A model generated the notes under the pieces. The model had not been told where the DNA came from. It made no database searches and saw only the letters and a program-made list of their open reading frames with translations. From contig JAJYLA010000004.1 of the NCBI GenBank assembly GCA_021788115.1, positions 1 to 64,000 of the forward strand: DNA of 64,000 nucleotides, written 5' to 3'. The stretch comes from Actinomycetes bacterium. GTDB lineage: Bacteria; Actinomycetota; Acidimicrobiia; Acidimicrobiales; Palsa-688. This document shows, piece by piece, positions 1-64,000 of the stretch. Each line of letters starts with the position of its first letter. Within the stretch, counting starts at the first letter, position 1. The position numbers and the translations under genes are program-made.

Positions 1-386
1 TCTGCATCCAGGCCTGCCCCTACGACGCCCGCTATTTCAACACCGTGCAAGAGACCGCCGACAAGTGCACTTTCTGTGTGCAGCGTCTTGACCGGGGGAT
101 GCTGCCGGCATGCGTCACCTCGTGTGTGGGACGGGCCAGGGTGTTCGGCGACCTCAACGACCCGGATAGCGCCGCGTCCAAGCTGCTGGCCGAGTACTCG
201 GTTGACTGGCTGCTCCCCGAGCAGGGAACCGACCCTCAGATCTTCTACATCGACCTCAACGGCGAGTTGGTGACGGGGGCCACGGTCTTCGACACCGTCT
301 ACCCCTATGCCGCCGGCACCAATACCAACGAGTACGACAACTTGACGGGCCGGGTCCTGCTGCAAACCCCGCTCGGCGGAGATTGA
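1..386 (+). CDS. 4Fe-4S ferredoxin-type subunit of a molybdoenzyme complex (C-terminal part, 5' truncated by window)
   Basis: The reading frame is open from base 3 and ends at TGA 384-386, so only the C-terminal part is present. It contains CIQACPYDARYF and, further on, DKCTFCVQRL followed by ACVTSCVGRARVFGDL, the cysteine pattern of DmsB/PsrB/TtrB-type subunits that carry four cubane clusters. Such subunits pass electrons between the quinone-reactive membrane subunit and the catalytic molybdoenzyme on the outer face of the membrane. The next gene begins 12 bases later after a GGAGAGGAG ribosome-binding site, so the two belong to one operon. The family call is secure; the substrate of the complex cannot be read from this subunit. 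Confidence 0.9.
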   Translation, partial: CIQACPYDARYFNTVQETADKCTFCVQRLDRGMLPACVTSCVGRARVFGDLNDPDSAASKLLAEYSVDWLLPEQGTDPQIFYIDLNGELVTGATVFDTVYPYAAGTNTNEYDNLTGRVLLQTPLGGD

Positions 387-398
387 AGGAGAGGAGCC

Positions 399-1694
399 GT
401 GCATCTGTTCGCCGACACGGGTCTCAATGGGGGCTCCCTCGAGAACGCTTACTGGGGGATCCTCATCGTCACCTACCCCTTCATCTCGGGGCTGGTCGCT
501 GGCTCCTTCGTGGTCTCCTCGCTCAGCCACGTATTCCGCCTCCGCCACCTCGACAAGCTCGCCCCGTTGGCGGTGGTAGTCAGCTTCGCTTTCCTCCTGG
601 CCGCTCCGCTCACGGTGCTCGCCGACGCCCGACAGCCGGTGAACGCCTTCGAGCTGTTCACCAGGCCGCATATCCCGTGGTCCCCGCTCGGCGACTTCAC
701 GGCGATCTGGCTCAGCTATGTGGTGTTGATGCTCTTCGAGACCTACTTCGCCTTTCGGTACGCGAACGTCGAGCGGTCCATGGGCGCCGGGTGGCGGGCA
801 GGGCTGGGCCGCGTCCTGGCCCTCGGCAGCACCAACCTGACCCACGCCGGACGGCAGCGCGACACCAAGATCCTCGTGTTCCTCTCCTCCGCGGGGATCC
901 TGCTCGCGTTCATGTTCCACGGCTACATCGGTTTCGTCTTCGGCGCGGTGAAGGCCCGGGCGATCTGGTCCACCCCCCTGATGCCGGTGCTCTTCATCGT
1001 GTCGGCCATCGTGTCGGGCATTGCCTTCATGTACCTGGTCTACGTGTTCACCGCTCTCTTCTATCGCGAGCGGCCGAGCCGCACGATCACCAGAAGCTTG
1101 CTCACCTGGCTGATGGGGTTCCTCCTGATCGACGCGTACCTCGACGTGGTCGACCTCGTGACAAGTGGGGTGTCTGCCTACACCCAGGGTCCGGTGAGCA
1201 GCGGGGTGAGCAAGGTCTACCTTCACGGGCCGCACGTCGTCCCCTATTTCGGGATCCAGCTGGGGATAGGTATCGCTGCGCCGTTCCTCGTGTGGCTGGT
1301 ACCGCGCTTCCGGCGCTCGGTGCTCGGCGGAGGACTGATCTCCCTCTGCGTCGTCGTCGGGGTCTATGCGATGCGTTACAACGTCGTGTTCGGCGGCCAG
1401 ATGGAGTCGAAGGTGTCCCAGTCAATCGTCCACATGTCGGTGCCTCTGACGGGCTTCGACTCCGTCCAGACCGTGGTCGGCGTGTTCGGGGTCGCCTTCC
1501 TCTTGTTCTTGTTCTTCTCCTGGTTGCTCCCCTGGCGGCAAACCGCCGAAGCTGCGCAGGGTATCGCCGAGGTCGAGCACGAGGTGGTCCACGCGGGCGT
1601 CGAGATGGCGCTGGTTGGCGATGGGCTCGCCGGGCGGAAGGCGTTGGCGGAGAGCACCCGCATGGTCATCGGGGAGGAGCGAAGCGGTGAGTGA
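399..1694 (+). CDS. NrfD/PsrC-family membrane subunit (quinone-reactive)
   Basis: The product is a 431-residue, strongly hydrophobic protein of the NrfD/PsrC family, the membrane anchor of complex iron-sulfur molybdoenzymes that exchanges electrons with the quinone pool. The N-terminus (ENAYWGILIVTYPFISGL) and many further hydrophobic segments fit the family's eight or more helices. Length is in the range of PsrC/TtrC/ActC proteins. The GTG start at 399 is preceded by a GGAGAGGAG ribosome-binding site. The stop overlaps the start of the catalytic subunit gene by 8 bases, pointing to translational coupling. No heme-binding motif is expected or seen. Confidence 0.9.
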   Translation: MHLFADTGLNGGSLENAYWGILIVTYPFISGLVAGSFVVSSLSHVFRLRHLDKLAPLAVVVSFAFLLAAPLTVLADARQPVNAFELFTRPHIPWSPLGDFTAIWLSYVVLMLFETYFAFRYANVERSMGAGWRAGLGRVLALGSTNLTHAGRQRDTKILVFLSSAGILLAFMFHGYIGFVFGAVKARAIWSTPLMPVLFIVSAIVSGIAFMYLVYVFTALFYRERPSRTITRSLLTWLMGFLLIDAYLDVVDLVTSGVSAYTQGPVSSGVSKVYLHGPHVVPYFGIQLGIGIAAPFLVWLVPRFRRSVLGGGLISLCVVVGVYAMRYNVVFGGQMESKVSQSIVHMSVPLTGFDSVQTVVGVFGVAFLLFLFFSWLLPWRQTAEAAQGIAEVEHEVVHAGVEMALVGDGLAGRKALAESTRMVIGEERSGE

Positions 1695-4600
1695 CAGCCC
1701 CTACACCCTCACCCGGCGCGCCTTCTTGGCACGCACGGCATTGGTCGGCGGCGGGGCCGCGGTTGCGGGCTGGGGAGTGTCGCCCTGGGTCGGAGACGTG
1801 TTCCACCGCCGGGGCACCTTCGTGTACCCGGACCGGCCCGAGACCCTGGTCGGCGTTCAGAGCGTCTACAGCGTCTGCAAGCAGTGCGGAAGCGACTGCG
1901 GGCTGGTCGCCCACGTCTTCGACGGGGTGCTGCAGAAGCTCGACGGCAACCCCTACCACCCGGCGAGCACCGAGCCTCACGCCCGCTACGCGACCCCGGT
2001 CGCCGCGGCGAGGGTGTGGGCCGCTCCGCACTCCCTGTGCAACCGGGGCCAGGCGGGACGCCAGACCCTCTACGACCCCTACCGCCTCACCGTGCCCCTC
2101 AAGCGCAGCGGTCCTCGGGGTTCGGGGTCCTGGGAGCCGATCCCGTGGGAGCAGCTGGTGCGGGAAGTGGTCGACGGCGGTGCGCTCTTCGCGAACGTGG
2201 CCGGCGAGGAGAGCCGCCACGTCGAGGGGTTCGCGGCCCTGTGGGACGGCGGCCGGGGTCGCACCCGTCCCATCGACCCTGCCGACAGCAGCCTGGGCCC
2301 GCAGACCAACGGTCTGGTCATGTACGCGGGGATGGCCGAGAACGGGCAGAACGACTTCCTCTCCCGCTTCGCCACCTCCTTCGGCACCATGAACCTCGAA
2401 GCCGCCGACGCCATCTGCGACCTCAACCGCATGCAGGCCACGATGCTCTCGCTCGACGGCATGACGGACCCCCTCAAGCCCGATCTGGCCAACGCCCACT
2501 ACCTGCTGTACTTCGGGTCCAACGTGATGACGGCCGGCTTCCCGATGCAGGCGGTCGGGCGGAAGCTGGCCGCGGCGTCGGCATCGGGGCGGCTTTCCTA
2601 CACCGTCGTCGGGGTGCGCGCCGGCAACAGCTCGCTGCACGCGGACCGCACTGTGTATGTGAAGCCCGGCGGCGACGGTGCCCTGGCGATGGGAATAATC
2701 CGCTGGATTCTCGAGAGCGGCGCCTACGACGCCGGCTACCTCTCGCTGCCGAGCCAGCGGGCTGCGACCGCGGCGGGCATGCCCACCTTCACGAACGCGA
2801 GCTGGCTCGTGGTGGCGGACCCCGCCCACCCGAGCTTCGGCGCTTTCCTCGACCCCTCCCAGGCCGGGCTGGCCCCGCCGATGAGCAGCAACGGATCCTC
2901 TGACATGGGTGGGTCCGGCCCCGCCGGCGTGGTGATCGACCCGCGCACGCACAAGCCGGTCGTCGCCACGAAGGCGTCGCGAGGAGAACTGTGGCCGACC
3001 GGGGAGCCGTCGACTTCCACCGTCGAGGTCCACGGCATCGCCTGCCGCACCGCCTTCCAGATCCTCTGGGCTGAGGCCGATTCCCTCAGCCTCGATGCCT
3101 ACGCGACCGAGGCCGGCGTCTCGGCCGATTTGATCACCACGCTGGCTCAGGAGTTCACGAGCCACGGCCGGCGAGCGGTGGCCGACTACGGCCGCGGCCC
3201 GGCAATGCACACCAACGGCTTCTACGCCGGCCGGGCGATCATGACCCTCAATTTCCTCATCGGCAACGTCGACTGGATGGGCGGCTATGTCGTCGGGGGC
3301 GGCACCGCCGACTACGCCGGCGCCAACTCGGGCGCGCCCTACGCGCTCGGTTCCTGGCCGAAGCAACCCGCCAACCTGCCCGTCGGGGTGCCCATCTCCC
3401 GCAGCGGCGTCGCCTACGAGACCTCCGGCGAATACGCGGCGAAGAAGGCCGCCGGGAAGAATCCCTATCCCGCCTCGCGTCCGTGGTTCTCCTTCGGCGG
3501 CGGCCAGTGGCCTGAGATGTTCGCCGGCGTCTACAGCCGGTACCCCTATGCGGCGAAGATCCTCTTCCAGCACGCCGCCAATCCGGCGTGGAGCGCGCCC
3601 GCAATCGCCGGAGCCGGCGACGCCGACCTTCCCTTCCAGCGGGTCGTCACGGACCTCGACCGGGTACCGCTGTTCATCGCCGCCGACATCGTGCTTTCCG
3701 AGAGCGCATCGTACGCAGACTACGTCGTGCCGGACACGACCTACCTGGAGACGTGGGAGTTCCCCGGCGTGTGGCCGATCGTGCCTACCAAGGCCCAAGG
3801 TGTCCGCCAGCCTGTCGTCGCGCCGCTCACGGGGCGGACACCTTCGGGCGAGCCGATGTCGATGGAGCAGTTCCTCATCGACGTGGCGAAGGCTCTCGGC
3901 ATGCCGGGTTTCGGGAAGAACGCCTTCGGCGAGGGCGGCTCCCTCGACTCGCGCGAGGACTACTACCTGAAGATGGTGGCCAACGCCGCCTACGACCCGA
4001 CCTTCCAGGCCTGGCGCCACGGGACGCTGGTGACCCTGCCCGCTGTGCCCGACGCCACAGGAGAGGAGCTCGACGCGATCGCTCCGCTGCGGAGCACCCG
4101 GCCGCATGCCCTCACGGACGCCCAGTGGCGCAAGGCGGCCTACGTGCTCGCCCGCGGCGGGCGGTTCGAGGACTACGAGGCCGCGTACCTGCCGAACGCC
4201 GAGACCCAGCAGCGCATCGCCGCCCTGGTCGACGAGTTCGTCTTGGACACCGGCATCCCCGGGTGGGTCCACCCGGACGGCCAGATCACGCCCGCCGAGC
4301 TTCGAGCGTCGTTTGCCTCGGCCATCAGCCTGCCCGTCCCGACCCCGTCGAACCCGAGCTGGCTCGCCTACCAGTACGGGCAGGGCGGCGTCGCTTGCCA
4401 GGTCTACAACCCGGCTGTAGGTACCGCCCGCAACCCCTTGACGGGAGAGCTATTCGCCGGCACGGCTCGCTACGAACCGCCCCGCGACCTCAGCGGCCGC
4501 CCGCTCGCCGAGCTCGCGTCGGATGTCACGTTCCCGTTCCTCCTGAGCACGCACAAGACCACCGTGCTCAGCCACAGCCAGGGCATCAACGATCCGTGGC

Positions 4601-4980
4601 TGACCGAGCTCATGCCCGAGGGCTTCATCGACATGTGCTCCATCGACGCGGAGAGGCTCGGCCTGCACGCCGGCGACGTCGTCCGGGTGTGGTCCCCGAC
4701 GCTCCCCCGCGAGAGGGGACTCGTGGGCCGGCTGCGGACGCTCAACGGGTTGCGCCCGGGAGTCGTCGCCTTCCCGCACGGCTACGGGCACTGGCAGGCG
4801 GGCGGCACGGACTCGACCCTGCCGTCCGACCCGGCGCGCCTCGTCCCGGCGCGCCTCAACGCCGCCATGCAGCTCGACGCCTTCCGCTCCGAGCCGAACG
4901 GGTTCGCCGTCGGTCTGATGGACCCGGTCACAGGCAGTCAGGCCTACTTCGACACCCGAGTCGCCGTAGAGCGGATCTGA
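1687..4980 (+). CDS. Tat-exported molybdopterin oxidoreductase catalytic subunit (PsrA/PhsA/TtrA-like)
   Basis: From GTG 1687 the protein has 1097 residues; this start overlaps the upstream gene and follows an AGGAG site, and it places a Tat signal at the N-terminus (TRRAFLART, residues 9-17). A [4Fe-4S] motif follows: C64-x2-C67-x3-C71 and C118. The context ADAICDLNRMQ offers C244 as likely molybdenum ligand, as in polysulfide, thiosulfate, tetrathionate and arsenate reductases. Later come bis-MGD binding segments and the C-terminal molydopterin-dinucleotide domain (PHGYGHWQAGG near residues 1035-1045). PsrA and PhsA are usually about 760 residues, so the size is closer to TtrA or ArrA. Sulfur chemistry is favoured because TusA/DsrE/Qmo-like genes lie nearby, but the substrate is inference. 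Confidence 0.85.
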   Translation: MSDSPYTLTRRAFLARTALVGGGAAVAGWGVSPWVGDVFHRRGTFVYPDRPETLVGVQSVYSVCKQCGSDCGLVAHVFDGVLQKLDGNPYHPASTEPHARYATPVAAARVWAAPHSLCNRGQAGRQTLYDPYRLTVPLKRSGPRGSGSWEPIPWEQLVREVVDGGALFANVAGEESRHVEGFAALWDGGRGRTRPIDPADSSLGPQTNGLVMYAGMAENGQNDFLSRFATSFGTMNLEAADAICDLNRMQATMLSLDGMTDPLKPDLANAHYLLYFGSNVMTAGFPMQAVGRKLAAASASGRLSYTVVGVRAGNSSLHADRTVYVKPGGDGALAMGIIRWILESGAYDAGYLSLPSQRAATAAGMPTFTNASWLVVADPAHPSFGAFLDPSQAGLAPPMSSNGSSDMGGSGPAGVVIDPRTHKPVVATKASRGELWPTGEPSTSTVEVHGIACRTAFQILWAEADSLSLDAYATEAGVSADLITTLAQEFTSHGRRAVADYGRGPAMHTNGFYAGRAIMTLNFLIGNVDWMGGYVVGGGTADYAGANSGAPYALGSWPKQPANLPVGVPISRSGVAYETSGEYAAKKAAGKNPYPASRPWFSFGGGQWPEMFAGVYSRYPYAAKILFQHAANPAWSAPAIAGAGDADLPFQRVVTDLDRVPLFIAADIVLSESASYADYVVPDTTYLETWEFPGVWPIVPTKAQGVRQPVVAPLTGRTPSGEPMSMEQFLIDVAKALGMPGFGKNAFGEGGSLDSREDYYLKMVANAAYDPTFQAWRHGTLVTLPAVPDATGEELDAIAPLRSTRPHALTDAQWRKAAYVLARGGRFEDYEAAYLPNAETQQRIAALVDEFVLDTGIPGWVHPDGQITPAELRASFASAISLPVPTPSNPSWLAYQYGQGGVACQVYNPAVGTARNPLTGELFAGTARYEPPRDLSGRPLAELASDVTFPFLLSTHKTTVLSHSQGINDPWLTELMPEGFIDMCSIDAERLGLHAGDVVRVWSPTLPRERGLVGRLRTLNGLRPGVVAFPHGYGHWQAGGTDSTLPSDPARLVPARLNAAMQLDAFRSEPNGFAVGLMDPVTGSQAYFDTRVAVERI

Positions 4981-4982
4981 CG

Positions 4983-5645
4983 ATGCGATCCCGGCGGCCG
5001 GCGGCCGACGTCTTCACCGCCACCTACGACCTGCTGGGCCGGGCCTACCTCGGCGGGCCGCGCGCGGTGACACCCGATCGGCTCCCGGCGCTCGACGCCC
5101 TGTTCGCCGCGCTGAGCGAGGTCGACCCGCGATGGCGGTCCTCCGTCGAGTCCCTGCTCGCGGGCCATGCTGCAGACCTGCGCCGAGCGCACAGCGACTT
5201 CGTCGAGTGCCTGGCGACACCTGTGACCGGACGGTACGTCCCGCCCTACGCCTCCGTGTACCTCGACGGCGGCCAGCTGTGGGGACCCTCGACGTTCCAG
5301 GTGCTCTCGTGCTACGAAGCCGAAGGTCTCGCCTGGGACCGAGCTCGTCCGGGTCCGGGGGGCTGTCCGGTTCGTGCCCCCGACCACGTCGGCGTCGAGA
5401 TGGCCTTCCTGTCCGTCGCGTCGGGCCGCCCGGCGGCCAGCCGCTGCGACACCGCGACCGCCCGCCGCCTCGGCACCGTCCTCGCGCACGCCGCCGCCTG
5501 GCTCCCGCTCTTCCGCGACGCCCTCCGAGCGTCCTCGACAGGGGCCGGACTCGCGGGCTGGACGGCCTTCGCGGCGGAGGTCGTCGACGCCGACCTCCAC
5601 CGGCGATCGGCGGGCGCAGCCGGTGCAGCGGTGCCCTTGGTCTAG
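4983..5645 (+). CDS. TorD/DmsD-family cytoplasmic chaperone for the molybdoenzyme
   Basis: This 220-residue protein begins two bases after the catalytic subunit's stop codon. It is all-helical in character and carries the family signature region PPYASVYLDGG and PDHVGVEMAFLSV, typical of TorD/NarJ-like maturation proteins. These bind the Tat signal of the apo-enzyme and hold it back from export until the molybdenum cofactor is inserted. Its place directly behind a Tat-dependent catalytic subunit supports the assignment. The family is sequence-divergent, so the exact sub-family is not fixed. Confidence 0.8.
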   Translation: MRSRRPAADVFTATYDLLGRAYLGGPRAVTPDRLPALDALFAALSEVDPRWRSSVESLLAGHAADLRRAHSDFVECLATPVTGRYVPPYASVYLDGGQLWGPSTFQVLSCYEAEGLAWDRARPGPGGCPVRAPDHVGVEMAFLSVASGRPAASRCDTATARRLGTVLAHAAAWLPLFRDALRASSTGAGLAGWTAFAAEVVDADLHRRSAGAAGAAVPLV

Positions 5646-5688
5646 TTCGACTTGCCCGCCCGGCCGTGGGTGTTGGTGAACAGGGCCC

Positions 5689-5707
5689 CTCAGCGCGAAG
5701 CGCTGAG
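5689..5707. terminator. Stem-loop between convergent genes
   Basis: CTCAGCGC and GCGCTGAG form a perfect 8-bp stem with loop GAA, followed on the plus strand by a pyrimidine-rich CCTTTCTT. It sits between the chaperone gene (plus) and the Met-rich gene (minus), so it may terminate both. Confidence 0.6.
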
Positions 5708-5752
5708 CTCGCCTTTCTTGGCGGTATGAGGCTCGCTCGCTACGTCTAGCGG

Positions 5753-6079
5753 TCAGCGGGTCAGGTCGCCCATCATGCCGCCGACGCTCGCGTTGCCGTT
5801 GGCGCCGTACCCGGACATCATTCCCCTCGAGCCCATCTCGGAATACATCTGGTTGAACCACGTCCGATCGTTGGCGCGCAGTCGGCCGACCATCTGCTCG
5901 TGCATCGAGTACATCCAGCCCGACCGGGACGTCGACTCGGCCGGGGCTGTGCGCTGCGTGGCCCCGGCCGGTGTGGCCGGTCCGCCATTGGTGGTGGCGG
6001 CGGCGATGCCGGCACCGACACCGAGGGTGATGGTCGCGACGGCCACACCGACACCGAGTCGAGTCTTGATACGCATCAT
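5753..6079 (-). CDS. Small exported Met-rich protein
   Basis: This is a 108-residue protein with a signal-like N-terminus (MMRIKTRLGVGVAVATITLG) ending near an Ala-rich cleavage region. The mature part holds nine methionines in its last 54 residues, including GMMSGYG and GGMMGDL. Two adjacent ATGs could start it; AGGAGG at 6083-6088 lies 4 nt from the first and 7 nt from the second, so the second (6076) may be used. It is divergent from a two-component system whose sensor region is also Met-rich. I do not recognise a family. Methionine clusters often bind Cu(I) or Ag(I), so a periplasmic metal-binding role is a reasonable guess, not a demonstrated one. Confidence 0.65.
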   Translation of the reverse strand: MMRIKTRLGVGVAVATITLGVGAGIAAATTNGGPATPAGATQRTAPAESTSRSGWMYSMHEQMVGRLRANDRTWFNQMYSEMGSRGMMSGYGANGNASVGGMMGDLTR

Positions 6080-6239
6080 GGAACCTCCTGTTGGGTTGTC
6101 TGCGAAGCTCATGCTCGGGTGACCGCGTGGAGATCGTGTGGAGATGGCGGGAAGAGTGGATGGTTGTTGACACAAGACCCTGGAAGACCGTCGCCGAGGG
6201 GGGCACCATCGATGACATGAGTCCGATGGAAGGTGCCCG

Positions 6240-6947
6240 ATGACCCGCACGGTCCTGGTGGTGGAGGACGAGGTCAAGATCCGCGACCTGGTACGGGCTT
6301 ACCTGGAACACGACGGGCTCACGGTGATCACCACAGGCTCGGGAGCCGAGGCCCTGAGCCTCGTCAGCTCGGCCCAGCCCGACCTGGTGGTGCTGGACCT
6401 GCGCCTTCCCGACGTGCCCGGTGAGGGCGTGGCGCGCGAGGTTCGGGCGAGCTCACCCGTACCTATCGTCATCCTGACGGCGAAGTCCGGCGAGGAGGAG
6501 CGCATCCGGGGCCTGGAGCTCGGCGTGGACGACTACGTGACCAAGCCCTTCAGCCCTCGCGAGCTGGTGCTGCGGGTCCAGGCGGTGTTGCGACGCTCGG
6601 CTGCGATCCCCGTTGGTGGCCCGGCCGACGGTGTCGTGTCCTTCGGCGGTGGCGATCTGGTCATCGACGAGTCCCGCCACGAGGTGCGGGTGCGGGGCGA
6701 TCTCGTCGCCTTGACGCCAACCGAGTGGGGAGTGCTGATTGCCTTGGCGGGACGGCCTGGCCGCGTGTACTCCCGTTTGGAGCTGGTGAACCGGGTGCGC
6801 GGCTACGAGTTCGACGGCTACGAGCGGACCGTCGACACGCACGTGAAGAACCTGCGGCGCAAGATCGAGGGCGACACGCGAGAACCTCGCATCGTGCAGA
6901 CGGTCCTCGGCGCCGGCTACCGCCTTGGGTTGAGCCGTGACTCCTGA
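6240..6947 (+). CDS. OmpR/PhoB-family response regulator
   Basis: The 235-residue protein has a receiver domain with the acidic pocket VVEDE, phosphoacceptor D53 in VVLDLRLPD, and conserved lysine K102 in DDYVTKPFSP. A winged-helix OmpR-type DNA-binding domain follows, ending RTVDTHVKNLRRKIEGD and GAGYRLG. It is a phosphorylation-dependent transcription factor. GGAAGG precedes the ATG. The kinase gene overlaps its end by 11 bases. A likely target is the divergent Met-rich gene 160 bases away; this is inference. Confidence 0.95.
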   Translation: MTRTVLVVEDEVKIRDLVRAYLEHDGLTVITTGSGAEALSLVSSAQPDLVVLDLRLPDVPGEGVAREVRASSPVPIVILTAKSGEEERIRGLELGVDDYVTKPFSPRELVLRVQAVLRRSAAIPVGGPADGVVSFGGGDLVIDESRHEVRVRGDLVALTPTEWGVLIALAGRPGRVYSRLELVNRVRGYEFDGYERTVDTHVKNLRRKIEGDTREPRIVQTVLGAGYRLGLSRDS

Positions 6948-8301
6948 GCGGCTGACCGGTCGCCTCAGCATTCGCCTGGTCGTTGCGTTCGTCGCCGTCG
7001 CGGTGGTCGCTGTGGCAGGGCTGGCTGCCTTGGTCGTCGTGGCGTCCGGCTCGCAGGTCGACACGCTCGTGGCGCGAGAACACCGTGCGGACGCACACGC
7101 CGCTGCCGTGACCCTCGCCCGAGCGTACGAGGCAGCGGCGGGCTGGGCTGCCGCCGATCTGGCCCCGGCCAGCGCCGTCGCGGCCCAGGATCAGGCGACT
7201 CTGACGGTCACCGACGCGGATGGAACGCCGCTCGTCTCCTCGGGCGACATGATGGCGTCCATGGGGGACATGTACGGCGGCTCGACCGACGCCGTTCCGC
7301 GTGGCGCTCCCATTACGGCCTCGGTCGTGGTCGGCGGGCGCACTGTGGGGTACGCGCAGCTCCGGTTTCCCGCCTCCGGATTGCCGGCCCCGGAGCGGGC
7401 GATGCGCGACGCGCTCTGGCGGGTCGCAATCGCCGGCACGGCGCTCGCGGCCCTCGCGGCCCTGCTCGTGGCGTTGTACGTCGCCCGGCGGCTGACCCGG
7501 CCCCTCGCGGCCTTAACGTCCGCCGCGCAGCGTCTGGCTGCCGGCGACCGTGAAGCCCGCTCCGGCCACGCGGACGCCCCCGGCGAGCTCGGCGCTCTCG
7601 CCTCCAGCTTCGACCGGATGGCCGCCAGCATCCAGCGCGAGGACGCGCTGCGCCGCAACCTCGTCGCCGACGTCGCCCACGAGCTGCGCACACCCCTCAC
7701 GATCCTGCGCGGCCAGACCGAAGCCGTGCTCGACGGGCTGACGGAGCTCAACGCCGTGGCGGTCGAGTCTTTGCACGACGAGATCGTTCGCGTCTCCCGT
7801 GTCGTCGGCGACCTCGAGACGCTCGCGTCCGCGGAAGCCGCAGGGCTCGACCTGCACCTCGTCCCGGTCGACCTCGCCCAGGTCGCGACCGACGCGGCCG
7901 ACCTCATCAACCCGGCTGCGCTCGAGGCGGGCTTGAGTATCGAGCTCGACGCGCATTCTGCCCCATCGCGAGGCGATCCCGCTCGACTGCATCAGGTCGC
8001 GCTCAACCTTCTCACCAACGCGATCAAGTTCACGCCGCGGGATGGTCGGGTCCTCGTGCACACCTGGGCCGACACGTCGGGCGCCCACCTGCAGGTCACG
8101 GACAGCGGGCGGGGAATCCCCGACGAGGAGCTGCCGCACGTCTTCGAGCGCTTCTGGCGAGGCGGCGGGACGGGTTCGGTGCCGGGCAGCGGCGTCGGCT
8201 TGGCTGTCGCCTCCGAGCTGGCGGCCGCCCACGACGGGCGCATCGAAGCAGCGAACGCCTCTGCGGGCGGCGCTGTGTTCACCCTCACCCTGCCGGCGTA
8301 G
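6937..8301 (+). CDS. Sensor histidine kinase with Met-rich extracytoplasmic region
   Basis: The 454-residue kinase has a first membrane helix at about residues 12-36, an extracytoplasmic region to about 160, a second helix to about 183, a HAMP domain, the HisKA box with phospho-accepting H248 (VADVAHELRTPLT), and an HATPase domain (TNAIKFTPRDG, DSGRGIP, GSGVGLAV). The sensor region contains GDMMASMGDMYGG (residues 103-115), a methionine cluster resembling those of copper or silver sensing proteins. It starts with GTG inside the response-regulator gene and is translationally coupled to it. The signal is not proven; a soft metal ion is the best guess. Confidence 0.93.
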   Translation: MTPERLTGRLSIRLVVAFVAVAVVAVAGLAALVVVASGSQVDTLVAREHRADAHAAAVTLARAYEAAAGWAAADLAPASAVAAQDQATLTVTDADGTPLVSSGDMMASMGDMYGGSTDAVPRGAPITASVVVGGRTVGYAQLRFPASGLPAPERAMRDALWRVAIAGTALAALAALLVALYVARRLTRPLAALTSAAQRLAAGDREARSGHADAPGELGALASSFDRMAASIQREDALRRNLVADVAHELRTPLTILRGQTEAVLDGLTELNAVAVESLHDEIVRVSRVVGDLETLASAEAAGLDLHLVPVDLAQVATDAADLINPAALEAGLSIELDAHSAPSRGDPARLHQVALNLLTNAIKFTPRDGRVLVHTWADTSGAHLQVTDSGRGIPDEELPHVFERFWRGGGTGSVPGSGVGLAVASELAAAHDGRIEAANASAGGAVFTLTLPA

Positions 8302-8344
8302 GCCCCCCATCCAGCGCCCAGCCGCCCCGGTCCGGCAAGGGCTA

Positions 8345-9748
8345 CTACCGACCTTCGGCGACCATCTCCAGCGCGCCGAGGAACGTCGCGGCCCAGTGGT
8401 GCACGTCGTCCTCGAACACCCGCCGTCGCATGGCTCGCATGCGGCGCGCGGCGGCCGCCGGGCTCTGGTGCGCGGCGCGCCGGATCGCCTCCTTGGTGCC
8501 ATCGATGTCCCACGGGTTGATGAGGAACGCCTGGCGAAGTTCGTCGGCGGCGCCCGTGAACTCGGAGAGCACGAGCGCGCCGCGCTCGTCGTGGCGGCAT
8601 GCCACGTACTCCTTGGCGACGAGGTTCATGCCGTCCCGTAGCGGGGTGACGAGCATCACGTCCGCGGTGAGATACAGAGCCGCCATCTCCTCACGGGGGA
8701 ACGACCGGTGGAGATAGTGCACGGCGGCCTGGCCGACACGCCCGTGGTCGCCGTTGATGCGACCCACGACGCCCTCCACCTCGTCGCGCAGTCGCTGGTA
8801 TTCCTCGACCCGCTCGCGGCTGGGGGTGGCAACCTGCACCAGCACCGCTTCGGGCGGTTTCAGGTCGCCCTCGTCCAGCAGCTCGCCGTAGGCGCGCAGG
8901 CGATGGAGGATGCCCTTGGTGTAATCGAGGCGGTCGACGCCGAGCAGGACCACCCGGGGGTGTCCCAGGTCCGCCCGCAACTGACGGGCCCGGTCCAGGG
9001 TCGACTGCGTGCTGGCGAGCTCGTCGAGCGCCCTCGCGTCGATGGATATGGGAAAAGCACCCACCCGCAGCTGCCTCCCGCCCACCTCCACCACCGACCC
9101 ACGCGTGACCACCGCGGCGTGGCCGCGCGCCGCCCGCAGGAAATTGGCGGCGTCGTCGCGTCGCTGGAAGCCGAGCAGGTCCGCGCCGAGCAGCCCCTCG
9201 ATCACCTGCCGCCGCCACGGCAGGCGCGAGTAGATCTCGTAGCCCGGGAACGGAATATGGTTGAACCAGCCGATCCTCAGGTCCGGGCGGGCTCTGCGCA
9301 GCATCGCCGGCACGAGCTGCAGCTGATAGTCCTGGACCCACACGGTCGCCCCGCCGGCGCATGCGGCGGCCGTCACGTCGGCGAAGCGCTGGTTCACGCG
9401 GACGTACGCGTCCCACCAGCGCCTCTCGAACACGGGCCTGCCCGTGACGTCGTGGTAGAGGGGCCACAGCGTCGCGTTGGAAAACCCTTCGTAGTAGTCG
9501 GCCAGGTCGGCATGGCTCAGCGAGACGGGGACCAGGTTGAACCCCTCGGCGGAGAAGGGCTGCAGACGCTCGTCCGTCCCGGACCAGCCGATCCACGTTC
9601 CCCCGTTGCGCTCCAGGACGGGCGCCAGCGCCGTGACGAGCCCCCCGGGGCTCGTCCGCCACCCGGCCTCGTGCCGCCCGCCCACCCGCTCCACCGGAAG
9701 CCTGTTGGCCACGACGACCAGGGAGCCGCCGCTGGTGCCGGGAGCCAT
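8345..9748 (-). CDS. otsA: Trehalose-6-phosphate synthase
   Basis: The 467-residue GT20 glycosyltransferase makes trehalose 6-phosphate from a nucleotide-activated glucose and glucose 6-phosphate in the cytoplasm. It shows the N-terminal SLVVVANRLPVERV, the loop SPGGLVTAL, WIGW, WVQDYQLQLVPAMLR, GWFNHIPFP, GVDRLDYTKGI, and near the end LRDGMNLVAKEYVA and VLSEFTGAADEL. Length is normal. No trehalose-phosphate phosphatase gene lies in the window. A TAAGGT element ends six nucleotides before the ATG and there is no ribosome-binding site, so a leaderless transcript is likely. Confidence 0.95.
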   Translation of the reverse strand: MAPGTSGGSLVVVANRLPVERVGGRHEAGWRTSPGGLVTALAPVLERNGGTWIGWSGTDERLQPFSAEGFNLVPVSLSHADLADYYEGFSNATLWPLYHDVTGRPVFERRWWDAYVRVNQRFADVTAAACAGGATVWVQDYQLQLVPAMLRRARPDLRIGWFNHIPFPGYEIYSRLPWRRQVIEGLLGADLLGFQRRDDAANFLRAARGHAAVVTRGSVVEVGGRQLRVGAFPISIDARALDELASTQSTLDRARQLRADLGHPRVVLLGVDRLDYTKGILHRLRAYGELLDEGDLKPPEAVLVQVATPSRERVEEYQRLRDEVEGVVGRINGDHGRVGQAAVHYLHRSFPREEMAALYLTADVMLVTPLRDGMNLVAKEYVACRHDERGALVLSEFTGAADELRQAFLINPWDIDGTKEAIRRAAHQSPAAAARRMRAMRRRVFEDDVHHWAATFLGALEMVAEGR

Positions 9749-9754
9749 GCAGCA

Positions 9755-9760
9755 ACCTTA
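9755..9760 (-). promoter_or_regulatory. -10 element of otsA (leaderless start)
   Basis: On the minus strand TAAGGT is followed by TGCTGC and then the ATG of otsA. With a transcription start 6-7 nt after the -10, the mRNA would begin at or next to the start codon. Confidence 0.5.
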
Positions 9761-9799
9761 CGTGCTGCCCGGTTGCTCGACCAGGAGGCCGGCGGCGCG

Positions 9800-10282
9800 C
9801 TACACGAAGAGGTTGACGTTCGCCTCGTCGGCTTCGGCCAGGTAGCTGGCGACCCCCACGAACTCGAGACCTTCTATGAGCTCCTCCTGCTTCAAGCCCA
9901 TGACGTCCATGGACATGGTGCAGGCCTCCATCTTGATGCCCTGCTCCCTGGCTGTGGCGATCAGATCCTCCAGCGACTGGACGTTCTGCTGGTGCATGAC
10001 CCGCTTCATCAGGTTCGGGCCCATGCCCCCGAAGTTCATGGTCGACAGATGCAGCTTCCCGGGACCCCGGGGCATCATCGTAGCGAACATCTTCTGGAGG
10101 AAGCTCTTGCCGGCGGTCTTCACCTTCTCCGGCTTTCGCAGGGCGTTCAGCCCCCAGAAGGTGAAGAACATGGTGACGTCGTCGCCCATGGCGGCCGCAC
10201 CGTTCGCGATGACGAATGCCGCCAGGACCTTGTCCATATCGCCGCTGAAGACGACGATGGTCTTCTTCGTGGTGTCGGCCAT
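9800..10282 (-). CDS. DsrE2-like sulfur-carrier protein
   Basis: The 160-residue product belongs to the DsrE/DsrF-like superfamily, DsrE2 type. It begins TIVVFSGDMDKVLAAF, has the typical FFTFWGLNAL segment, a Met-rich middle (QKMFATMMPRG), and a single conserved cysteine C121 in EACTMSMDVMGL. Such proteins carry protein-bound persulfide and often pair with TusA and rhodanese in sulfur-oxidising or sulfur-reducing organisms. It has its own AGGAGG site and lies 51 bases downstream of the qmoC-like gene, so it is the last gene of the minus-strand sulfur cluster. The DsrE2 assignment rests on motif resemblance. Confidence 0.85.
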   Translation of the reverse strand: MADTTKKTIVVFSGDMDKVLAAFVIANGAAAMGDDVTMFFTFWGLNALRKPEKVKTAGKSFLQKMFATMMPRGPGKLHLSTMNFGGMGPNLMKRVMHQQNVQSLEDLIATAREQGIKMEACTMSMDVMGLKQEELIEGLEFVGVASYLAEADEANVNLFV

Positions 10283-10333
10283 GTTCTTCCTTTACCTCCT
10301 GGGCCTGCCCTTCTTCCGGGCGGCCGACGGTCG

Positions 10334-11524
10334 TTATGCGGCGGACGTCAACTCTTCGCGTCCGGCCTGCTTCGCCTGCTCGCCGGCCAGCGCGTAGAAG
10401 AACAGCGCCACCGGCCGGTAGATCGCGTGGGCGAACTTGATGAACGGAAGGAGCAGCATGAGCTCCATCGCGACGGATACGTGGAACAGGAACACCCAGT
10501 ACCCCCACGACGGCGCGTGCGGCAGGTACAGGGCGATCTCGATCAGGAAGCCGCTGAACCCGACGACCCAGAGCATCACGAGGAACATCCAGTCGGACGG
10601 CTTGGATTCCTTCGCCGCCCGGTTGGAGCGCAGCAGCCGGTTGACGATGAGCATGCTCACGCCATAGACCATCGCGATCCCCGCCAGCGTGCCGAGGAGG
10701 CGCACGGGATACCAGACGGGCACGGCCGCGCCGGTCTTGCGCACCCCGATCAGCGAGAGGCCGTAGTCGAGCAGCGTCGCGCCCAGCAGCCCGAGGAACC
10801 CCCACAGGGTGAGGGAGTGGGCCAGCCACCGCCGGCGGTACAGCGGTTCGGTCTCCTGTATCTCGCTGCAGTCGCCGCGGTAGCGGCGCTGGCCGATGGA
10901 TTCGACCCCGATCGCGTTCCACAGCGCCCCGAAGATGCCGGCGAGGGGAAGCTGGCGGAACTGCACCCCCTCGCGACGGGCGATGCCCCGGGCCATCGTG
11001 ACGATGCCCGCCAACCCGGCCAGGGCGATCAGCACCATCACCGCGATGCCCGTGTAATGGATCAGGTGCTCGGGGATGAAGTCGAACACTTTCAGCGACC
11101 GGTTGCTCTGCGACCCGTGGGCCGAGTACAGGAAGGTGGCGAAGAAGACCGCGACCAAAAGGGCGATGGCCGATCCGACGAACGGCCGGGTATACATCGT
11201 CCGCGCCAGGCGGGTCCTGTCGTAGCTCGCTATGGCGTAGCGACGGGCTGCGGCCATGTATTCGGCTGGATCCGCCTGCTGCGGGCAGCTGTCGGAGCAC
11301 TTGCCGCAGTGGTAGCAGGTCCACAGCTCCTTGCTCGACAGCAGGGCGTCCTTCATGCCGACCTGGGCGTAGCGGATCATGCGCCGGGGGAAGGTCCCGT
11401 CGTTGTCCGACAGCGGGCAGATGGCCGTGCAGTTGCCGCAGCTGAAGCACGCCGACACGTCCGCCGCCCCGAACCGCTTGACGTCGGCGAGGAGCCCGGT
11501 GTCGATGAAGGTGACGGCCGTCAT
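10334..11524 (-). CDS. QmoC-like membrane subunit (HdrC ferredoxin domain fused to HdrE-type cytochrome b domain)
   Basis: The 396-residue protein starts with two cubane motifs, C26-x2-C29-x2-C32-x3-C36 and C70-x2-C73-x2-C76-x3-C80, as in HdrC. From about residue 105 there are several hydrophobic helices of the HdrE/nitrate-reductase-gamma type, which bind heme b and meet the quinone pool. This HdrC-HdrE fusion is the layout of QmoC. It lacks the CCG domains of HdrB, so it should pass electrons to or from quinone and not reduce disulfides. Its ATG overlaps the stop of the preceding small gene. Confidence 0.85.
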   Translation of the reverse strand: MTAVTFIDTGLLADVKRFGAADVSACFSCGNCTAICPLSDNDGTFPRRMIRYAQVGMKDALLSSKELWTCYHCGKCSDSCPQQADPAEYMAAARRYAIASYDRTRLARTMYTRPFVGSAIALLVAVFFATFLYSAHGSQSNRSLKVFDFIPEHLIHYTGIAVMVLIALAGLAGIVTMARGIARREGVQFRQLPLAGIFGALWNAIGVESIGQRRYRGDCSEIQETEPLYRRRWLAHSLTLWGFLGLLGATLLDYGLSLIGVRKTGAAVPVWYPVRLLGTLAGIAMVYGVSMLIVNRLLRSNRAAKESKPSDWMFLVMLWVVGFSGFLIEIALYLPHAPSWGYWVFLFHVSVAMELMLLLPFIKFAHAIYRPVALFFYALAGEQAKQAGREELTSAA

Positions 11525-11769
11525 GACGCCACCCTCACGGCCCTGTACTGGAAGTAGCCGTCGTCGTCGGCGTCCGGCAGCTCGACGACCTTGCCGTAGC
11601 GGCGCATCCCCATCACCCAGAAGAGCACCTCGTCGGAGGGCTTGCCGATGGCCTCCGCTATCTGGGGGACGGTAAGCGGCCCGTCCTTGAGAGCCTCCAG
11701 GATCGGCCGGTGCATGAGCAGCTCCTCCCGGATGATCTCCCGTGGGTCCCGGGTCGGCGTCGTCCTCAT
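11521..11769 (-). CDS. Small winged-helix-like protein of the Qmo/Hdr cluster
   Basis: An 82-residue protein is sandwiched by ATGA overlaps on both sides, between the QmoB-like and QmoC-like genes, which argues that it is a true gene. The segment LKDGPLTVPQIAEAIGKPSDEVLFWVMGMRR reads like a helix-turn-helix or winged helix, followed by GKVVEL and a short acidic wing (DADDDGYFQY). No cysteines are present, so it is not an electron carrier. It could be a local regulator or a structural subunit that re-uses the fold. The quoted stretch has been kept as landmark only; function is unknown. Confidence 0.7.
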   Translation of the reverse strand: MRTTPTRDPREIIREELLMHRPILEALKDGPLTVPQIAEAIGKPSDEVLFWVMGMRRYGKVVELPDADDDGYFQYRAVRVAS

Positions 11770-13514
11770 GCGACCGGCTCCTCCACTCGTTCCAACGGAT
11801 CCTCGGCCAGGCTGTCGATCATCGACTCGATCTGGGAGGTGGTGCTGCCCAGGAGGTCGATCGCGTGGTCGGGGCAGTAGGAGGTGCAACCGCCGCAGCC
11901 CTTGCAGGTCGCGGCGCTGATGGTCGCCACCTCGCGCCCGTCAACCGTGATCTTGTCGATGGCGGCGTAGGGGCAGACCTCCTGGCAGGCCCCGCACCAG
12001 GTGCACCTCTCCGGGTCGACCGTGGCGACGAGAGGGTCGAGCTCGGCCACGCCCTTCATCAGCATGGCGCCGCTCTGCGTGACAGCGGTGAGCCCGGAGG
12101 CCACGCTTTCGGTCGAGTTCTTCGGACCCTGACAGGCGCCGGCGATCATGACGCCGTCCACGACCGTCTCGACGGGGCGCAGCTTCGGGTGGATCTCGTT
12201 GTAGAAGCCGTCGCTGCCGACAGGAAGCTTGAGGATGGTCGTGAGCTCCTCGTTGTCGCGGGGCACCATGCCGGTGACGAGCACGACGAGGTCGGCGGGG
12301 ATCGTCAGCTCCTCGCCGCCGGTCAGCGTGTCGCGGGTGGTGACCAGCAGGGTGCGCCCGTCGGGGGCCTTCGCCACCGACGGCGGTGTGCCGTCGGGAA
12401 ACTTCATGTACACCGACCCCCGCTTGCGGGATTCCTCGTACATGAGCTCGAACTTGCCGTAGGTCCGGATGTCCCGGTAGAGGTGGTACTGGTGCACGTT
12501 CTGGTCGATCCTGTCGACTTCGATCGACGCGTGCACCGTCGCCGCGCAGCAGTACCGGGAGCAGTACTCGTTGCCGCCCGGCTGGCGGTTGCCGACGCAG
12601 TAGATGTAGGCGACGGTCCGCACCGGCTTGCCGTGGTAAGTGAGCGATCCGGTCGAGTGATCGACGAGCTCCTTGAACTCGGGCAGGGTGAGGACACCGT
12701 CGATGCCGTACCCGTACTCGCCGATCTCGGGGCGGTAGGTGTCGAAGCCGGTGGCCACCACGATGGAGCCGACCTCGAGCCGCAGCGAGTCCGGGATGTC
12801 GTTGTTGATCCGGATCTCGGTGACGTAGTTGCCGAAGCTGCCCGACTTGGAGGCGAGCTCCGCGTTGGTCAGGACCACGATCTCGGGCCGCTTCTTCACC
12901 TCCGCCACGAGGCGGTCTATCAGCTCTCGGCCGCTGCTGCGGTTGGGGTACATCGCCCCGAAGCGCGCCACCCAGCCGCCGAGCTCCTTTTCGCGCTCGA
13001 CCAGGTACACGCCGAGGCCGATGTCGGCGAGGCCGATCGCGGCCCTCAGGCCGGCGATCCCGGCGCCGATGACGAGAGTCTTCGGCGTCGTCTTCACGGA
13101 GATGGGCTCGAGGGGGACCGACCACTGAGTCCTGGCTATGCCGGCCTTGACGAGCCCGATCGCCTTCTCCGTGGCGCCCGCATGGTCGTCGCCGTGTGCC
13201 CACGAGTCCTGCTCGCGGATGTTCACCTGGCTGTACTGGAACGGGTTGAGCCCGGCTCTCTTCGACACGCCACGGAAGGTGAACAGGTGCAGCTTCGGTG
13301 AGCACGATGCGACCACCAGGCCGTCGAGCTTCTCGTCCCGGATACGCTGGATCATGTCCTGCTGGGTGCCGTCGGAGCACGCAAAGAGGGTGGTCTCGGC
13401 GTGCACCACCCCCGGCTCGTCCTTGATGGCGTCGCGGACCTTCGCCACGTCGACGTAGTCGGAGATGTTCCCTCCGCAATGGCATATGTACACGCCGATG
13501 CGCCGCTCGCTCAT
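11766..13514 (-). CDS. QmoB/HdrA-like FAD iron-sulfur subunit
   Basis: The 582-residue protein begins with the HdrA N-terminus (VYICHCGGNISDYVDV), then the FAD-binding GAGIAGLRAAIGLADIG, a cysteine cluster around YCSRYCCAATVH, and two C-terminal [4Fe-4S] motifs starting at C504 (CTWCGACQEVCP) and C537 (CKGCGGCTSYCP). The LDCxxC motif after the FAD loop in standard HdrA is missing here; the segment reads GGWVARFGAMYPNRS, as one would expect for a QmoB-type partner. QmoB proteins usually end in an MvhD domain; here MvhD is encoded separately upstream. It is translationally coupled on both sides. Confidence 0.85.
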   Translation of the reverse strand: MSERRIGVYICHCGGNISDYVDVAKVRDAIKDEPGVVHAETTLFACSDGTQQDMIQRIRDEKLDGLVVASCSPKLHLFTFRGVSKRAGLNPFQYSQVNIREQDSWAHGDDHAGATEKAIGLVKAGIARTQWSVPLEPISVKTTPKTLVIGAGIAGLRAAIGLADIGLGVYLVEREKELGGWVARFGAMYPNRSSGRELIDRLVAEVKKRPEIVVLTNAELASKSGSFGNYVTEIRINNDIPDSLRLEVGSIVVATGFDTYRPEIGEYGYGIDGVLTLPEFKELVDHSTGSLTYHGKPVRTVAYIYCVGNRQPGGNEYCSRYCCAATVHASIEVDRIDQNVHQYHLYRDIRTYGKFELMYEESRKRGSVYMKFPDGTPPSVAKAPDGRTLLVTTRDTLTGGEELTIPADLVVLVTGMVPRDNEELTTILKLPVGSDGFYNEIHPKLRPVETVVDGVMIAGACQGPKNSTESVASGLTAVTQSGAMLMKGVAELDPLVATVDPERCTWCGACQEVCPYAAIDKITVDGREVATISAATCKGCGGCTSYCPDHAIDLLGSTTSQIESMIDSLAEDPLERVEEPVA

Positions 13515-16249
13515 GCCGACACCTCCATTGTCGTAACCGGCTGCTCGAGCCGCGACCGCTCGAGGTGGGCGGCCACCTGCGCCACCGCCGCGCCGGCGTG
13601 CAGGATCGAGTCGACGATGTCCTTGGCCCCCGACGCTGCGCCGGCGACGAAGACGCCGGTGATGCTCGTCTGACCTGGGTTCAGGTCGTCGTTCGGCTCG
13701 GCGACGTAGTAGTAGTCGTCGAGATCGAGCTTCTCGTCGACGAAGAGGCGCTCCGTGTCGCGGTTGGGCTGGACGCCGACGGCGAGGACCACCAGGTCGT
13801 ACTCCGCCTCGACGAGCTTCCCGCCGTTCTCGATGTCCTCGTAGCGGAGGATCAGGTTCCCGTTGTCGGTCTCGGTGATCTTGGCCACGCGCCCCTTGAT
13901 GTAGATGGCGCCCATGTCCTTGGACTGCTCGTAGAACTCGTCGTAGCGCTTTCCCGCCGCCCGGATGTCCATGTAGTGCATGGTCACGTCGGCGAGGGGC
14001 AGGGCCCCCATGATCAGCTGGTTCTGCTTGATCGAGTACATGCAGCAGATCTTCGAGCAGAGGGGGTTGCCGACGGTTCGGTCGCGCGAGCCGGTACACG
14101 AGACATAGGCGATCCTCTCGGGGACCCTCCCGTCGCTCGGGCGCAGGACCGTGTTGAACGGACGGGTGGGCGCGAGCAGCCGGTCCATCTGCATGCCGGT
14201 GATGACGTTGGGGTACTTGCCCCATCCGTACTCGGGCTTGAGGTCGGCTGCGAAGAGCTTGTAGCCGGTCGATACCACGACAGCGCCCACGTCCACCTCG
14301 ACGATCTCGTCGCGCATGTTGAGGTTGATCGCGTTGGCCGGGCACGTCGACACGCACTGGCCGCACTCGGAGCAGACGCCGCAGTCGAGGCAGCCGCCGG
14401 CGGCGAAGACGGCCTCCGCCTCGGTCATGGTCCGCTCGATCTCGGCGAAGTCGCGCGGCGCCGGAGAATGCACGGCGTCGAGCTTTACCGGCTCGCGGTG
14501 GGTGTACTTCTTCTGGCGGGCGAGCACCTCGCCCTTGTGAACGAGGCCGAGGCGGTCGTCGAGGGCCTCGAAGCCGGCGAGCTCGCGGCCCTTGAGCCAG
14601 CGGTCGATCATGTGGGCGGCCCGCCGGCCCTGGCCGACGGCCCGGGTGATGTCGGTGGCGCCGGTGACGACGTCGCCGGCGGCGAACAGGTACGGCACGG
14701 AGCTCTGCAGCGTCCTGGCATCGACCTGGATGCCCCGGTTCGCGGCCACCCGCACCTGGGTCTCGAACGGCGTCGTGTCCGGTACCAGACCGATGGCGGA
14801 GATGACCGCATCGCAGGCGATGACGAACTCGCTGCCGGGCACCGGCTTGGGGCGGCGGCGTCCGGACGCGTCCGGCTCGCCGAGCTTCATGCGCGTGCAG
14901 CGCAGCCCGCTGACGTTCCCGCCGGGCCCGGAGACGACCTCGACGGGCGCCACCAGGAACTGGAACTGGACACCTTCCCTCTCGGCGTCGTCGACCTCCG
15001 CCGCGTGCGCCGGCATCTCCTCCCGGCCGCGCCGGTAGGCGATGACCGTCTCGAGCGCGCCGAGCCGGCGTGCCGTCCGGGCTGCGTCCATGGCGACGTT
15101 GCCCCCGCCGACGATCACGACACGCTTGCCGGCGAGGTCCGGCACCGTGTCGTAGCGCACGTCGCGCAGGAAGTCGAGGCCGCTCATGACCCCGGCGAGG
15201 CGTTCGCCGGGCACCTCGAGGCTGGTCGCGCGGGGCGTGCCGGTCGCGACCAGGATGGCGTCGTACCCCTCGGCTTTGAGCGCCGCGAGGTTCTCGACCC
15301 GTGTGTTGGTCACGATCTCCACGCCGAGGGCTGTCACGTTGGCGATGTCCCGCTCGACGACCTCCTGGGGGAGGCGGTACACGGGTATGGCCTGGCGGAG
15401 GAAGCCGCCCGGGACGGGGGCCGCCTCGAAGATCTTCACCCGGTACCCCGTGCGGGCGAGCTGCCAGGCGGCGGTCAGGCCTGCCGGCCCGGAGCCGACG
15501 ATTGCCACGCTCTTGCCGTTGGGCTCCGGGGCGTCGAAGCCGGGCCCGTTCATCTCCGCGTAGTGCCGCTCCGCAATGAAGCGCTTCAGGCGCCGGATGG
15601 GAAGCGGGCCCTCGAGGTCGCCGCGGCTGCAGTCGTTCTCGCACGGGGCGTAGCAGGCGCGACCGAGCGTGCCGACGAGCGGGGTGGCGTCGAGGACGAG
15701 CTGGAAGGCCTCCTCGTACTTGCCGCTGCGGATGAGCGACACGTAGCCGTGGGCCTTGATCCCCGCCGGGCAGGTGTCGGTGCACGGCGAGGTCCCCGCC
15801 CGCTCGATGACGGCCTTCTTCGGCACCGCCTGGGGGAACGCGATGTAGGCCGCACGGCGGGGGACGAGGTCCGCGTTGAACTGGTCCGGTACCGCCACGG
15901 TGCAGGCCGTCTCGCACTCCTGGCAGCCGGTGCAGGCCGCCCAGTCGACGAACTTCGCCTTCTGGCGAACGCTGGCGTGGAAGCTGCCATCGGGGTTCCG
16001 CCGGATCCCCAGGACCTGGCTGTAGGTCAGGTTGGTGATGTTGGGGTGGTTGACGGTCGTCGACATCTTCGGCCCCGAGATGCAGCTGGCGCAGTCGAGC
16101 GTCGGGAAGACCTTGCTGAGAAGGATCATGCGCCCGCCGACGCTCGGCTCCTTCTCGACGAGGAGGACCTTGTAGCCCATGTCGCCGAGCTTGATCGACG
16201 ACTCCATCCCGCCGATGCCGCCCCCCACCACCAGCGCGTCGTACTTCAT
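13511..16249 (-). CDS. HdrA/QmoA-like flavoprotein with an inserted GltD-type NAD(P)H oxidoreductase domain
   Basis: The 912-residue protein is HdrA-like at both ends: FAD loop VVGGGIGGMESSIKLGDMG, then TLDCASCISGPKM and CTGCQECETAC, and after residue 640 the HdrA stretch with SCTGSRD and CSKICCMYSIKQ. Between about residues 145 and 640 lies a glutamate-synthase-small-subunit-like unit: CTDTCPAGIKAHGYV, LGRACYAPCENDCSRG, FAD motif VAIVGSGPAGLTAA, second nucleotide motif VVIVGGGNVAMDAA, then DITRAVGQGRRAAHMID, closing with CLDCGVCSECGQCVSTCP. This suggests coupling of an NAD(P)H pool to Hdr-type electron flow. Standard HdrA is about 650 residues. ATGA overlaps join it to both neighbours. Confidence 0.88.
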   Translation of the reverse strand: MKYDALVVGGGIGGMESSIKLGDMGYKVLLVEKEPSVGGRMILLSKVFPTLDCASCISGPKMSTTVNHPNITNLTYSQVLGIRRNPDGSFHASVRQKAKFVDWAACTGCQECETACTVAVPDQFNADLVPRRAAYIAFPQAVPKKAVIERAGTSPCTDTCPAGIKAHGYVSLIRSGKYEEAFQLVLDATPLVGTLGRACYAPCENDCSRGDLEGPLPIRRLKRFIAERHYAEMNGPGFDAPEPNGKSVAIVGSGPAGLTAAWQLARTGYRVKIFEAAPVPGGFLRQAIPVYRLPQEVVERDIANVTALGVEIVTNTRVENLAALKAEGYDAILVATGTPRATSLEVPGERLAGVMSGLDFLRDVRYDTVPDLAGKRVVIVGGGNVAMDAARTARRLGALETVIAYRRGREEMPAHAAEVDDAEREGVQFQFLVAPVEVVSGPGGNVSGLRCTRMKLGEPDASGRRRPKPVPGSEFVIACDAVISAIGLVPDTTPFETQVRVAANRGIQVDARTLQSSVPYLFAAGDVVTGATDITRAVGQGRRAAHMIDRWLKGRELAGFEALDDRLGLVHKGEVLARQKKYTHREPVKLDAVHSPAPRDFAEIERTMTEAEAVFAAGGCLDCGVCSECGQCVSTCPANAINLNMRDEIVEVDVGAVVVSTGYKLFAADLKPEYGWGKYPNVITGMQMDRLLAPTRPFNTVLRPSDGRVPERIAYVSCTGSRDRTVGNPLCSKICCMYSIKQNQLIMGALPLADVTMHYMDIRAAGKRYDEFYEQSKDMGAIYIKGRVAKITETDNGNLILRYEDIENGGKLVEAEYDLVVLAVGVQPNRDTERLFVDEKLDLDDYYYVAEPNDDLNPGQTSITGVFVAGAASGAKDIVDSILHAGAAVAQVAAHLERSRLEQPVTTMEVSA

Positions 16250-16686
16250 GCGGCTTCCTCTCCTGTTCCTGTCGGAGCCAGTGCGGCCAGCATCTGGGAG
16301 AACTCCCGCATGTGGTTGACGAAAGGCTCCGCGCACACAGAGCACAGCGCGGCCATCCTCACCCTCTGGGCCGGGTAACCCAGACTTCGCAGCTGCTCCT
16401 GCGCCTCCGCTGCGATCCGGGCGGACCGTTCGTTGCAGTCCGGCAGGTACGCGCACTCGTCGCCGTCGGTGGCGATGAACACACCGTCGAAACCGCTCTC
16501 TATCGCGTGCACGATCCAGGCCGGCTGGATGCCGCTACTGCACGGGACGGTGATCGTCGACACTGTCGCCGGGTAGTGGAGGTGCCGGCTGCCCGCCAGG
16601 TCGATTCCGGGATCCGAGATGTTGTTGGTCGAGAACACCAGGATCCTGGGCAACGAGCCTCCCCCGGTGCCAGCGCGGTTCGTCAT
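16246..16686 (-). CDS. MvhD/FlpD-family [2Fe-2S] electron-transfer subunit
   Basis: A 146-residue protein of the methyl-viologen-reducing-hydrogenase delta-subunit family. It shows TITVPCSSGIQPAWIVHAIE, GFDGVFIATDGDECAYLPDC and ALCSVCAEPF, with cysteines C49, C78, C84, C115 and C118 at the family's cluster positions. MvhD passes electrons between a partner enzyme and HdrA. No hydrogenase lies nearby, so the partner here may be the GltD-type insert of the HdrA-like protein next door. Start ATG 16686 lies five bases after the tusA stop; its end overlaps the next ATG. Confidence 0.85.
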   Translation of the reverse strand: MTNRAGTGGGSLPRILVFSTNNISDPGIDLAGSRHLHYPATVSTITVPCSSGIQPAWIVHAIESGFDGVFIATDGDECAYLPDCNERSARIAAEAQEQLRSLGYPAQRVRMAALCSVCAEPFVNHMREFSQMLAALAPTGTGEEAA

Positions 16687-16691
16687 CGCCG

Positions 16692-16952
16692 CTACTTCGC
16701 CTTTTTGATGAACAGCCGGAGGTAGCCCGAATCCTCGAAGTCGCCCAGGTAGTCGTGGCCCATCTTCTTCGACCACGCAGGGAGGTCCTTCTTCGTGCCC
16801 GAGTCGGTGGCGAGGACCTCCATGACCCCGCCCACCGTGACGGCGCCGATGTTCTTCTTGGCCGCGAGGATCGGTCCGGGGCACGAGGTGCCGCGGGCGT
16901 CGACGACCTTGTCGGCCGTGAGATCCTTCAGCTCTTCCATGGTCATGGTCAC
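16692..16952 (-). CDS. tusA: TusA-family sulfur carrier
   Basis: The 86-residue protein has the TusA signature with catalytic C24 (ARGTSCPGPILAAKK) and the C-terminal SGYLRLFIKKAK. TusA carries persulfide sulfur between cytoplasmic enzymes. GTG 16952 is chosen because AGGAGG at 16960-16965 sits 7 nt ahead; ATGs at 16946 and 16940 would be 13 and 19 nt away. It is the first gene of the minus-strand cluster and so may be the most highly expressed. Its pairing with DsrE2 at the far end and Hdr/Qmo-like subunits between supports a sulfur-linked electron-transfer role. Confidence 0.92.
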   Translation of the reverse strand: MTMTMEELKDLTADKVVDARGTSCPGPILAAKKNIGAVTVGGVMEVLATDSGTKKDLPAWSKKMGHDYLGDFEDSGYLRLFIKKAK

Positions 16953-17108
16953 TGCCGTTCCTCCTGCTCCGTGGACCGCTCGGCTGCCGGGTCCTGCCCG
17001 CTCCGGGCTGCGCCGCTCGACCTTGTCCATTTCTTCACAAGATCCACTGTCGTTGAAACCGGGCCCGTGACCGCAGGGTCGAAAGTCATATCGGCCCGCT
17101 TTTGGCCG

Positions 17109-17122
17109 GTGATTTGCGTCAC
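17109..17122. promoter_or_regulatory. CRP/FNR-type operator GTGA-N6-TCAC
   Basis: GTGATTTGCGTCAC matches the core half-sites of CRP-family operators (GTGA, six-base spacer, TCAC). It lies 157 bases upstream of the tusA start and would suit redox- or energy-dependent control of the sulfur cluster. A single match of eight fixed bases can occur by chance. Confidence 0.4.
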
Positions 17123-17402
17123 TGGTAGGGGAGGCGCTATGGAGCAAATGATCGATTATCGGAGAAGGGAATTGATGAGTAAATTAACTAAATCGCTATC
17201 CCCTCCGGCGCGGGCGAGTCCCGCCTGTAGTCGCCGGACCGCGAGGCCGCGCACTCCACGGATCGGAGCACGGCCACCGGCAGCCCCGGAACCCCGACGA
17301 GTCACCGCGCGGTGACCTTGAAACCGCAGGTGTACACGAAAGACCATGTTCGTTCACCGGAAGTTCATCTTCTGGACCGTCGGCCGCAATGTTGATGCAA
17401 CC

Positions 17403-17417
17403 CACCGGTCACCGGTG
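17403..17417. promoter_or_regulatory. Perfect 15-bp palindrome upstream of the PHS-type transporter
   Basis: CACCGGT-C-ACCGGTG has two perfect 7-base arms, about 48 bases before the transporter start. A weaker repeat CAGTG-TGAC-CACTG follows at 17423-17436. Both are operator candidates; the binding protein is unknown. Confidence 0.4.
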
Positions 17418-17464
17418 TCGGGCAGTGTGACCACTGTTTGCGACGCGATGGAGGCATATTTCCT

Positions 17465-18931
17465 GTGACTGTGACCAGTGGCTCCGCGATAGGGAGCCTT
17501 ACTGTCGCGATGGACGAGGCTCCTATATCGCAGTTCCACGTGAAAGCAATTTTCACGTCGGGCATGGGCTTCTTCACGGACGCGTACGACCTGTTCATCA
17601 TCGGAACGGCGTCCACGCTCATCACCAACCAGTGGCACCTCGATACCACGCAGACGGGGCTGATCAACTCGATGACGCTCCTCGGGGCGTTCCTCGGCGC
17701 GATCGTCTACGGGCGCCTCGCGGACCGGGTCGGCCGGAAGCGCATTTACGGCCTGGTTGCCGGCATCATGCTCGTTTTCGCCCTCGCGTCGGCCTTTTCC
17801 CCCAACGTGTTGTGGTTGATCATCTTCCGGTTCGGTCTGGGGTTGGGCGTCGGCGGCGACTATCCCGTGTCCGCGGTTCTCATGAGCGAGTACTCCAACA
17901 TCAAGAACCGCGGCAAGCTCGTCGGCCTGGTCTTCTCCTTGCAGGCCCTCGGCACGGTCATGGGCTACGTGGTGGGCCTCACGCTGCTGTCGGCGGGGAT
18001 CAACCACGGCGAGGCCTGGAGGATCATGCTCGCCCTCGGTGCGGTTCCTTCCGCCATGGTCCTGTACTCCCGGCGGCGGATGCCCGAGTCGCCGCGCTTC
18101 CAGGCGCTCGTGCAGGGCAGGCACGCCGAGGCCGCCAAGAACCTCGCCGTCTACTCCGCCGGCGCGCTCAACGGCGCCTTGAACGGGATCGCGACCCTCC
18201 CCGCCGTCGCCGTCCACCGGATGCGCCTGAGAGAGCTCCTCACGACCCGCAAGTACCTGCTGACCCTGATCGGCACGGCGGGAACATGGTTCGTCTTCGA
18301 CTACGCCTACTACGGCAACTCGGTGTCCGCGCCGCTCATCGTGAAGTCGGTGCTCGGCAGTGGCCACACCGTGGAGCAGGCCCTGGCGTTCAACCTCATC
18401 ATGTTCAGCGTCGCCGCAGTGCCCGGATACTTTCTCGCTGCCGCCTTCATGGACCGCATCGGCCATCGCCGCCTGCAACTCATCGGCTTTCCCCTGATGG
18501 GGCTGGCGTTCCTGCTGATCGGGGTCATCCCGGGCGTGACCACCGCGGTCGTCCCGTTCCTCCTCCTCTTCGGGGTCAGCTACTTCTTCGCCGAGTTTGG
18601 TCCCAACACCACGACCTTCGTCCTGGCCGGGGAGTGCTACCCCACCTCGGTGAGGACCACGGGTCACGGCATCTCCGCCGGGATCGCCAAGCTGGGTGCG
18701 TTCATCGGGGTCTACCTCTTCCCCCACATCAGCAAGGCGTTCGGGGTGGGCGGCGCCCTGGAGTTCTCAGCCGGCATGTCCCTCGCCGGTTTCCTGCTGA
18801 CCTTCCTGATCCCCGAACCGAGCCAGCGGAGCCTCGAAGAGATCGGGGGCGAGCGGGAGTTGCTGGTCCTGGCTGGGGGCCCGCCCTCCTCCGTGCCCGG
18901 CAGAATCTCGATCCCCGAAGTCGTGGCCTAG
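17465..18931 (+). CDS. MFS transporter, phosphate:H+ symporter (PHS)-like
   Basis: The protein of about 488 residues is a 12-helix major facilitator with the PHS-family signature GMGFFTDAYDLFIIG near the first helix, the loop GRLADRVGRKR, GLGVGGDYPVS and the later FGPNTTTFVLAGECYP. The PHS family includes the Pho84 phosphate symporters, and bacterial relatives also move organic acids and aromatic compounds, so substrate is open. GTG 17465 (or 17471) follows GGAGG; an internal ATG at 17510 is also possible. The gene is divergent from the sulfur-carrier cluster and could supply it with an oxyanion, but that is speculation. Confidence 0.82.
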   Translation: MTVTSGSAIGSLTVAMDEAPISQFHVKAIFTSGMGFFTDAYDLFIIGTASTLITNQWHLDTTQTGLINSMTLLGAFLGAIVYGRLADRVGRKRIYGLVAGIMLVFALASAFSPNVLWLIIFRFGLGLGVGGDYPVSAVLMSEYSNIKNRGKLVGLVFSLQALGTVMGYVVGLTLLSAGINHGEAWRIMLALGAVPSAMVLYSRRRMPESPRFQALVQGRHAEAAKNLAVYSAGALNGALNGIATLPAVAVHRMRLRELLTTRKYLLTLIGTAGTWFVFDYAYYGNSVSAPLIVKSVLGSGHTVEQALAFNLIMFSVAAVPGYFLAAAFMDRIGHRRLQLIGFPLMGLAFLLIGVIPGVTTAVVPFLLLFGVSYFFAEFGPNTTTFVLAGECYPTSVRTTGHGISAGIAKLGAFIGVYLFPHISKAFGVGGALEFSAGMSLAGFLLTFLIPEPSQRSLEEIGGERELLVLAGGPPSSVPGRISIPEVVA

Positions 18932-18956
18932 ATCAGCTTAGCTACGCTAAGCTAAT
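18932..18956. terminator. Bidirectional stem-loop between convergent genes
   Basis: AGCTTAGC (18935-18942) and GCTAAGCT (18946-18953) form a perfect 8-bp stem with loop TAC; two more pairs extend it after one mismatch. It lies in the 44 bases between the transporter and the convergent membrane-protein gene. Confidence 0.6.
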
Positions 18957-18975
18957 CGCCTGCTCGCCGGGCGGG

Positions 18976-19521
18976 TTACGGCTGACGCCGGCCGAGTGCC
19001 AGGCCGAGGCCGGAGAGGATCACGAGCAGGGCGCCGGGAACCACGAAGAACCAGGTGAAGAGGTTGAAGTTGGGGAGGCTGGAGATCTCCTTGTAGTTGT
19101 GCACGTTGTTGTTCATCGTGGTGACCAGCGGCTTGTAGAAGTCGAGGCCGGGCGGGACGTTCTTGAAGATGGGCACGAGCTGGGGGAAGCTCCCGAGAAG
19201 CTTGGCCATCGCCGGGTAGTTGGACCCGAGAAACTGCTGCACCTGGGCCGGCGTCATGTGAAGGGCCGAGGCGAGGCCGGTGGTCATCTGCTGCACCTCC
19301 GCGGCGGCCTGGACCCCTCCCTGGGCGACGCTTCCCAGGGGCACGAACGTGTTGTTGTAGTAGTCGACCGTCTGCTTGACCGCGCCGGGCTGCATGATCC
19401 CGTGGAAGTTGTCGATCATCTTCTGCCCGGCGCTCGCCTTGCCGGGAAGGTTGATGGCGAAGGGCGCTACCACGAGGAGGATCCCGATCACCATCACTGC
19501 CCACAGCACCTTCCGAGACAT
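18976..19521 (-). CDS. Conserved-looking two-TM membrane protein of unknown function
   Basis: From ATG 19521 (AAGGAGG 7 nt ahead) the product is 181 residues: an N-terminal helix (VLWAVMVIGILLVVAPFAI), an extracytoplasmic helical region of about 120 residues with several short amphipathic segments (MTPAQVQQFLGSNYPAMAKL), and a C-terminal helix (FTWFFVVPGALLVILSGLGL) ending GRRQP. No cysteines or catalytic motifs are visible. The topology (both ends inside, loop outside) recalls small actinobacterial envelope proteins but I cannot name a family. Confidence 0.7.
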   Translation of the reverse strand: MSRKVLWAVMVIGILLVVAPFAINLPGKASAGQKMIDNFHGIMQPGAVKQTVDYYNNTFVPLGSVAQGGVQAAAEVQQMTTGLASALHMTPAQVQQFLGSNYPAMAKLLGSFPQLVPIFKNVPPGLDFYKPLVTTMNNNVHNYKEISSLPNFNLFTWFFVVPGALLVILSGLGLALGRRQP

Positions 19522-19666
19522 TGGCGCCTCCTTGTATATGTGCATATGCGCACTCGTATTGTGACAGAAGGTACAAGCAGACCCGCCCCGGTGCTATAGC
19601 CGAAATGCTCTAGTTGCCCCGGCCCTAAGGGCGGTCATCGCAGGCGTGTGGCGGGAGGGGGGACTT

Positions 19667-19738
19667 GGCGGCGCCCACCCTGGCCGGCGGGGCGGCGCCC
19701 ACCCTGGCCGGCGGGGCGGCGCCCACCCTGGCCGGCGT
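19667..19738 (+). repeat. Three tandem copies of a 24-bp unit
   Basis: The unit GGCGGCGCCCACCCTGGCCG plus GCGG is repeated three times without spacer (19667-19690, 19691-19714, 19715-19738); only the last base of copy three differs. It sits upstream of the gntR promoter. Confidence 0.9.
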
Positions 19739-19789
19739 CCCCTCGCCGCGCCGCCCCGGGCGCCTGGCCTCGCTGTCCCCCGCGGCCGG

Positions 19790-19800
19790 ATGTATACAGT
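19790..19800 (+). promoter_or_regulatory. gntR -10 element overlapped by an ATGTATACA operator half
   Basis: TACAGT (19795-19800) is followed by 7 nt and the GTG at 19808, which fits a leaderless start. The same bases contain TGTATACA (19791-19798), an 8-bp palindrome of the FadR/GntR operator type that recurs at 25313-25320. Binding here would block the promoter, giving autorepression. Confidence 0.5.
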
Positions 19801-19807
19801 GTGTTCC

Positions 19808-20512
19808 GTGAAGCCCCGCTCGCGGATGCGGCCCGACGAGATCGCCGGCCTGCTGCGCCGGGCGGTACGCGAGAGGTTGCTCGTCCCCGGCCAGCCCCTC
19901 AACCAGGACGAGCTGGCCAAGCGCTTCGGCGTGAGCCGCATCCCGCTCCGGGAGGCGCTGCGGACCCTGGCCGGCGAGGGGCTCGTGGTGATGCGGCCCG
20001 GCATCGGCGCCGTGGTGACCGAACTTGACGCCGAGGAGCTCAACGAGCTGTACGGGCTGCGGCTCCAGCTCGAGCCGCCCCTGGCAGAGTGGATCGTCGC
20101 CCGGGCCCGGGCAGAGGACCTGGAGGAGCTCGAGGGGATCCTGGCGCGCATTTCCTCCCTGGGGGAGGGCAACCTCGAGGCGTGGGCCAACCTCGACTAT
20201 CTCTTCCACCGGCGGGTTGCCGAGCTGTCGGGCCGCCGGCACTCCTTGAGGCTGGTGACGCAGGTGCTCAACCTGATCGAGCCGTACTCGCGCCTGTACG
20301 TGCACCTGGTCGGTCCCGAACACCACCTGGTGTCCGAGCACGAGGAGGTGATCGCCGCCATTCGGGCCGGCGATGCCAGGGCGCTCGAGGCGCGCATGGT
20401 GCGTGGCCTGGAGAGCGCCCGTCGGCGACTGGTGGAATCCGCGTCGAGCATGGACGAGGACGTCGACCTCGTGTCGCTGTTGGGCGGTGACGAGGATGCC
20501 GGCACCGGCTGA
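19808..20512 (+). CDS. GntR-family (FadR/FCD-type) transcriptional regulator
   Basis: From GTG 19808 the protein has 234 residues: an N-terminal winged helix (DEIAGLLRRAVRERLL, LAKRFGVSRIPLREALRTL, GLVVMRPGIGAVV) and a C-terminal all-helical FCD-type effector domain with WANLDYLFHRRVAELSG and HLVSEHEEVIAAIRAGD, where His and Asp residues usually bind a metal and a carboxylate ligand. An ATG at 19790 is also in frame, but the -10 at 19795 makes the GTG more likely. It precedes two liv-type importers and probably controls at least the second through the shared palindrome. Ligand: unknown small organic acid. Confidence 0.92.
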   Translation: MKPRSRMRPDEIAGLLRRAVRERLLVPGQPLNQDELAKRFGVSRIPLREALRTLAGEGLVVMRPGIGAVVTELDAEELNELYGLRLQLEPPLAEWIVARARAEDLEELEGILARISSLGEGNLEAWANLDYLFHRRVAELSGRRHSLRLVTQVLNLIEPYSRLYVHLVGPEHHLVSEHEEVIAAIRAGDARALEARMVRGLESARRRLVESASSMDEDVDLVSLLGGDEDAGTG

Positions 20513-20686
20513 GCGGGTCCGAGGTAAGGCGACCGCCGCGACGAGCACGACCGAGCACGGGGGCGGACGACCTCCCCGCTGCGGCCCTCGCGAGGCGGTT
20601 TCGCCATCCGGGCGGCCAGGACCGGCTAGGACAGGGTGAAAGGACGCGCATCGGGTTGGGGGGCCGGGCGATCAGGGGGAACGGAG

Positions 20687-21943
20687 GTGCACACGACATT
20701 CCGCCGGCGGCGACCCACGCAGATCCTGCCCGCGCAGCTCGCCCTCGCCGGTCTGCTGGCGGCGGGCGGCATCGGCGGGTGCACGAGCGCCGGGGGCTCG
20801 GATGCCGGCAGGGGCACGGTCCTCCGGTTCGGGTCGGCGGTCTCCCTGACCGGTGAGATGGCGGGGGAGGGGAAGCTCACCCAGGACGGCTACAAGTATT
20901 GCCAGGACGTCGTCAATGCCCACGGCGGTGTGACCGTCGGCTCCCGCCACCTCACCCTGTCGATCTCCTACCACGACGACGAGTCCTCTCCCACGACGTC
21001 GGCGCGGATCGTCCAGCAGTTCAACGACGAGGGGATCAAGTTCATCCTCGGCCCCTACGGGTCGGCGGCCACAGAAGCCGTCGCACCGGTCGCCCAGCGG
21101 AACGGGCAGATCGTCGCGGACTCGGCCGGCGCCGACAACACCATCTTCGAGCACGGCTACACGCAGGTCTTCGGCGTGGAGTCGCCGGCGTCCAACTACG
21201 CCGCGTCGATCATCGACGCCATCGTCTACAACGCCCACCGGGTGCCCAGGTCGGTCGCGTTCGTGTCCGCCGACGACAGCTTCTCCCAGGAGGTCGCCCG
21301 CTTCGGCGTCGAGGAAGCCCGGAGCCAGGGCCTCCACGTCTTCCCGCTGATCACGTTCCCGGCCGGCTCGACCGACCTGAGCTCGGTGGTGACCCGGGTG
21401 CGCGCCGAGCACCCGGACCTGCTCATCGAGAGCGGCCACCTCGTGGAAGGGATCGCGCTGGTGTCCCAGGCGGCGCAGCTGGGGCTGAGGGTCGACGGTA
21501 TAGGCGAGACGGTGGCCCCGACGGACCCCGGCTTCGTCGGATCCCTCGGGCGCCTCGCGGACGGGGTGATCTCCTCCACCCAGTGGGTCGACAACTGGCC
21601 GGGCAAGGGCCCCTACTTCGGGACGGCGGCCGACTACGCCGAGGGGTTCCGCGCCGCCTTCGGGTTCACACCGGCCTACCACCCCGCCGAGGCGTCGGCG
21701 GCGTGCCTCGCCCTCGTGCTTGCCATCGAGCACGCCGGCACGACCGATCCGCGGCGGGTGACCGCGGCGCTCAGCCAGCTCGACGTCGACAGCTTCTACG
21801 GGCGGATCCACTTCGCCCCCAATGGCCAGGACGCCACCCGCACGATGGCGGTCGTCCAGATCCAGCACGGCAAGCCGGTGACCGTCTGGCCCCACGGCCT
21901 CGAGCAGGCACCGCTCGAGTGGCCGGCGCCCCGAGCGCCGTGA
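20687..21943 (+). CDS. ABC importer substrate-binding lipoprotein (HAAT type), importer 1
   Basis: The 418-residue protein has a lipoprotein signal with lipobox IGGC (cysteine near residue 32) after an Arg-rich N-terminus, followed by a LivJ-type two-lobed periplasmic-binding fold: FGSAVSLTGEMAGEGK, ILGPYGSAATEAVAPVAQRN, VAFVSADDSFSQEVARF, AEASAACLALVLAIE. The family binds branched-chain amino acids, amides, urea or small aromatic acids; the ligand cannot be told from the sequence. GTG 20687 is placed just behind a purine-rich ACGGAGG. The permease start overlaps its stop (GTGA). Confidence 0.9.
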   Translation: MHTTFRRRRPTQILPAQLALAGLLAAGGIGGCTSAGGSDAGRGTVLRFGSAVSLTGEMAGEGKLTQDGYKYCQDVVNAHGGVTVGSRHLTLSISYHDDESSPTTSARIVQQFNDEGIKFILGPYGSAATEAVAPVAQRNGQIVADSAGADNTIFEHGYTQVFGVESPASNYAASIIDAIVYNAHRVPRSVAFVSADDSFSQEVARFGVEEARSQGLHVFPLITFPAGSTDLSSVVTRVRAEHPDLLIESGHLVEGIALVSQAAQLGLRVDGIGETVAPTDPGFVGSLGRLADGVISSTQWVDNWPGKGPYFGTAADYAEGFRAAFGFTPAYHPAEASAACLALVLAIEHAGTTDPRRVTAALSQLDVDSFYGRIHFAPNGQDATRTMAVVQIQHGKPVTVWPHGLEQAPLEWPAPRAP

Positions 21944-22824
21944 CCGATCTCCTCCAGGCGCTGGTCGACGGTCTGCTCGAGGGTGGGCTGCTGGCGCTGG
22001 TCGCGGTCGGTTTCACCCTGGTGTGGGGGGTCCTCAACGAGATCAACCTCGCCCACGGCGCCCTCGTCGTGCTCGCCGCCTACCTCACCTGGGAGCTGTC
22101 CGCCTCCGCCGGGCTCAACCCGTTGCTTGCCGGCCTCACGGCGATCGCCGTTGTGGCTGCGCTCGGCTACGCGCTGCAGCGGGGGTTGCTCAACCTGGTG
22201 GCCCGCGCGCCGGTCCTGCTTCCTCTCCTCGTCACCTTCGGGGCCGGCCTCCTGCTGCGCGACGCGATGGTCGCCGCATTCTCCTCCGACGACCGGACCC
22301 TGGTGACCGCGTACTCGCTGTCGGCCTTCCGTGTCGGCGGCGTGTACCTGCCCGTGCTGCGGCTGTGGTCGCTGGTTCTCGCCGTCACGCTGACCACGGG
22401 TGTGGCGCTGGGGCTGCGCCACACCCGGCATGGCATGGCGATCCGTGCGGTGGGCATGGACCGCGACGCCGCCCGCCTGGTCGGCATCCCGGTACGCCAC
22501 GTGTACGCGCTCACCTTCGCCGCCGGCGCGGCACTGGCCGGCGCCGCAGGGGCCATGGTGGCTGCGGTGGGGACCTTCAGCCCGGTGAGCACGGACGTGT
22601 ACACCCTGGAGAGCTTCGTCATCGCGGTCGTCGGGGGTATCGGCAACACCTCGGGCGCCCTGGCGGGAGGGTTGGCCCTCGGGGTCCTCGAAGCGCTCGC
22701 CGGCCAGTACCTTCCCGGCGAGCTCGTGAGCGCCATCGCCTTCGCGGTGCTGCTGCTCGCGCTCGTGCTGCGGCCGCAGGGGATCGTGGGACGGGCCCGC
22801 TACAGCGCACGGGTCGATAGGTGA
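21940..22824 (+). CDS. livH: LivH-type permease, importer 1
   Basis: The 294-residue membrane protein has the LivH pattern: LLALVAVGFTLVWGVLNEINLAHGALVVLAAYLTW in the first helices, then TRHGMAIRAVGMDRDAARLVGI, the EAA-like cytoplasmic loop, and a C-terminal VVGGIGNTSGALAGGLALGV. It forms the translocation channel with the LivM-type partner. GTGA overlaps join it to genes on both sides. Confidence 0.93.
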   Translation: MTDLLQALVDGLLEGGLLALVAVGFTLVWGVLNEINLAHGALVVLAAYLTWELSASAGLNPLLAGLTAIAVVAALGYALQRGLLNLVARAPVLLPLLVTFGAGLLLRDAMVAAFSSDDRTLVTAYSLSAFRVGGVYLPVLRLWSLVLAVTLTTGVALGLRHTRHGMAIRAVGMDRDAARLVGIPVRHVYALTFAAGAALAGAAGAMVAAVGTFSPVSTDVYTLESFVIAVVGGIGNTSGALAGGLALGVLEALAGQYLPGELVSAIAFAVLLLALVLRPQGIVGRARYSARVDR

Positions 22825-23837
22825 GGTTCCTGGTGGAAAAGACCGGCCGGCGCTGGCTTGCCGGGTCCGCGGCCACGATCGCCCTGGCCGCGGGAGGGGC
22901 CGCCCTGCCGTCGCAGCCCCTCGGCACCGCCACCTCGGTCCTGCTCTTCGTGACCCTCGCCCAGTCGTGGAACATCATCGGAGGCTTCGCCGGCTACCCG
23001 TCCTTCGGGCAGGTCGCCTTCTTCGGTGTCGGCGGCTACTGCGCGGCGGTGCTCACGGCGCAGGTGGGGTTCTCCTTCTGGGCGGCGCTGCCCGCCAGCG
23101 CGGCGTTCGCCGCGGCGTTCGCCGCCGTCGTGGGGCCGCCCTTGCTGCGCCTGCGCGGCAACGCGTTCTCCATCGCCACGCTGGGCATGGCTGCGGGCAC
23201 CCGGGAGCTGGTGGCCATCCTCGGCGTGACGGGCGGCGGAGCAGGCTTGACGGTCCCGACCTTCGGGCCGGGTCCCCACACCGCCTACCCGGGTGCGCTG
23301 GCGTTCTACTGGGCCTACCTGGCCCTCGCCGCCGTGTCGCTCGCCGTGGTGGCGTGGCTGTCCGCGAGCCGCTTCGGCCTCGCCCTCCGGGCGATCCGCG
23401 CCGACGAAACCGCCGCGGAGTCGGCGGGGGTGGCGACCACCCGTACCAAGGTGGCGGCCCTGGCCCTCTCGGCGCTGCTCGCGGGGACCGCGGGAGCGCT
23501 GTTCGCCTTCCAGCAGGTGGTCGTGTTCCCGGACTCGATGTTCGACATCACCACAACCACGCTGATGGTGGTGATCGTGGTCGTGGGCGGGCGGGGCACC
23601 GTGGCGGGCCCGGTCGTCGGGGCGGTCGTGTTCGAGACCCTGGTGACCGAGTTGCACCTCTTTGCCAGCAGGCTGGACCCGTTGATCCTGCCGGCATTGA
23701 TCGTGGTGGGCGTGGTGCTCCTCCCCGACGGAGTGGCACACCTCCTCCCCGTCCCGCCCGGCGCCGGCCGGGGCGGGACGCCCAGGGCCCGACCGCGCGC
23801 GGTCCTCCTCGACGCCGTCAGGCGCTACCGGCTGTGA
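22821..23837 (+). CDS. livM: LivM-type permease, importer 1
   Basis: The 338-residue partner permease shows the LivM signature FAGYPSFGQVAFFGVGGYCAA in its early helices (usually GxxSLGHAAFFGxGAY), the loop SRFGLALRAIRADETAAESAG and C-terminal VVVGGRGTVAGPVVGAVVFE. The serine-leucine of the usual motif reads PSFG here. GTG 22821 overlaps the livH stop, and its own stop overlaps the livG start. Confidence 0.93.
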   Translation: MRFLVEKTGRRWLAGSAATIALAAGGAALPSQPLGTATSVLLFVTLAQSWNIIGGFAGYPSFGQVAFFGVGGYCAAVLTAQVGFSFWAALPASAAFAAAFAAVVGPPLLRLRGNAFSIATLGMAAGTRELVAILGVTGGGAGLTVPTFGPGPHTAYPGALAFYWAYLALAAVSLAVVAWLSASRFGLALRAIRADETAAESAGVATTRTKVAALALSALLAGTAGALFAFQQVVVFPDSMFDITTTTLMVVIVVVGGRGTVAGPVVGAVVFETLVTELHLFASRLDPLILPALIVVGVVLLPDGVAHLLPVPPGAGRGGTPRARPRAVLLDAVRRYRL

Positions 23838-24571
23838 CCGCGGTGCTCGAGGTCGAATCCCTCACCAGGAACTTCGGGGGTCTGCGGGCCGTCGACGAGG
23901 TCACCTTCTCGCTCCGGCGCGGGACCGTGCTCGGCCTGATCGGACCCAACGGCGCCGGCAAGAGCACCGTCGTGAACCTGGTCACCGGTCATCTCGCCCC
24001 CACCCGGGGCCGGGTGCGGGTCGGCGGCCGGGACGTCACGGGGGCCCCGCCGTGGAAGCTCGTGCGCGCCGGGGTGGCGCGCACCTTCCAGGTGGTGCGG
24101 CCCTTCGAGGACCTGACGGTGCTCGACAACGTGGCGGTGAGCGCCATGTACGCGGCGGGTTTCCCGGCGCGAGCGGCGCGTACGACCGCCCGGCGGCTGC
24201 TCGAGCAGGTGGGCCTGGCTACCCGGGCCGGCGACCCCGCGGGTCAGCTCGGGGTCGCGGACAGCCGGCGCCTCGAGCTGGCCCGGGCCCTGGCCACCCA
24301 CCCGCGGGTGCTCGTCCTCGACGAGATCCTGGGCGGCCTCGCCCAGCGGGAGATAGCGGCCGGCGTCGACCTGCTCGCCGCGCTCAGGGAACAGGGGATC
24401 GCCATCCTCCTCGTGGAGCACCACATGGGCGCCGTGCGGGCGCTGTGCGACAGGGTGATCATGCTCGAACGGGGCCGCCCCCTGACGTCGGGGCCGCCGG
24501 CGGAGGTGCTCTCCGACCGGCGGGTCGTCCGCGCCTACCTCGGCGCGCGCCACCCGGGGACGGCGCCGTGA
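23834..24571 (+). CDS. livG: LivG-type ATPase with degenerate signature motif, importer 1
   Basis: The 245-residue ATPase has an intact Walker A (GPNGAGKST, residues 37-45), Q-loop (ARTFQVVRP), Walker B with catalytic Glu (RVLVLDE, 158-164) and H-loop (LLVEHHMGAV). The ABC signature is altered: where LivG proteins read LSYGQQRRLE, this one has LGVADSRRLE (139-148), losing the central glycine-glutamine, and the D-loop reads ILGGLAQ in place of PAAGLNP. The partner LivF has a normal signature, so the heterodimer would have one consensus and one degenerate ATP site. Overlaps couple it to livM and livF. Confidence 0.9.
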   Translation: MTAVLEVESLTRNFGGLRAVDEVTFSLRRGTVLGLIGPNGAGKSTVVNLVTGHLAPTRGRVRVGGRDVTGAPPWKLVRAGVARTFQVVRPFEDLTVLDNVAVSAMYAAGFPARAARTTARRLLEQVGLATRAGDPAGQLGVADSRRLELARALATHPRVLVLDEILGGLAQREIAAGVDLLAALREQGIAILLVEHHMGAVRALCDRVIMLERGRPLTSGPPAEVLSDRRVVRAYLGARHPGTAP

Positions 24572-25260
24572 GCCTGCTGGAGGTCCGCGCGCTCACCACG
24601 GGCTACCGCGGCGGCGCCGTCCTCGGCGGCGTCGACCTCGACGTCGGCCCCTACGAGATCGTGGCCGTCGTGGGGCCGAGCGGCTCCGGCAAGAGCACCC
24701 TGCTCGGCGCGATCAGCGGGCTGGTGCCCGTCGCCTCGGGGTCGGTCCGCCTCCACGGCCGCGACGTCGCCGGTCTCGCCGCCGAGGACATCATGGCGCT
24801 CGGCCTGGTCCACGTCCCGGAGCGGCGCCGTCTCTTCGCCGGCCTCACCGTGCGCGAGAACCTCCTCCTCGGCGGGTGGCGGGCGGGCCGGCGCGACATC
24901 GGGCGGGTCCTCGAGATGTTCCCCACCCTCGTCGGGCGCCTGGAGACGCCCTCCGGCGCCCTCTCCGGCGGCGAGCAGCAACTCTGCGCCATCGCGCGGG
25001 GGCTGATGGCCGATCCGGCGATCATGCTGATCGACGAGTTCTCCCTCGGTCTGGCGCCGGTGATGGCGCACGACATCCTGGTCCGCCTCGCCGACATCGC
25101 GGCGGGGGGCACCTCGCTCGTGCTCGTGGACCAGGACGCGGCCACGGCGCTGAGCGTCGCGGAGCGGGCGTACATCCTCGAGTCGGGCTTCATCGTCGCC
25201 TCCGGCCCCTCCGGCAAGCTGCTCGCCGACCACGCGCTGCTGGATCGCTACCTGGACTGA
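24568..25260 (+). CDS. livF: LivF-type ATPase, importer 1
   Basis: The 230-residue ATPase has Walker A GPSGSGKST, the LivF-type VHVPERRRLFAGLTVREN, signature ALSGGEQQLCAIARGLM, and Walker B IMLIDEFSLGL. The usual switch histidine (LVEQN or EH) is replaced: the H-loop region reads LVLVDQDAATAL. It closes the first importer operon; the next promoter begins about 30 bases later. Confidence 0.92.
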   Translation: MSLLEVRALTTGYRGGAVLGGVDLDVGPYEIVAVVGPSGSGKSTLLGAISGLVPVASGSVRLHGRDVAGLAAEDIMALGLVHVPERRRLFAGLTVRENLLLGGWRAGRRDIGRVLEMFPTLVGRLETPSGALSGGEQQLCAIARGLMADPAIMLIDEFSLGLAPVMAHDILVRLADIAAGGTSLVLVDQDAATALSVAERAYILESGFIVASGPSGKLLADHALLDRYLD

Positions 25261-25291
25261 CGGCCTCTGTGACATCCGTCCCAAAATCCTC

Positions 25292-25322
25292 TTGCTCCGA
25301 GCTAGTAGAAGATGTATACATC
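25292..25322 (+). promoter_or_regulatory. Promoter with GntR-type operator over the -10, importer 2
   Basis: TTGCTC (25292-25297), a 17-nt spacer and TATACA (25315-25320) form a plausible promoter. The -10 lies inside the perfect 12-bp palindrome GATGTATACATC (25311-25322). A 9-bp version of the same palindrome lies at the gntR promoter, so the GntR protein at 19.8 kb is the likely repressor. Confidence 0.6.
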
Positions 25323-25409
25323 GGATGCAAGACATACCGTGTCTTCCGAAAAGGGGGGCCGGGCGGGCTCCAGGGGGCCCGCTCGCCCACGAGCCCGGAG
25401 GAGTGGCCG

Positions 25410-26699
25410 ATGCCGCTTTCACTGCTGTCCCGTCAACGAAGTCGACGCAGCCGGAGGTGGCTGCGCAGCACCGTCGCGGTCGTCGCGGTGGGGGCGCTCG
25501 CGGCGGCGTGCGGCTCCAGCGCCAAGAAGGGGTCGACCAGTACCGGCTCCTCGCAATCCACCCTGACCGTCGGCACCCTCTACGCCGGATCGGGAGACTA
25601 CTCCGCCTCGTCGCTGCCCGAGTACGAGGGCCTGCAGTTCTGGGTCAACCAGGTCAACGGCCAGGGGGGTGTCACGATCGCCGGCAAGAAGTACCACGTC
25701 AAGCTCGTCGCCTACAACGACCAGAGCGACCCGACCACCGCCGCCACCCTCTACAACCAGCTGCTCACCCAGAACAAGGTCGACGTGTTCGTCGCCGACT
25801 TCGGCTCGGTGCTCACCGCGCCGGCGATCACGATCGCGAAGGAACATCACCAGGTGCTCTTCGACCCGACCGGCTCGGGGGCTGTGTTCTTCTCCAACGG
25901 CGCCAACCCCTACGTGTTGCTCACATCGCTGCCGACGTCCGCCGTGTGGCCGAACGTGGCGGTCGACTTCCTGCTCTCCGAGCACGTGACCAAGGTCGCC
26001 ATCATCTATGGCACCAACGACTTCGACGGGTCCCAGGCGGCCACCATCAAGAAGGGGCTCGAGGCGAAGGGGGTGACCCCCCTCTACTACCAGGGCGTCG
26101 ACTCCAAGACCAGCGACTACGGCACGATCATCCAGACGGTCAAGGACAAGAGCCCGCAGGCGGTCATCGAGCTCGGCTACGAGAACAACGACATCGCCTT
26201 CCTCAACGACCTCCGCTCCGCCGGGGTGCACTTCCCCTTCGTGCTGACCCCGTTCCCGGCCCAGCTGCCCGACCTCTTCGCCAAGGACGTCGGGACCGCC
26301 GGTCTGGCCTACACGTTCGCCTACGGGGTTCCGCCGGTGCTGCAGATCAACAACGTCAACTACGGCATGGGCTTCACGGCGTTCTCCAAGGCGTTCAGCG
26401 CAGCGCACGGGGGCGCCACGCTCAACTTCCTCGACGTCGCCGGCTACAACGCCGGTCTGGTGATCCAGGACAGCCTGGCTCACGCCAAGTCGACCAAGCA
26501 GCTCGACATCCGCGCCGGGGCGGCCGCCCTCTCCGGCAAGCTGCGCACGCTGATGGGCAGCTTCGTGATCGACGACACCGGCGAGCAGCTCGGCGAGCTC
26601 CTCCCCGTCGCCCAGTACTTCCCCAACGGTGGCTTCAAGATCGTGTACCCCGCCGACCAGGCGACGACCAAGCCCGTTTACCCGGCACCGGCCAGCTAA
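25410..26699 (+). CDS. ABC importer substrate-binding lipoprotein (HAAT type), importer 2
   Basis: The 429-residue lipoprotein has an Arg-rich n-region (RQRSRRSRRWLRS), hydrophobic core and lipobox ALAAAC, a Ser/Thr linker, then a LivJ-type fold: VGTLYAGSGDYSASSLPEYEG, VFVADFGSVLTAPAITIAKE, VAIIYGTNDFDGSQAATIKK, VIELGYENNDIAFLNDLRSAG. GGAGGAG precedes the ATG. It is about as divergent from the first importer's binding protein as family members usually are, so the two importers probably bind different ligands. A strong stem-loop separates it from its permeases. Confidence 0.9.
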   Translation: MPLSLLSRQRSRRSRRWLRSTVAVVAVGALAAACGSSAKKGSTSTGSSQSTLTVGTLYAGSGDYSASSLPEYEGLQFWVNQVNGQGGVTIAGKKYHVKLVAYNDQSDPTTAATLYNQLLTQNKVDVFVADFGSVLTAPAITIAKEHHQVLFDPTGSGAVFFSNGANPYVLLTSLPTSAVWPNVAVDFLLSEHVTKVAIIYGTNDFDGSQAATIKKGLEAKGVTPLYYQGVDSKTSDYGTIIQTVKDKSPQAVIELGYENNDIAFLNDLRSAGVHFPFVLTPFPAQLPDLFAKDVGTAGLAYTFAYGVPPVLQINNVNYGMGFTAFSKAFSAAHGGATLNFLDVAGYNAGLVIQDSLAHAKSTKQLDIRAGAAALSGKLRTLMGSFVIDDTGEQLGELLPVAQYFPNGGFKIVYPADQATTKPVYPAPAS

Positions 26700-26717
26700 C
26701 CACGATTCTCTGATCAG

Positions 26718-26751
26718 CCCCGCCCGGCGCGTGCATCGGCGCCGGGTGGGG
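26718..26751 (+). promoter_or_regulatory. Intercistronic stem-loop between binding-protein and permease genes
   Basis: CCCCGCCCGGCGC (26718-26730) pairs with GCGCCGGGTGGGG (26739-26751) over 13 bp with one G-U pair and loop GTGCATCG. It fills most of the 71-base gap after the binding-protein gene, where such structures often protect or attenuate the message so that the binding protein is made in excess of the membrane subunits. Confidence 0.65.
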
Positions 26752-26770
26752 CCGATCCCAAGGACCAGTC

Positions 26771-27646
26771 ATGCTCTTCGGTTACGCCCTGATCGCCGGT
26801 GTTCTCTTCGGGCTCTTCTACGCCTTCATGAGCACGGGCCTGAACCTGCTCTTCGGGGTGCTCCGCCTCGTGAACCTGGCCCACGGCGACATCGTGGTGT
26901 TCGGCGCCTACGTCGCCTACAGCCTCTCGTCCATGGCCGGGCTCAACCCGCTTCTCGCCATCCCGATCACGATCGTCCCCGCGCTCGCCTTCGGCGTGCT
27001 CCTCTACTACGGGACCGTCCCCCGCCTCAACCGGTCGCAGGACACCGAGATGGCGTCGCTGATCCTCTTCTTCGGGGTGTCCCAGGTGCTCGAGGCGGTC
27101 GCCACGTTCGCCTACGGCAACAACCAGGCGTCGCTGAGCCCCACCACCTTCGGCGGGCCGATCAACATCCTGGGCGAGCACGTCCCGGCCACCTGGGTGG
27201 TGTGCGGGCTGCTGTCGATCCCCGCCCTCGTCGTGCTGTTCGTCTACCTGTACCGGTCACGCCTCGGCATGGCGACCCGGGCGGTGATGGCCAGCAGGGA
27301 GGAGGCGGCGGCAGCGGGCATCAACACCCGGCGCGTCGCTGCCCTCGCCTTCGGCATCGGCGTCGCCTTCGCGGCCGCCTCCGGGGCGCTCACCATCTTC
27401 ATGCTCGGCGGGGTCAACCCCAGCACCGGCAGCGAGCTCGTGTTGACGGCGTTCACCGTGGTGGTCATCGGCTCTCTCGGCAACCCGATCGGCACCGTCG
27501 TGGGGGGCCTGCTGTACGGGCTGGTCTTCACTTTCACCAAGACGTACTCCCCGTCGTGGGCGGACATCGTTCCGTACCTGCTGATGCTCGTTGTGCTGCT
27601 CGTGCGGCCCACGGGCATCCTCGGCAGGAGGGTGCGCAGTGCCTAG
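26771..27646 (+). CDS. livH: LivH-type permease, importer 2
   Basis: The 291-residue permease opens with LFGYALIAGVLFGLFYAFMS and the LivH hallmark NLLFGVLRLVNLAHGDIVVF, followed by the cytoplasmic loop SRLGMATRAVMASREEAAAAG and the C-terminal VVIGSLGNPIGTVVGGLLYG. It follows the stem-loop after the binding-protein gene and overlaps the LivM-type gene by 8 bases. Confidence 0.93.
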   Translation: MLFGYALIAGVLFGLFYAFMSTGLNLLFGVLRLVNLAHGDIVVFGAYVAYSLSSMAGLNPLLAIPITIVPALAFGVLLYYGTVPRLNRSQDTEMASLILFFGVSQVLEAVATFAYGNNQASLSPTTFGGPINILGEHVPATWVVCGLLSIPALVVLFVYLYRSRLGMATRAVMASREEAAAAGINTRRVAALAFGIGVAFAAASGALTIFMLGGVNPSTGSELVLTAFTVVVIGSLGNPIGTVVGGLLYGLVFTFTKTYSPSWADIVPYLLMLVVLLVRPTGILGRRVRSA

Positions 27647-28667
27647 CCCGGCCGTCGCCGGGACCGGGGCGGCCACCACGGCCGGCGCGGCCACGCCGGC
27701 ACCCGGGACCCGGCCGGGGGCGAGGCGCTGGGCGGCGTGGGCCGCCTACGTCGTGGTCATCCCTGTCCTGCTCTACCTGACGCCCCACGTCTACAACAAT
27801 CAGCTGCTGCTCCTGAACCTGGTCGTCTACCTGGTCCTCGCTCAGGGCGTCAACGTCATCTACGGCTTCACCGGCTACCTGCCGTTCGGTTACGTCGGCT
27901 TCTTCGGCGCCGGCGCCTACGGCACGTCCATGGCGGTGATCCACCTGCACACCGGCGGCACCGTCGCGGTCCTGATCGGCGCGGTGGTGTCGACGGCGAT
28001 GGCGGTGGTGCTGCTGCCGCTGCTGCGCCTGACGGGCGCGTACTTCGCCCTCGCCAGCCTCGCGGCGTCCCAGGCCGTGTACCTGGTGATCGCCAACCCG
28101 TCGCTGACGTCGTTCACCAAGGGCCCCTACGGGGTGGACCTCTCGAGGGTCTTCAACCCCAACCTCGCCTACCTGTACGCGGCGATCCTGCTCGCCGTGG
28201 CGACGGCGGTGGTCGTGTACCTGCGCAACTCGGCGTTCGGCCTGTCGCTGCGTGCCGTGCGCGCCGACCCGCTCACGGCCTCGGTCGCCGGCATCAACGT
28301 GGCGCGCGCCCGGGGCATCGCCTGGCTGGCGTCGGCGGTGCTCGCCGGGCTGGCAGGCGGGATCTCCGCCTGGGTGACGTCGGTCTTCTATCCCGAAACG
28401 GTGTTCGCCATCAACATCAGCGTGTTCGCCATCGTCTTCGCCCTCTTCGGCGGGGTCGGCAGCGTGCTCGGCCCGGTCTTCGGGGGGATCATCCTGTACT
28501 CGCTGTACGAGTACATCGGGGTCTCCTCCCCCCAGTACTTCCAGTTCGCCTACGGCCTTTTGATCGTCATTCTCATGCTGTTCCTCCCGGGCGGCCTGGC
28601 GAGCGTCGCCCGTGCAGCCCGCAGCCTGTGGGAGCGCACGGGAGGAAGGGTGCACCGTCGTGCCTGA
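27639..28667 (+). CDS. livM: LivM-type permease, importer 2
   Basis: From GTG 27639 the protein has 342 residues, with an Ala/Pro-rich cytoplasmic N-terminal tail of about 35 residues and then helices containing GFTGYLPFGYVGFFGAGAYG, the loop NSAFGLSLRAVRADPLTASVAG and FALFGGVGSVLGPVFGGIIL. This is the LivM layout. Both ends overlap neighbouring genes by 8 bases. Confidence 0.92.
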   Translation: MPSPAVAGTGAATTAGAATPAPGTRPGARRWAAWAAYVVVIPVLLYLTPHVYNNQLLLLNLVVYLVLAQGVNVIYGFTGYLPFGYVGFFGAGAYGTSMAVIHLHTGGTVAVLIGAVVSTAMAVVLLPLLRLTGAYFALASLAASQAVYLVIANPSLTSFTKGPYGVDLSRVFNPNLAYLYAAILLAVATAVVVYLRNSAFGLSLRAVRADPLTASVAGINVARARGIAWLASAVLAGLAGGISAWVTSVFYPETVFAINISVFAIVFALFGGVGSVLGPVFGGIILYSLYEYIGVSSPQYFQFAYGLLIVILMLFLPGGLASVARAARSLWERTGGRVHRRA

Positions 28668-29412
28668 AGCCGCGCCGGCCCCGGGCGCCGCCGCGCCGCC
28701 GCCGGCGGGCGCGACGCCCGTCCTCGAGGTCCGGGAGGTGACCAAGGAGTTCGGGGCGTTCACGGCCCTCGACGGGGTGAGCCTGAGCCTCCAGCCGGGT
28801 CAGGCTCTCGGCCTGGTGGGCCCCAACGGGTCGGGCAAGACGACCCTCATCAACGTCATGTCCGGGGTGCACGCCGCCACCCGCGGCCGGGTGCTGCTGC
28901 GGGGGGAGGAGATCACCGGGCTGGCCCCTCACCGGGTGTGCCGGCGGGGCATGAACCGCACGTTCCAGATCCCGAGGCCGCTCGGCCCCCTCACCGCCGA
29001 GGAGAACGTCGCCGTGGCGCGCCGTCACGGCCGCCCCTCCCGGCACCTCGACGTGGACCCGCTCGGGTTCGTCGGCCTCGAGAAGTTCGCGTCGAGGCCG
29101 GCGTCGGGTCTCACGACCGGCCAGCAGAAGCGGCTCGACCTCGCCCGCGCCATCGCCACCGGACCGGAGGTGCTGCTCGTCGACGAGCTCGGCGCCGGCC
29201 TCAGCCCGGCCGAGCTCGAGCACGTCGGCGAGCTGCTGCGCGGGCTCTCCGCGATGGGGGTGGCTCTCGTCGTCGTCGAGCACCTTCTCGGCTTCCTCGA
29301 GGCGGTCGTCGCATCCGTCGTGGTCCTCGACGCGGGCCGCCCCCTCTTCGTCGGATCGCTCCGCGACGCCGTGGCCGATCCGCGGGTCATCGAAGTGTTC
29401 CTCGGCAAGTAG
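28660..29412 (+). CDS. livG: LivG-type ATPase, importer 2
   Basis: The 250-residue ATPase has a 20-residue Ala/Pro-rich head, Walker A GPNGSGKTT, Q-loop NRTFQIPRPLG, signature LTTGQQKRLDLARAI, Walker B VLLVDELGAGLSP and H-loop VVVEHLLGFL. The stretch between Q-loop and signature is shorter than in LivG proteins generally, missing part of the helical subdomain. GTG 28660 lies within the end of the LivM gene behind GGAGGAAGG. Confidence 0.9.
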   Translation: MPEAAPAPGAAAPPPAGATPVLEVREVTKEFGAFTALDGVSLSLQPGQALGLVGPNGSGKTTLINVMSGVHAATRGRVLLRGEEITGLAPHRVCRRGMNRTFQIPRPLGPLTAEENVAVARRHGRPSRHLDVDPLGFVGLEKFASRPASGLTTGQQKRLDLARAIATGPEVLLVDELGAGLSPAELEHVGELLRGLSAMGVALVVVEHLLGFLEAVVASVVVLDAGRPLFVGSLRDAVADPRVIEVFLGK

Positions 29413-29428
29413 GGCAAGGAGTCGAACC

Positions 29429-30151
29429 GTGTCCCTCGAAGCGACCGCCGTCACCTCAGGCTACGGCGAGATGCAGGTCCTGTGGGGGATCGACCTGAGC
29501 GTCGCCGACGACGAGGCGGTGGTGCTGCTCGGCGCCAACGGCGCCGGGAAGACGACGCTGCTCCGCACCGTGGTGGGGCTGCTGCCGCTGCGCTCGGGTG
29601 AGATCCGCTTCCTCGGCGAGAGGGTCGATCACCTCCGGGCCGACCAGCGTGTGCAGAGGGGCATGTCGTTCATGAGCGAGACCGGGGTGTTCCCCGACCT
29701 GAGCATCGAGGACAACCTCCGCCTGGGCGGCTACGGCCTCGCCCGCCCCGTTGTCGCGGCGAGCCTCGAGCGCACCTGGGAGATGTTCCCCCAGCTCCGG
29801 CCCCGGCGCAGGGAACCCGCCGGCGCCCTGTCGGGAGGCCAGCGCAAGATCCTCGGCGTCGCCCGGGCGCTGGTGCGCGAGCCGCGGCTGCTGGTCATGG
29901 ACGAGCCGTCCTCGGGGCTGTCGCCGCTGTTCGTCAACGAGCTGGTCGACCTGCTCCAGGGGGTGCGGGCCCACTCGTCGGTGACCCTCTTGCTGGCGGA
30001 GCAGAACGTGACATTCCTCGGCCTCGCCGACCGTGCCTACGTGATCGAAGGCGGCCGCACACGCTTCGAAGGCACCGTCGCCGACTTCGAGCGAAGCGCC
30101 GACATCCGCGAGGCGTTCTTCGGGCTGAGCAGCCACGACCCTGCCCCCTGA
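29429..30151 (+). CDS. livF: LivF-type ATPase, importer 2
   Basis: The 240-residue ATPase shows Walker A GANGAGKTT, the LivF-type FMSETGVFPDLSIEDNLRL, signature ALSGGQRKILGVARALV, Walker B LLVMDEPSSGLSP and H-loop LLLAEQNVTFLGLA. An AAGGAG site precedes GTG 29429. It is the last gene of the second importer operon and borders a stretch of decayed genes. Confidence 0.93.
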   Translation: MSLEATAVTSGYGEMQVLWGIDLSVADDEAVVLLGANGAGKTTLLRTVVGLLPLRSGEIRFLGERVDHLRADQRVQRGMSFMSETGVFPDLSIEDNLRLGGYGLARPVVAASLERTWEMFPQLRPRRREPAGALSGGQRKILGVARALVREPRLLVMDEPSSGLSPLFVNELVDLLQGVRAHSSVTLLLAEQNVTFLGLADRAYVIEGGRTRFEGTVADFERSADIREAFFGLSSHDPAP

Positions 30152-30176
30152 CGGCTCCCGCGTGCGGGCCGGCCGC

Positions 30177-30308
30177 TGAGCGGTGCTGGAGGAACCCCAG
30201 GTCGACCGAGCTGGTGGCGGGGTCGAGCCCGCGGGAGGTGACCACCTTGGTGCGGGTGTGGAAGCGGATGCCGTCGGGGCCGTACATGTGGGTGTCGCCG
30301 AAGAGCGA
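30177..30308 (-). pseudogene. C-terminal remnant of methylmalonate-semialdehyde dehydrogenase (mmsA-like)
   Basis: Read on the minus strand the segment gives LFGDTHMYGPDGIRFHTRTK then VVTSRGLDPATSSVDLGF and LQHR, closely resembling the C-terminus of CoA-acylating methylmalonate/malonate-semialdehyde dehydrogenases (FFGDxHMYGPxGxxFYTRxKVVTxRW...). There is no catalytic part upstream, and the stop expected after QHR has become TCA. It is a fragment of a lost gene. Confidence 0.65.
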
Positions 30309-30320
30309 GGCCGCGCCGCG

Positions 30321-30945
30321 GAGGAGGAGGGCTACCGGCTGCTGCAGAGAACCGGCGGCCGCCGGCGGGCGCGCGAGGAAAGGGTCCCTCGAGGCCATCC
30401 TCGAGTTCCGCGTCGACGGGGTCGTCCTCCTCAGCCCGCTTCTGTCCACCGCCAGGATCCGCCAGACGGCGAGGGTCACCCCCGTCGTCGTGGTGAGCCG
30501 GGCGATGCGGCGCGGTGGACAGCGTGATCACCGACGTGGTGTTCGGCGCACAGCTCGCCGTCAACCATCTCCTCGCGCTCGGCCACCGCCGGATCGCCCA
30601 CATCGACGGAGGCGCCGACCCGGCCGGCCCTTCCCGCCGGCGGGGCTACGAGCACGCATGCGCGCGGCGGGCCTCGAACGCCTGGTCGTCCCCGGCGACT
30701 TCAGCGAGGCCGGCGGCGCCCGCGGCGCCTCCTCCGCCTCGACCCCTGCCCACGGCGGCCGCGGCCGCCAAGGACCCCGCCGCCGCCGGCGCCATGGAAC
30801 GCCTGGAGGACGCCGGCATCCGCGCGTCCCGGCCGACATGTCCGTCGTCGGCTCCGACAACGCCGCGCCGGCGGCTCTCGGCCAGATCAGCCTCACGACC
30901 GTCACCCAGCCTCGCCAGGAGATGGGCCGGCCCGGCGCCGGCGCG
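30321..30945 (+). pseudogene. LacI-family regulator, frameshifted remnant
   Basis: Pieces of a LacI-type sensor domain follow one another in collinear order but in alternating frames: EEGYRLLQRTGGRRRAREE, SLEAILEFRVDGVVLLSP, VITDVVFGAQLAVNHLLALG, HRRIAHIDGG, LERLVVPGDFSEAGG, AMERLEDAGIRAS, DMSVVGSDNAAPAALGQISL, TTVTQPRQEMGR. The DNA-binding N-terminus is missing. At least four frame changes are needed to join them, so the gene is dead. Confidence 0.7.
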
Positions 30946-30970
30946 CAACCCCTGGACCTGCGCGATCAGG

Positions 30971-32161
30971 TCAGCCGAGCCGGTCGAGGGCGGTGCGCAG
31001 GTCGGTGAGGAGGTCGCCGGCGCTCTCCAGCCCGACGGAGAGGCGCACGAGGCCCGGGTCCACCTCCAGGGGGGATCCCGCGGCGGAGGCGTGGGTCATG
31101 CGGTGCGGGTGCTCGATGAGAGACTCCACCGCGCCCAGCGATTCCGCCAGGGTGAACAGCGACGTACCCCCCGCCACCTTCAGCGCCGCGCCCTCGCCTC
31201 CCGCGAGCACGAAGGACACCATCCCCCCGAAGCCGCGCATCTGGCGCGCCGCGGTGGCGTGGCCGGGGTGCGACTCCAGGCCCGGGTAGAAGACCCTGCG
31301 CACCGCGGGGTGGCGGGAGAGCATCGCGGCCACCGCGGCCGCGTTCGCGCAGTGGCGGTCCATCCGCACCGCCAGGGTCTTGATCCCGCGCAGCACCAGG
31401 TAGCAGTCGAGAGGGCCGGGCACCGCACCTGCGGCGTTCTGATAGAAGGCGACCCGGTCCGCCAGCGATTCGTCGCCGACCGCGACGAAGCCGCCGACGA
31501 CGTCGCTGTGGCCGCCCAGGTACTTGGTCGTTGAATGCACCACCATGTCGGCGCCGAGCGAAAGCGGCTGCTGGAGGTAGGGCGTCGCGAACGTGTTGTC
31601 GACGACCACGAGCGCCCCTCGCTCGTGGGCGGCCTCCGACACCGCGGCGATGTCCACGATCGACAGCAGCGGGTTCGACGGCGTTTCCACCCACACCATC
31701 CGCGTCGACGGCGTCCACGCAGACGCGAGCGCGCCGGCGGGATCGCCGCCGGTCAGGTCTGCGGCGGTGTGGGACACGCCGAGGGGCCCCCACACGCGAT
31801 CCACGAGGCGGAACGTCCCGCCGTAGGCGTCGGTGGGGATGACGAGGTGGTCCCCGGGCCGCATCAGGTGCAGCACGGCGTCCTCTGCGGCGAGCCCGCT
31901 GGCGAACGCGAGGCCCCGCGCGGCGCCTTCCAGGGAGGCGAGGCACGCCTCGAGGGCGGAGCGGGTCGGGTTGCCGCTGCGGGAGTACTCGAACCCCCGG
32001 TGGACACCGACGGCGTCCTGGGCGAACGTCGTCGCCAGCGACACCGCCGGGACGACCGCTCCCGTGGAGCGCTCCGGTTCCTGGCCGGCGTGGATGGCAC
32101 GCGTCTCGAAGCCCTCGAAGCCCTTGAAGCCGCCGGGCTCCTCGGGGCGCCTCGAGTTCAC
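30971..32161 (-). CDS. Cystathionine gamma-lyase/synthase family PLP enzyme
   Basis: The 396-residue fold-type I PLP enzyme shows YSRSGNPTRSALE, GLAFASGLAAEDAV, SNPLLSIVDI, VVVDNTFATPYLQQPL and the cofactor lysine K213 in HSTTKYLGGHSD. It acts in the cytoplasm in transsulfuration: beside a cystathionine beta-synthase gene it most likely cleaves cystathionine to cysteine, but MetB-type gamma-synthase or methionine gamma-lyase activity cannot be excluded from sequence. Its GTG start overlaps the stop of the CBS gene (GTGA). Confidence 0.9.
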   Translation of the reverse strand: MNSRRPEEPGGFKGFEGFETRAIHAGQEPERSTGAVVPAVSLATTFAQDAVGVHRGFEYSRSGNPTRSALEACLASLEGAARGLAFASGLAAEDAVLHLMRPGDHLVIPTDAYGGTFRLVDRVWGPLGVSHTAADLTGGDPAGALASAWTPSTRMVWVETPSNPLLSIVDIAAVSEAAHERGALVVVDNTFATPYLQQPLSLGADMVVHSTTKYLGGHSDVVGGFVAVGDESLADRVAFYQNAAGAVPGPLDCYLVLRGIKTLAVRMDRHCANAAAVAAMLSRHPAVRRVFYPGLESHPGHATAARQMRGFGGMVSFVLAGGEGAALKVAGGTSLFTLAESLGAVESLIEHPHRMTHASAAGSPLEVDPGLVRLSVGLESAGDLLTDLRTALDRLG

Positions 32162-33861
32162 CGGCCGGGCACCCCCATACCCCCCGAGAGGAAGTCGAGC
32201 AGGTCGCTGCGGGTGACGATCCCCGTCGGGTGGCCGGCGTCGAGGACAAGCACGGCCGCGCTGTCGGCGAGGCGGGCCGCCGCCAGGCCGACCGGCTCGC
32301 CACTGCCCACCCTGGGCAACGGCGGGTCCATGATCGACTCCACCGCGGCGTCCACCACCGACGGGTCGCCCGCCAGCCGTCCGAGCAGGCCCCTGTCCGT
32401 GACCGTCCCGACGACCTCCGCCAGGGACAGTGGCGGCTCCGCCTTGACGACCGGCAGTTGAGATACGCCGTACTCCCGCAGCAAAGCCACCGCGGCGCGC
32501 ACCGTCTCCGCCGGGTGGACGTGCACCAGCGGCGGCATGGACGTGCCTGTCGCGGAGCGCTTTTTGTGCTCCAGCAGTTCACCGACCGTGTCGCCCACGA
32601 CGCCACCGGCTCGCAGGAAGCCGTGGTCGGCCATCCAGCCCTCGTCGTACAGCTTCGACAGGTAGCTCCGCCCCGAGTCGGGGAGCAGCGCCACGATCAG
32701 CGCGTCGGGGCCGAGGTCGCGGCCCACCTCGAGGGCGGCCCACACCGTCGTTCCCGAGGAGCCGCCAGCGAGGATCCCCTCCTCGCGTGCCAGCCGGCGG
32801 GCGGTGAGGAAGCTGTCACGATCGGACACCATCACCACCCGGTCGGGGATCGTCCGGTCGTAGGTCTCGGGCCAGAAGTCCTCGCCGATCCCCTCGACCA
32901 GGTAGGGGCGCCCCCGGCCCCCCGAGTACACCGAGCCCTCCGGGTCCGCCCCGATGATCTGCACGTCGGGATTCTGCGCCTTCAGGTAGCGCCCGACCCC
33001 GGTGATGGTGCCGCCCGTGCCGATGCTCGCCACCAGGTGCGTGACCCGCCCCGACGTCTGATGCCACACCTCGGGGCCGGTGCTCAGCTCGTGCGCCTCC
33101 GCGTTGTGCGGGTTGGCGTACTGGTTGGGCATGTAGGCGCCGGGCGTCCTCTCGGTCAGCCTGCGGGCGACCGAGTAGTACGAATCCGGATGGGACGGAT
33201 CCACGGCTGTCGGGCACATCACGACCTCCGCTCCGTACGCCCGCAGCAGGGCGATCTTCTCCGTCGACACCTTGTCGGGCATGGTGAAAATACACCGGTA
33301 TCCGCGGCGGGCACCGATGATGGCCAGGGCAACGCCGGTGTTGCCCGAGGTCGGTTCGACGATCGTGCCGCCGGGCTTCAAGAGGCCTTCACGCTCGGCG
33401 GCCTGGACCATGGTCAAAGCCGGGCGGTCCTTGATGCTCCCTCCCGGGTTCAGGAACTCCACCTTGCCGAGCAGCTGCGCGGAAAGATCCCGCGCGATCC
33501 GGTCCATGCGCACGAGGGGGGTGTCGCCGACGAGTTCCAGGAGGGAGTCTGCGGCCCGCACCGGGGGGCCCTCGTCGCGGGTGCGCACGACGGCAATCCC
33601 GGACTGCACGTCGCCCAGGTGGTCGCTGTAAACGGTCACGGGCAGGCCGGCGCCGTGCAACTGGCGGGCGATGTCGGCGACGCCGGCGGCCGCCTCCTCC
33701 GTGGCGACGCCGACCACGCCCACCGATCGGGGTATGTGGGCGCGCAGCTCCGCGATCGTGGCGGACGGCAAGGGCCCGCTGACCACGTCGATGCGCCGCC
33801 GGGCCCGCAGCGCGATGCGGTCCGGTACCGATGCACCGTCGACGACCACCAAGACGTCCAT
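32158..33861 (-). CDS. Cystathionine beta-synthase with an extra N-terminal domain
   Basis: From ATG 33861 the protein has 567 residues. Residues about 105-430 are the fold-type II PLP core with LVGDTPLVRM, cofactor K144 in NPGGSIKDRPAL, VEPTSGNTGVALA and ASIGTGGTITGVGRYLK. Residues about 450-567 form a CBS-domain pair (VRAAVALLREYGVSQLPVV, GTVTDRGLLGRL). The first 100 residues (VLVVVDGASVPDRI, VGVVGVATEEAAAGVADIA) are not part of normal bacterial CBS enzymes of about 460 residues and read like a small alpha/beta domain. A GTG at 33906 could add 15 residues. The gene is coupled to the PLP lyase downstream. Confidence 0.9.
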   Translation of the reverse strand: MDVLVVVDGASVPDRIALRARRRIDVVSGPLPSATIAELRAHIPRSVGVVGVATEEAAAGVADIARQLHGAGLPVTVYSDHLGDVQSGIAVVRTRDEGPPVRAADSLLELVGDTPLVRMDRIARDLSAQLLGKVEFLNPGGSIKDRPALTMVQAAEREGLLKPGGTIVEPTSGNTGVALAIIGARRGYRCIFTMPDKVSTEKIALLRAYGAEVVMCPTAVDPSHPDSYYSVARRLTERTPGAYMPNQYANPHNAEAHELSTGPEVWHQTSGRVTHLVASIGTGGTITGVGRYLKAQNPDVQIIGADPEGSVYSGGRGRPYLVEGIGEDFWPETYDRTIPDRVVMVSDRDSFLTARRLAREEGILAGGSSGTTVWAALEVGRDLGPDALIVALLPDSGRSYLSKLYDEGWMADHGFLRAGGVVGDTVGELLEHKKRSATGTSMPPLVHVHPAETVRAAVALLREYGVSQLPVVKAEPPLSLAEVVGTVTDRGLLGRLAGDPSVVDAAVESIMDPPLPRVGSGEPVGLAAARLADSAAVLVLDAGHPTGIVTRSDLLDFLSGGMGVPGR

Positions 33862-33913
33862 GCGGTGTCCATCATGACCCGACGGGCGGGCACGCGCTAG
33901 CCTCACGGATCGG

Positions 33914-34216
33914 GTGATCTTTTACCTCATCTGTGGCCTTGCGGGCCTTTTCTGTATCCTGGCCCTCGGGCTCGGCCCACTCTTTTTCGGGCTGGTGGGC
34001 CTGCTGATCTTCGCGTGGTCGTTTCGCCGGCGGCGCCGCCGGTGGTGGGGGCTGCCGGTCGCCGGCGCCGGCACGGGGTTCGTGCTGGCCGTCGGCCTCG
34101 GCTGGTCGTGGCATGGGGTCGTCGGGGCGCTCGCCGGCGGCTTCGTGATCCTCGCCGCCGCCCGGGTGGCGATCCGGCTGGTCGACGGGAGGCCGCTGGG
34201 AGCCCGCTGGCGTTAA
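33914..34216 (+). CDS. Small three-helix membrane protein
   Basis: A 100-residue protein with hydrophobic segments at about residues 2-34, 46-64 and 68-87, split by a basic RRRRRRWWG loop. It has no recognisable motif. Codon use and the snug position between a divergent CBS gene and a downstream acyl-CoA dehydrogenase support a real gene. TAGCCT lies 10 nt before the GTG. Function unknown. Confidence 0.55.
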   Translation: MIFYLICGLAGLFCILALGLGPLFFGLVGLLIFAWSFRRRRRRWWGLPVAGAGTGFVLAVGLGWSWHGVVGALAGGFVILAAARVAIRLVDGRPLGARWR

Positions 34217-34219
34217 CGT
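34214..34219 (+). promoter_or_regulatory. -10 element of the acyl-CoA dehydrogenase gene (leaderless)
   Basis: TAACGT is followed by seven bases and then GTG 34227. This spacing favours 34227 over the in-frame GTG at 34218 as start codon. Confidence 0.45.
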
Positions 34220-34226
34220 GGGCGCC

Positions 34227-35507
34227 GTGGATCCTCGCTACCCGCCCGAAGCGGAGGTGTACAGGGACAAGGTCCGGGCGTTTCTCGCCGAGCAGCTCCC
34301 CGCCGGCTGGAAAGGGATCGGCGCCCTCGACGAGGAGGAGGCGGACCGATTCACCGCGGAGTGGCGGGCGACCCTTTACGACCGCGGGCTCCTCGCCCCG
34401 TCGTGGCCGGCCGAGTACGGCGGCGGCGGCCTGTCGCCGCTGGAGCAGGTCGTCGTCGCGGAGGAGCTGTTCAAGGTCGGCGTGCCCACCGGCGGGCGCA
34501 ACGACGGGTTCGGTATCCAGATGGTCGGCAACACCCTCTTGCACTGGGGCACCGACGAGCAGAAGCGATACTTCCTGCCCCGGATCCTCTCCGGCGAGCA
34601 CGTCTGGTGCCAGGGCTACTCGGAGCCGAACGCCGGCTCGGACCTCGCCAACCTGGGAACCCGTGCCGTCCTCGACGGCGACGAGTGGCTGATCAACGGG
34701 CAGAAGATCTGGACGTCCGCAGCCAGCAGGGCGAACTGGATCTTCGTGCTGGCCCGCACGGACCCCTCGGTCTCCAAGCACAAGGGCATCACGTTCCTGC
34801 TGGTCCCGATGGACCAGCCCGGCGTCGAGATCCGCCCGATCCGGATGATGACCGGCAGGTCCGAGTTCTTCGAGACCTTCTTCACCGACGCGCGCACCGC
34901 GAAGGACAACGTCGTGGGCGGCGTCAACGCCGGCTGGGGCGTGGCGATGACCCTCCTCGGCTACGAGCGGGGGGAGTCGGCGGCCACGTTTCCCATCATG
35001 TTCCGCGCCGAGATCGACAGGCTGCTCGACCTGGCACGCGAGACCGGTGCGGCGCGCGACCCGCTCATCCGGCAGCGGCTCGCCTCGTGCTGGTCGAAGG
35101 TGGAGGTGATGCGCTTCTTGGGGATGCGCACCCTGACCAAGTTCCTCGCCGGCAGCGCGCCCGGGCCGGCCGAGTCGGCCTTCAAGCTGTACTGGAGCGA
35201 GTACCACAAGATCGTCACCGACCTGGCGGTGGACATCCTCGGCATGGCCGCCCTCACGCCGGTGGGGCACCAGTCCTGGGGTTTCCGGACCGACGCCGTC
35301 GGGGCGCCGAACGACAGCGGTTCGTGGGCGAGCACCTTCTTGATGAGCCGCGCCGGGACCATCTACGCCGGGACCTCCCAGGTCCAGCGCAACATCATCG
35401 GCGAGATCGTCCTCGGGCTCCCGAAGGAGCCGGCGGCCTCCGGTCAGGGCAGCAGCTGGCGGGACGCTCAACAGTCACCGCCGGCTTCGCCGGCCTCGCC
35501 GGCGTAA
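34227..35507 (+). CDS. Acyl-CoA dehydrogenase
   Basis: The 426-residue flavoprotein shows the ACAD N-terminal helical domain (VRAFLAEQLPAGW, SWPAEYGGGGLSPLEQ), FAD-binding CQGYSEPNAGSDLANLGTRA and GQKIWTSAA, and the C-terminal TIYAGTSQVQRNIIGEIVLG. It oxidises an acyl-CoA to the enoyl-CoA and passes electrons to electron-transfer flavoprotein. The last about 25 residues (SGQGSSWRDAQQSPPASPAS) look like a non-conserved tail. It stands alone, with no other fatty-acid gene next to it, so the chain type is unknown. Confidence 0.92.
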   Translation: MDPRYPPEAEVYRDKVRAFLAEQLPAGWKGIGALDEEEADRFTAEWRATLYDRGLLAPSWPAEYGGGGLSPLEQVVVAEELFKVGVPTGGRNDGFGIQMVGNTLLHWGTDEQKRYFLPRILSGEHVWCQGYSEPNAGSDLANLGTRAVLDGDEWLINGQKIWTSAASRANWIFVLARTDPSVSKHKGITFLLVPMDQPGVEIRPIRMMTGRSEFFETFFTDARTAKDNVVGGVNAGWGVAMTLLGYERGESAATFPIMFRAEIDRLLDLARETGAARDPLIRQRLASCWSKVEVMRFLGMRTLTKFLAGSAPGPAESAFKLYWSEYHKIVTDLAVDILGMAALTPVGHQSWGFRTDAVGAPNDSGSWASTFLMSRAGTIYAGTSQVQRNIIGEIVLGLPKEPAASGQGSSWRDAQQSPPASPASPA

Positions 35508-35663
35508 GGCGGCCCCGCTCGGCGTCAGCCGCCGGGTGCGCCGGCGTCGAGCCCGGGCCGGCTGGCGAGGCCCAATTCCCAGCTGAATCACAGGTGGCCT
35601 TCATGTCCGTATGCCTTGATGGTCCCGAAGCATCACGGCTTCCGAAACAGGGGAGGGTCCAAC

Positions 35664-35864
35664 ATGATCAGTCGGTTCGCCAAGCTTCTGGTGTCGTTCG
35701 GAGTGCTCGGAGGGACAGCCGGTCTCGGGTTGGGGATCGGGGACGCGGTCTCCAGCGCGGCGGCGACGACCACGACGCCGGGCTCGACGGCCACCACCGC
35801 CCCGGCGGGTTCGCACACCTGCCCGCACGCCAGCTCGGCGTCCGTGTTCACCGCCGGCCACTAG
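35664..35864 (+). CDS. Small secreted peptide, unknown
   Basis: A 66-residue product has a signal peptide (MISRFAKLLVSFGVLGG to about residue 33), a Thr-rich middle (AAATTTTPGSTATTA) and a short Cys/His-containing tail (SHTCPHAS). GGGAGGG precedes the ATG at a good distance. No family is recognised. The single His-Cys-His cluster could bind a metal, but this is a guess. Confidence 0.5.
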   Translation: MISRFAKLLVSFGVLGGTAGLGLGIGDAVSSAAATTTTPGSTATTAPAGSHTCPHASSASVFTAGH

Positions 35865-37405
35865 CTCGGCGCCGGCGCTACCCGCTCGACTACTTGGAGT
35901 GTTTTCACATTTCTGGAGTGGATTCGCCGGCTGCCGGCGGTGATTTCACTCCAAGAACGCGGGATCACTCCAAGAAGTGAGGTCGGGTCCCGTGCCGGCG
36001 CCGGCGTGGAAGAGCGTCTTGCCGGCGGGTACTGAAGGGTGACGGACGCGGCGAGCACCCGCTCGCGCACCCCCTCGGGGAGGTCGGAGAGCAGGTTTTC
36101 GGGCTGCGGCTCAGCGGCCGTCGCGACCACCGGGTCGGCGTCCGCGAGCGCCGGAGCGTGCCCGACCTCGTCTTCGGACCCGGGGGTGCCCTTGCCTGGC
36201 CCGAAGAGCGGGGCGACCGCGGCGGCGGCGAGGAAGCTCCACCCGGCCGGCTCCCATCCGCGGCGCAGCTCATCGGGCAGGGTCGCCGCGCTGGGGTGGG
36301 AGACCAGGATCGTGAGGACGGCGATCCCGAAGGTGCCGCCGATCTGGCGCACGCTGGAGTTGACGGCCGACGCCGTCGCGTAGCGTCCGGCCGGCACGGC
36401 GGACAGGCCGCCGCTGGTGGCGGCGGGAAGCGTGGCGCCGACGCCGATGCCGCTCAGCACCTGGCCGGGGAGCCACTGGCCGAGAGAGTCCGGGTGGTGA
36501 CCTACGCGCGTCGCGTACCAGAGAAAGGCGCCGGCCCGCACCAGCGCGCCGGGGACGACGACGGCGCGCGGTCCGGCCCGGTCGGCGACCCGCCCGATCG
36601 GGGTGGCGACGGCGGCGACCGCGAAAGCGGCGAGAGTGCCGGCGCCGGCCCAACCCCAGCTGCTGCCCTGGACGATGGCGAGCGTCACGGCGCCGAGGGC
36701 GGCCGAGAGGGCGATGGCGCCCCGGAGGTCGGGCATCACCCGCCGACCGGGGGCGCGGCTTTCGAGCACTGTGCGGCGCGCCAGGACCCAGGCCAGTATC
36801 CCTAGGGGGAGGTTGATGAGGAAAACCAGCCGCCAGTTGGACGCGCTCACCAGTGCGCCGCCGATCGGCGGCCCGAGGCCGGCGGCCAGCGCGCCGGCGG
36901 CAGCCGACAGGCTGAGAGCGTGCGCCCGGCGGCCCGGTGGGGACGCGTGGACGACGATCGCGAGGGAGGCCGGCACGAGCATGGCTGCTCCGGCGCCCTG
37001 GAGCACCCGGAAGACGATGAGCATCTGCACCGACGTGGACGCCGCGCTCAAGCCGGACATGACCACGAAGGTGACGAGGCCCATCCGGAAGACGCGCCGC
37101 CTCCCGACGAGGTCGGCGATCCGGCCGAAGAGGACCAGGGGCCCGGCGAAGACCACGTTGTAGGCGTTGAGCACCCAGGACAGTGTCCCGAACCGGACGT
37201 GGGGGAACGACGCCTGGATGTTGGGAAAGGCGACGTTGACGACGGTCGAGTCCATGAACGCCAGGAACGCCCCGAAGGCCGCGATCGCGACGGCCACCAT
37301 TGGGACGTACCGGCGCCGTCCCTCCGTGGGCTGGTAGATGAAGGTGGTCGGTGGGGGCACGTCGGCCGTGTCCGAGGCCGGCGTGCCGAGGTCGGCGGTC
37401 GTCAT
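35861..37405 (-). pseudogene. Decayed DHA2-type MFS exporter running into a cNMP-binding-domain remnant
   Basis: The open frame of 514 residues starts as an EmrB/QacA-like 14-helix exporter (FMDSTVVNVAFPNIQ, RIADLVGRRRVF, RVLQGAGAAMLVPASLA, GPPIGGALV). After SSWGWAGAGTLAAFAVAAV it jumps directly to TPIGRVADRAGPRAVVV, losing roughly two or more helices that normally stand between. At the other end the frame enters ENLLSDLPEGVRERVLAAS, which looks like the start of a CRP-type cNMP-binding domain; shifting frame after LQYP gives GKTLFHAGAGTG, the expected continuation. Internal deletion plus a frameshifted foreign tail argue against function. Confidence 0.55.
35893..35974. repeat. Four 9-bp boxes in inverted arrangement
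   Basis: CTTGGAGTG (35893-35901) and the variant TCTGGAGTG (35912-35920) face two copies of the complement CACTCCAAG (35947-35955, 35966-35974), each of the latter followed by AA. The array overlaps the 3' end of a decayed gene and may be a regulator site cluster or a recombination scar. Confidence 0.6.
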
Positions 37406-37560
37406 CGGCCGATGACGGCTCCGAACCCGCTGGTCAGCCACGGCGATGCCCGCATGGCGAAGGTGGCCGCACCCGTTCCGGTCTCGAGGACCCGGATGCC
37501 AGCCAGGCGGTCGATCGGGGGGCGGGGCCGGGTCCCGGCGGCCACCTCCTGCAGCGAGGC
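37402..37560 (-). pseudogene. N-terminal remnant of a PaaI-type hotdog thioesterase
   Basis: On the minus strand the frame reads PPIDRLAGIRVLETGTGAAT then FAMRASPWLTSGFGAVIGR and stops, matching the first strand and helix of PaaI/YbgC-like thioesterases, which should continue for about 90 residues. Its TGA overlaps the ATG of the decayed exporter (ATGA), so a once-intact operon may have been cut here. Between 37561 and 37811 I see no gene. Confidence 0.5.
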
Positions 37561-37811
37561 GACGCCGTCGGATCCGGAGTCGGAGACTGCGAGCGTCCTC
37601 CAGGGGGCGCTCCCACGGGCCGGGTGTAGGCCAGTGCGCCTCGCGGGCCGGCGGCCCGAGGGGGCCGAACCCGCTCATGTCCAGCGGCCGCCCCAGAAAC
37701 ACCCGGGAGGTCCCGAATCCGAGCAACGGCCCGCCGGCCCCGCCGGCCCCGGCCCCGCGCGACCATGGTCGAGGGCCACGGGCTGGTCCCGACGGATCGA
37801 AGGAGGTGGCT

Positions 37812-39935
37812 GTGGCGCGCGAATGGGAGTACCCGCCGGCGCGACGCGGCGATGACGCCGACGAATACCACGGCGAGACGGTTCCCGACCCCTACCGGTG
37901 GCTGGAAGACCCGGACTCCGAGGAGACGATCGCGTGGGTCCGGTCCGAAAACGACCTGACCGACGCCCTGCTCGCCGCCTCCCCCGCACGCGAGACCCTG
38001 CGGGGGCGCCTGGCGGAGCTGTGGGGCTACCCGAGGTTCGGGGTGCCCTTCGAGCGGGGCGGGAGGTGGTTCCAGTCCCGGCAACTCGGCCTCCAGGACC
38101 ACCCGGTCCTCTACGTGATGGACGCGCCCGACGACGACGGCCGCCCGCTGCTCGATGCCAACCTTCTGTCCGAGGACGGAACGGTGGCGGTGACGAGCCT
38201 TGCACCGAGCGACGACGGTCGCCTCCTGGCCTACGGGACCAGCACGGCGGGCTCCGATTGGAGGACCTGGCGGGTACGCGTGGTCGACACCGGCGACGAC
38301 CTGCCCGACGTGGTCGAGTGGTCGAAGTACTCCTCGGTGGCATGGCGCAAGGACGGATCGGGCTACTACTACGCGGCGCTGGAGCGGCCAGACCCGGGAA
38401 AGGAGTACACGGCGGAGAACCGGTCGCCGTGGATCTCCTTCCACCGGCTCGGGACGTCGCAGGCAGACGACGAGATCGTTTTCGTGGCCTCGGAACCGGA
38501 CTGGCTGCCGGACGCGGAGGTCACCGACGACGACCGCTACCTGGTGATCTCGGTCCGCCGGGGCACCTTCCCCGAGACCCGGCTGTCGGTGCTTGACCTC
38601 CAGCAGCCGGGCCGGGGTTTCCGCCCGCTGGCAGCAGGCTTCGAGTTCGAGGCTGCGGTGGTCGGCAACGAGGGCACCACCTTTTTCCTCCTGACGGACC
38701 ATCGTGCAGGGCGCCGGAGGGTGGTCGCGGCGGACCTCGAAAACCCGGCCCCCGAAGGCTGGCGCGACGTCATACCCGAGTCCGGCGACACGCTGCTGTC
38801 CGCCCACCTCTTCGGGGGGAGGCTGGTGTGCCACTGCCTCCGCGACGCGTGCTCGCGCCTGCGGGTGCACAGCCTGACCGGCGAGCACCTGCGGGACATT
38901 CCGCTGCCCGCGTTCGCGTCGCTCGCCGGCGGCTTCCAGCACGAGGGCGGCATCGAGGGGCGACCCGGAAGCGACGTGGTCCATTTCGGGGTGGTCTCCT
39001 TCGCCGATTCCGGCTCGCTGTGGCGCCACCACCTCTCGTCGGAGGAGACCGCCCTGGTGCGGGAACCCGCGGCGCCGGTCGACCCGGCCGGGTTCGCGAC
39101 CGACCAGGTGTTCGTCACGTCGGACGACGGGACCCGGGTGCCCCTGTTCCTCACCCGCCGGCGCGACGTCCAGCCCGCCGGCGAGGTCCCCGTGATCCTC
39201 TACGGGTACGGCGGCTTCGACATCCCGATCTCGCCCTTCTTCTCGGTGACGCAGGCGGTGTGGATGGAGAGAGGGGGGCTGCTGGCCGTCGCCAGCCTGC
39301 GCGGCGGCGGCGAGTACGGCCGGGAGTGGCACGACGCGGGGCGGCTGGCCAACAAGCAGAAGGTCTTCGACGACTTCTGCGCGTGTGCCAGGTGGCTCGC
39401 CGGATCCGGCTGGTCGCGGCCGGGCCGCATCGCCATCAACGGCGGCTCGAACGGCGGTCTCCTGGTCGGGGCCTGCCTCACCCAGCACCCGGAGCTCTTC
39501 GGCGCGGCGGTGGCGCAGGTGGGTGTGCTGGACATGCTGCGATTCCACAAGTTCACGATCGGCTGGGCATGGAAGAGCGACTTCGGCGACCCCGACGACC
39601 CGGAGCAGTACCGGTGGCTGCGGGCCTACTCGCCGCTCCACAACGTCGAAGTGGGCCGTTCGTACCCGGCCACGCTCCTCATGACCGGCGACCACGACGA
39701 CCGGGTCGTGCCCGGCCACTCCTTCAAGTTCGCCGCGGCCCTGCAGGCCGCGCAGGGCGGGCCGGCCCCGATCCTGGTGCGCGTGGAGACAGCCGCCGGG
39801 CACGGCCAGGGCAAGCCCACGTCCAAGCAGATCGCGGAACAGGCGGACTTCCTGGCCTTCCTCGAGCTCGCACTCGAGCTCGCACTCGAGCGGGACAGCG
39901 CCCGGGAAGAAAACGCTCCTCCACGGCGCTCCTGA
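37812..39935 (+). CDS. Prolyl oligopeptidase (S9A)
   Basis: The 707-residue serine peptidase has the S9 N-terminal beta-propeller (DPYRWLEDPDSEET, VAWRKDGSGYYYAALE) and a C-terminal alpha/beta-hydrolase domain with LYGYGGFDIP, RGGGEYGREWHDAG, nucleophile S546 in INGGSNGGLLVG, the aspartate in TGDHDDRVVPGHSF and H664 in AAGHGQGK. It cuts short proline-containing peptides in the cytoplasm; no signal peptide is visible. AGGAGG lies five bases before GTG 37812. The tail contains a short in-frame duplication (FLELALELALE). Confidence 0.95.
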   Translation: MAREWEYPPARRGDDADEYHGETVPDPYRWLEDPDSEETIAWVRSENDLTDALLAASPARETLRGRLAELWGYPRFGVPFERGGRWFQSRQLGLQDHPVLYVMDAPDDDGRPLLDANLLSEDGTVAVTSLAPSDDGRLLAYGTSTAGSDWRTWRVRVVDTGDDLPDVVEWSKYSSVAWRKDGSGYYYAALERPDPGKEYTAENRSPWISFHRLGTSQADDEIVFVASEPDWLPDAEVTDDDRYLVISVRRGTFPETRLSVLDLQQPGRGFRPLAAGFEFEAAVVGNEGTTFFLLTDHRAGRRRVVAADLENPAPEGWRDVIPESGDTLLSAHLFGGRLVCHCLRDACSRLRVHSLTGEHLRDIPLPAFASLAGGFQHEGGIEGRPGSDVVHFGVVSFADSGSLWRHHLSSEETALVREPAAPVDPAGFATDQVFVTSDDGTRVPLFLTRRRDVQPAGEVPVILYGYGGFDIPISPFFSVTQAVWMERGGLLAVASLRGGGEYGREWHDAGRLANKQKVFDDFCACARWLAGSGWSRPGRIAINGGSNGGLLVGACLTQHPELFGAAVAQVGVLDMLRFHKFTIGWAWKSDFGDPDDPEQYRWLRAYSPLHNVEVGRSYPATLLMTGDHDDRVVPGHSFKFAAALQAAQGGPAPILVRVETAAGHGQGKPTSKQIAEQADFLAFLELALELALERDSAREENAPPRRS

Positions 39936-40039
39936 CCCGCCCGCCGCCGCCGGCGCCGCCGTTGGCGGCCGGCGGGACCTCTCCCCGACACCGGGCGCGG
40001 GCGGCGACTGTGGCCGGCCGCCGGGGTGGGGCCGCCACC

Positions 40040-40045
40040 TATGAT
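40040..40045 (+). promoter_or_regulatory. -10 element of the YceH-family gene (leaderless)
   Basis: TATGAT is followed by CGGGCG and the ATG at 40052, a six-base distance that predicts a transcript without leader. Confidence 0.5.
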
Positions 40046-40051
40046 CGGGCG

Positions 40052-40828
40052 ATGCGGCTGAGCCCCGAAGAGGGACGGGTGATCGGCAGCCTGATCGAGA
40101 AGCAGCTGGCCACCCCGCAGCAGTATCCGCTCACGCTCAACGCGCTGGTGCTCGCCTGCAACCAGTCGACCAACCGTGACCCGGTGGTGTCCTACAGCGA
40201 CAGCGAGGTGCACCAGACCCTCGTCGGGCTCAAAGACGCCGGCCTGGTGCGCTTCGTCCATCCCTCCCACGGGCGGAGCGTGATCCGCTACCGGCAGGTC
40301 CTCGACGAGCGGCTCGGGCTCGACAACGGGGATCTGGCCCTGATGGCTGTGCTGCTCTTGCGCGGGCCCCAGACGGCGGCGGAGCTCCGGGCCCGCACCG
40401 AGAGGATGGCCGTGTTCGAGGGGCTCGCAGCCGTCGAGGCAGAGCTTCAGCGGCTGAGCGGCTGGGAAGAGCCCCTCGTGCGGCGCCTCCCCCGGCGCCC
40501 GGGTCAGAAGGAAGAGCGCTGGTGCCAGGCGCTCATGTCCGGCCCGGCCCCTGAGGCGGCGGATGCCGGGCCGCCGGCGAGCCGCGAATTGGCCGAGGAC
40601 GGGGCGCGGGGCGCCGGCGCCGCGCCGGCTGCGCCGTCCTCCGCGCCGGCTGCGCCGTCCTCCGCGCCGCGGCCCGCCGCTTCCGAAGCGGGGGGCGGCG
40701 TCGACGGCGGCCCTCCCGCCTCCGCCGGCGAGATCGCTGCCCTCCGCGCCGAGACGGCAGCGCTGCGCGCCGAGGTGGCCGCGCTGAGGGAGGCTGTGGA
40801 ACACCTGCGCGCCGAGCTGGGGGTCTGA
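40052..40828 (+). CDS. YceH/DUF480-family protein with coiled-coil tail
   Basis: The 258-residue protein starts with the DUF480 double winged-helix region: EEGRVIGSLIEKQLATPQQY, PLTLNALVLACNQSTNRDPV, and RGPQTAAELRARTERM with W157-like EERWCQAL. After residue 165 it has an Ala/Pro-rich low-complexity linker with a perfect repeat (PAAPSSAPAAPSSA) and a C-terminal heptad-like ALRAETAALRAEVAALREAV that should form a coiled coil. The family is common but its role is not established; a nucleic-acid-binding role is suggested by the fold. Confidence 0.9.
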   Translation: MRLSPEEGRVIGSLIEKQLATPQQYPLTLNALVLACNQSTNRDPVVSYSDSEVHQTLVGLKDAGLVRFVHPSHGRSVIRYRQVLDERLGLDNGDLALMAVLLLRGPQTAAELRARTERMAVFEGLAAVEAELQRLSGWEEPLVRRLPRRPGQKEERWCQALMSGPAPEAADAGPPASRELAEDGARGAGAAPAAPSSAPAAPSSAPRPAASEAGGGVDGGPPASAGEIAALRAETAALRAEVAALREAVEHLRAELGV

Positions 40829-40956
40829 GCGGCCGGCTCTCCTCCGACGCGCCGACGCGACCGCTGCCCGGCCACCCGCCGGCCGTCGGCGGCTCTGCGG
40901 CAGCCGCGCCCGCCGCTTGTGGTCGCCGGCGTCTGAGGCAGATAGCGTCGCCGCCC

Positions 40957-41913
40957 GTGACGCGATCAGCAGCACCAGGAGATTCGGCGCCCTCCGATAC
41001 GGACGTGACCCACGAAAGCGGCGTCCTCGCCGGCCCGGGGCTCCTCATCCACGGCGGCGCCGGCTCCTTCTCGAACGTGCGGAGCCCCGCCGACGCCGAG
41101 CGTCTGGGCGCAGCGATGGAAGCGGCCCTCGCCGTGGCGTGGGAGGCGCTGGCCCGCGGCGGGACTGCGCTCGATGCCGCCGTCGAGGCGGTTGCCGCCA
41201 TGGAGGACAGCGGAATGTTCAATGCCGGGCCTGGCTCGGCGCGGAACACCCGCGGCCAGATCGAGACCGACGCGGCGGTCATGGACGGCGCGACGGGCGC
41301 CGCCGGCGCGATCTGTGCTGCGACGTGGGCCGCCAACCCTGTGCGCGCCGCCCGGCTCGTCGCGGCTCTCGACCATCGGACGGGGGGTCCTGTGCTGCTG
41401 GCCGCAGGGGGCGCCGATCAGCTGGCCGAGTCGGCGGGCCTGCCCCGCATGCGGCCGGCCGGGAGCGTCGCCGGCGGCGTCGCCGGCGGCTCCGGCGCGG
41501 GGACGGTGGGCGCCGTCGCCGTCGACGCGGCGGGCCACGTGGCGGCGGCCACATCCACCGGCGGCCGCGAGGGTCAACGGCCGGGCCGCGTCGGCGACAG
41601 CCCGATCATCGGTGCAGGCACCTGGGCAGACGACGCCACCGTCGCCGTGTCGGCGACCGGGATCGGCGAGGCGTTCATGCTCGCCGGCTTCGCCCACCGC
41701 GTCGACTGGCTCCTCCGCGGCGGCGCGGACGTCGACCGGGCGGTGATCGACGCCCTGACGGCCGTGGCGGAGAGAGGCGGTACCGGAGGGGCGATCACCG
41801 TCACCCCCTCGGGACGGTTCGCGGTCCGCTTCGACACCCGCGCGATGGCACGGGGCTGGCGCGACGCGTCCACGTGCACCGTCGGGATCGCGGGGATCGC
41901 GGGCGGGCAGTGA
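40957..41913 (+). CDS. Type-2 (plant-type) L-asparaginase / isoaspartyl aminopeptidase
   Basis: The 318-residue Ntn-hydrolase precursor shows LLIHGGAGSF, NAGPGSARNTRGQIETDAAVMDG in two parts, and the autoproteolysis site GSGAGTVGAVAVD, with T183 becoming the N-terminal nucleophile after self-cleavage. The C-terminal subunit contains GDSPIIGAGTWADD and a TGxGE-like SATGIGEAF. It hydrolyses beta-aspartyl peptides and asparagine. The first 25 residues (SAAPGDSAPSDTD) are a non-conserved head. TAGCGT stands eight bases before the GTG, so the mRNA may lack a leader. Confidence 0.92.
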   Translation: MTRSAAPGDSAPSDTDVTHESGVLAGPGLLIHGGAGSFSNVRSPADAERLGAAMEAALAVAWEALARGGTALDAAVEAVAAMEDSGMFNAGPGSARNTRGQIETDAAVMDGATGAAGAICAATWAANPVRAARLVAALDHRTGGPVLLAAGGADQLAESAGLPRMRPAGSVAGGVAGGSGAGTVGAVAVDAAGHVAAATSTGGREGQRPGRVGDSPIIGAGTWADDATVAVSATGIGEAFMLAGFAHRVDWLLRGGADVDRAVIDALTAVAERGGTGGAITVTPSGRFAVRFDTRAMARGWRDASTCTVGIAGIAGGQ

Positions 41914-41981
41914 CGCGCCCCGGCTCCGCCGGGGCCCTGCCACTCGCGGGCGGGCGCCCTGGCGGCGGGTATCGTCGAGCA

Positions 41982-43184
41982 GTGCGACAGCCTTCCCGCC
42001 CGGCATCAGGCCGCGCGGATGTGGTCGCCACCGTGGCCGGGACGGTGGTCTGCTCCTCGCCGGTGTTCCTGGTCGGCGCGGTCGCCGTGCAGATCCGTGA
42101 GTCGTTGCACTTCGGTGCGGGGACGCTGGGTGCCGTCATCGCCCTCTACTACCTGGGGGCGGGCCTGAGCTCCATCGCTCTCGGCCGCGCCGTCGAGGCG
42201 ATCGGCGGCCTGCGCACCATGCGCTACGCCGGCGCCGCCAGCTCGCTGACGCTCCTGCTCATCGCCGCCGTCGTCCGGTCACCCGGGTCGCTGGCCGCGG
42301 TCATGGTGCCGGCGGGAATCGCCAGCGCCGCCATGCAGCCGGCGTCCAACCTGTTGCTCACCCGGCGGGTCCCCGGTGAGCGCCTCGGGCTCGCGTTCGG
42401 GCTCAAGCAGTCGGCCGTGCCGTTCGCGTCCTTGCTGGGCGGTCTCGCCGTCCCGGCCGTGGCTTTGACGGTCGGATGGCGCTGGGCCTTCGCCGCCGCC
42501 GCAGCCCTCGCGGCCGCCACGGTCCTGCTGATCCCCCGACCCCGGCAGACCCTGGCGGAGCGCCGCGCCGGCCGCGCCTCGCGCGTCCGATCACCGATCC
42601 GCCGGGGGCCTCTGGTGGCTCTGACCCTCGCCTTCGGGGTCGGCGTGGGGGCGGCGAGCGCGCTGACGGCCTTCCTCGTCAGCTCCGCGGTCGCCGGGGG
42701 GCTCGGCCGGGGCGAGGCGGGGTTCCTGGCCGCCTTCGGTGGGGCCACGGCCGTGGTGAGCCGGGTCGTCACGGGTCTGCGAGCGGACCGGCGCGGCAGG
42801 GGCCACCTTCCGGTGGTGGCCGCGATGCTGGCGGTCGGCGCAGCTGGCTACGCGGTCCTCTCCGTGGTGAGCGCCCACCGGCTCGTCGACCTGTACTTCC
42901 CGGTGGTCGCCGTCGTGTTCGGCGCCGGCTGGGGCTGGAACGGCCTGTTCAACTTCGCGGTCGTCCGGATCAACGCCGACCATCCCGCGACGGCAACCGG
43001 CGTCACCCAGACCGGCGGGCGGTTCGGCAGCGTCGTCGGGCCCCTCGTCTTCGGGCTGATCGTCGCCCACGGCTCGTATTCCCTCGCCTGGCTTTTCACG
43101 GCCGTGGCGGCGCTGCTCTCTGCCGGCGGGATGCTCGCCGGCCGGCGATACCTGCGGGTGAGCGGGGCGCCCGCCCACCCGTAG
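41982..43184 (+). CDS. MFS transporter of CynX/unknown-substrate type
   Basis: The 400-residue protein has twelve predicted helices and MFS-like features: LGAVIALYYLGAGLSSIALG in the second helix, SNLLLTRRVPGERLGLAFGLKQSA between helices four and five, and VTQTGGRFGSVVGPLVFGLIV late in the protein. The pattern resembles the NNP/CP-like MFS proteins of actinobacteria, whose substrates are unknown. TATCGT ends six bases before GTG 41982. A stem-loop follows the gene. Confidence 0.85.
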   Translation: MRQPSRPASGRADVVATVAGTVVCSSPVFLVGAVAVQIRESLHFGAGTLGAVIALYYLGAGLSSIALGRAVEAIGGLRTMRYAGAASSLTLLLIAAVVRSPGSLAAVMVPAGIASAAMQPASNLLLTRRVPGERLGLAFGLKQSAVPFASLLGGLAVPAVALTVGWRWAFAAAAALAAATVLLIPRPRQTLAERRAGRASRVRSPIRRGPLVALTLAFGVGVGAASALTAFLVSSAVAGGLGRGEAGFLAAFGGATAVVSRVVTGLRADRRGRGHLPVVAAMLAVGAAGYAVLSVVSAHRLVDLYFPVVAVVFGAGWGWNGLFNFAVVRINADHPATATGVTQTGGRFGSVVGPLVFGLIVAHGSYSLAWLFTAVAALLSAGGMLAGRRYLRVSGAPAHP

Positions 43185-43203
43185 AATCTCGGGAGCAGCC
43201 GGG

Positions 43204-43213
43204 GTGATATCAC
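43204..43213. promoter_or_regulatory. Perfect 10-bp palindrome GTGATATCAC
   Basis: The palindrome lies 20 bases after the transporter stop and about 60 bases before the orphan receiver gene; it is an operator candidate only. Confidence 0.3.
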
Positions 43214-43222
43214 GGCGGCTCG

Positions 43223-43240
43223 CAGCGTGCCTCCACGCTG
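43223..43240 (+). terminator. Stem-loop after the MFS gene
   Basis: CAGCGTG and CACGCTG form a perfect 7-bp stem with loop CCTC, 38 bases after the transporter stop. There is no T-run. Confidence 0.5.
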
Positions 43241-43273
43241 GTAGACGGGCAGGCTCGATGGCAGAGTGCGTTC

Positions 43274-43810
43274 ATGCACGACGCGGTGCCGGCACGGTCG
43301 CTGGCAGACTCACCAGCGCAAACCGGGCCAGCGGGTCTCCGCAACGGTACTCGTACCGCCACCAGGGTGCTGATCGTCGGCGATGACCGCCTCGATCCCT
43401 GCGCCGCCTCGGGACTGCGGTGTTGGGAACCAGACATCGAGGTGTGCGGCGTCGCCGGCTCGGTCGAGGAGGCGCTCGGGACGATCGGCGAGCTCCGCCC
43501 CGACGTGGCCGTGGTGTACGCCGACCTCGAGACCTCGAGCCAGCCGCGGGGCTTTGCGGCGCTCACCACGCTGTCGCGGCGGATCCCGGTCCTGATCGTG
43601 GTGGAGCGCGTCGACCCGGACTGGCTCACCGACACCCTCGACGCGGGCGTCCATGGCTTCCTGCTCAGAGCCGCCTCGACGAAGGAGCTCGCCGACGCTG
43701 CCCAGGCCGTCGCGGACGGCGTGCTCGCGCTGGACCGCTCCGCATGGCAGGGCCTTGCGGGAGCCTGGCTCACCTGGCCCCGGGGCTGGGGCCGGTTCGC
43801 GGAGTCGTAG
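43274..43810 (+). CDS. Orphan NarL-like pseudo-receiver protein without DNA-binding domain
   Basis: The 178-residue protein aligns with NarL-type receiver domains (RVLIVGDDRLDPCAASGL, RPDVAVVYADLE, GVHGFLLRAASTKELADA). The position of the phosphoacceptor aspartate is Y82 and the conserved lysine is R132, so normal phosphorylation is unlikely, although D84 is close. The LuxR-type helix-turn-helix expected after residue 150 is absent; the chain ends in a Trp-rich tail (WLTWPRGWGRF). It may be a phosphorylation-independent adaptor or the degenerating front half of a regulator. No kinase is adjacent. Confidence 0.7.
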   Translation: MHDAVPARSLADSPAQTGPAGLRNGTRTATRVLIVGDDRLDPCAASGLRCWEPDIEVCGVAGSVEEALGTIGELRPDVAVVYADLETSSQPRGFAALTTLSRRIPVLIVVERVDPDWLTDTLDAGVHGFLLRAASTKELADAAQAVADGVLALDRSAWQGLAGAWLTWPRGWGRFAES

Positions 43811-43831
43811 TAGTAGGCATCGCTTCGCCGT

Positions 43832-44548
43832 TCAGCCGCCGGCCGGGGGTTGTTCCTGGGCCCGGGAGTGCGGGTCGCCGGGGCCGGCCAGGGTGCCGGG
43901 CGCGCGGGGGACGGCGCCGCCTGTCGCGGGCGGAAGGAACGTCGCCAGACCGCGGATCAGGACGTCGAGGCCCCATTCGAAGCGCTCGTCCGCCGTGGCG
44001 TCCGGCGACCTCGCCGGCGGGGCCGGCACGGGGCGAGGGTCCTCCTGCCCGGTGGACGTGGCAAGGAAGAAGCCGAAGAGGTAGCCGGCGTATACGGCGA
44101 ACCGGTCGGGAAGCCCCACGGCACGGGCGATGCGGAGCAGCGCCTCGAGGCGGGCGAGGGAGTGCGGTCCCGCCGGAACACGGCCGAACGTCAAGGCCGC
44201 CACGCCGGGGTGGCGCATGAGGACGCTGCGGCAGTCTCGCAGCCACTGGCGGCAGGCTGTCTCCCAGTCGCCGGTTCCCGCATCGGGGATGGTGGTCTCG
44301 CTGAACAGCCGGTCGACGACGAGGTCGACGAGCTCCTCCTTGCCCGACACCTGGTCGTAGAGCGAAGCGACGGCCACCCCCAGGCGGGAGGCGACCCGAC
44401 GCATCGTGAGCGCGCGGGCGCCGCCCTCCTCCAGGACCCCGAGGGCGGCGCCGACTACTGCTTCGCGTGTGAGCGGCGGGCGGTCCGGGCGCCGGAAGCT
44501 CCCGGCCTCCTGAGGCGGGAAGGGGTCCGTCCCCCGGTCCGCCGCCAT
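43832..44548 (-). CDS. TetR-family regulator (TetR_C-type)
   Basis: The 238-residue protein has an N-terminal helix-turn-helix (LTMRRVASRLGVAVASLYDQV, followed by GKEELVDLVVDRLF) and a ligand domain with WETACRQWLRDCRSVLMRHPG and VYAGYLFGFFLATS, typical of the TetR_C group. It lies 10 bases downstream of the SSS symporter gene on the same strand and so is likely part of that operon and may control it. The last about 35 residues are Pro/Gly-rich and not conserved. Confidence 0.9.
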   Translation of the reverse strand: MAADRGTDPFPPQEAGSFRRPDRPPLTREAVVGAALGVLEEGGARALTMRRVASRLGVAVASLYDQVSGKEELVDLVVDRLFSETTIPDAGTGDWETACRQWLRDCRSVLMRHPGVAALTFGRVPAGPHSLARLEALLRIARAVGLPDRFAVYAGYLFGFFLATSTGQEDPRPVPAPPARSPDATADERFEWGLDVLIRGLATFLPPATGGAVPRAPGTLAGPGDPHSRAQEQPPAGG

Positions 44549-44558
44549 GGTGCCGGTC

Positions 44559-46142
44559 TTACGGCGCGGCGGGCATCGTCACCGCCGGCGCCTCCACGGT
44601 GAAGTCCTCCGCTCTCGTCTCGTCGCTGCCGCGAGGCAGCTGCCTGAACACGAGCGTCAGCAGCGCCGACACCACGAGGTTCGCAACGAGTCCCACGATC
44701 CCCGTCCAGATCGTCACCTTGGTGTGGAACCCCCACTGGGAGAAGGCAAACGAGGCGTTGCCGAAGTGCTTGGTGGTCGTGCTGCTCGTGACGTAGAGCA
44801 TGTAGATCGACAGCCCCATCCCCGCGAGCCAGCCGCCGACCAGCGCCCATCTGTGGAACCAGCGGGTGTACAGGCCGAGAACCACGGCCGGCAGGATCTC
44901 CACGATGATGACGCCCCCGATGAGCTGGAACTGCAGGGAGAAGGACAGCTTGAGCCCGACGATGATGGCGAGGGCGCCGAGCTTCACGACGACGGAGACG
45001 ATCTTGCCTACCAGCGCTTCCTCGCTATGGCTGGCGTTCGGCCGGATGTAGGGCCGGTAGATGTCCCGGGTGAAGGTGTTGGCCGCCGCGATGGCCATGA
45101 TCGCCGCGGGCACCAGCGCGCCGATCGCAATCGCGGCGAAGGCGACGCCCGTGAACCAGCGCGGGAACTCGGTGTGCATCAGCCAGGGCACCACCGTGTT
45201 GGTGTCCGGGGCCTTGGCGGTGCCACCGATCGGCTTGATGTGGGCGGCGAGGGCCATGTAGCCGAGCAGGGCGAGGAACCCGAGCATCAGCGAGTAGGCG
45301 GGCAGCAGCGCCATGTTCTTCCTGACGGTGTTCCGGCTCTTCGCTGCGAGCACGCCGGTCACGGCATGGGGATAGAGGAACAGGGCGAGTGCGGAGCCCA
45401 GGGCGAGGGTCGAGTACCCCAGGTATTGAAAACCTTTGAGGGTGATCGCGCCCGTCTTCTTCTTGGCCAGGGCGGCGTTCGCGGCGTGGAAGATGTGGTC
45501 GTACCCGCCCAGCTTGTACGGGATGTAGATGACGGCCACGATCACCACGATGTAGATCAGCGCGTCTTTGATGAACGCGATCAGAGCCGGGGCGCGCAGG
45601 CCCGACGAGAAGGTGTAGGCGGCGAGCACCAGGAAGGCCACCCACAGAGGCCAGTCGCCGCCGATGCCCACCGACTCGACGATCGCCTTGATGCCGGCGA
45701 GTTGCAGCGCGATGTAGGGCATCGTCGCGACGACCCCGGTGAGGGCGACGAGGAAGCCGAGCACGGCCGAGCCGTGCCGGCCCCGCACGAAGTCGGCGGC
45801 GGTGGCGTACCCGTGCCGGTGGGCGACGGACCACAGGCGCGCAGCCGCGAACAGCACGATCGGATAGACGACGATCGTGTAGGGCACGGCGAAGAAGCCG
45901 ACGGCGCCGACCCCGAACATCAAGGCCGGGACGGCCACGAACGTGTAGGCGGTGTACAGGTCGCCGCCCACGAGGAACCACGTGACCCACGTGCCGAACC
46001 TGCGGCCGCCGAGACCCCACTCGTCCAGGCTGGCCAGGGTGGTCCCCCGCCTCCAGCGGGCGGCGGCGAAGCCGATGATGGTGATGAGGACGAAGAAGGC
46101 GGCGACGATGCCGAACTCGAGCCCGTCGAACTTCGGGGTCAT
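44559..46142 (-). CDS. Sodium:solute symporter (SSS), monocarboxylate/MctP-like
   Basis: The 527-residue transporter has about 13 helices and SSS features: WGLGGRRFGTWVTWFLVGGD (usual start of helix two), ATAADFVRGRHGS, ALQLAGIKAIVES, LYPHAVTGVLAAKS and GALVPAAIMAIAAANTFTRD near the sodium site. Pairing with a DUF3311 protein is typical of actinobacterial monocarboxylate and acetate-type symporters. Its ATG overlaps the TGA of the DUF3311 gene by one base (TGATG in the minus strand), showing coupling. Exact substrate not readable. Confidence 0.9.
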   Translation of the reverse strand: MTPKFDGLEFGIVAAFFVLITIIGFAAARWRRGTTLASLDEWGLGGRRFGTWVTWFLVGGDLYTAYTFVAVPALMFGVGAVGFFAVPYTIVVYPIVLFAAARLWSVAHRHGYATAADFVRGRHGSAVLGFLVALTGVVATMPYIALQLAGIKAIVESVGIGGDWPLWVAFLVLAAYTFSSGLRAPALIAFIKDALIYIVVIVAVIYIPYKLGGYDHIFHAANAALAKKKTGAITLKGFQYLGYSTLALGSALALFLYPHAVTGVLAAKSRNTVRKNMALLPAYSLMLGFLALLGYMALAAHIKPIGGTAKAPDTNTVVPWLMHTEFPRWFTGVAFAAIAIGALVPAAIMAIAAANTFTRDIYRPYIRPNASHSEEALVGKIVSVVVKLGALAIIVGLKLSFSLQFQLIGGVIIVEILPAVVLGLYTRWFHRWALVGGWLAGMGLSIYMLYVTSSTTTKHFGNASFAFSQWGFHTKVTIWTGIVGLVANLVVSALLTLVFRQLPRGSDETRAEDFTVEAPAVTMPAAP

Positions 46143-46444
46143 CACCGCTCCCTCGTGGCGAGGTACACCGCAAGGGTGCACGCGACGCTGACGGGGATCC
46201 AGGCCAGCTCGTACCAGTAGAAGAAGGGCATCCCGCCTATGGAGGGGCTGGTCCGGTTGTAGATCTCCGGTATCAGCGTCCCGAGCAGAGGAAGGAGCAG
46301 CAGCCAGGCGATCGGGTGCCTGCGCCGATGCTCACGAACTACCGGTGGTGCCCCTGGTACGGGCGGGCTGGACGCATCCCCATGAAGGCTCACGGTGATC
46401 CCCCCTTTGGGCGTAGTCGCGGTGTTGGGATCATATACGGACAT
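46142..46444 (-). CDS. DUF3311 small membrane protein, symporter partner
   Basis: The 100-residue protein has two helices: AWLLLLPLLGTLIPEIYNRT and FFYWYELAWIPVSVACTLAV, the usual DUF3311 pattern with P-x-x-Y/W-x-E-x-A between them. These proteins are almost always encoded next to SSS symporters and probably act as accessory subunits. The first about 40 residues are a polar, Pro-rich cytoplasmic tail. Confidence 0.85.
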   Translation of the reverse strand: MSVYDPNTATTPKGGITVSLHGDASSPPVPGAPPVVREHRRRHPIAWLLLLPLLGTLIPEIYNRTSPSIGGMPFFYWYELAWIPVSVACTLAVYLATRER

Positions 46445-46499
46445 CCCGTGCGACGACGGACCTACCCGCCGGCGCAGGATGGGGCCGCCCCGGCGGTGG

Positions 46500-47342
46500 T
46501 CACCCGCCGGTCGTCGAGAAATGCTGGTAGTCGGGGGTGGGGGTCCAGCGGCCGCCCCAGTACCAGCCCGACGATGCGAAGGCCCGGACGAGCTCGCCGG
46601 CGGCCACCGCCATGCCCGGCCGGACGTCGTTGCGGTCGAGGTACGCGCTGCCGGCAGGGGGGATGATGGTGCTCCCGTCGACGTACGGGTTCTGGACGTC
46701 GTTGACGTCGATGGCTTCTCCGTAGGCGTGCACCGACCACTGCGGCGCCCCCGGGGCGACGGCATAGCGGCAGTTGAACCCCGAGGTGTCGTCGGCGGCC
46801 GCGGCGGCGTTGTCGTCGCCGCGGTAGGCGTCCTCGGGCACCATTTCGGCGAGGGGGAACCTCGAGTCGTACAGGGTTCGGAAAATGGTGACCACCGCGT
46901 GCGTCACGGTCGCGTTGACCACGATCGAGCCCGTGTGCGGGCGGGAGTCGAAGCCCCAGTAGCTCAGGTGCAGCATCCGGAGTTGAGACGGCGCGACCGG
47001 GCAGCCGGGGCGCCACGTGTAGGGCACATCGGCCGCGGTGACGGGCGCTGCCACCGCGGAGAAGGGCGCCACGCCGGGGGCTGTCGTTGCGGGCCCGGGC
47101 GCGCGGGTGGTCGTCGCGACCTCGCCGGTCGAGGTGGTGGTGGTCCCGGACGTCGCCGGCGTGGGTTGCGTCGAGGCGGGCGCGGGCTGCGTCGAGGGGA
47201 CCACGGAAAGGCTCTTATCCTTGGCGTCGCCGGCCGTGCAGGCGTTCAGGACGAGCGCGACCGCGAGGAGGGAGGCGGGAATCGCCGACCTGTTACGTGA
47301 ACGGAGGCGAGAGCGTGGAGACGGCGAGTGACCCTGCGACAT
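46500..47342 (-). CDS. M15-like (VanY/D-Ala-D-Ala carboxypeptidase-type) lipoprotein
   Basis: The 280-residue product has a lipoprotein signal (LLAVALVLNAC) after an Arg-rich head, a Thr/Pro-rich linker of about 60 residues, and a C-terminal M15C-type peptidase domain with zinc-site motifs SVHAYGEAIDVN (His and Asp) and GWYWGGRWTPTPDYQHFS (final His). It probably trims cell-wall peptides outside the membrane. The ATG at 47342 has no ribosome-binding site and lies 15 bases inside the divergent L,D-transpeptidase gene; a start further in is possible. Confidence 0.82.
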   Translation of the reverse strand: MSQGHSPSPRSRLRSRNRSAIPASLLAVALVLNACTAGDAKDKSLSVVPSTQPAPASTQPTPATSGTTTTSTGEVATTTRAPGPATTAPGVAPFSAVAAPVTAADVPYTWRPGCPVAPSQLRMLHLSYWGFDSRPHTGSIVVNATVTHAVVTIFRTLYDSRFPLAEMVPEDAYRGDDNAAAAADDTSGFNCRYAVAPGAPQWSVHAYGEAIDVNDVQNPYVDGSTIIPPAGSAYLDRNDVRPGMAVAAGELVRAFASSGWYWGGRWTPTPDYQHFSTTGG

Positions 47343-48302
47343 GACGGACCGACCTACGACCGTAGGCGACAGCTCCGGGGGTTCGCCGTTCTCCCAGCGA
47401 TGTTCTTCGTGCTGGGCGCGCTGGCGTCGTGCGGTCCGTCGGCGGTCCGCCACGGGGCCGCCCCCACCGTCTCGCTGCCCGCGACGACACCGGCACCGCC
47501 GCCCCCGACCGAGGCCCCGGCGTCCACCGCCACGTCCGTGACCGCCACGACCACGACGACCTCGACGGCTGCTCGAGGCGCGGTCCTCCCGGCGGCCCCG
47601 GCTACGAGCGGGACGTCCGCGCCCCGCCCGACCACCTCGACCACCGGCGTCGCAGCGACGCCGACGACGGTCGCCTGCGCGGCCTCGCTGGCCGCCGGCC
47701 TGGCTTCCACGGGGTCGGCGCGGCAGGTGATCACCGTGGAGTCTCCCGCGGCGGACACGACGGTCGCCACCGTGGAGCTGTGGCAGCGCAGCGGGCGGTG
47801 CTGGACCCCGGCCGGCGGCCCCTGGAGCGGCTACATCGGATACGGCGGTTTCTCCGGCCACAAGCGCGAAGGAGACGGGACGACGCCGGTGGGGATCTAC
47901 GGGATCGGGCCGGTGATGTACGGCAACGCTCCCGACCCGGGGGTTCGCTACGCCTACCACGACCTCGTGTGCGGCGACTGGTGGGATGAGGATCCGCGCT
48001 CGGCCGAGTACAACACCTTCCAGCACTGGCAGTGCGGCCAGACGCCACCGTTCGGCGGGGGCAGCGAGGCGCTGTGGACGGAGACGGCAGCGTACCCGAG
48101 CTTCGCTGTCGTCGACTACAACACCGATCCCGTCGTCGCGGGCGCCGGCTCCGCCATCTTCGTGCACGCCTCGACGGGCGGTCCGACCGCGGGATGCGTG
48201 AGTGTCCCCCTGCAGGATCTCGATCGGCTGCTCCGGTGGCTCGATCCCGGGGACTCGCCGGCGATCGTGATGGGTCCTGCCGGCGAGATCACCCGCTTCT
48301 GA
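47328..48302 (+). CDS. L,D-transpeptidase (YkuD)-like lipoprotein
   Basis: The 324-residue protein has a lipoprotein signal (MFFVLGALASC), a long Thr/Pro/Ala-rich wall-spanning linker (to about residue 110) and a YkuD-like domain: GYGGFSGHKREGDGTTPVGIY, and the catalytic His/Cys motif IFVHASTGGPTAGCVSVPLQ. It makes 3-3 cross-links in peptidoglycan or is a related transferase. The intervening region (QHWQCGQTPPFGGG) is longer than in minimal YkuD proteins. GGAG lies 9 nt before GTG 47328. It is divergent from the M15 lipoprotein, with overlapping 5' ends. Confidence 0.85.
   Translation: MTLRHDGPTYDRRRQLRGFAVLPAMFFVLGALASCGPSAVRHGAAPTVSLPATTPAPPPPTEAPASTATSVTATTTTTSTAARGAVLPAAPATSGTSAPRPTTSTTGVAATPTTVACAASLAAGLASTGSARQVITVESPAADTTVATVELWQRSGRCWTPAGGPWSGYIGYGGFSGHKREGDGTTPVGIYGIGPVMYGNAPDPGVRYAYHDLVCGDWWDEDPRSAEYNTFQHWQCGQTPPFGGGSEALWTETAAYPSFAVVDYNTDPVVAGAGSAIFVHASTGGPTAGCVSVPLQDLDRLLRWLDPGDSPAIVMGPAGEITRF
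47353..47366. promoter_or_regulatory. Palindrome CCTACGACCGTAGG at the divergent start region
   Basis: Two perfect 6-bp arms with a two-base centre lie 11 nt upstream of the M15 gene and inside codons 9-13 of the L,D-transpeptidase gene, a good position for an operator that controls the M15 gene. Confidence 0.4.
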
Positions 48303-48405
48303 GCAAGGGCGACGTCCTCCCTGTCTGCGCCAGGCGTGCTCGACGGCCCGATCTGATCGGAGGGGCTGCCCTCTTCGCCGATGGGGAGGCCGCGGCGCCC
48401 GCAGG

Positions 48406-48411
48406 TAGGCT
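48406..48411 (+). promoter_or_regulatory. -10 element of the que operon (leaderless)
   Basis: TAGGCT is followed by CGCGCAC and the GTG of queF at 48419. A transcript starting here has no 5' leader and so no room for a preQ1 riboswitch. Confidence 0.55.
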
Positions 48412-48418
48412 CGCGCAC

Positions 48419-48853
48419 GTGGCGAAGCGTTCCCAGGCCTCAACGGTGGGCGCCGCAGGCGGCCTGTCGGTCCTCGGCCACGACGTGCCGGGGCCGGTGG
48501 ATCACGTCGAGTGCTTCCCGGCTCCGGAACACTGCGTGCGGGTGCGGTTCGTCAGCGACGAGGTGACCTCGATGTGCCCGGTGACCGGCCAGCCGGACGT
48601 CTCGACGGTCGTCATCGACTACCGGCCGGCCGAGCGCTGCGTGGAGTCGAAGTCGCTCAAGCACTTCCTGTGGTCTTTTCGAGATCGGGGCATCTTCGCC
48701 GAGGCGCTGGCCGGCGAGATCGCGGCCGAGGTCATGCGGGCCACGGAGTCTGACGGGGTGAGGGTCGTGGTGACCCAGCACGTCCGGGGAGGGATCGTCA
48801 CCGAGGCGTGGGCGGAGCTCGGAACGCCGCCGCCCGCGAGGGGGGTGACGTGA
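48419..48853 (+). CDS. queF: NADPH-dependent 7-cyano-7-deazaguanine reductase
   Basis: The 144-residue type-I QueF reduces preQ0 to preQ1. It has the thioimide-forming cysteine C53 in TSMCPVTGQPD, the NADPH motif CVESKSLKHFLWSFRDRG, and the substrate glutamate in that same motif. The N-terminus has about 15 extra residues. It opens a four-gene que operon from a leaderless promoter; queC starts two bases after its stop. Its presence shows the pathway goes to preQ1 and tRNA queuosine and not only to archaeosine-like or DNA 7-deazaguanines. Confidence 0.95.
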   Translation: MAKRSQASTVGAAGGLSVLGHDVPGPVDHVECFPAPEHCVRVRFVSDEVTSMCPVTGQPDVSTVVIDYRPAERCVESKSLKHFLWSFRDRGIFAEALAGEIAAEVMRATESDGVRVVVTQHVRGGIVTEAWAELGTPPPARGVT

Positions 48854-48854
48854 C

Positions 48855-49541
48855 GTGCCCCGTTGCGTCGCTGCGTTCTCGGGTGGGCTCGACAGCACGG
48901 TGCTCGCCTACCACTTGCGCGCCGAAGGGTGGGACCTCGTGCTGCTTTCCGTCGACTACGGGCAGCGCCACCGCCGGGAGATCGACGCGGCCGCGGCGCT
49001 GGCGGTGGAGCTGGCCTCGCCGCATCACGTCGTGCACGTCGAGGGCCTCGGGAAGCTGCTCACCGGCTCGGCCCTGACCGACGAGAGGGTGCGCGTCCCG
49101 CACGGTCACTACACGAGCCGGTCGATGCGGGTGACAGTCGTCCCCAACCGCAACGCCATCCTGCTCTCCCTGGCGGCGGCGGTGGCGATCGCACAGTCGG
49201 CACAGGCGATCGCGTCCGCAGTGCACGCGGGCGATCATGCGATCTATCCGGACTGTCGCCCCGAGTTCATCGCGGCGTACGAGCAGGCCGTCCGAATCGG
49301 CAACCAGGGCCTCGGCGGCGACGATTTCCGGGTGCTCAGCCCGTTCCTGGGCGTCGCCAAGTCGGGGATCGTCCGGGCCGGGCATGCCCTCGGCGTCCCG
49401 TTCGCCCGCACGTGGTCCTGCTACGAAGGCGGCGAGCACCACTGCGGCCGCTGCGGGACCTGCGTGGAGCGCAAGGAGGCCTTCGCCGAAGCCGGGGTCG
49501 CCGATCCGACCGTGTACGAGGACATTCGCCCGTGTTCGTGA
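48855..49541 (+). CDS. queC: 7-cyano-7-deazaguanine (preQ0) synthase
   Basis: The 228-residue ATP-dependent enzyme turns 7-carboxy-7-deazaguanine into preQ0. It shows the PP-loop AFSGGLDSTVLAYHL, DYGQRHRREI, VPNRNAILLSLAAAVA, and the C-terminal zinc-binding cysteines SCYEGGEHHCGRCGTCVERK. Length is normal. GTG 48855 follows queF by two bases, and its stop lies inside queD. Confidence 0.95.
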   Translation: MPRCVAAFSGGLDSTVLAYHLRAEGWDLVLLSVDYGQRHRREIDAAAALAVELASPHHVVHVEGLGKLLTGSALTDERVRVPHGHYTSRSMRVTVVPNRNAILLSLAAAVAIAQSAQAIASAVHAGDHAIYPDCRPEFIAAYEQAVRIGNQGLGGDDFRVLSPFLGVAKSGIVRAGHALGVPFARTWSCYEGGEHHCGRCGTCVERKEAFAEAGVADPTVYEDIRPCS

Positions 49542-49915
49542 TCGGCAAGCGGCTCGCCTTTTCCGCCTCGCACATCATCACCGGCGTCCCCGCGGGCCAC
49601 CCCTGCGCCCGGCTCCACGGGCACAACTACGAGGTCGAGCTCGTCGCCGCCGCCGGTGGGCTCGACGAGGCCGGATTCGTGCACGACTACCACGAGTTCG
49701 ACGTCGTGTTCGACTACGTCCGCCGGACCCTCGACCATCGCCATCTGAACGACGTCCTGCCCGGCCCGGCCTCCGCTGAGGCCCTCGCCGCCTGGCTCTA
49801 CGAGCGCTCCAAGGAGCTCCTGCCCCCGGAGGTCGCGGCCTGCCTGTGGGCCGTGCGCGTGAGCGAGACCCCGCGGACGTGGGCCGAGTACCGGCCCGGC
49901 ACGACGCAGCGGTGA
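49532..49915 (+). CDS. queD: 6-carboxy-5,6,7,8-tetrahydropterin synthase
   Basis: The 127-residue QueD makes 6-carboxytetrahydropterin from dihydroneopterin triphosphate. Zinc ligands are the histidines in FSASHI and LHGHNYEVEL; the catalytic cysteine lies in HPCARLHGH. The later DHRHLND and SAEALAAWLYERSK with SETPRTWAEY complete the active site. GTG 49532 lies 10 bases inside queC. Confidence 0.95.
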   Translation: MFVIGKRLAFSASHIITGVPAGHPCARLHGHNYEVELVAAAGGLDEAGFVHDYHEFDVVFDYVRRTLDHRHLNDVLPGPASAEALAAWLYERSKELLPPEVAACLWAVRVSETPRTWAEYRPGTTQR

Positions 49916-50604
49916 CGGCGCAGCTTCTCGTCTCGGAGATCTTCGGACCCACCTTTCAGGGGGAGGGACCGACGGCCGGCCGGCGGGCGGGGTTCGTCCG
50001 TCTGGCACGGTGCAACCTCGACTGCGCCTGGTGCGACACCGCCTATACCTGGGATTGGAAGAGGTACGACCGGGCCGGCGAAGTCTCGTGGGTCTCTGCG
50101 GGCGAGGTGCTCCGCCGGCTGGACGAGATGGGCGTCGAGAGGATCGTGATCACCGGCGGGGAGCCGCTGCTGCAGCAAGCGGCGCTCGAGCCGCTGCTCC
50201 GCCTGATCGCCGCTCGCCGCTGGGCCACTGAGGTCGAGACCAACGGCACCGTCGTTCCCTCCGCCGTCACCGCCGGTCTCGTCGACCGTTTCAACGTGTC
50301 GCCCAAGCTCGCCAGCAGCGAGGTCGGCGCCCAGCGGCGGCTGAACCCCGTAGCGCTGCAGGCCCTCTGCGGCACCGGGAAGGCGGTCTTCAAGTTCGTG
50401 GCGACGAACGCCGCGGATCTCGACGAGATCGCCGGCCTCGTCGAGGAGTTCCACCTGACCCCCGTGTGGGTCATGCCCGAGGGCACGACGACCGACGCCC
50501 TGCTCAGGGACATGCGCGCCCTCGCCGGATCCGTGCTCGACCGAGGCTGGAACCTCACATCCCGGCTCCAGATCCTGCTGTGGGGCGACGAGCGCGCTCG
50601 GTGA
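49912..50604 (+). CDS. queE: 7-carboxy-7-deazaguanine synthase (radical SAM)
   Basis: The 230-residue radical-SAM enzyme contracts 6-carboxytetrahydropterin to 7-carboxy-7-deazaguanine. It has the cluster motif C34-x3-C38-x2-C41 (RCNLDCAWCDTAYTWD), FGPTFQGEGPTAG, ITGGEPLLQ and VETNGTVVP. GTGA overlaps join it to queD. The first enzyme of the pathway (GTP cyclohydrolase) and the tRNA-inserting enzymes are not in the window. Confidence 0.95.
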   Translation: MTAQLLVSEIFGPTFQGEGPTAGRRAGFVRLARCNLDCAWCDTAYTWDWKRYDRAGEVSWVSAGEVLRRLDEMGVERIVITGGEPLLQQAALEPLLRLIAARRWATEVETNGTVVPSAVTAGLVDRFNVSPKLASSEVGAQRRLNPVALQALCGTGKAVFKFVATNAADLDEIAGLVEEFHLTPVWVMPEGTTTDALLRDMRALAGSVLDRGWNLTSRLQILLWGDERAR

Positions 50605-50646
50605 CCCGGCCGAGCCGGGCGGCTGCACCCTCTAGGCGTCACGCCT
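50605..50646. terminator. Two stem-loops between queE and the convergent XRE-cupin gene
   Basis: CCCGGC-CGA-GCCGGG (50605-50619) directly follows the queE stop, and AGGCG-TCA-CGCCT (50634-50646) spans the stop codon of the regulator gene. Together they fill the gap and may terminate both genes. Confidence 0.5.
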
Positions 50647-51223
50647 CGAGGCCTTCGACCGTCGCCTCCGCGTAGTACTGCTGGACCTGGGGGATGGTGG
50701 TGACGAGGTGGACCACGGCGTGGCTTTCCGCGTGCAGGAGGTACGGGACGTCTGCCGGGAACCGGATGAAGTCGCCGGCGTCGAGTGCCCGGGGGTCGTT
50801 CGCCGGTCCGGCGACGACGCTGCCCGAGATGACGTAGGCGTGCAGCAGGGTGCCGGGGGGCAGGGGCGGATCGGGTTTGCGGTGGCTGCGGGCGAGCTCG
50901 AGAACGGCGGTGGTCACCTGTCCCGACCCGTAGATCTGGTCGAGGCTGCGGTGCCGCCCGGCCGGTGCCTGGTCCCATCGGGCGTTGGCATGCCGCTGGA
51001 CCAGCACGGGGCTGCCCCATTCGGCGACGAGCCAGTTGACGCCGACGCCGAGGGCGCGGGCGATGGCCAGAAGCGTCTGGACGGTGGGGTTGCCCGTGCC
51101 GTTCTCCACGTTGGCGAGGGTCTGCTTGGCGACTCCGGCGTCCTTGGCGACCTGGCCGAGGCTGAGACGGCGTTCCTGGCGGATGCGCCGGGCGTTGCGG
51201 CCCACGGTCGTCAAGTCCTCCAT
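50639..51223 (-). CDS. XRE-family regulator with C-terminal cupin domain
   Basis: The 194-residue protein has an N-terminal XRE helix-turn-helix (ARRIRQERRLSLGQVAKDAG, KQTLANVENGTGNPTVQTLL) and a C-terminal cupin ligand domain (GTLLHAYVISGSVVAGPAN, DAGDFIRFPADVPYLLHAES). ATG 51223 is chosen because TACAAT ends exactly seven bases ahead; an upstream ATG (51232) lies within that -10. The group often controls adjacent catabolic genes; here the divergent thiolase and CoA ligase are candidates. Confidence 0.9.
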   Translation of the reverse strand: MEDLTTVGRNARRIRQERRLSLGQVAKDAGVAKQTLANVENGTGNPTVQTLLAIARALGVGVNWLVAEWGSPVLVQRHANARWDQAPAGRHRSLDQIYGSGQVTTAVLELARSHRKPDPPLPPGTLLHAYVISGSVVAGPANDPRALDAGDFIRFPADVPYLLHAESHAVVHLVTTIPQVQQYYAEATVEGLEA

Positions 51224-51230
51224 GCCGTCC

Positions 51231-51236
51231 ATTGTA
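51231..51236 (-). promoter_or_regulatory. -10 element of the XRE-cupin gene (leaderless)
   Basis: On the minus strand TACAAT is followed by seven bases and ATG 51223, predicting a leaderless transcript and deciding the start. Confidence 0.55.
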
Positions 51237-51312
51237 TTAGGCGATCGTCCACCTTGACGGGTGGGAGGCCGGATGGGAGAATGGCCTCTCACGTCGATCC
51301 CTGGGGGTTGCG

Positions 51313-52497
51313 ATGCGGTACGAGGATGTCGCCATTCCGCTCGGGTGGGCATGGTCGTCGCCGTTCGCCCGGTGGCAGGGCAGCCTGTCCGAGGTACCCA
51401 CCCTGGACGTCGCGGTGGCCGTCACCTCCCGTGCCCTGTCGGATCGCGGCGCCGACGTGGGCAGCCTGGAGGGGGTGGTGTTCGGCTGGACGGTGCCTCA
51501 GGCCGAGATCTTCTACGGCGCGCCGACCCTGGCCGCCCGGCTGGGAGCCACCGGCGTGTCCGGGCCGATGGTCAGCCAGGCGTGCGCGACGAGCGTGGCG
51601 TCGCTGCACGTGGCGGCGGGGGCGGTCGAGGCGGGCGGGGGCACGCAGCTCGTCGTGGCAGCCGACCGGGTGTCCAACGGCCCGACCCTGTTGTGGCCGG
51701 CGCCCGGCCGGCAGGGTGGTGCGCCGATAAGCGAGCACTGGCTGCTGGACAACTTCGCGCGCGACCCCTGGGCCGGAGAGTCGATGCTGGCGACCGCGGA
51801 GGCGGCGGCGGCGGAGATGGGTGTGAGCCGCGAGGAGCTCGACGACCTCGCCGCGCTGCGCTGGGAGCAGTACCAGGCGGGGCTGGCCGAGGACAGGGCG
51901 TTTCAGCGCCGCTACCAGGTGCCCGTCGAGATCCGCCTGCGCAAGGGCGCCCTGATCGTCGACGCCGACGAGGGGATCCGTCCGAAGCAGCGCGACACGA
52001 TCGCCGCCCTGCCGCCCGCAGCGCCCGGCGGCCTGCACACCTTTGCGACCCAGACGCATCCCGCCGACGGCTGCGCCGGCGCCGTGGTCACCACCACCGC
52101 GGATGCTCGACGCCTGTCGGGAGGCGGCGTGGTGCGCATCCTCGCCAGCGGCTTCGCACGGGTCGCCAAGGGCCGGATGCCCCAGGCACCGGTTCCCGCG
52201 GCGATGTCGGCGCTGCGAGCGGCCGGTCTGTCGATCGACGACGTCCAGGCGATCACGACGCACAACCCGTTCGCGGTCAACGACGCCTGGTTCACCCGCG
52301 AGACGGGCGTCAAGGCCGAGGACATGAACGTCTACGGCTGCAGCCTGGTATTCGGCCATCCTCAGGGTCCGACGGGGCTTCGCTCGATCGCGGAGCTGAT
52401 CGAGACGTTGCGGCTGCGAGGCGGCGGGCTCGGCCTGTTCACCGGCTGCGCCGCGGGGGACACGGGCGCGGCGATGGTCGTCGAGGTGACCGACTGA
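51313..52497 (+). CDS. Thiolase-family acetyl-CoA acyltransferase
   Basis: The 394-residue thiolase has the acyl-accepting C91 in SQACATSVASLHVAAGAVEAG (shown in part), the His motif HNPFAVND and the second cysteine in LFTGCAAGDTGAAMV. It joins or splits acyl-CoA and acetyl-CoA. Placed one base before a feruloyl-CoA-synthetase-like gene it may release acetyl-CoA from a beta-oxidation-like shortening of an aromatic side chain. The sequence is more divergent than FadA. Confidence 0.9.
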   Translation: MRYEDVAIPLGWAWSSPFARWQGSLSEVPTLDVAVAVTSRALSDRGADVGSLEGVVFGWTVPQAEIFYGAPTLAARLGATGVSGPMVSQACATSVASLHVAAGAVEAGGGTQLVVAADRVSNGPTLLWPAPGRQGGAPISEHWLLDNFARDPWAGESMLATAEAAAAEMGVSREELDDLAALRWEQYQAGLAEDRAFQRRYQVPVEIRLRKGALIVDADEGIRPKQRDTIAALPPAAPGGLHTFATQTHPADGCAGAVVTTTADARRLSGGGVVRILASGFARVAKGRMPQAPVPAAMSALRAAGLSIDDVQAITTHNPFAVNDAWFTRETGVKAEDMNVYGCSLVFGHPQGPTGLRSIAELIETLRLRGGGLGLFTGCAAGDTGAAMVVEVTD

Positions 52498-54314
52498 TGG
52501 AGGGGCCGCAACGCTCGCGGGAGGAGACGGTGGCAGTCCCGACGTTCGCGCCGCCGCGGATAGCCGTCGAGCGGCGCGGCTACGGACGTGTGATCCTGCG
52601 GTCCACGGAGCCCCTGCGATCGCACTCTGTCAGCGTGGTGCACGATTTCAGGGCCCACGGCGCCGCGCACCCTGAGCGCCTGCTGCTGGCCGAGCGCGGG
52701 AGCGACGGCCGCTGGTCCCACCTGACCTGGGGGGAGGCGCGCGTAGAGGTCGACCGGCTGGCCCAGGGCCTTCTCGACCGGGGGCTGGCTGACGGCCCGG
52801 TCATGATCCTCTCGGGCCCCGGCCGCCTGCACCTGCTGGTCACCCTCGCAGCGATGACGGTCGGGGCTCCGGTCGTTCCCACGAGCGTCGCCTACTCGCT
52901 GCAGAGCGCCGATCACGGCACGCTGCGGGCGATGGCCGGCATCGTCGATCCTGGTCTGGTCGTCGCCGAGGACGCCTCGTACGCGCCGGCGGCCGCCGCG
53001 GTGGGGCAGGGCCGGACGGTGCTGAGCCGATCCGGCGACATCCCCGGTTCGCTCCGCCTGGAGGACATGGCCGGCGAGCCCTCCGCGGAGATCGACCGGC
53101 GCTGCCAGGCCCTGCGCCGTGAGGACGTGGCGAAGATCCTGTTCACGTCCGGCTCGACCGGCACTCCCAAGGGGGTCATCAACAGCCACGGCATGCTCTC
53201 GGCCAACCAGCAGCAGATCCGCCAGGTTTGGCCGTTTCTCGAGGCCGAGCCGCCCGTGCTCCTGGACTGGCTGCCTTGGAGCCACACCTTCGGAGGCAAC
53301 CACAACCTCAACATGGTGCTCGTCAACGGCGGCACCCTGTGGGTCGACGACGGCCGCCCGTCGCCGTCGCTGATCGGGCGGACGCTTCGCAACCTCGCCG
53401 ACGTCCACCCCACGCTGTATTTCAACGTGCCCGCCGGCTACGCGGCTCTGGTGCCGCTTCTCGAGAACGACCCTGCGGCGGCACGCGCCTTCCTTGACCG
53501 GCTGCGGCTGGCGTTCTTCGCCGCAGCGGCGCTCCCCCAGCAGCTGTGGGACCGCATCGAGAAGCTCGCGGCGCAGCACGGCTCGCAGATGCGGATGACC
53601 ACGTCGTGGGGGTTGACCGAGACCGCTCCAGCAGCCACCTCGGCGCACTTCGAGGTGTCCAACAGCTCGTGCCTGGGCGTGCCCCTTCCCGGCCTCGAGC
53701 TCGCGCTCGTGCGCATCGGGCAGAAGACCGAGGTGCGCGTGAAGGGAGCCAGCATCACGCCCGGCTACTACCGGCGCCCGGACCTCACCGATGCCGCGTT
53801 CGACGAAGAGGGCTTCTTCTGCACCGGTGATGCGGTCGCTCTCGCCGATCCCGACAACCCCTCCGCGGGTCTGGTGTTCGAAGGCCGGATCGCCGAGGAC
53901 TTCAAGCTCGCCACCGGCACCTTCGTCAGCGTCGGCACGCTCCGCCCCCGGCTTCTCTCCGCCGCGCAGGGGCTGCTCACCGACGCAGTCATCTGCGGCG
54001 AGGGCGGCGACTACCTCGCCGCGCTGGCATGGCTGCACCCCGATCAGCTCCAGCGCTGCGGGCCCGACGGTGCCCCCGACGAGTCCCTGCGCTCCGAGCT
54101 CGCCGCGGCCCTCCAGCACCTGGCCGGCGAGGGCGGGGGGTCCTCGCAGCGGGTGGATCGCCTCCTCGTCATAACAGAGCCGCCCCAGCTCGACGCCGGC
54201 GAGATCACCGACAAGGGCTACATCAACCAGCGTGCCGTGCGGGAGCGGCGGGCGCAGCAGGTCGCCCTCCTCACCCAGGAGCCACCCCCTCCGAACGTCG
54301 TCCTCCGCGCCTGA
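52497..54314 (+). CDS. Feruloyl-CoA synthetase-like acyl-CoA ligase
   Basis: The 605-residue ANL-superfamily ligase forms an acyl-AMP and then an acyl-CoA. It shows the P-loop LFTSGSTGTPKGVINSHGML, WLPWSHTFGGNHN, the adenylate motif TSWGLTETAPA, FFCTGDAVALADPDN and the catalytic lysine in GEITDKGYINQ. Length and motif variants fit the feruloyl-CoA synthase subgroup better than fatty-acyl ligases, which suggests a hydroxycinnamate-like substrate. ATG overlaps the thiolase TGA by one base. Confidence 0.85.
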   Translation: MEGPQRSREETVAVPTFAPPRIAVERRGYGRVILRSTEPLRSHSVSVVHDFRAHGAAHPERLLLAERGSDGRWSHLTWGEARVEVDRLAQGLLDRGLADGPVMILSGPGRLHLLVTLAAMTVGAPVVPTSVAYSLQSADHGTLRAMAGIVDPGLVVAEDASYAPAAAAVGQGRTVLSRSGDIPGSLRLEDMAGEPSAEIDRRCQALRREDVAKILFTSGSTGTPKGVINSHGMLSANQQQIRQVWPFLEAEPPVLLDWLPWSHTFGGNHNLNMVLVNGGTLWVDDGRPSPSLIGRTLRNLADVHPTLYFNVPAGYAALVPLLENDPAAARAFLDRLRLAFFAAAALPQQLWDRIEKLAAQHGSQMRMTTSWGLTETAPAATSAHFEVSNSSCLGVPLPGLELALVRIGQKTEVRVKGASITPGYYRRPDLTDAAFDEEGFFCTGDAVALADPDNPSAGLVFEGRIAEDFKLATGTFVSVGTLRPRLLSAAQGLLTDAVICGEGGDYLAALAWLHPDQLQRCGPDGAPDESLRSELAAALQHLAGEGGGSSQRVDRLLVITEPPQLDAGEITDKGYINQRAVRERRAQQVALLTQEPPPPNVVLRA

Positions 54315-54483
54315 CGCGGACCGTGCACAGGAGGCCGCACAGAGGCCGACCGAAGCGCCCACGCAACGCCCAGCGTGGCCGGCGCGGCGCGCCCTGTGAC
54401 CATCCGGGCCGCTGCCGGGGGTGGCACATCGATGCGGCGCTCGAGATGGCGTCCCGCGAACCGCCCATTGTGTGGCAGTGCTG

Positions 54484-54512
54484 TTAACGATCGCCCGTCA
54501 ATATGCTATAAC
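54484..54512 (+). promoter_or_regulatory. Promoter of importer 3
   Basis: TTAACG (54484-54489), a 17-nt spacer and TGC-TATAAC (-10 at 54507-54512) give a well-spaced promoter. It is followed by a strong GGAGGGGGAG site and a 7-codon frame (54547-54570) before the livG GTG at 54584. Confidence 0.55.
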
Positions 54513-54583
54513 AAGACTGTCCGCACATCTTCGGAGGGGGAGTCCGATGAGCGAAGGGATGGTGGGATGAGGGGGAAGAGAGG

Positions 54584-55441
54584 GTGTCGCCCGAGGACGT
54601 GACTCGGGGCCCTGCCGCTCGGCCTCCTGCGACCGAGAGTCCCGTCGGGCCGTCCGGCGTGGTCCCGCTGCTGAGGACCGAGGACCTGGCGCGCTCGTTC
54701 GGGGGTGTCTTCGCCGTTGCCGAGGTCTCCATGTCGGTGGCACGGGGAGAGATGAGGGGCGTGATCGGAGCCAACGGAGCGGGAAAGTCGACGCTGTTCA
54801 ATCTGATCTCCGGGCACCTCACGCCGAACCGGGGAACAATCAGCTACGGGGGGAAGCGAATCGAGCACCTCGCTCCACATGAAAGGGCGAGGCTGCGCAT
54901 CTCCATCGTGTTCCAGACCGCCAGGCTCTTCGCGGGAATGACCGTGCTGGAAAACGTCATGATGGGGGCGCATGTCTGGTCCAGGCACGGCTTTTTTGAG
55001 GCGGCGCTGCGGCTTCCCCGGCACAGGAAAGAGGAGCGTGAAATTCGGTCCAAGGCCGAGGAAGCCCTCGAGCGGGTGGGGATGACCCCATGGGCTGCCA
55101 CTGAAGCGGAGTCTCTGCCCCTCGGCCAGCAACGCTCTCTTCAGGTGGCGCGCGTCCTGTGCAGCAAACCCGCGTTGCTTCTCCTGGACGAGCCGGCGTC
55201 CGGGCTTCGGGCCGAGGAGAAGGAGAGCCTCGCGGGGCTGCTCGAACAGCTGAAAGCCGAGGGGCTGACCATGATGCTCATAGAGCACGATGTCGGCTTC
55301 GTCTCCGGTCTGGCGGACACGGTGACCGTGCTCGACCTGGGCAGGGTGATTGCCGAAGGACCGCCGGACGAGGTCACGCAGGACCCCGCGGTGATCGCTG
55401 CTTACATCGGCGAGGGCAGAGGCCGTGCTCAGCGCCACTGA
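54584..55441 (+). CDS. livG: LivG-type ATPase, importer 3
   Basis: The 285-residue ATPase has a 30-residue Pro/Ser-rich head, Walker A GANGAGKST, Q-loop SIVFQTARLFAGMTVLENVM, signature LPLGQQRSLQVARVL, Walker B LLLLDEPASGL and H-loop MLIEHDVGFVSGLA. It is the first gene of an operon ordered livG-F-H-M-binding protein, unlike the two other importers in the window. The GTG start lacks a strong site of its own; the good site lies ahead of a mini frame upstream. Confidence 0.9.
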   Translation: MSPEDVTRGPAARPPATESPVGPSGVVPLLRTEDLARSFGGVFAVAEVSMSVARGEMRGVIGANGAGKSTLFNLISGHLTPNRGTISYGGKRIEHLAPHERARLRISIVFQTARLFAGMTVLENVMMGAHVWSRHGFFEAALRLPRHRKEEREIRSKAEEALERVGMTPWAATEAESLPLGQQRSLQVARVLCSKPALLLLDEPASGLRAEEKESLAGLLEQLKAEGLTMMLIEHDVGFVSGLADTVTVLDLGRVIAEGPPDEVTQDPAVIAAYIGEGRGRAQRH

Positions 55442-56147
55442 CCTCGTGGTCCGGTTGGGGTCGGTAACCGCCGTCGACGGCGTCACCCTGTCGGTCGAAA
55501 GGGGGGAGATGGTCGCTCTCGTCGGCCCCAACGGCGCCGGGAAGACCACCCTGGTCAAGGCGCTCGCCGGTCTTGTCCGGCCAGCGAGCGGCACGATCGC
55601 CGTTGAAGGCCGATTGGCGTACGTTCCCGAAGGGCGGCACCTTTTCTACGACCTTTCGGTGGAGGACAATCTCTCACTCGGCGCATGGCGGGGCCGTGAT
55701 CGAAACCCGAAGCGGATCTATGAAGTCCTGCCTGGTTTGGCAGGGCTTGCGCGGAGAAGGGCCGGTACGCTTTCGGGGGGTCAACAGCAGATGGTGGCGG
55801 TTGGCCGGGCTCTCATGGCCGATCCCGAGATTCTGATGGTCGACGAGCTGTCCCTCGGATTGGCGCCCATCGTCGTTTCCGATCTGGCGGATCACCTTGC
55901 GTCGCTGCACCAACGACACGGACTGGCGCTCCTTCTGATCGAGCAGAACGCGCGTTTGGCGTTCGACCTGTGTTCTCGCGCCTACGTCCTGGAGAACGGC
56001 CACATCGTGGCGTCGGGCAGCTCGGCCGAGCTAGAGCGTAGTGAGCAGGTCCGTCGTGCCTACCTGGGCGTTGGAAGCACTCCTTCCAAGGTGCGAAGCC
56101 GCGAAGGGGACAGCTCCGAATCGGCTAGAAGGGACGGCTCGGCGTGA
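55425..56147 (+). CDS. livF: LivF-type ATPase, importer 3
   Basis: The 240-residue ATPase shows Walker A GPNGAGKTT, AYVPEGRHLFYDLSVEDNL, signature TLSGGQQQMVAVGRALM, Walker B ILMVDELSLGLAP and H-loop LLIEQNARLAFDLC. It overlaps livG by 17 bases and livH by 4. The last 25 residues form a charged tail not seen in LivF generally. Confidence 0.93.
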   Translation: MLSATDLVVRLGSVTAVDGVTLSVERGEMVALVGPNGAGKTTLVKALAGLVRPASGTIAVEGRLAYVPEGRHLFYDLSVEDNLSLGAWRGRDRNPKRIYEVLPGLAGLARRRAGTLSGGQQQMVAVGRALMADPEILMVDELSLGLAPIVVSDLADHLASLHQRHGLALLLIEQNARLAFDLCSRAYVLENGHIVASGSSAELERSEQVRRAYLGVGSTPSKVRSREGDSSESARRDGSA

Positions 56148-56995
56148 GCGCCCTGGTCGAATACCTGATCTCAGGCGTTGCCATCGGTTGCGGATTCGCG
56201 CTTGTGGGTAGCGGATTTGTAGCCATCTTTCGAGTCACCGAAGTCATCAACTTCGCTCAGGGAACGTTTGCCGTGGTGGCCGGCTTCGTGGCCTACTCGG
56301 GTCTCACGTCGGCTGGAGCCCCACAGGGTGTGGCCGAAGCGCTCGGGGTGCTCGCGGCGGGGGCCTTGGGCCTGGCTTTCGGCGGCGCCGCGATAGGCAG
56401 GAAACACACCTCTCCTCTCGCGTCGCTCGTGATAACGCTCGGGCTCGCGGTGACTGCCTATGCCGGAGAAATAGCCATCTGGGGCGACCAGCCGATCTCC
56501 TTTTCGGGCCTTCAGGGGGACTTCGTCTTGGCTGGGGCGCATCTCTTGCGCCAATACCTTCTGGTGATCGGCGTCGCCCTCCTGGTGTTGCTGGGTCTGG
56601 GTGTCTTCTTTACCCGCACCTACCTAGGCAAGGGTATGACAGCGTGCGCCAGCAATCGCTTCGCTGCGGAGGTTGTCGGTATCAGCGTGCGGCGGATGGG
56701 TCTCCTGTCCTTTGCTTTGGGAGGTTTGCTGGGAGGGTTCGCCGGAGTCCTTCTGATACCCATTCAGCCACTCTCCTTCAACTCCGACATAGACCTGGCA
56801 ATCAGCGGTTTTGCGGCCGCGATTTTCGGGGGTCTGCGCAGCTTCGAGATGGCCCTCGTCGGAGGGCTCGTCCTCGGAGTCGCCGAGTCCTTGGTCGGGG
56901 GCTACGTCCAGGCTTCCTACGAGACGGTGGTGGCTCTGGGCGGCATGTTGCTGCTCATGCTGTGGCAGGCCCGAAGGCGGGTGGAGTTGGCGTGA
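56144..56995 (+). CDS. livH: LivH-type permease, importer 3
   Basis: The 283-residue permease has GCGFALVGSGFVAIFRVTEV then INFAQGTFAVVAGFVAY, the LivH first-helix hallmark, TYLGKGMTACASNRFAAEVVG in the cytoplasmic loop and FAAAIFGGLRSFEMALVGGL. It is coupled to livF and livM by GTGA overlaps. Third-position A/T is clearly more frequent than in the first two importers. Confidence 0.92.
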   Translation: MSALVEYLISGVAIGCGFALVGSGFVAIFRVTEVINFAQGTFAVVAGFVAYSGLTSAGAPQGVAEALGVLAAGALGLAFGGAAIGRKHTSPLASLVITLGLAVTAYAGEIAIWGDQPISFSGLQGDFVLAGAHLLRQYLLVIGVALLVLLGLGVFFTRTYLGKGMTACASNRFAAEVVGISVRRMGLLSFALGGLLGGFAGVLLIPIQPLSFNSDIDLAISGFAAAIFGGLRSFEMALVGGLVLGVAESLVGGYVQASYETVVALGGMLLLMLWQARRRVELA

Positions 56996-58176
56996 GGCCG
57001 GCATCTTCTGTTCGTCGAGGAGTGGAGTACAGGGGGCAGGCGACTGCCGGCGGTCTCGAGGGCCGAGGCACCCGGATCTCTCCGGCTCGCGCCGCCCGGG
57101 GGAGCATGATCCTTCTTCTCGCGGCGGCAAGCTTCCTCCTGCCCCTGTGGCTCTCGTCAGCGAACCTCACCGTCTACATTCTCCTCGGGCTGTACGCAGT
57201 GACGGCCATCGGGCTCTCCCTTCTCATGGGGCTCGCCGGACAGGTCTCCTTGGGTCAGGCCGTCTTCTTCGCAATCGGCGCCTACACCGCGGCGGTGTTG
57301 TCGCTGCACGGTCTCTCCACGGTGGTCGCGCTCGTCCTGGCCCCACTGCTCGCGGCGGCCGTGGCTGCGGTGGTCGGGGTGCCCATACTCCGGCTTCGGG
57401 GGCACCACCTCGCCTTCGCCACCCTGGCGTTCCAGCTGATCGTCCTGTCGGTGATCACGAACACGCCCTTCCTCGGGGGAGGGCTCGGCTTCACCGCTGT
57501 TCCCGGTCTTGGCATTGGCAAGGCGACGCTTTCCTCGTCGCTGGGCTATGCCTGGTTGACGTGGGGACTCACGGTGGTCGTCATGGTGGTCACCCTCAAC
57601 CTCATCCGCTCCCGTCCAGGGCGTGCTCTCCGGGCTCTGGCGACGAGCGAGGCGGCCGCCGAGTCGGTCGGAGTCCCCGTGGTGCGTTACAAGCTCGCGG
57701 TGTTCGCTCTCTCCGCGGCATATGCCGGTGTTGCCGGCGGTATCTACGTCTTTTTCATCGGGTACGCCTCACCGGGATCTTTCCCCGTCGAGCTATCGGT
57801 GGAACTGGTCGTGATGGTCGTCATCTTCGGCCTCGGGTCGGTTTGGGGGGCCCTCTTCGGTGCCGCCGGGATCAGCGTTCTCATGCAGGTGCTCAACCAG
57901 GTGGGCACCTTGCACGGCATGCCCCAGTACATGCCGACCCTCCTCTCGTACGCCGCGTACGGCCTGATTCTGGTCGTGATCGTGATGTTCCTTCCCGCCG
58001 GCGTTCTGCCGGGCCTCCGGCGGCTGTGGGCACGCCGCCCTGGGGGCAGAGAGGACCCGATGAGCCGGCAGATCGCGCCCCCCATCGCCTCGCTCAGGTC
58101 TCTCCTTCGGTCGACTCGTCCCAAGACAACCAGGGCTGACGGCACGCCGTCCCCCGAACAGACAAGGAGGCAGTAA
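56992..58176 (+). CDS. livM: LivM-type permease, importer 3
   Basis: The 394-residue permease has a 35-residue basic head, the LivM signature LLMGLAGQVSLGQAVFFAIG, the loop SRPGRALRALATSEAAAESVG, FGLGSVWGALFGAAGISVLM and a basic C-terminal tail of about 45 residues (SLRSLLRSTRPKTTRADG). GTG 56992 overlaps the livH stop; the binding-protein gene follows after four bases. Confidence 0.92.
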   Translation: MRPASSVRRGVEYRGQATAGGLEGRGTRISPARAARGSMILLLAAASFLLPLWLSSANLTVYILLGLYAVTAIGLSLLMGLAGQVSLGQAVFFAIGAYTAAVLSLHGLSTVVALVLAPLLAAAVAAVVGVPILRLRGHHLAFATLAFQLIVLSVITNTPFLGGGLGFTAVPGLGIGKATLSSSLGYAWLTWGLTVVVMVVTLNLIRSRPGRALRALATSEAAAESVGVPVVRYKLAVFALSAAYAGVAGGIYVFFIGYASPGSFPVELSVELVVMVVIFGLGSVWGALFGAAGISVLMQVLNQVGTLHGMPQYMPTLLSYAAYGLILVVIVMFLPAGVLPGLRRLWARRPGGREDPMSRQIAPPIASLRSLLRSTRPKTTRADGTPSPEQTRRQ

Positions 58177-58180
58177 GAAA

Positions 58181-59419
58181 ATGCACAGCAGAGCAGGAGC
58201 AGGGCTGGCCGCGGTGGTGGCGCTCGTCACCGCAGCCGCGGCGTGCAGCAGCGGTTCGGGCAACAAGGCCGCTCAGGCCACGACCTCCTCGCCCTCGGCT
58301 GGCTCCAGCAGCGCCCCGATCAAAGTGGGCCTGATCGCCCCCCTCACGGGAGCCTTCGCGCCTCTGGGACAGGGCGACGAACAGGGGGCGGACATCGCTG
58401 TGAGCCAGATCAACCAGTCGGGTGGTATCGACGGGCACAAGGTGGACCTGATCATCAAGGACGACAAGACGGAGCCGACACAGTCGGTCATCGACTTCCA
58501 GGCATTGTTGGGACAGGGCGTGACGGCCATCCTCGGGTCGTCGGTGTCCGACTCCGCCCGAGCCGTCGCACCCAAGGCGGAGGAGGCGGGAATGCCTTAC
58601 ATATCTCTCTCGCCCGTGGATCAGACGGTCAATCCAGTCGAGCCGTACGTGTTCTTGGTGCCTGCGACCACGCCCACCTACACGACCCGGCTCATGCAGT
58701 GGTTCCACGCGAAAGGGATCACGAGGATCGCGGTCGGGTACGACAACACCGACATTTACACAACGAACGGTTACCACAGCACCCTCAATGAAGCGAAGGG
58801 ATACGGGGTGAGCGTGGTCGACACGGAGGTCTTCCAGACATCGACGACCAACTTCTCGACGATCGTCTCTCACGTGGGTGCCTCGCGCGCCCAGGCGTTC
58901 CTCGTGTGGTCGACGGGTCCGGCATCGGTGATCCTGACCAAGACGTTCGCCGCGGCAGGGCTCGCCACCAGGATGAAGCTGGTGATGACGACATCCGACG
59001 CCACGACTCTGTACACGCAGCCCGCCGGCTCCGCCGCAAACGGGGTGGTGATGACCGCTGCGTTGGGCGTCATTGCCTCTGCACTGCCGCCCTCGCCCAT
59101 CAAGAGCGAGATCGGCATGCTCGCGGGGCCCTTCGCCGCGAAGTACGGAGGGGAGCCCTCCGAGTTCGCAGCCGATGCCTATAGTGGCGCAGAGATCGTG
59201 TTCGCTGCCCTCAAGGAAGCAGCCCCCGGCTTTTCCCACTCGGCCATCCAAGCCGCGCTCAACCACCTGTCGTTGCTTACTCCCGACGGCAAGTACAACT
59301 ACACCCCATCGGACCACAGCGGCCTGACTCCGGACGACGTCGCAGTAATCGTCGTGGAAAACGGGGCCTTTCAGCCGACCGCCTGGGAGAAGAGCCAGTT
59401 CGCCACGTTACCGAGTTAG
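58181..59419 (+). CDS. ABC importer substrate-binding lipoprotein (HAAT type), importer 3
   Basis: The 412-residue lipoprotein has lipobox AAAC in VALVTAAAACSSGSG and a LivJ-type fold: VGLIAPLTGAFAPLGQGDEQG, VTAILGSSVSDSARAVAPKAE, MPYISLSPVDQTVNP, IAVGYDNTDIYTTNGYHS and FAADAYSGAEIVFAALKEA. AGGAGG precedes the ATG. It closes the third importer operon and is followed by a strong terminator. With feruloyl-CoA synthetase upstream and PaaX downstream, an aromatic or organic acid is a likely ligand; this is inference from context. Confidence 0.92.
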   Translation: MHSRAGAGLAAVVALVTAAAACSSGSGNKAAQATTSSPSAGSSSAPIKVGLIAPLTGAFAPLGQGDEQGADIAVSQINQSGGIDGHKVDLIIKDDKTEPTQSVIDFQALLGQGVTAILGSSVSDSARAVAPKAEEAGMPYISLSPVDQTVNPVEPYVFLVPATTPTYTTRLMQWFHAKGITRIAVGYDNTDIYTTNGYHSTLNEAKGYGVSVVDTEVFQTSTTNFSTIVSHVGASRAQAFLVWSTGPASVILTKTFAAAGLATRMKLVMTTSDATTLYTQPAGSAANGVVMTAALGVIASALPPSPIKSEIGMLAGPFAAKYGGEPSEFAADAYSGAEIVFAALKEAAPGFSHSAIQAALNHLSLLTPDGKYNYTPSDHSGLTPDDVAVIVVENGAFQPTAWEKSQFATLPS

Positions 59420-59442
59420 GCAGGCTTCCGCTATGCGCCAGG

Positions 59443-59472
59443 CAGAACGCCGCCTTCAACGGCGGCGTTCTG
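59443..59472 (+). terminator. Strong stem-loop after importer 3
   Basis: CAGAACGCCGCC and GGCGGCGTTCTG pair perfectly over 12 bp around the loop TTCAAC, 24 bases after the stop codon. There is only a short CTTTT later, so it resembles the T-poor terminators of actinobacteria. Confidence 0.75.
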
Positions 59473-59596
59473 GCGTAGGCACTTTTGCGAACCCGTGCAG
59501 CACGACCCGCACTCTCGCCCCGGCGGCGCCTGCCCCGGCAGCCGTCTGGCGAGGCACGGATCCGTCAACGACTGCTCTACGCCTCAGGCTGACCCC

Positions 59597-60544
59597 ATGA
59601 GCTTCGCCTCCAACTCTCGGGCGCCCCAGGATGAGATCATCCTGCCCCGATTACAAGAGGGAAGCTCACCCCAGCATCTGTTGGTGACGTTGCTCGGAGA
59701 TTACTGGCTCACCCGACGGGAGCTCCTCCCGTCCACCGTTCTCGTACGGCTCATGGGCGAGTTCGGCGTGAGCAGCGCGGGCGCCCGGTCGGCGTTGAGC
59801 CGGTTGAGCAGGAGGGGGGTGCTGGACTCGAGTCGACGGGGCCGGCGTAGCTTCTACGGGCTAACGCTCGCGGCTGCGGAACGGGTGCTGCGTGGCTCGG
59901 AGAGGATCATGGCCTTCGGAACAGAGGAGGCCTGGGACGGTCGGTGGTCCATTGTTGCGTTTTCGCTTCCCGAGGACCAGCGCGGTATCCGCTACCTCCT
60001 GCGCGCCCGCCTTCGCTGGCTCGGGTTCGCACCATTGTACGACGGTATGTGGGTGTCGCCAAAGGCGGACCCTGACTCTTCACAGCAAGTATTGGCCGAA
60101 CTGAACATCACGAAGGCTACGGTCTTCATAGCCACGAACTTCGCCAACGACGTTGGTTTACGGTCGCCCATCGTGGCATGGAACCTGGCAGAGCTGCGCG
60201 CGTTATACGAAGAGTTTCTGGTCGATTGCGATCAGCTATTAGAGTTCCTTAGACTCGGAGACATGACCCCTGCCGAAGCGTTGGTGGCGAGGACCTCGTT
60301 GATGGATATGTACCGTCGGTTTCCCGGGCTGGACCCGGATCTACCGTCAGAGCTCATGCCAGCAGACTGGCCACGGTCGGTGGCAAGAAAGATGTTCGCG
60401 GAGGCGTTTGACGGACTCGCCCCACTGGCAGAGAAACGCGTCCGTCAGATAATCGCGGAGGTCGACCCAGCGCTCGCACCGCTGGCTCAGTGCTACACGT
60501 CCACGATGCTTCTTAGGGGCGAGGCGCTCCTCGCGACGGTATGA
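59597..60544 (+). CDS. PaaX-family transcriptional regulator
   Basis: The 315-residue protein has the PaaX N-terminal winged helix (LVTLLGDYWLTRRELLPSTV, LVRLMGEFGVSSAGARSALS, RLSRRGVLDSSRRGRRSFYG) and the middle PaaX domain (WDGRWSIVAFSLPEDQRGIR, RLRWLGFAPLYDGMWVSPK), ending with ALAPLAQCYTSTMLLRGEA. PaaX is the phenylacetyl-CoA-responsive repressor of the paa genes; no paa catabolic gene is present, so here it likely responds to another aryl- or acyl-CoA. Its stop overlaps the start of an FAD monooxygenase (ATGA), its probable co-regulated partner. The start region contains no clear ribosome-binding site. Confidence 0.93.
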   Translation: MSFASNSRAPQDEIILPRLQEGSSPQHLLVTLLGDYWLTRRELLPSTVLVRLMGEFGVSSAGARSALSRLSRRGVLDSSRRGRRSFYGLTLAAAERVLRGSERIMAFGTEEAWDGRWSIVAFSLPEDQRGIRYLLRARLRWLGFAPLYDGMWVSPKADPDSSQQVLAELNITKATVFIATNFANDVGLRSPIVAWNLAELRALYEEFLVDCDQLLEFLRLGDMTPAEALVARTSLMDMYRRFPGLDPDLPSELMPADWPRSVARKMFAEAFDGLAPLAEKRVRQIIAEVDPALAPLAQCYTSTMLLRGEALLATV

Positions 60545-61767
60545 CAGACAGCGAGGTTATGGTGACACACCCGGTGCTGGTCGTGGGGGCCGGCCCTGTA
60601 GGTCTGAGTGCTGCGCTGGCCCTGCGGGCTGCGGGGCTGCCCGCCCTGGTCCTCGAGGGGGAGGCCGAGGTCCGCCAGCGGCCAGGCAGCCGGGCGACCT
60701 TCATCCACGGGGAGTCCCTGCGCCACCTCGAGTCGATCAGGGAGGGGCTCGGCTGGGAGGTGGCCCGAAACGGCCTGGTCTGGACCACGAAGCGGACCTA
60801 CTGGGGCCGGGACCTCGTCTATACCCAGACCTACCCTCCCCCCGACCCGCTGCAGCTCCCGCATTCGACGAACCTCTCCCAGGTCAGGATCGAGGCGATC
60901 CTTCTCGACGCCTGCAAGCGCGCCGGGGTCGAGCTCGCCTGGAACCAGGAGATCACCTCGGTCGCGGTCTCCGGCGACGAGGTCGTCCTCGGCACCGCCG
61001 GCGGCCGCGAGTGGCGGGCCCGCTACGTGATCGGCGCGGACGGTGCCCGCTCCGCCGTCCGCGACGGCGTCGGGGTGGAGCTGGAAGGACCGCGCATCGA
61101 CAACGCGTTCGTCATCGTCGACGTGGCAGCCGACCCCGAACGGCCGCCCGCTCCCGAGCGCGTCTACTACTACCATCATCCGGCCGTGCAGAGGCGCAAC
61201 GTCCTGCTGGTCCCCTTCGCCGGGGGAGTCCGCGCCGATCTCCAGCTGCGGGTGGACGACGACCCGGAGCGTTTCAACGACACCGAAGGCGTGAAGCGGT
61301 GGATCGGGGTGGTGCTGCCGGAGGGATACGGCGATCGTGTCACCTGGGTCTCGACGTACCGCTTCCGCCAGGTGGTGGCTGCCGACTTCACCGACCGGCA
61401 GCGCCGGGTGCTTCTCGTCGGGGAGGCCGCCCACCTCTTCGCCCCTTTCGGGGCGCGCGGGCTGAACTCGGGCATCCCCGACGCCCTTGCTGCCGCCCGC
61501 GCGGTCTCCAGCGCCTTGAGCGACCCGTCGACGGCTGTGGGCGCGGTGGAGCACTTCGCCGACGCCCGGCGCCGGGCGGCGCTGTACAACCGCGACGCGT
61601 CGAGCCTCGCCCTCAAGCACATGCAGGCGAACGATCTCCGCGTCCGGATCCAGCGGCGCGTCAACGCTGCCATCGCGAAGCAGGGCATCAAGGCCGGGGC
61701 CTGGCTGGACGCCTCGCCCTTTGGGCCGCGGGCGTCCGAGCATCAGAACGAGACGGGATCGTACTGA
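60541..61767 (+). CDS. FAD-dependent aromatic hydroxylase-type monooxygenase
   Basis: The 408-residue group-A flavoprotein monooxygenase shows the FAD loop LVVGAGPVGLSAALALRAAG, the DG motif GADGARSAVRDGVG and a GD-like motif GEAAHLFAPFGARGLNSGI. These bind FAD and NAD(P)H and introduce one oxygen atom into an activated aromatic ring or related substrate. Residue E replaces the usual D in the last motif. It is translationally coupled to PaaX. A glyoxalase-like fragment lies directly after it. Confidence 0.9.
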   Translation: MTDSEVMVTHPVLVVGAGPVGLSAALALRAAGLPALVLEGEAEVRQRPGSRATFIHGESLRHLESIREGLGWEVARNGLVWTTKRTYWGRDLVYTQTYPPPDPLQLPHSTNLSQVRIEAILLDACKRAGVELAWNQEITSVAVSGDEVVLGTAGGREWRARYVIGADGARSAVRDGVGVELEGPRIDNAFVIVDVAADPERPPAPERVYYYHHPAVQRRNVLLVPFAGGVRADLQLRVDDDPERFNDTEGVKRWIGVVLPEGYGDRVTWVSTYRFRQVVAADFTDRQRRVLLVGEAAHLFAPFGARGLNSGIPDALAAARAVSSALSDPSTAVGAVEHFADARRRAALYNRDASSLALKHMQANDLRVRIQRRVNAAIAKQGIKAGAWLDASPFGPRASEHQNETGSY

Positions 61768-61865
61768 CCGGCCCAAGCCGGTCCGGCCGGCAGCTCGGAC
61801 AAGACGCCAACTGGCGGTTCTACGCCGGCCCGGCGGGGCACCCGTTCTGCCTCTGCCTCCACTGA
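61767..61865 (+). pseudogene. C-terminal remnant of a VOC/glyoxalase-like protein
   Basis: In one frame the bases after the monooxygenase read QLGQDANWRFYAGPAGHPFC and LCLH before a stop, matching the last strand of small glyoxalase-like (VOC) proteins (usually NWRVYADPAGHPFCL). The rest of the gene, about 100 residues, is missing, so it is the scar of a deletion that joined it to the monooxygenase gene. Confidence 0.6.
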
Positions 61866-62018
61866 CCCGGCGCCTCCCGCTGAACGGCACGGGGCACGGA
61901 GCGTCGGGCGGGGGAGTATCCGAACGATCCGTTTTCCCTTCCTGACGCTCGCCCGGGGAGATCAAGAAGTGGTCGTTGGTCTCTGGCGGCCGGTCTCTGG
62001 TCGCGGCAGGCTGCCCTC

Positions 62019-63338
62019 GTGAGGCTGCAACAACGGTTTCGTGGTGCAGAGGTTGGCGAGCGCCGCGACAGCGGTGGCGTAGCTGAGATCGCGGGCGAGT
62101 CGTATCGCGGGAAGATCGGCGGCCGTGCATTCGGTCGGCGCCTGTCGGGCGTCGTGGTGGCAGCGCTTGGCATGGTGCTCGCCAGTTGTGCCTCGACCCC
62201 GCACCGCACTGCCGGGCCGCCATCGAGCGGTGCACCGACGAGCGCTGCCGCCGTGCCGTCTAGTTCGAGTACGACCGCCTCGCCGCAGATCCTGCCGGCC
62301 GGTCAGGTTGGTCAGCGCGCGGATGTGCCCTGGTCACTGGTCGGCCCTGGGTGGCTGCTGGCTGAATGGACGCCAACCGCGCCCAAGCAGTCGGCCGACA
62401 TCACTACGGCTAACCCGTCTGGGACCGTGCTGTTCCTCATCGATCCCCTGGGAGGCCGCTACGCCTTGGCTAGCGGGACGTCGCTGCCGAACGGTGGCAT
62501 CGTCGCTTGGTCGGGGGACGGCAAGCGGACCCTGTTCCAGGCTCGCTTCGGGGGCGGCGCTGACTTCGAGTTGACCGTGCTCGACCTCGCCACCGGGTCG
62601 ACGACATCGTTCCCGCTGCCGCCCACGGGCAAGTTCCCCACATTCACCAAGCCCGACGGGCTGGCGATCTTCAGCTCCGCCGGCAACGACATCCCCGCAC
62701 GGCGGCTCGGCTTGACCGGGGACGTCCAGTTCACCTTCCCAACCTCATACGACCTCTCGGGCGCCATACGCGGCGGGTCGTACTCCCCCGACGGAACCGA
62801 ACTTGCTTTCGACACCGCCAGCGCGGGCATCGCGCTGGTCGGCAACGACGGCCGGCTGCTCCGGTTCCTGCCGATCCCTGCCTCTGGCCTGTGCACCACG
62901 CTGCGCTGGTGGAGCTCCGATGAGATCCTGGCGGTGTGCGGCTCCTCAGCCGAGCCCTCCTTGTGGCTGGTCCCCAGCGACGGTCAAGCTCCGAGCCTGC
63001 TGGGTCCCGGCCATGACGCGTGGCGGCTGCCGACCGGCGTCTACAGCAGCGCGGGAAGCTGCCACATGGACACCTGCCTGTTCAGTCTGCTCAGGCTGGG
63101 GGCTCACGGCACGTCCGAGCCTGTCACGGTGCCGGACCGATGGAGGTTCGAGGATGTCTTGTCGTTGGGCGGCTTCGGGAACCGTCTGGCCATATTCGGT
63201 GCGCCGACATCACTCACGGGGTTCGGAAACCAGGAGGTCGGTTTCCTCGACTGGTTCGACCCGCGCACCGGCGCTGTTACTCCGCTGCTCGGAGGATCGG
63301 TCAACGGCGGCAGCGTCAACGCGGCCCTGATGTTCTAG
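62019..63338 (+). CDS. Exported lipoprotein with beta-propeller-like repeats, unknown function
   Basis: The 439-residue frame has a lipoprotein signal (LSGVVVAALGMVLASC) starting about residue 42, so the first 40 residues may not be translated and a later GTG could be the true start. A Ser/Thr/Pro linker follows and then repeated segments such as GGIVAWSGDGKRTLFQARF, GGSYSPDGTELAFDTASAG and TLRWWSSDEILAVCG, which look like TolB/WD40-type propeller blades. No catalytic motif is seen. It stands alone between a degraded fragment and a short unknown frame. Confidence 0.75.
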   Translation: MRLQQRFRGAEVGERRDSGGVAEIAGESYRGKIGGRAFGRRLSGVVVAALGMVLASCASTPHRTAGPPSSGAPTSAAAVPSSSSTTASPQILPAGQVGQRADVPWSLVGPGWLLAEWTPTAPKQSADITTANPSGTVLFLIDPLGGRYALASGTSLPNGGIVAWSGDGKRTLFQARFGGGADFELTVLDLATGSTTSFPLPPTGKFPTFTKPDGLAIFSSAGNDIPARRLGLTGDVQFTFPTSYDLSGAIRGGSYSPDGTELAFDTASAGIALVGNDGRLLRFLPIPASGLCTTLRWWSSDEILAVCGSSAEPSLWLVPSDGQAPSLLGPGHDAWRLPTGVYSSAGSCHMDTCLFSLLRLGAHGTSEPVTVPDRWRFEDVLSLGGFGNRLAIFGAPTSLTGFGNQEVGFLDWFDPRTGAVTPLLGGSVNGGSVNAALMF

Positions 63339-63408
63339 AGCCGCCGGCCGGTGTTCGTACTGGTCAGCCGCTGGGGAGCACGCCGGCCAGAATCCCGGCG
63401 GTTTCGGA

Positions 63409-63585
63409 GTGGCCAGGAACGTCGACGAATGCCACCCCGGCGCCCGGATGGCGGGCCTACACCTCAAAGAGGCCCTTCGGGCTGTCTTCGCAGGCGACCT
63501 CGACCAGGCCGAGGTCGCAGAGCTACTCGACCGGTTCTGCTTGCGCGCCCGCCGCCACGAGCGGGCCGCGATGGCGGGGATGTGA
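63409..63585 (+). CDS. Short possible protein, unknown
   Basis: A 58-codon frame (GTG 63409; ATG 63448 also possible) reads AGLHLKEALRAVFAGDLDQA and EVAELLDRFCLRARRHERAA, an amphipathic helical peptide. There is no clear ribosome-binding site, and it might be the end of a decayed gene. The remaining bases from 63339 to 63408 and 63586 to 63641 show nothing else. Confidence 0.3.
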   Translation: MARNVDECHPGARMAGLHLKEALRAVFAGDLDQAEVAELLDRFCLRARRHERAAMAGM

Positions 63586-63641
63586 TGTTCGACCCGGCGG
63601 ACCGAGGACCACGGTTCATCCGGCGCCGGGAAGATCGCCTC

Positions 63642-63685
63642 TTGACTTTGCTGTGCAAAGCGTAGTTGACTTTGCAGTACAAAGC
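63642..63685 (+). promoter_or_regulatory. Duplicated palindromic operator with -35-like TTGACT boxes
   Basis: The unit TTGACTTTGCWGTRCAAAGC occurs at 63642-63661 and 63666-63685, exactly 24 bp apart. Each contains an inverted repeat CTTTGC-N3-GCAAAG or CTTTG-N5-CAAAG. It ends 18 bases before the next start codon, so a bound repressor or activator dimer pair would control that gene. Confidence 0.7.
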
Positions 63686-63703
63686 TTCGGAAAGGAGAAC
63701 CAC

Positions 63704-64000
63704 ATGGTCGACGAGGGCAGAGACGACGACCCCACCGCGCTCGATCCCCTCGAAGCGGCGAGTCTGCTGGACAAGACAGAGCGCGACGCCCGACGGCAGT
63801 TCAGCCTCCGCCCCCCATGGATCACGGCGTTCATGGGGCTGGTGGTCCTCGTCGGCTACGGCGGGCTCTGGGTCTCGACACGCTCTCAACATCCCTACAA
63901 GGGCCCGAGCCTCGGGGTGATCGGGCTCGTCTACGCCGTGGTGGCCATCTCGATCGCGCTGTCGGTCAGGGTCTACCGGCGCGCCACAGCGGGAATCACC
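63704..64000 (+). CDS. Membrane protein, N-terminal part (3' truncated by window)
   Basis: The frame begins at ATG 63704 behind AAAGGAGAA and runs off the window. It starts with a polar, acidic region (LEAASLLDKTERDARRQF), then a helix (WITAFMGLVVLVGYGGLWVS), a short loop and a second helix (GVIGLVYAVVAISIALSVRV). It lies directly under the duplicated operator. I cannot name the family; small proteins of this kind often sit with a one-component winged-helix regulator, which would lie beyond the window. Confidence 0.75.
   Translation, partial: MVDEGRDDDPTALDPLEAASLLDKTERDARRQFSLRPPWITAFMGLVVLVGYGGLWVSTRSQHPYKGPSLGVIGLVYAVVAISIALSVRVYRRATAGIT

Follow-up and report, generated by a model that had tools for sequence, protein, structure and literature searches.

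The operon and its genes

The window, i.e. the whole stretch of 64,000 nucleotides that was analysed, carries on its minus strand an operon with the gene order TusA-FlpD-QmoA(GltD)-HdrA2/QmoB-w64-QmoC-DsrE2. The first gene (16692..16949) codes for a TusA sulfur carrier (PF01206) whose CPGP cysteine, Cys24, is kept in 74/74 sequences. It is followed by the gene of a FlpD/MvhD iron-sulfur protein (16246..16686; PF02662), in which five cysteines are invariant in 77 sequences, and by the gene of a 912-amino-acid QmoA/HdrA-type flavoprotein with a GltD-type insert (13511..16249), here called QmoA(GltD). The FlpD/QmoA(GltD) and QmoA(GltD)/second HdrA junctions are overlapping ATGA start/stop motifs. 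The second HdrA-type subunit (11766..13514) is QmoB-like and features an N-terminal domain, a FAD domain and a C-terminal 2x[4Fe-4S] domain, without an MvhD domain. Both flavin residues are lost from it, the position of K409 being His and that of E356 being Lys. Downstream lies w64 (11521..11715), a conserved protein of 64 amino acids present in 73 of 80 loci, for which a family search gave no match.

The membrane subunit (10334..11524) combines an HdrC-type 2x[4Fe-4S] domain, with 8 invariant cysteines, and about 6 hydrophobic, transmembrane segments with conserved histidines 156, 236, 348 and 366. It scores 204 bits to NF038018, below the curated cut-off of 300, and matches canonical QmoC in 8/8 conserved Fe-S cysteines and in 3/4 conserved histidine columns. 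The last gene (9800..10282) encodes a sulfur carrier of the DsrE2 type (PF13686; 84 bits to NF047629, below the cut-off of 210) whose Cys121 is kept in 49/49 sequences. QmoA-, QmoB- and QmoC-like subunits are thus found together in one operon, which also holds TusA and DsrE2; a YTD cluster (YedE-TusA-DsrE) would combine such genes with YedE. Family searches identified in the window operon neither HdrB-type CCG subunits nor a lipoate-binding protein or ligase, and no ferredoxin gene was identified in it. Some relatives have two TusA genes, several DsrE-type genes and an upstream ArsR-like regulator (read as ArsR from its sequence), which ties the operon to protein-bound sulfane sulfur. This Qmo-like context linked to sulfur carriers had escaped the earlier note on this DNA, as had the fact that the fused flavoprotein is the usual form in the operon family.

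An open reading frame for a membrane protein of 190 amino acids (LLVVAPFAINLPGKASAGQ...) lies near the operon at 18976-19545 (minus strand). A similar 190-amino-acid frame (LIVAPFAISLPSKASAGQ...) is found near the operon of an Acidimicrobiaceae relative (L228:10932-11522, minus strand).

Architecture of QmoA(GltD)

The earlier note had proposed a GltD-type unit placed inside an HdrA whose two halves remain recognisable. This arrangement is real, and Pfam, the match to Methanothermococcus HdrA (5odc_A), the matches to StnC-type chains and the AF2 model agree on it. Pfam places Fer4_20 at residues 153-231 and Pyr_redox_2 at 247-541, flanked by FAD and Fer4 matches. HdrA 5odc_A matches residues 4-150 and 622-902 of the protein with segments that are contiguous in 5odc_A (145-290 and 289-571), while a PDB sequence search matched StnC, NfnA, NfnB, NfnABC and GltD-type chains to residues 154-632 or a part of them. 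The AF2 model of the 912-residue protein, built with 49 relatives as input, has a pLDDT of 78.7 and a pTM of 0.62 and is weakest at the junctions 118-150 and 693-699. It aligns to StnC-type chains (9bov/StnC) over residues 149-626 (Z 46-49) and to HdrA over residues 2-905, with the insert skipped (Z ~32, ~405 residues). The GltD-type unit is therefore inserted within the inserted ferredoxin of the HdrA fold.

The N half of HdrA (residues 1-150; 15800..16249) is defined by the alignment to 5odc_A 145-290 and by invariant columns. It contains the FAD motif GxGxxG, C53/C56 and the first half of the inserted ferredoxin (C106, C109, C112 and C116). The GltD/StnC-type insert spans residues ~151-624 (14378..15799) according to Pfam, the PDB matches and the AF2 fold alignment. 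Its N-terminal Fe-S part holds C156, C160, C199, C203, C207 and K222, and is followed by a FAD motif (G252-G257), R292, the NADP(H) motif GGGNVAMD...YRR (381-407) and C620/C623. The C half of HdrA (residues 625-912; 13514..14377), delimited by the 5odc_A alignment, residue columns and AF2, brings the second half of the inserted ferredoxin (C626, C629, C632 and C636), D689 (equivalent to E356), C718/C731/C735/C736 and K741 (equivalent to K409). The residue bounds of 145-640 proposed before for the insert are close to these. The low coordinate given with them, 13900, falls ~480 bp too far, within the HdrA C half.

The chain starts with the FAD domain and stops at about residue 571 of 5odc. The name HdrA given to it by the earlier note holds for the fold and not for a full HdrA, because the HdrA N-terminal domain and C-terminal ferredoxin are missing; for the same reason the flavoprotein is considered QmoA-like.

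Cofactor sites and the question of bifurcation

Residues of the insert were compared in 85 members of the family and those of the HdrA part in 45 members. Two FAD sites and additional Fe-S ligands in a single chain, as proposed before, are supported. The closest solved fold for the insert is that of StnC from the Stn transhydrogenase (PMC10482914) and of the large subunit of NfnABC (9bov, 9n5u), with ~40% identity (Z 47.7 for the AF2 insert against 8oh5_C). In those complexes NuoG-type domains are joined to the unit, while here it lies inside an HdrA fold. Position 222 is Lys in 85/85 members, where NfnB/GltD-type relatives have Glu. This lysine aligns with StnC K170, an unusual ligand of the FAD-proximal cluster, and the StnC FAD was judged non-bifurcating by the authors who described K170 and R239 (PMC10482914). 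R292 aligns with StnC R239 and NfnB R201, but is invariant and does not discriminate. Because Lys stands throughout in place of the Glu that binds the FAD-proximal [4Fe-4S] cluster in bifurcating NfnB, bifurcation of the NfnB type was rejected as the insert's own function. The proposal that the GltD flavin bifurcates is thus not supported, and K222 points instead to NAD(P)H input or output at this site.

NfnB-type relatives carry a CxxC at the N-terminus but not the tail motif. In contrast, the inserts and StnC-like free proteins are devoid of the N-terminal CxxC and carry a C-terminal one (C620 and C623 here). We infer that C620/C623 complete the distal cluster.

The YRR motif (405-407) of the window protein is kept in 68 of the 85 members. 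DsrL-2 proteins of the YRR type are strictly NADP(H)-dependent (PMC7596348), and the motif predicts, by analogy, NADP(H) use in the window protein. The NAD(P)H input suggested by the earlier note fits this site and the likeness of the unit to StnC and DsrL. Among the other members, 12/85 have an acidic motif of the NADH type, one (L098) looks frameshifted and four Propionibacteriales have lost the site. In these four (L108, L109, L116 and L118) the NAD(P)H site is degenerate (GGDVV...), while the FAD motif, K222 and the operon are kept, so that NAD(P)H is not essential everywhere. It could be argued from them that the insert persists as a structural relic, or serves as an electron wire, with a physiological partner other than NAD(P)H, but a YRR- or acidic-type motif is present in 80/85 members, including the window protein, and this explanation is very unlikely.

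Bifurcation or confurcation at the other flavin, that of HdrA, is possible from the residues there. Electrons of NADPH, at a middle potential, would go in part to menaquinone (high) and in part to an acceptor of low potential, for instance ferredoxin or a protein disulfide; alternatively, the reaction would run backwards. The K409 equivalent (K741) is kept in 45/45 members and the ligands of the HdrA clusters are intact. Type III HdrA, which has both K409 and E356, was proposed to bifurcate (PMC12054007), and NADH was proposed to feed a bifurcating Hdr through a related large HdrA of D. reducens (PMC4759654). Against these stands D689, since the E356 equivalent is Asp in 42/45 members and Glu in every other group compared, which weakens the case for bifurcation. 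The second HdrA subunit lacks both residues, the operon has no identified ferredoxin gene, and the GltD unit takes up the split ferredoxin, which in type I HdrA would be the site of ferredoxin reduction (PMC12054007). On balance, bifurcation or confurcation at this flavin is considered unlikely. The insert flavin most likely does no more than convert electron pairs into single electrons, and any bifurcation would take place at the HdrA flavin.

Distribution of the operon

One scan of 84,980 species genomes yielded 381 relatives, and the best 80 of these 381 were examined at the level of the locus. The same fused frame is found in all 80, which excludes a chance fusion. These best 80 are spread over Actinomycetota, Chloroflexota, Bacillota and one Acidobacteriota MAG, although titles of MAG records may mislabel a few loci; the operon is shared by at least four bacterial phyla. 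Named strains that carry it include Cellulomonas sp. SG140, Actinotalea lenta, Desulfotruncus and Desulfofundulus, and the Bacillota carriers comprise the sulfate reducers Desulfotruncus, Desulfoscipio, Desulfallas and Desulfofundulus. TusA is present in 75/80 of these best loci, FlpD in 76/80 and the second HdrA in 78/80, several of the absences being contig ends that adjoin the gene. A QmoC-like subunit is found in 50 of the loci and a short HdrC in 22; in Desulfotruncus the short HdrC is followed by an HdrB-type CCG protein. In the taxonomic order of the host, 7/198 sampled genomes gave a match, six of them with members of the QmoA(GltD) family and one (G642) with a tandem HdrA fusion.

Most members of the TusA-FlpD-QmoA operon family have the fused form. 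Though common there, it does not come with a known non-bifurcating function. A single example of the operon without insert was seen (G007/L049), and no frame of ~446 amino acids, as for an insert-free TusA-FlpD-QmoA operon, was present among the matches listed for 299 genomes of the Desulfotruncus phylum.

Several unusual HdrA frames were observed in the course of the analysis. Four loci (L040, L046, L048 and L227) have long frames of 1465-1680 amino acids that join an HdrA carrying the GltD insert head-to-tail with another HdrA. Selenocysteine HdrA is known from sulfate reducers and methanogens, and in the Desulfotruncus phylum many HdrA matches (L194, L197, L199 and others) have one in-frame TGA, consistent with a selenocysteine HdrA. 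An in-frame TAG in the HdrA matches L169 (G137:C1) and L170 (G048:C12) was dismissed, as it proved to be the regular stop codon of a canonical QmoA encoded next to AprA.

Evolution of the insert

The QmoA(GltD) proteins come out as a single clade (SH-aLRT 99) when a tree is built from the HdrA core, and the insert-free QmoA belonging to the same operon branches as sister to this clade. The clade is placed apart from the bacterial type III proteins. Elsewhere in this tree the type III label changes at least four times on starred branches, by gain or loss, and a single origin of all GltD-in-HdrA proteins was rejected on this ground.

The tree of the inserts groups those of QmoA together with the insert of one type III HdrA, L039. 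Grouping of the QmoA inserts without L039 is rejected (p-AU 0.0014), as is placement of the L039 core in the QmoA clade (p-AU 7e-8), values that are optimistic because L039 was picked post hoc and the trees are quick ones with some long branches. L039 is not an ordinary type III HdrA, its insert lying among those of QmoA and its core outside the QmoA clade. It seems from these sequences that several insertions into HdrA-type proteins occurred at one site and that at least one insert (that of L039) moved between paralogues; the number of insertion events is approximate, given the quick trees, their long branches and the choice of L039 after inspection of the tree.

Relation to known systems

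Insertion of GltD into HdrA is an already published architecture. Type III HdrA, an HdrA with inserted GltD, was described in 2025 from ANME-1 and Bathyarchaeota (PMC12054007). As in QmoA(GltD), its GltD-type unit lies between the two halves of the inserted ferredoxin, K409 is kept and NAD(P)H use was proposed. The nine archaeal sequences described, which go back to two insertions, are of soluble proteins (PMC12054007), while here a short QmoA-type protein has received the unit, in an operon with sulfur carriers and QmoC. Type III HdrA also has the N-terminal cluster domain and C-terminal ferredoxin of type I, both missing here, and keeps the Glu that is D689 here. HdrL of Desulfobacterium autotrophicum, reported in 2009 (PMC2702500), and the large Dred_1327-like HdrA of D. 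reducens are likewise HdrA/glutamate-synthase-type fusions beside MvhD/FlpD with a proposed NADH input (PMC4759654 for D. reducens). Compared by their descriptions, these proteins are predicted to be soluble, are larger and in some cases contain selenocysteine, and no operon with TusA, DsrE2 or QmoC was described for them.

The subunit order is that of QmoABC of types I and II (PMC10504309), with QmoA-, QmoB- and QmoC-like subunits and FlpD/MvhD. The operon differs from QmoABC by the GltD insert in QmoA, by MvhD being separate from QmoB, by the loss of the QmoB flavin residues, by the presence of TusA and DsrE2 and by a host without AprA above cut-off. Type II Qmo was reported with or without Apr (PMC10504309), and some QmoA(GltD) members may belong to this type II. 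DsrL is another GltD-type NAD(P)H flavoprotein of sulfur metabolism in which YRR stands for NADP(H) (PMC7596348); it is a free protein working with DsrAB and keeps the Glu ligand, while the present protein has Lys and a host without DsrA above cut-off. Loci of the sHdr system carry HdrB-type CCG proteins and a lipoate-binding protein or ligase, none of which was identified in the window operon. In the freely accessible main texts of the literature no description was found of a TusA/DsrE2/QmoC operon with a GltD insert in QmoA. The new element is this conserved, apparently undescribed membrane-complex context, the insertion itself being known.

Sulfur metabolism of the host

Qmo complexes are known to work with APS reductase. 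The host is a soil or mine actinobacterium in whose genome (94% complete) neither AprA nor DsrA was found above cut-off, and the operon is therefore not an APS-reductase Qmo in this organism; a canonical Qmo of sulfate reduction was rejected for the host on this basis. AprA was also not found in seven named Actinomycetota with the operon. It is present in 7/7 tested genomes of Bacillota sulfate reducers with the operon, but none was seen in the 21 kb that surround the Desulfotruncus operon (L100).

On another contig than that of the window (G000 contig C58; L161:1-7252) the host has an sHdr-type sulfur-oxidation cluster coding for a DsrE-like protein, HdrC, HdrB, HdrA (371 amino acids), a hypothetical protein, an HdrC2B2-like protein with CCG domain, a lipoate-ligase-like protein and an ArsR-type regulator. 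A further locus (C180:1-3300; L225) encodes a DsrC/TusE-type protein (109 bits), a second DsrE2 and an SQR-like frame that gave no Pfam match.

The complex could run in the oxidative direction, since the host has this oxidative sHdr system. Sulfane sulfur on TusA/DsrE2 (or menaquinol) would then supply the electrons to make NADPH for biosynthesis, and the complex would work for the sHdr system and the machinery of sulfide oxidation in the host. The sHdr cluster and the DsrC-like/DsrE2 cluster of the host favour such a function, as does DsrL, which does the same job for rDsrAB in sulfur oxidisers, with NADP+ in some of them (PMC7596348). The same operon is, however, present in the seven Bacillota sulfate-reducer genomes with AprA, and the QmoC version is devoid of an HdrB-type catalytic subunit, so that an oxidative role is judged rather improbable.

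Proposed function

The preferred reading, with about an even chance of being correct, takes QmoA(GltD) for the flavin subunit of a Qmo-like, membrane-bound complex acting on sulfane sulfur, and the GltD insert for its NADP(H) port. NADPH is preferred as the donor because DsrL-2 proteins of the YRR type strictly depend on NADP(H). NADP(H) would exchange hydride with the FAD of the insert, and single electrons would then cross the two [4Fe-4S] clusters of the insert into the split HdrA ferredoxin. The proximal cluster would be bound by C160, C199, C203 and K222, and the distal one probably by C156, C207, C620 and C623. From the split ferredoxin the electrons would reach the HdrA flavin, the second HdrA subunit, FlpD, QmoC and finally menaquinone. 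For relatives in which HdrBC substitutes for QmoC, the path would end at a soluble site of the HdrB type. Sulfane sulfur carried by TusA/DsrE2, putatively as persulfide, is the likely substrate or regulator. We infer the subunit contacts, the quinone partner, the TusA/DsrE2 persulfide substrate and the direction, the substrate and direction of the complex being deduced from the neighbour genes.

The operon offers a compact, testable system for studying how Hdr-type flavins are linked to NAD(P)H and to sulfur carriers, with an NADP(H) port in a QmoA-type subunit beside TusA and DsrE2 and without AprA or DsrA above cut-off. Changes of K222, R406/R407 and D689 give distinct predictions, and natural variants exist already with an NADPH-type site, an NADH-type site or the site lost. 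Recurrent insertion at a single site, together with the swap in L039, illustrates how electron-input modules may be exchanged. More tentatively, and with less than an even chance, the operon may represent an undescribed class of respiratory NADPH:menaquinone oxidoreductase of the Qmo type, gated by protein-bound sulfane sulfur. On the same reading such enzymes would be widespread in bacteria without dissimilatory sulfate reduction, and their NADPH module would pass as a cassette from one HdrA paralogue to another.
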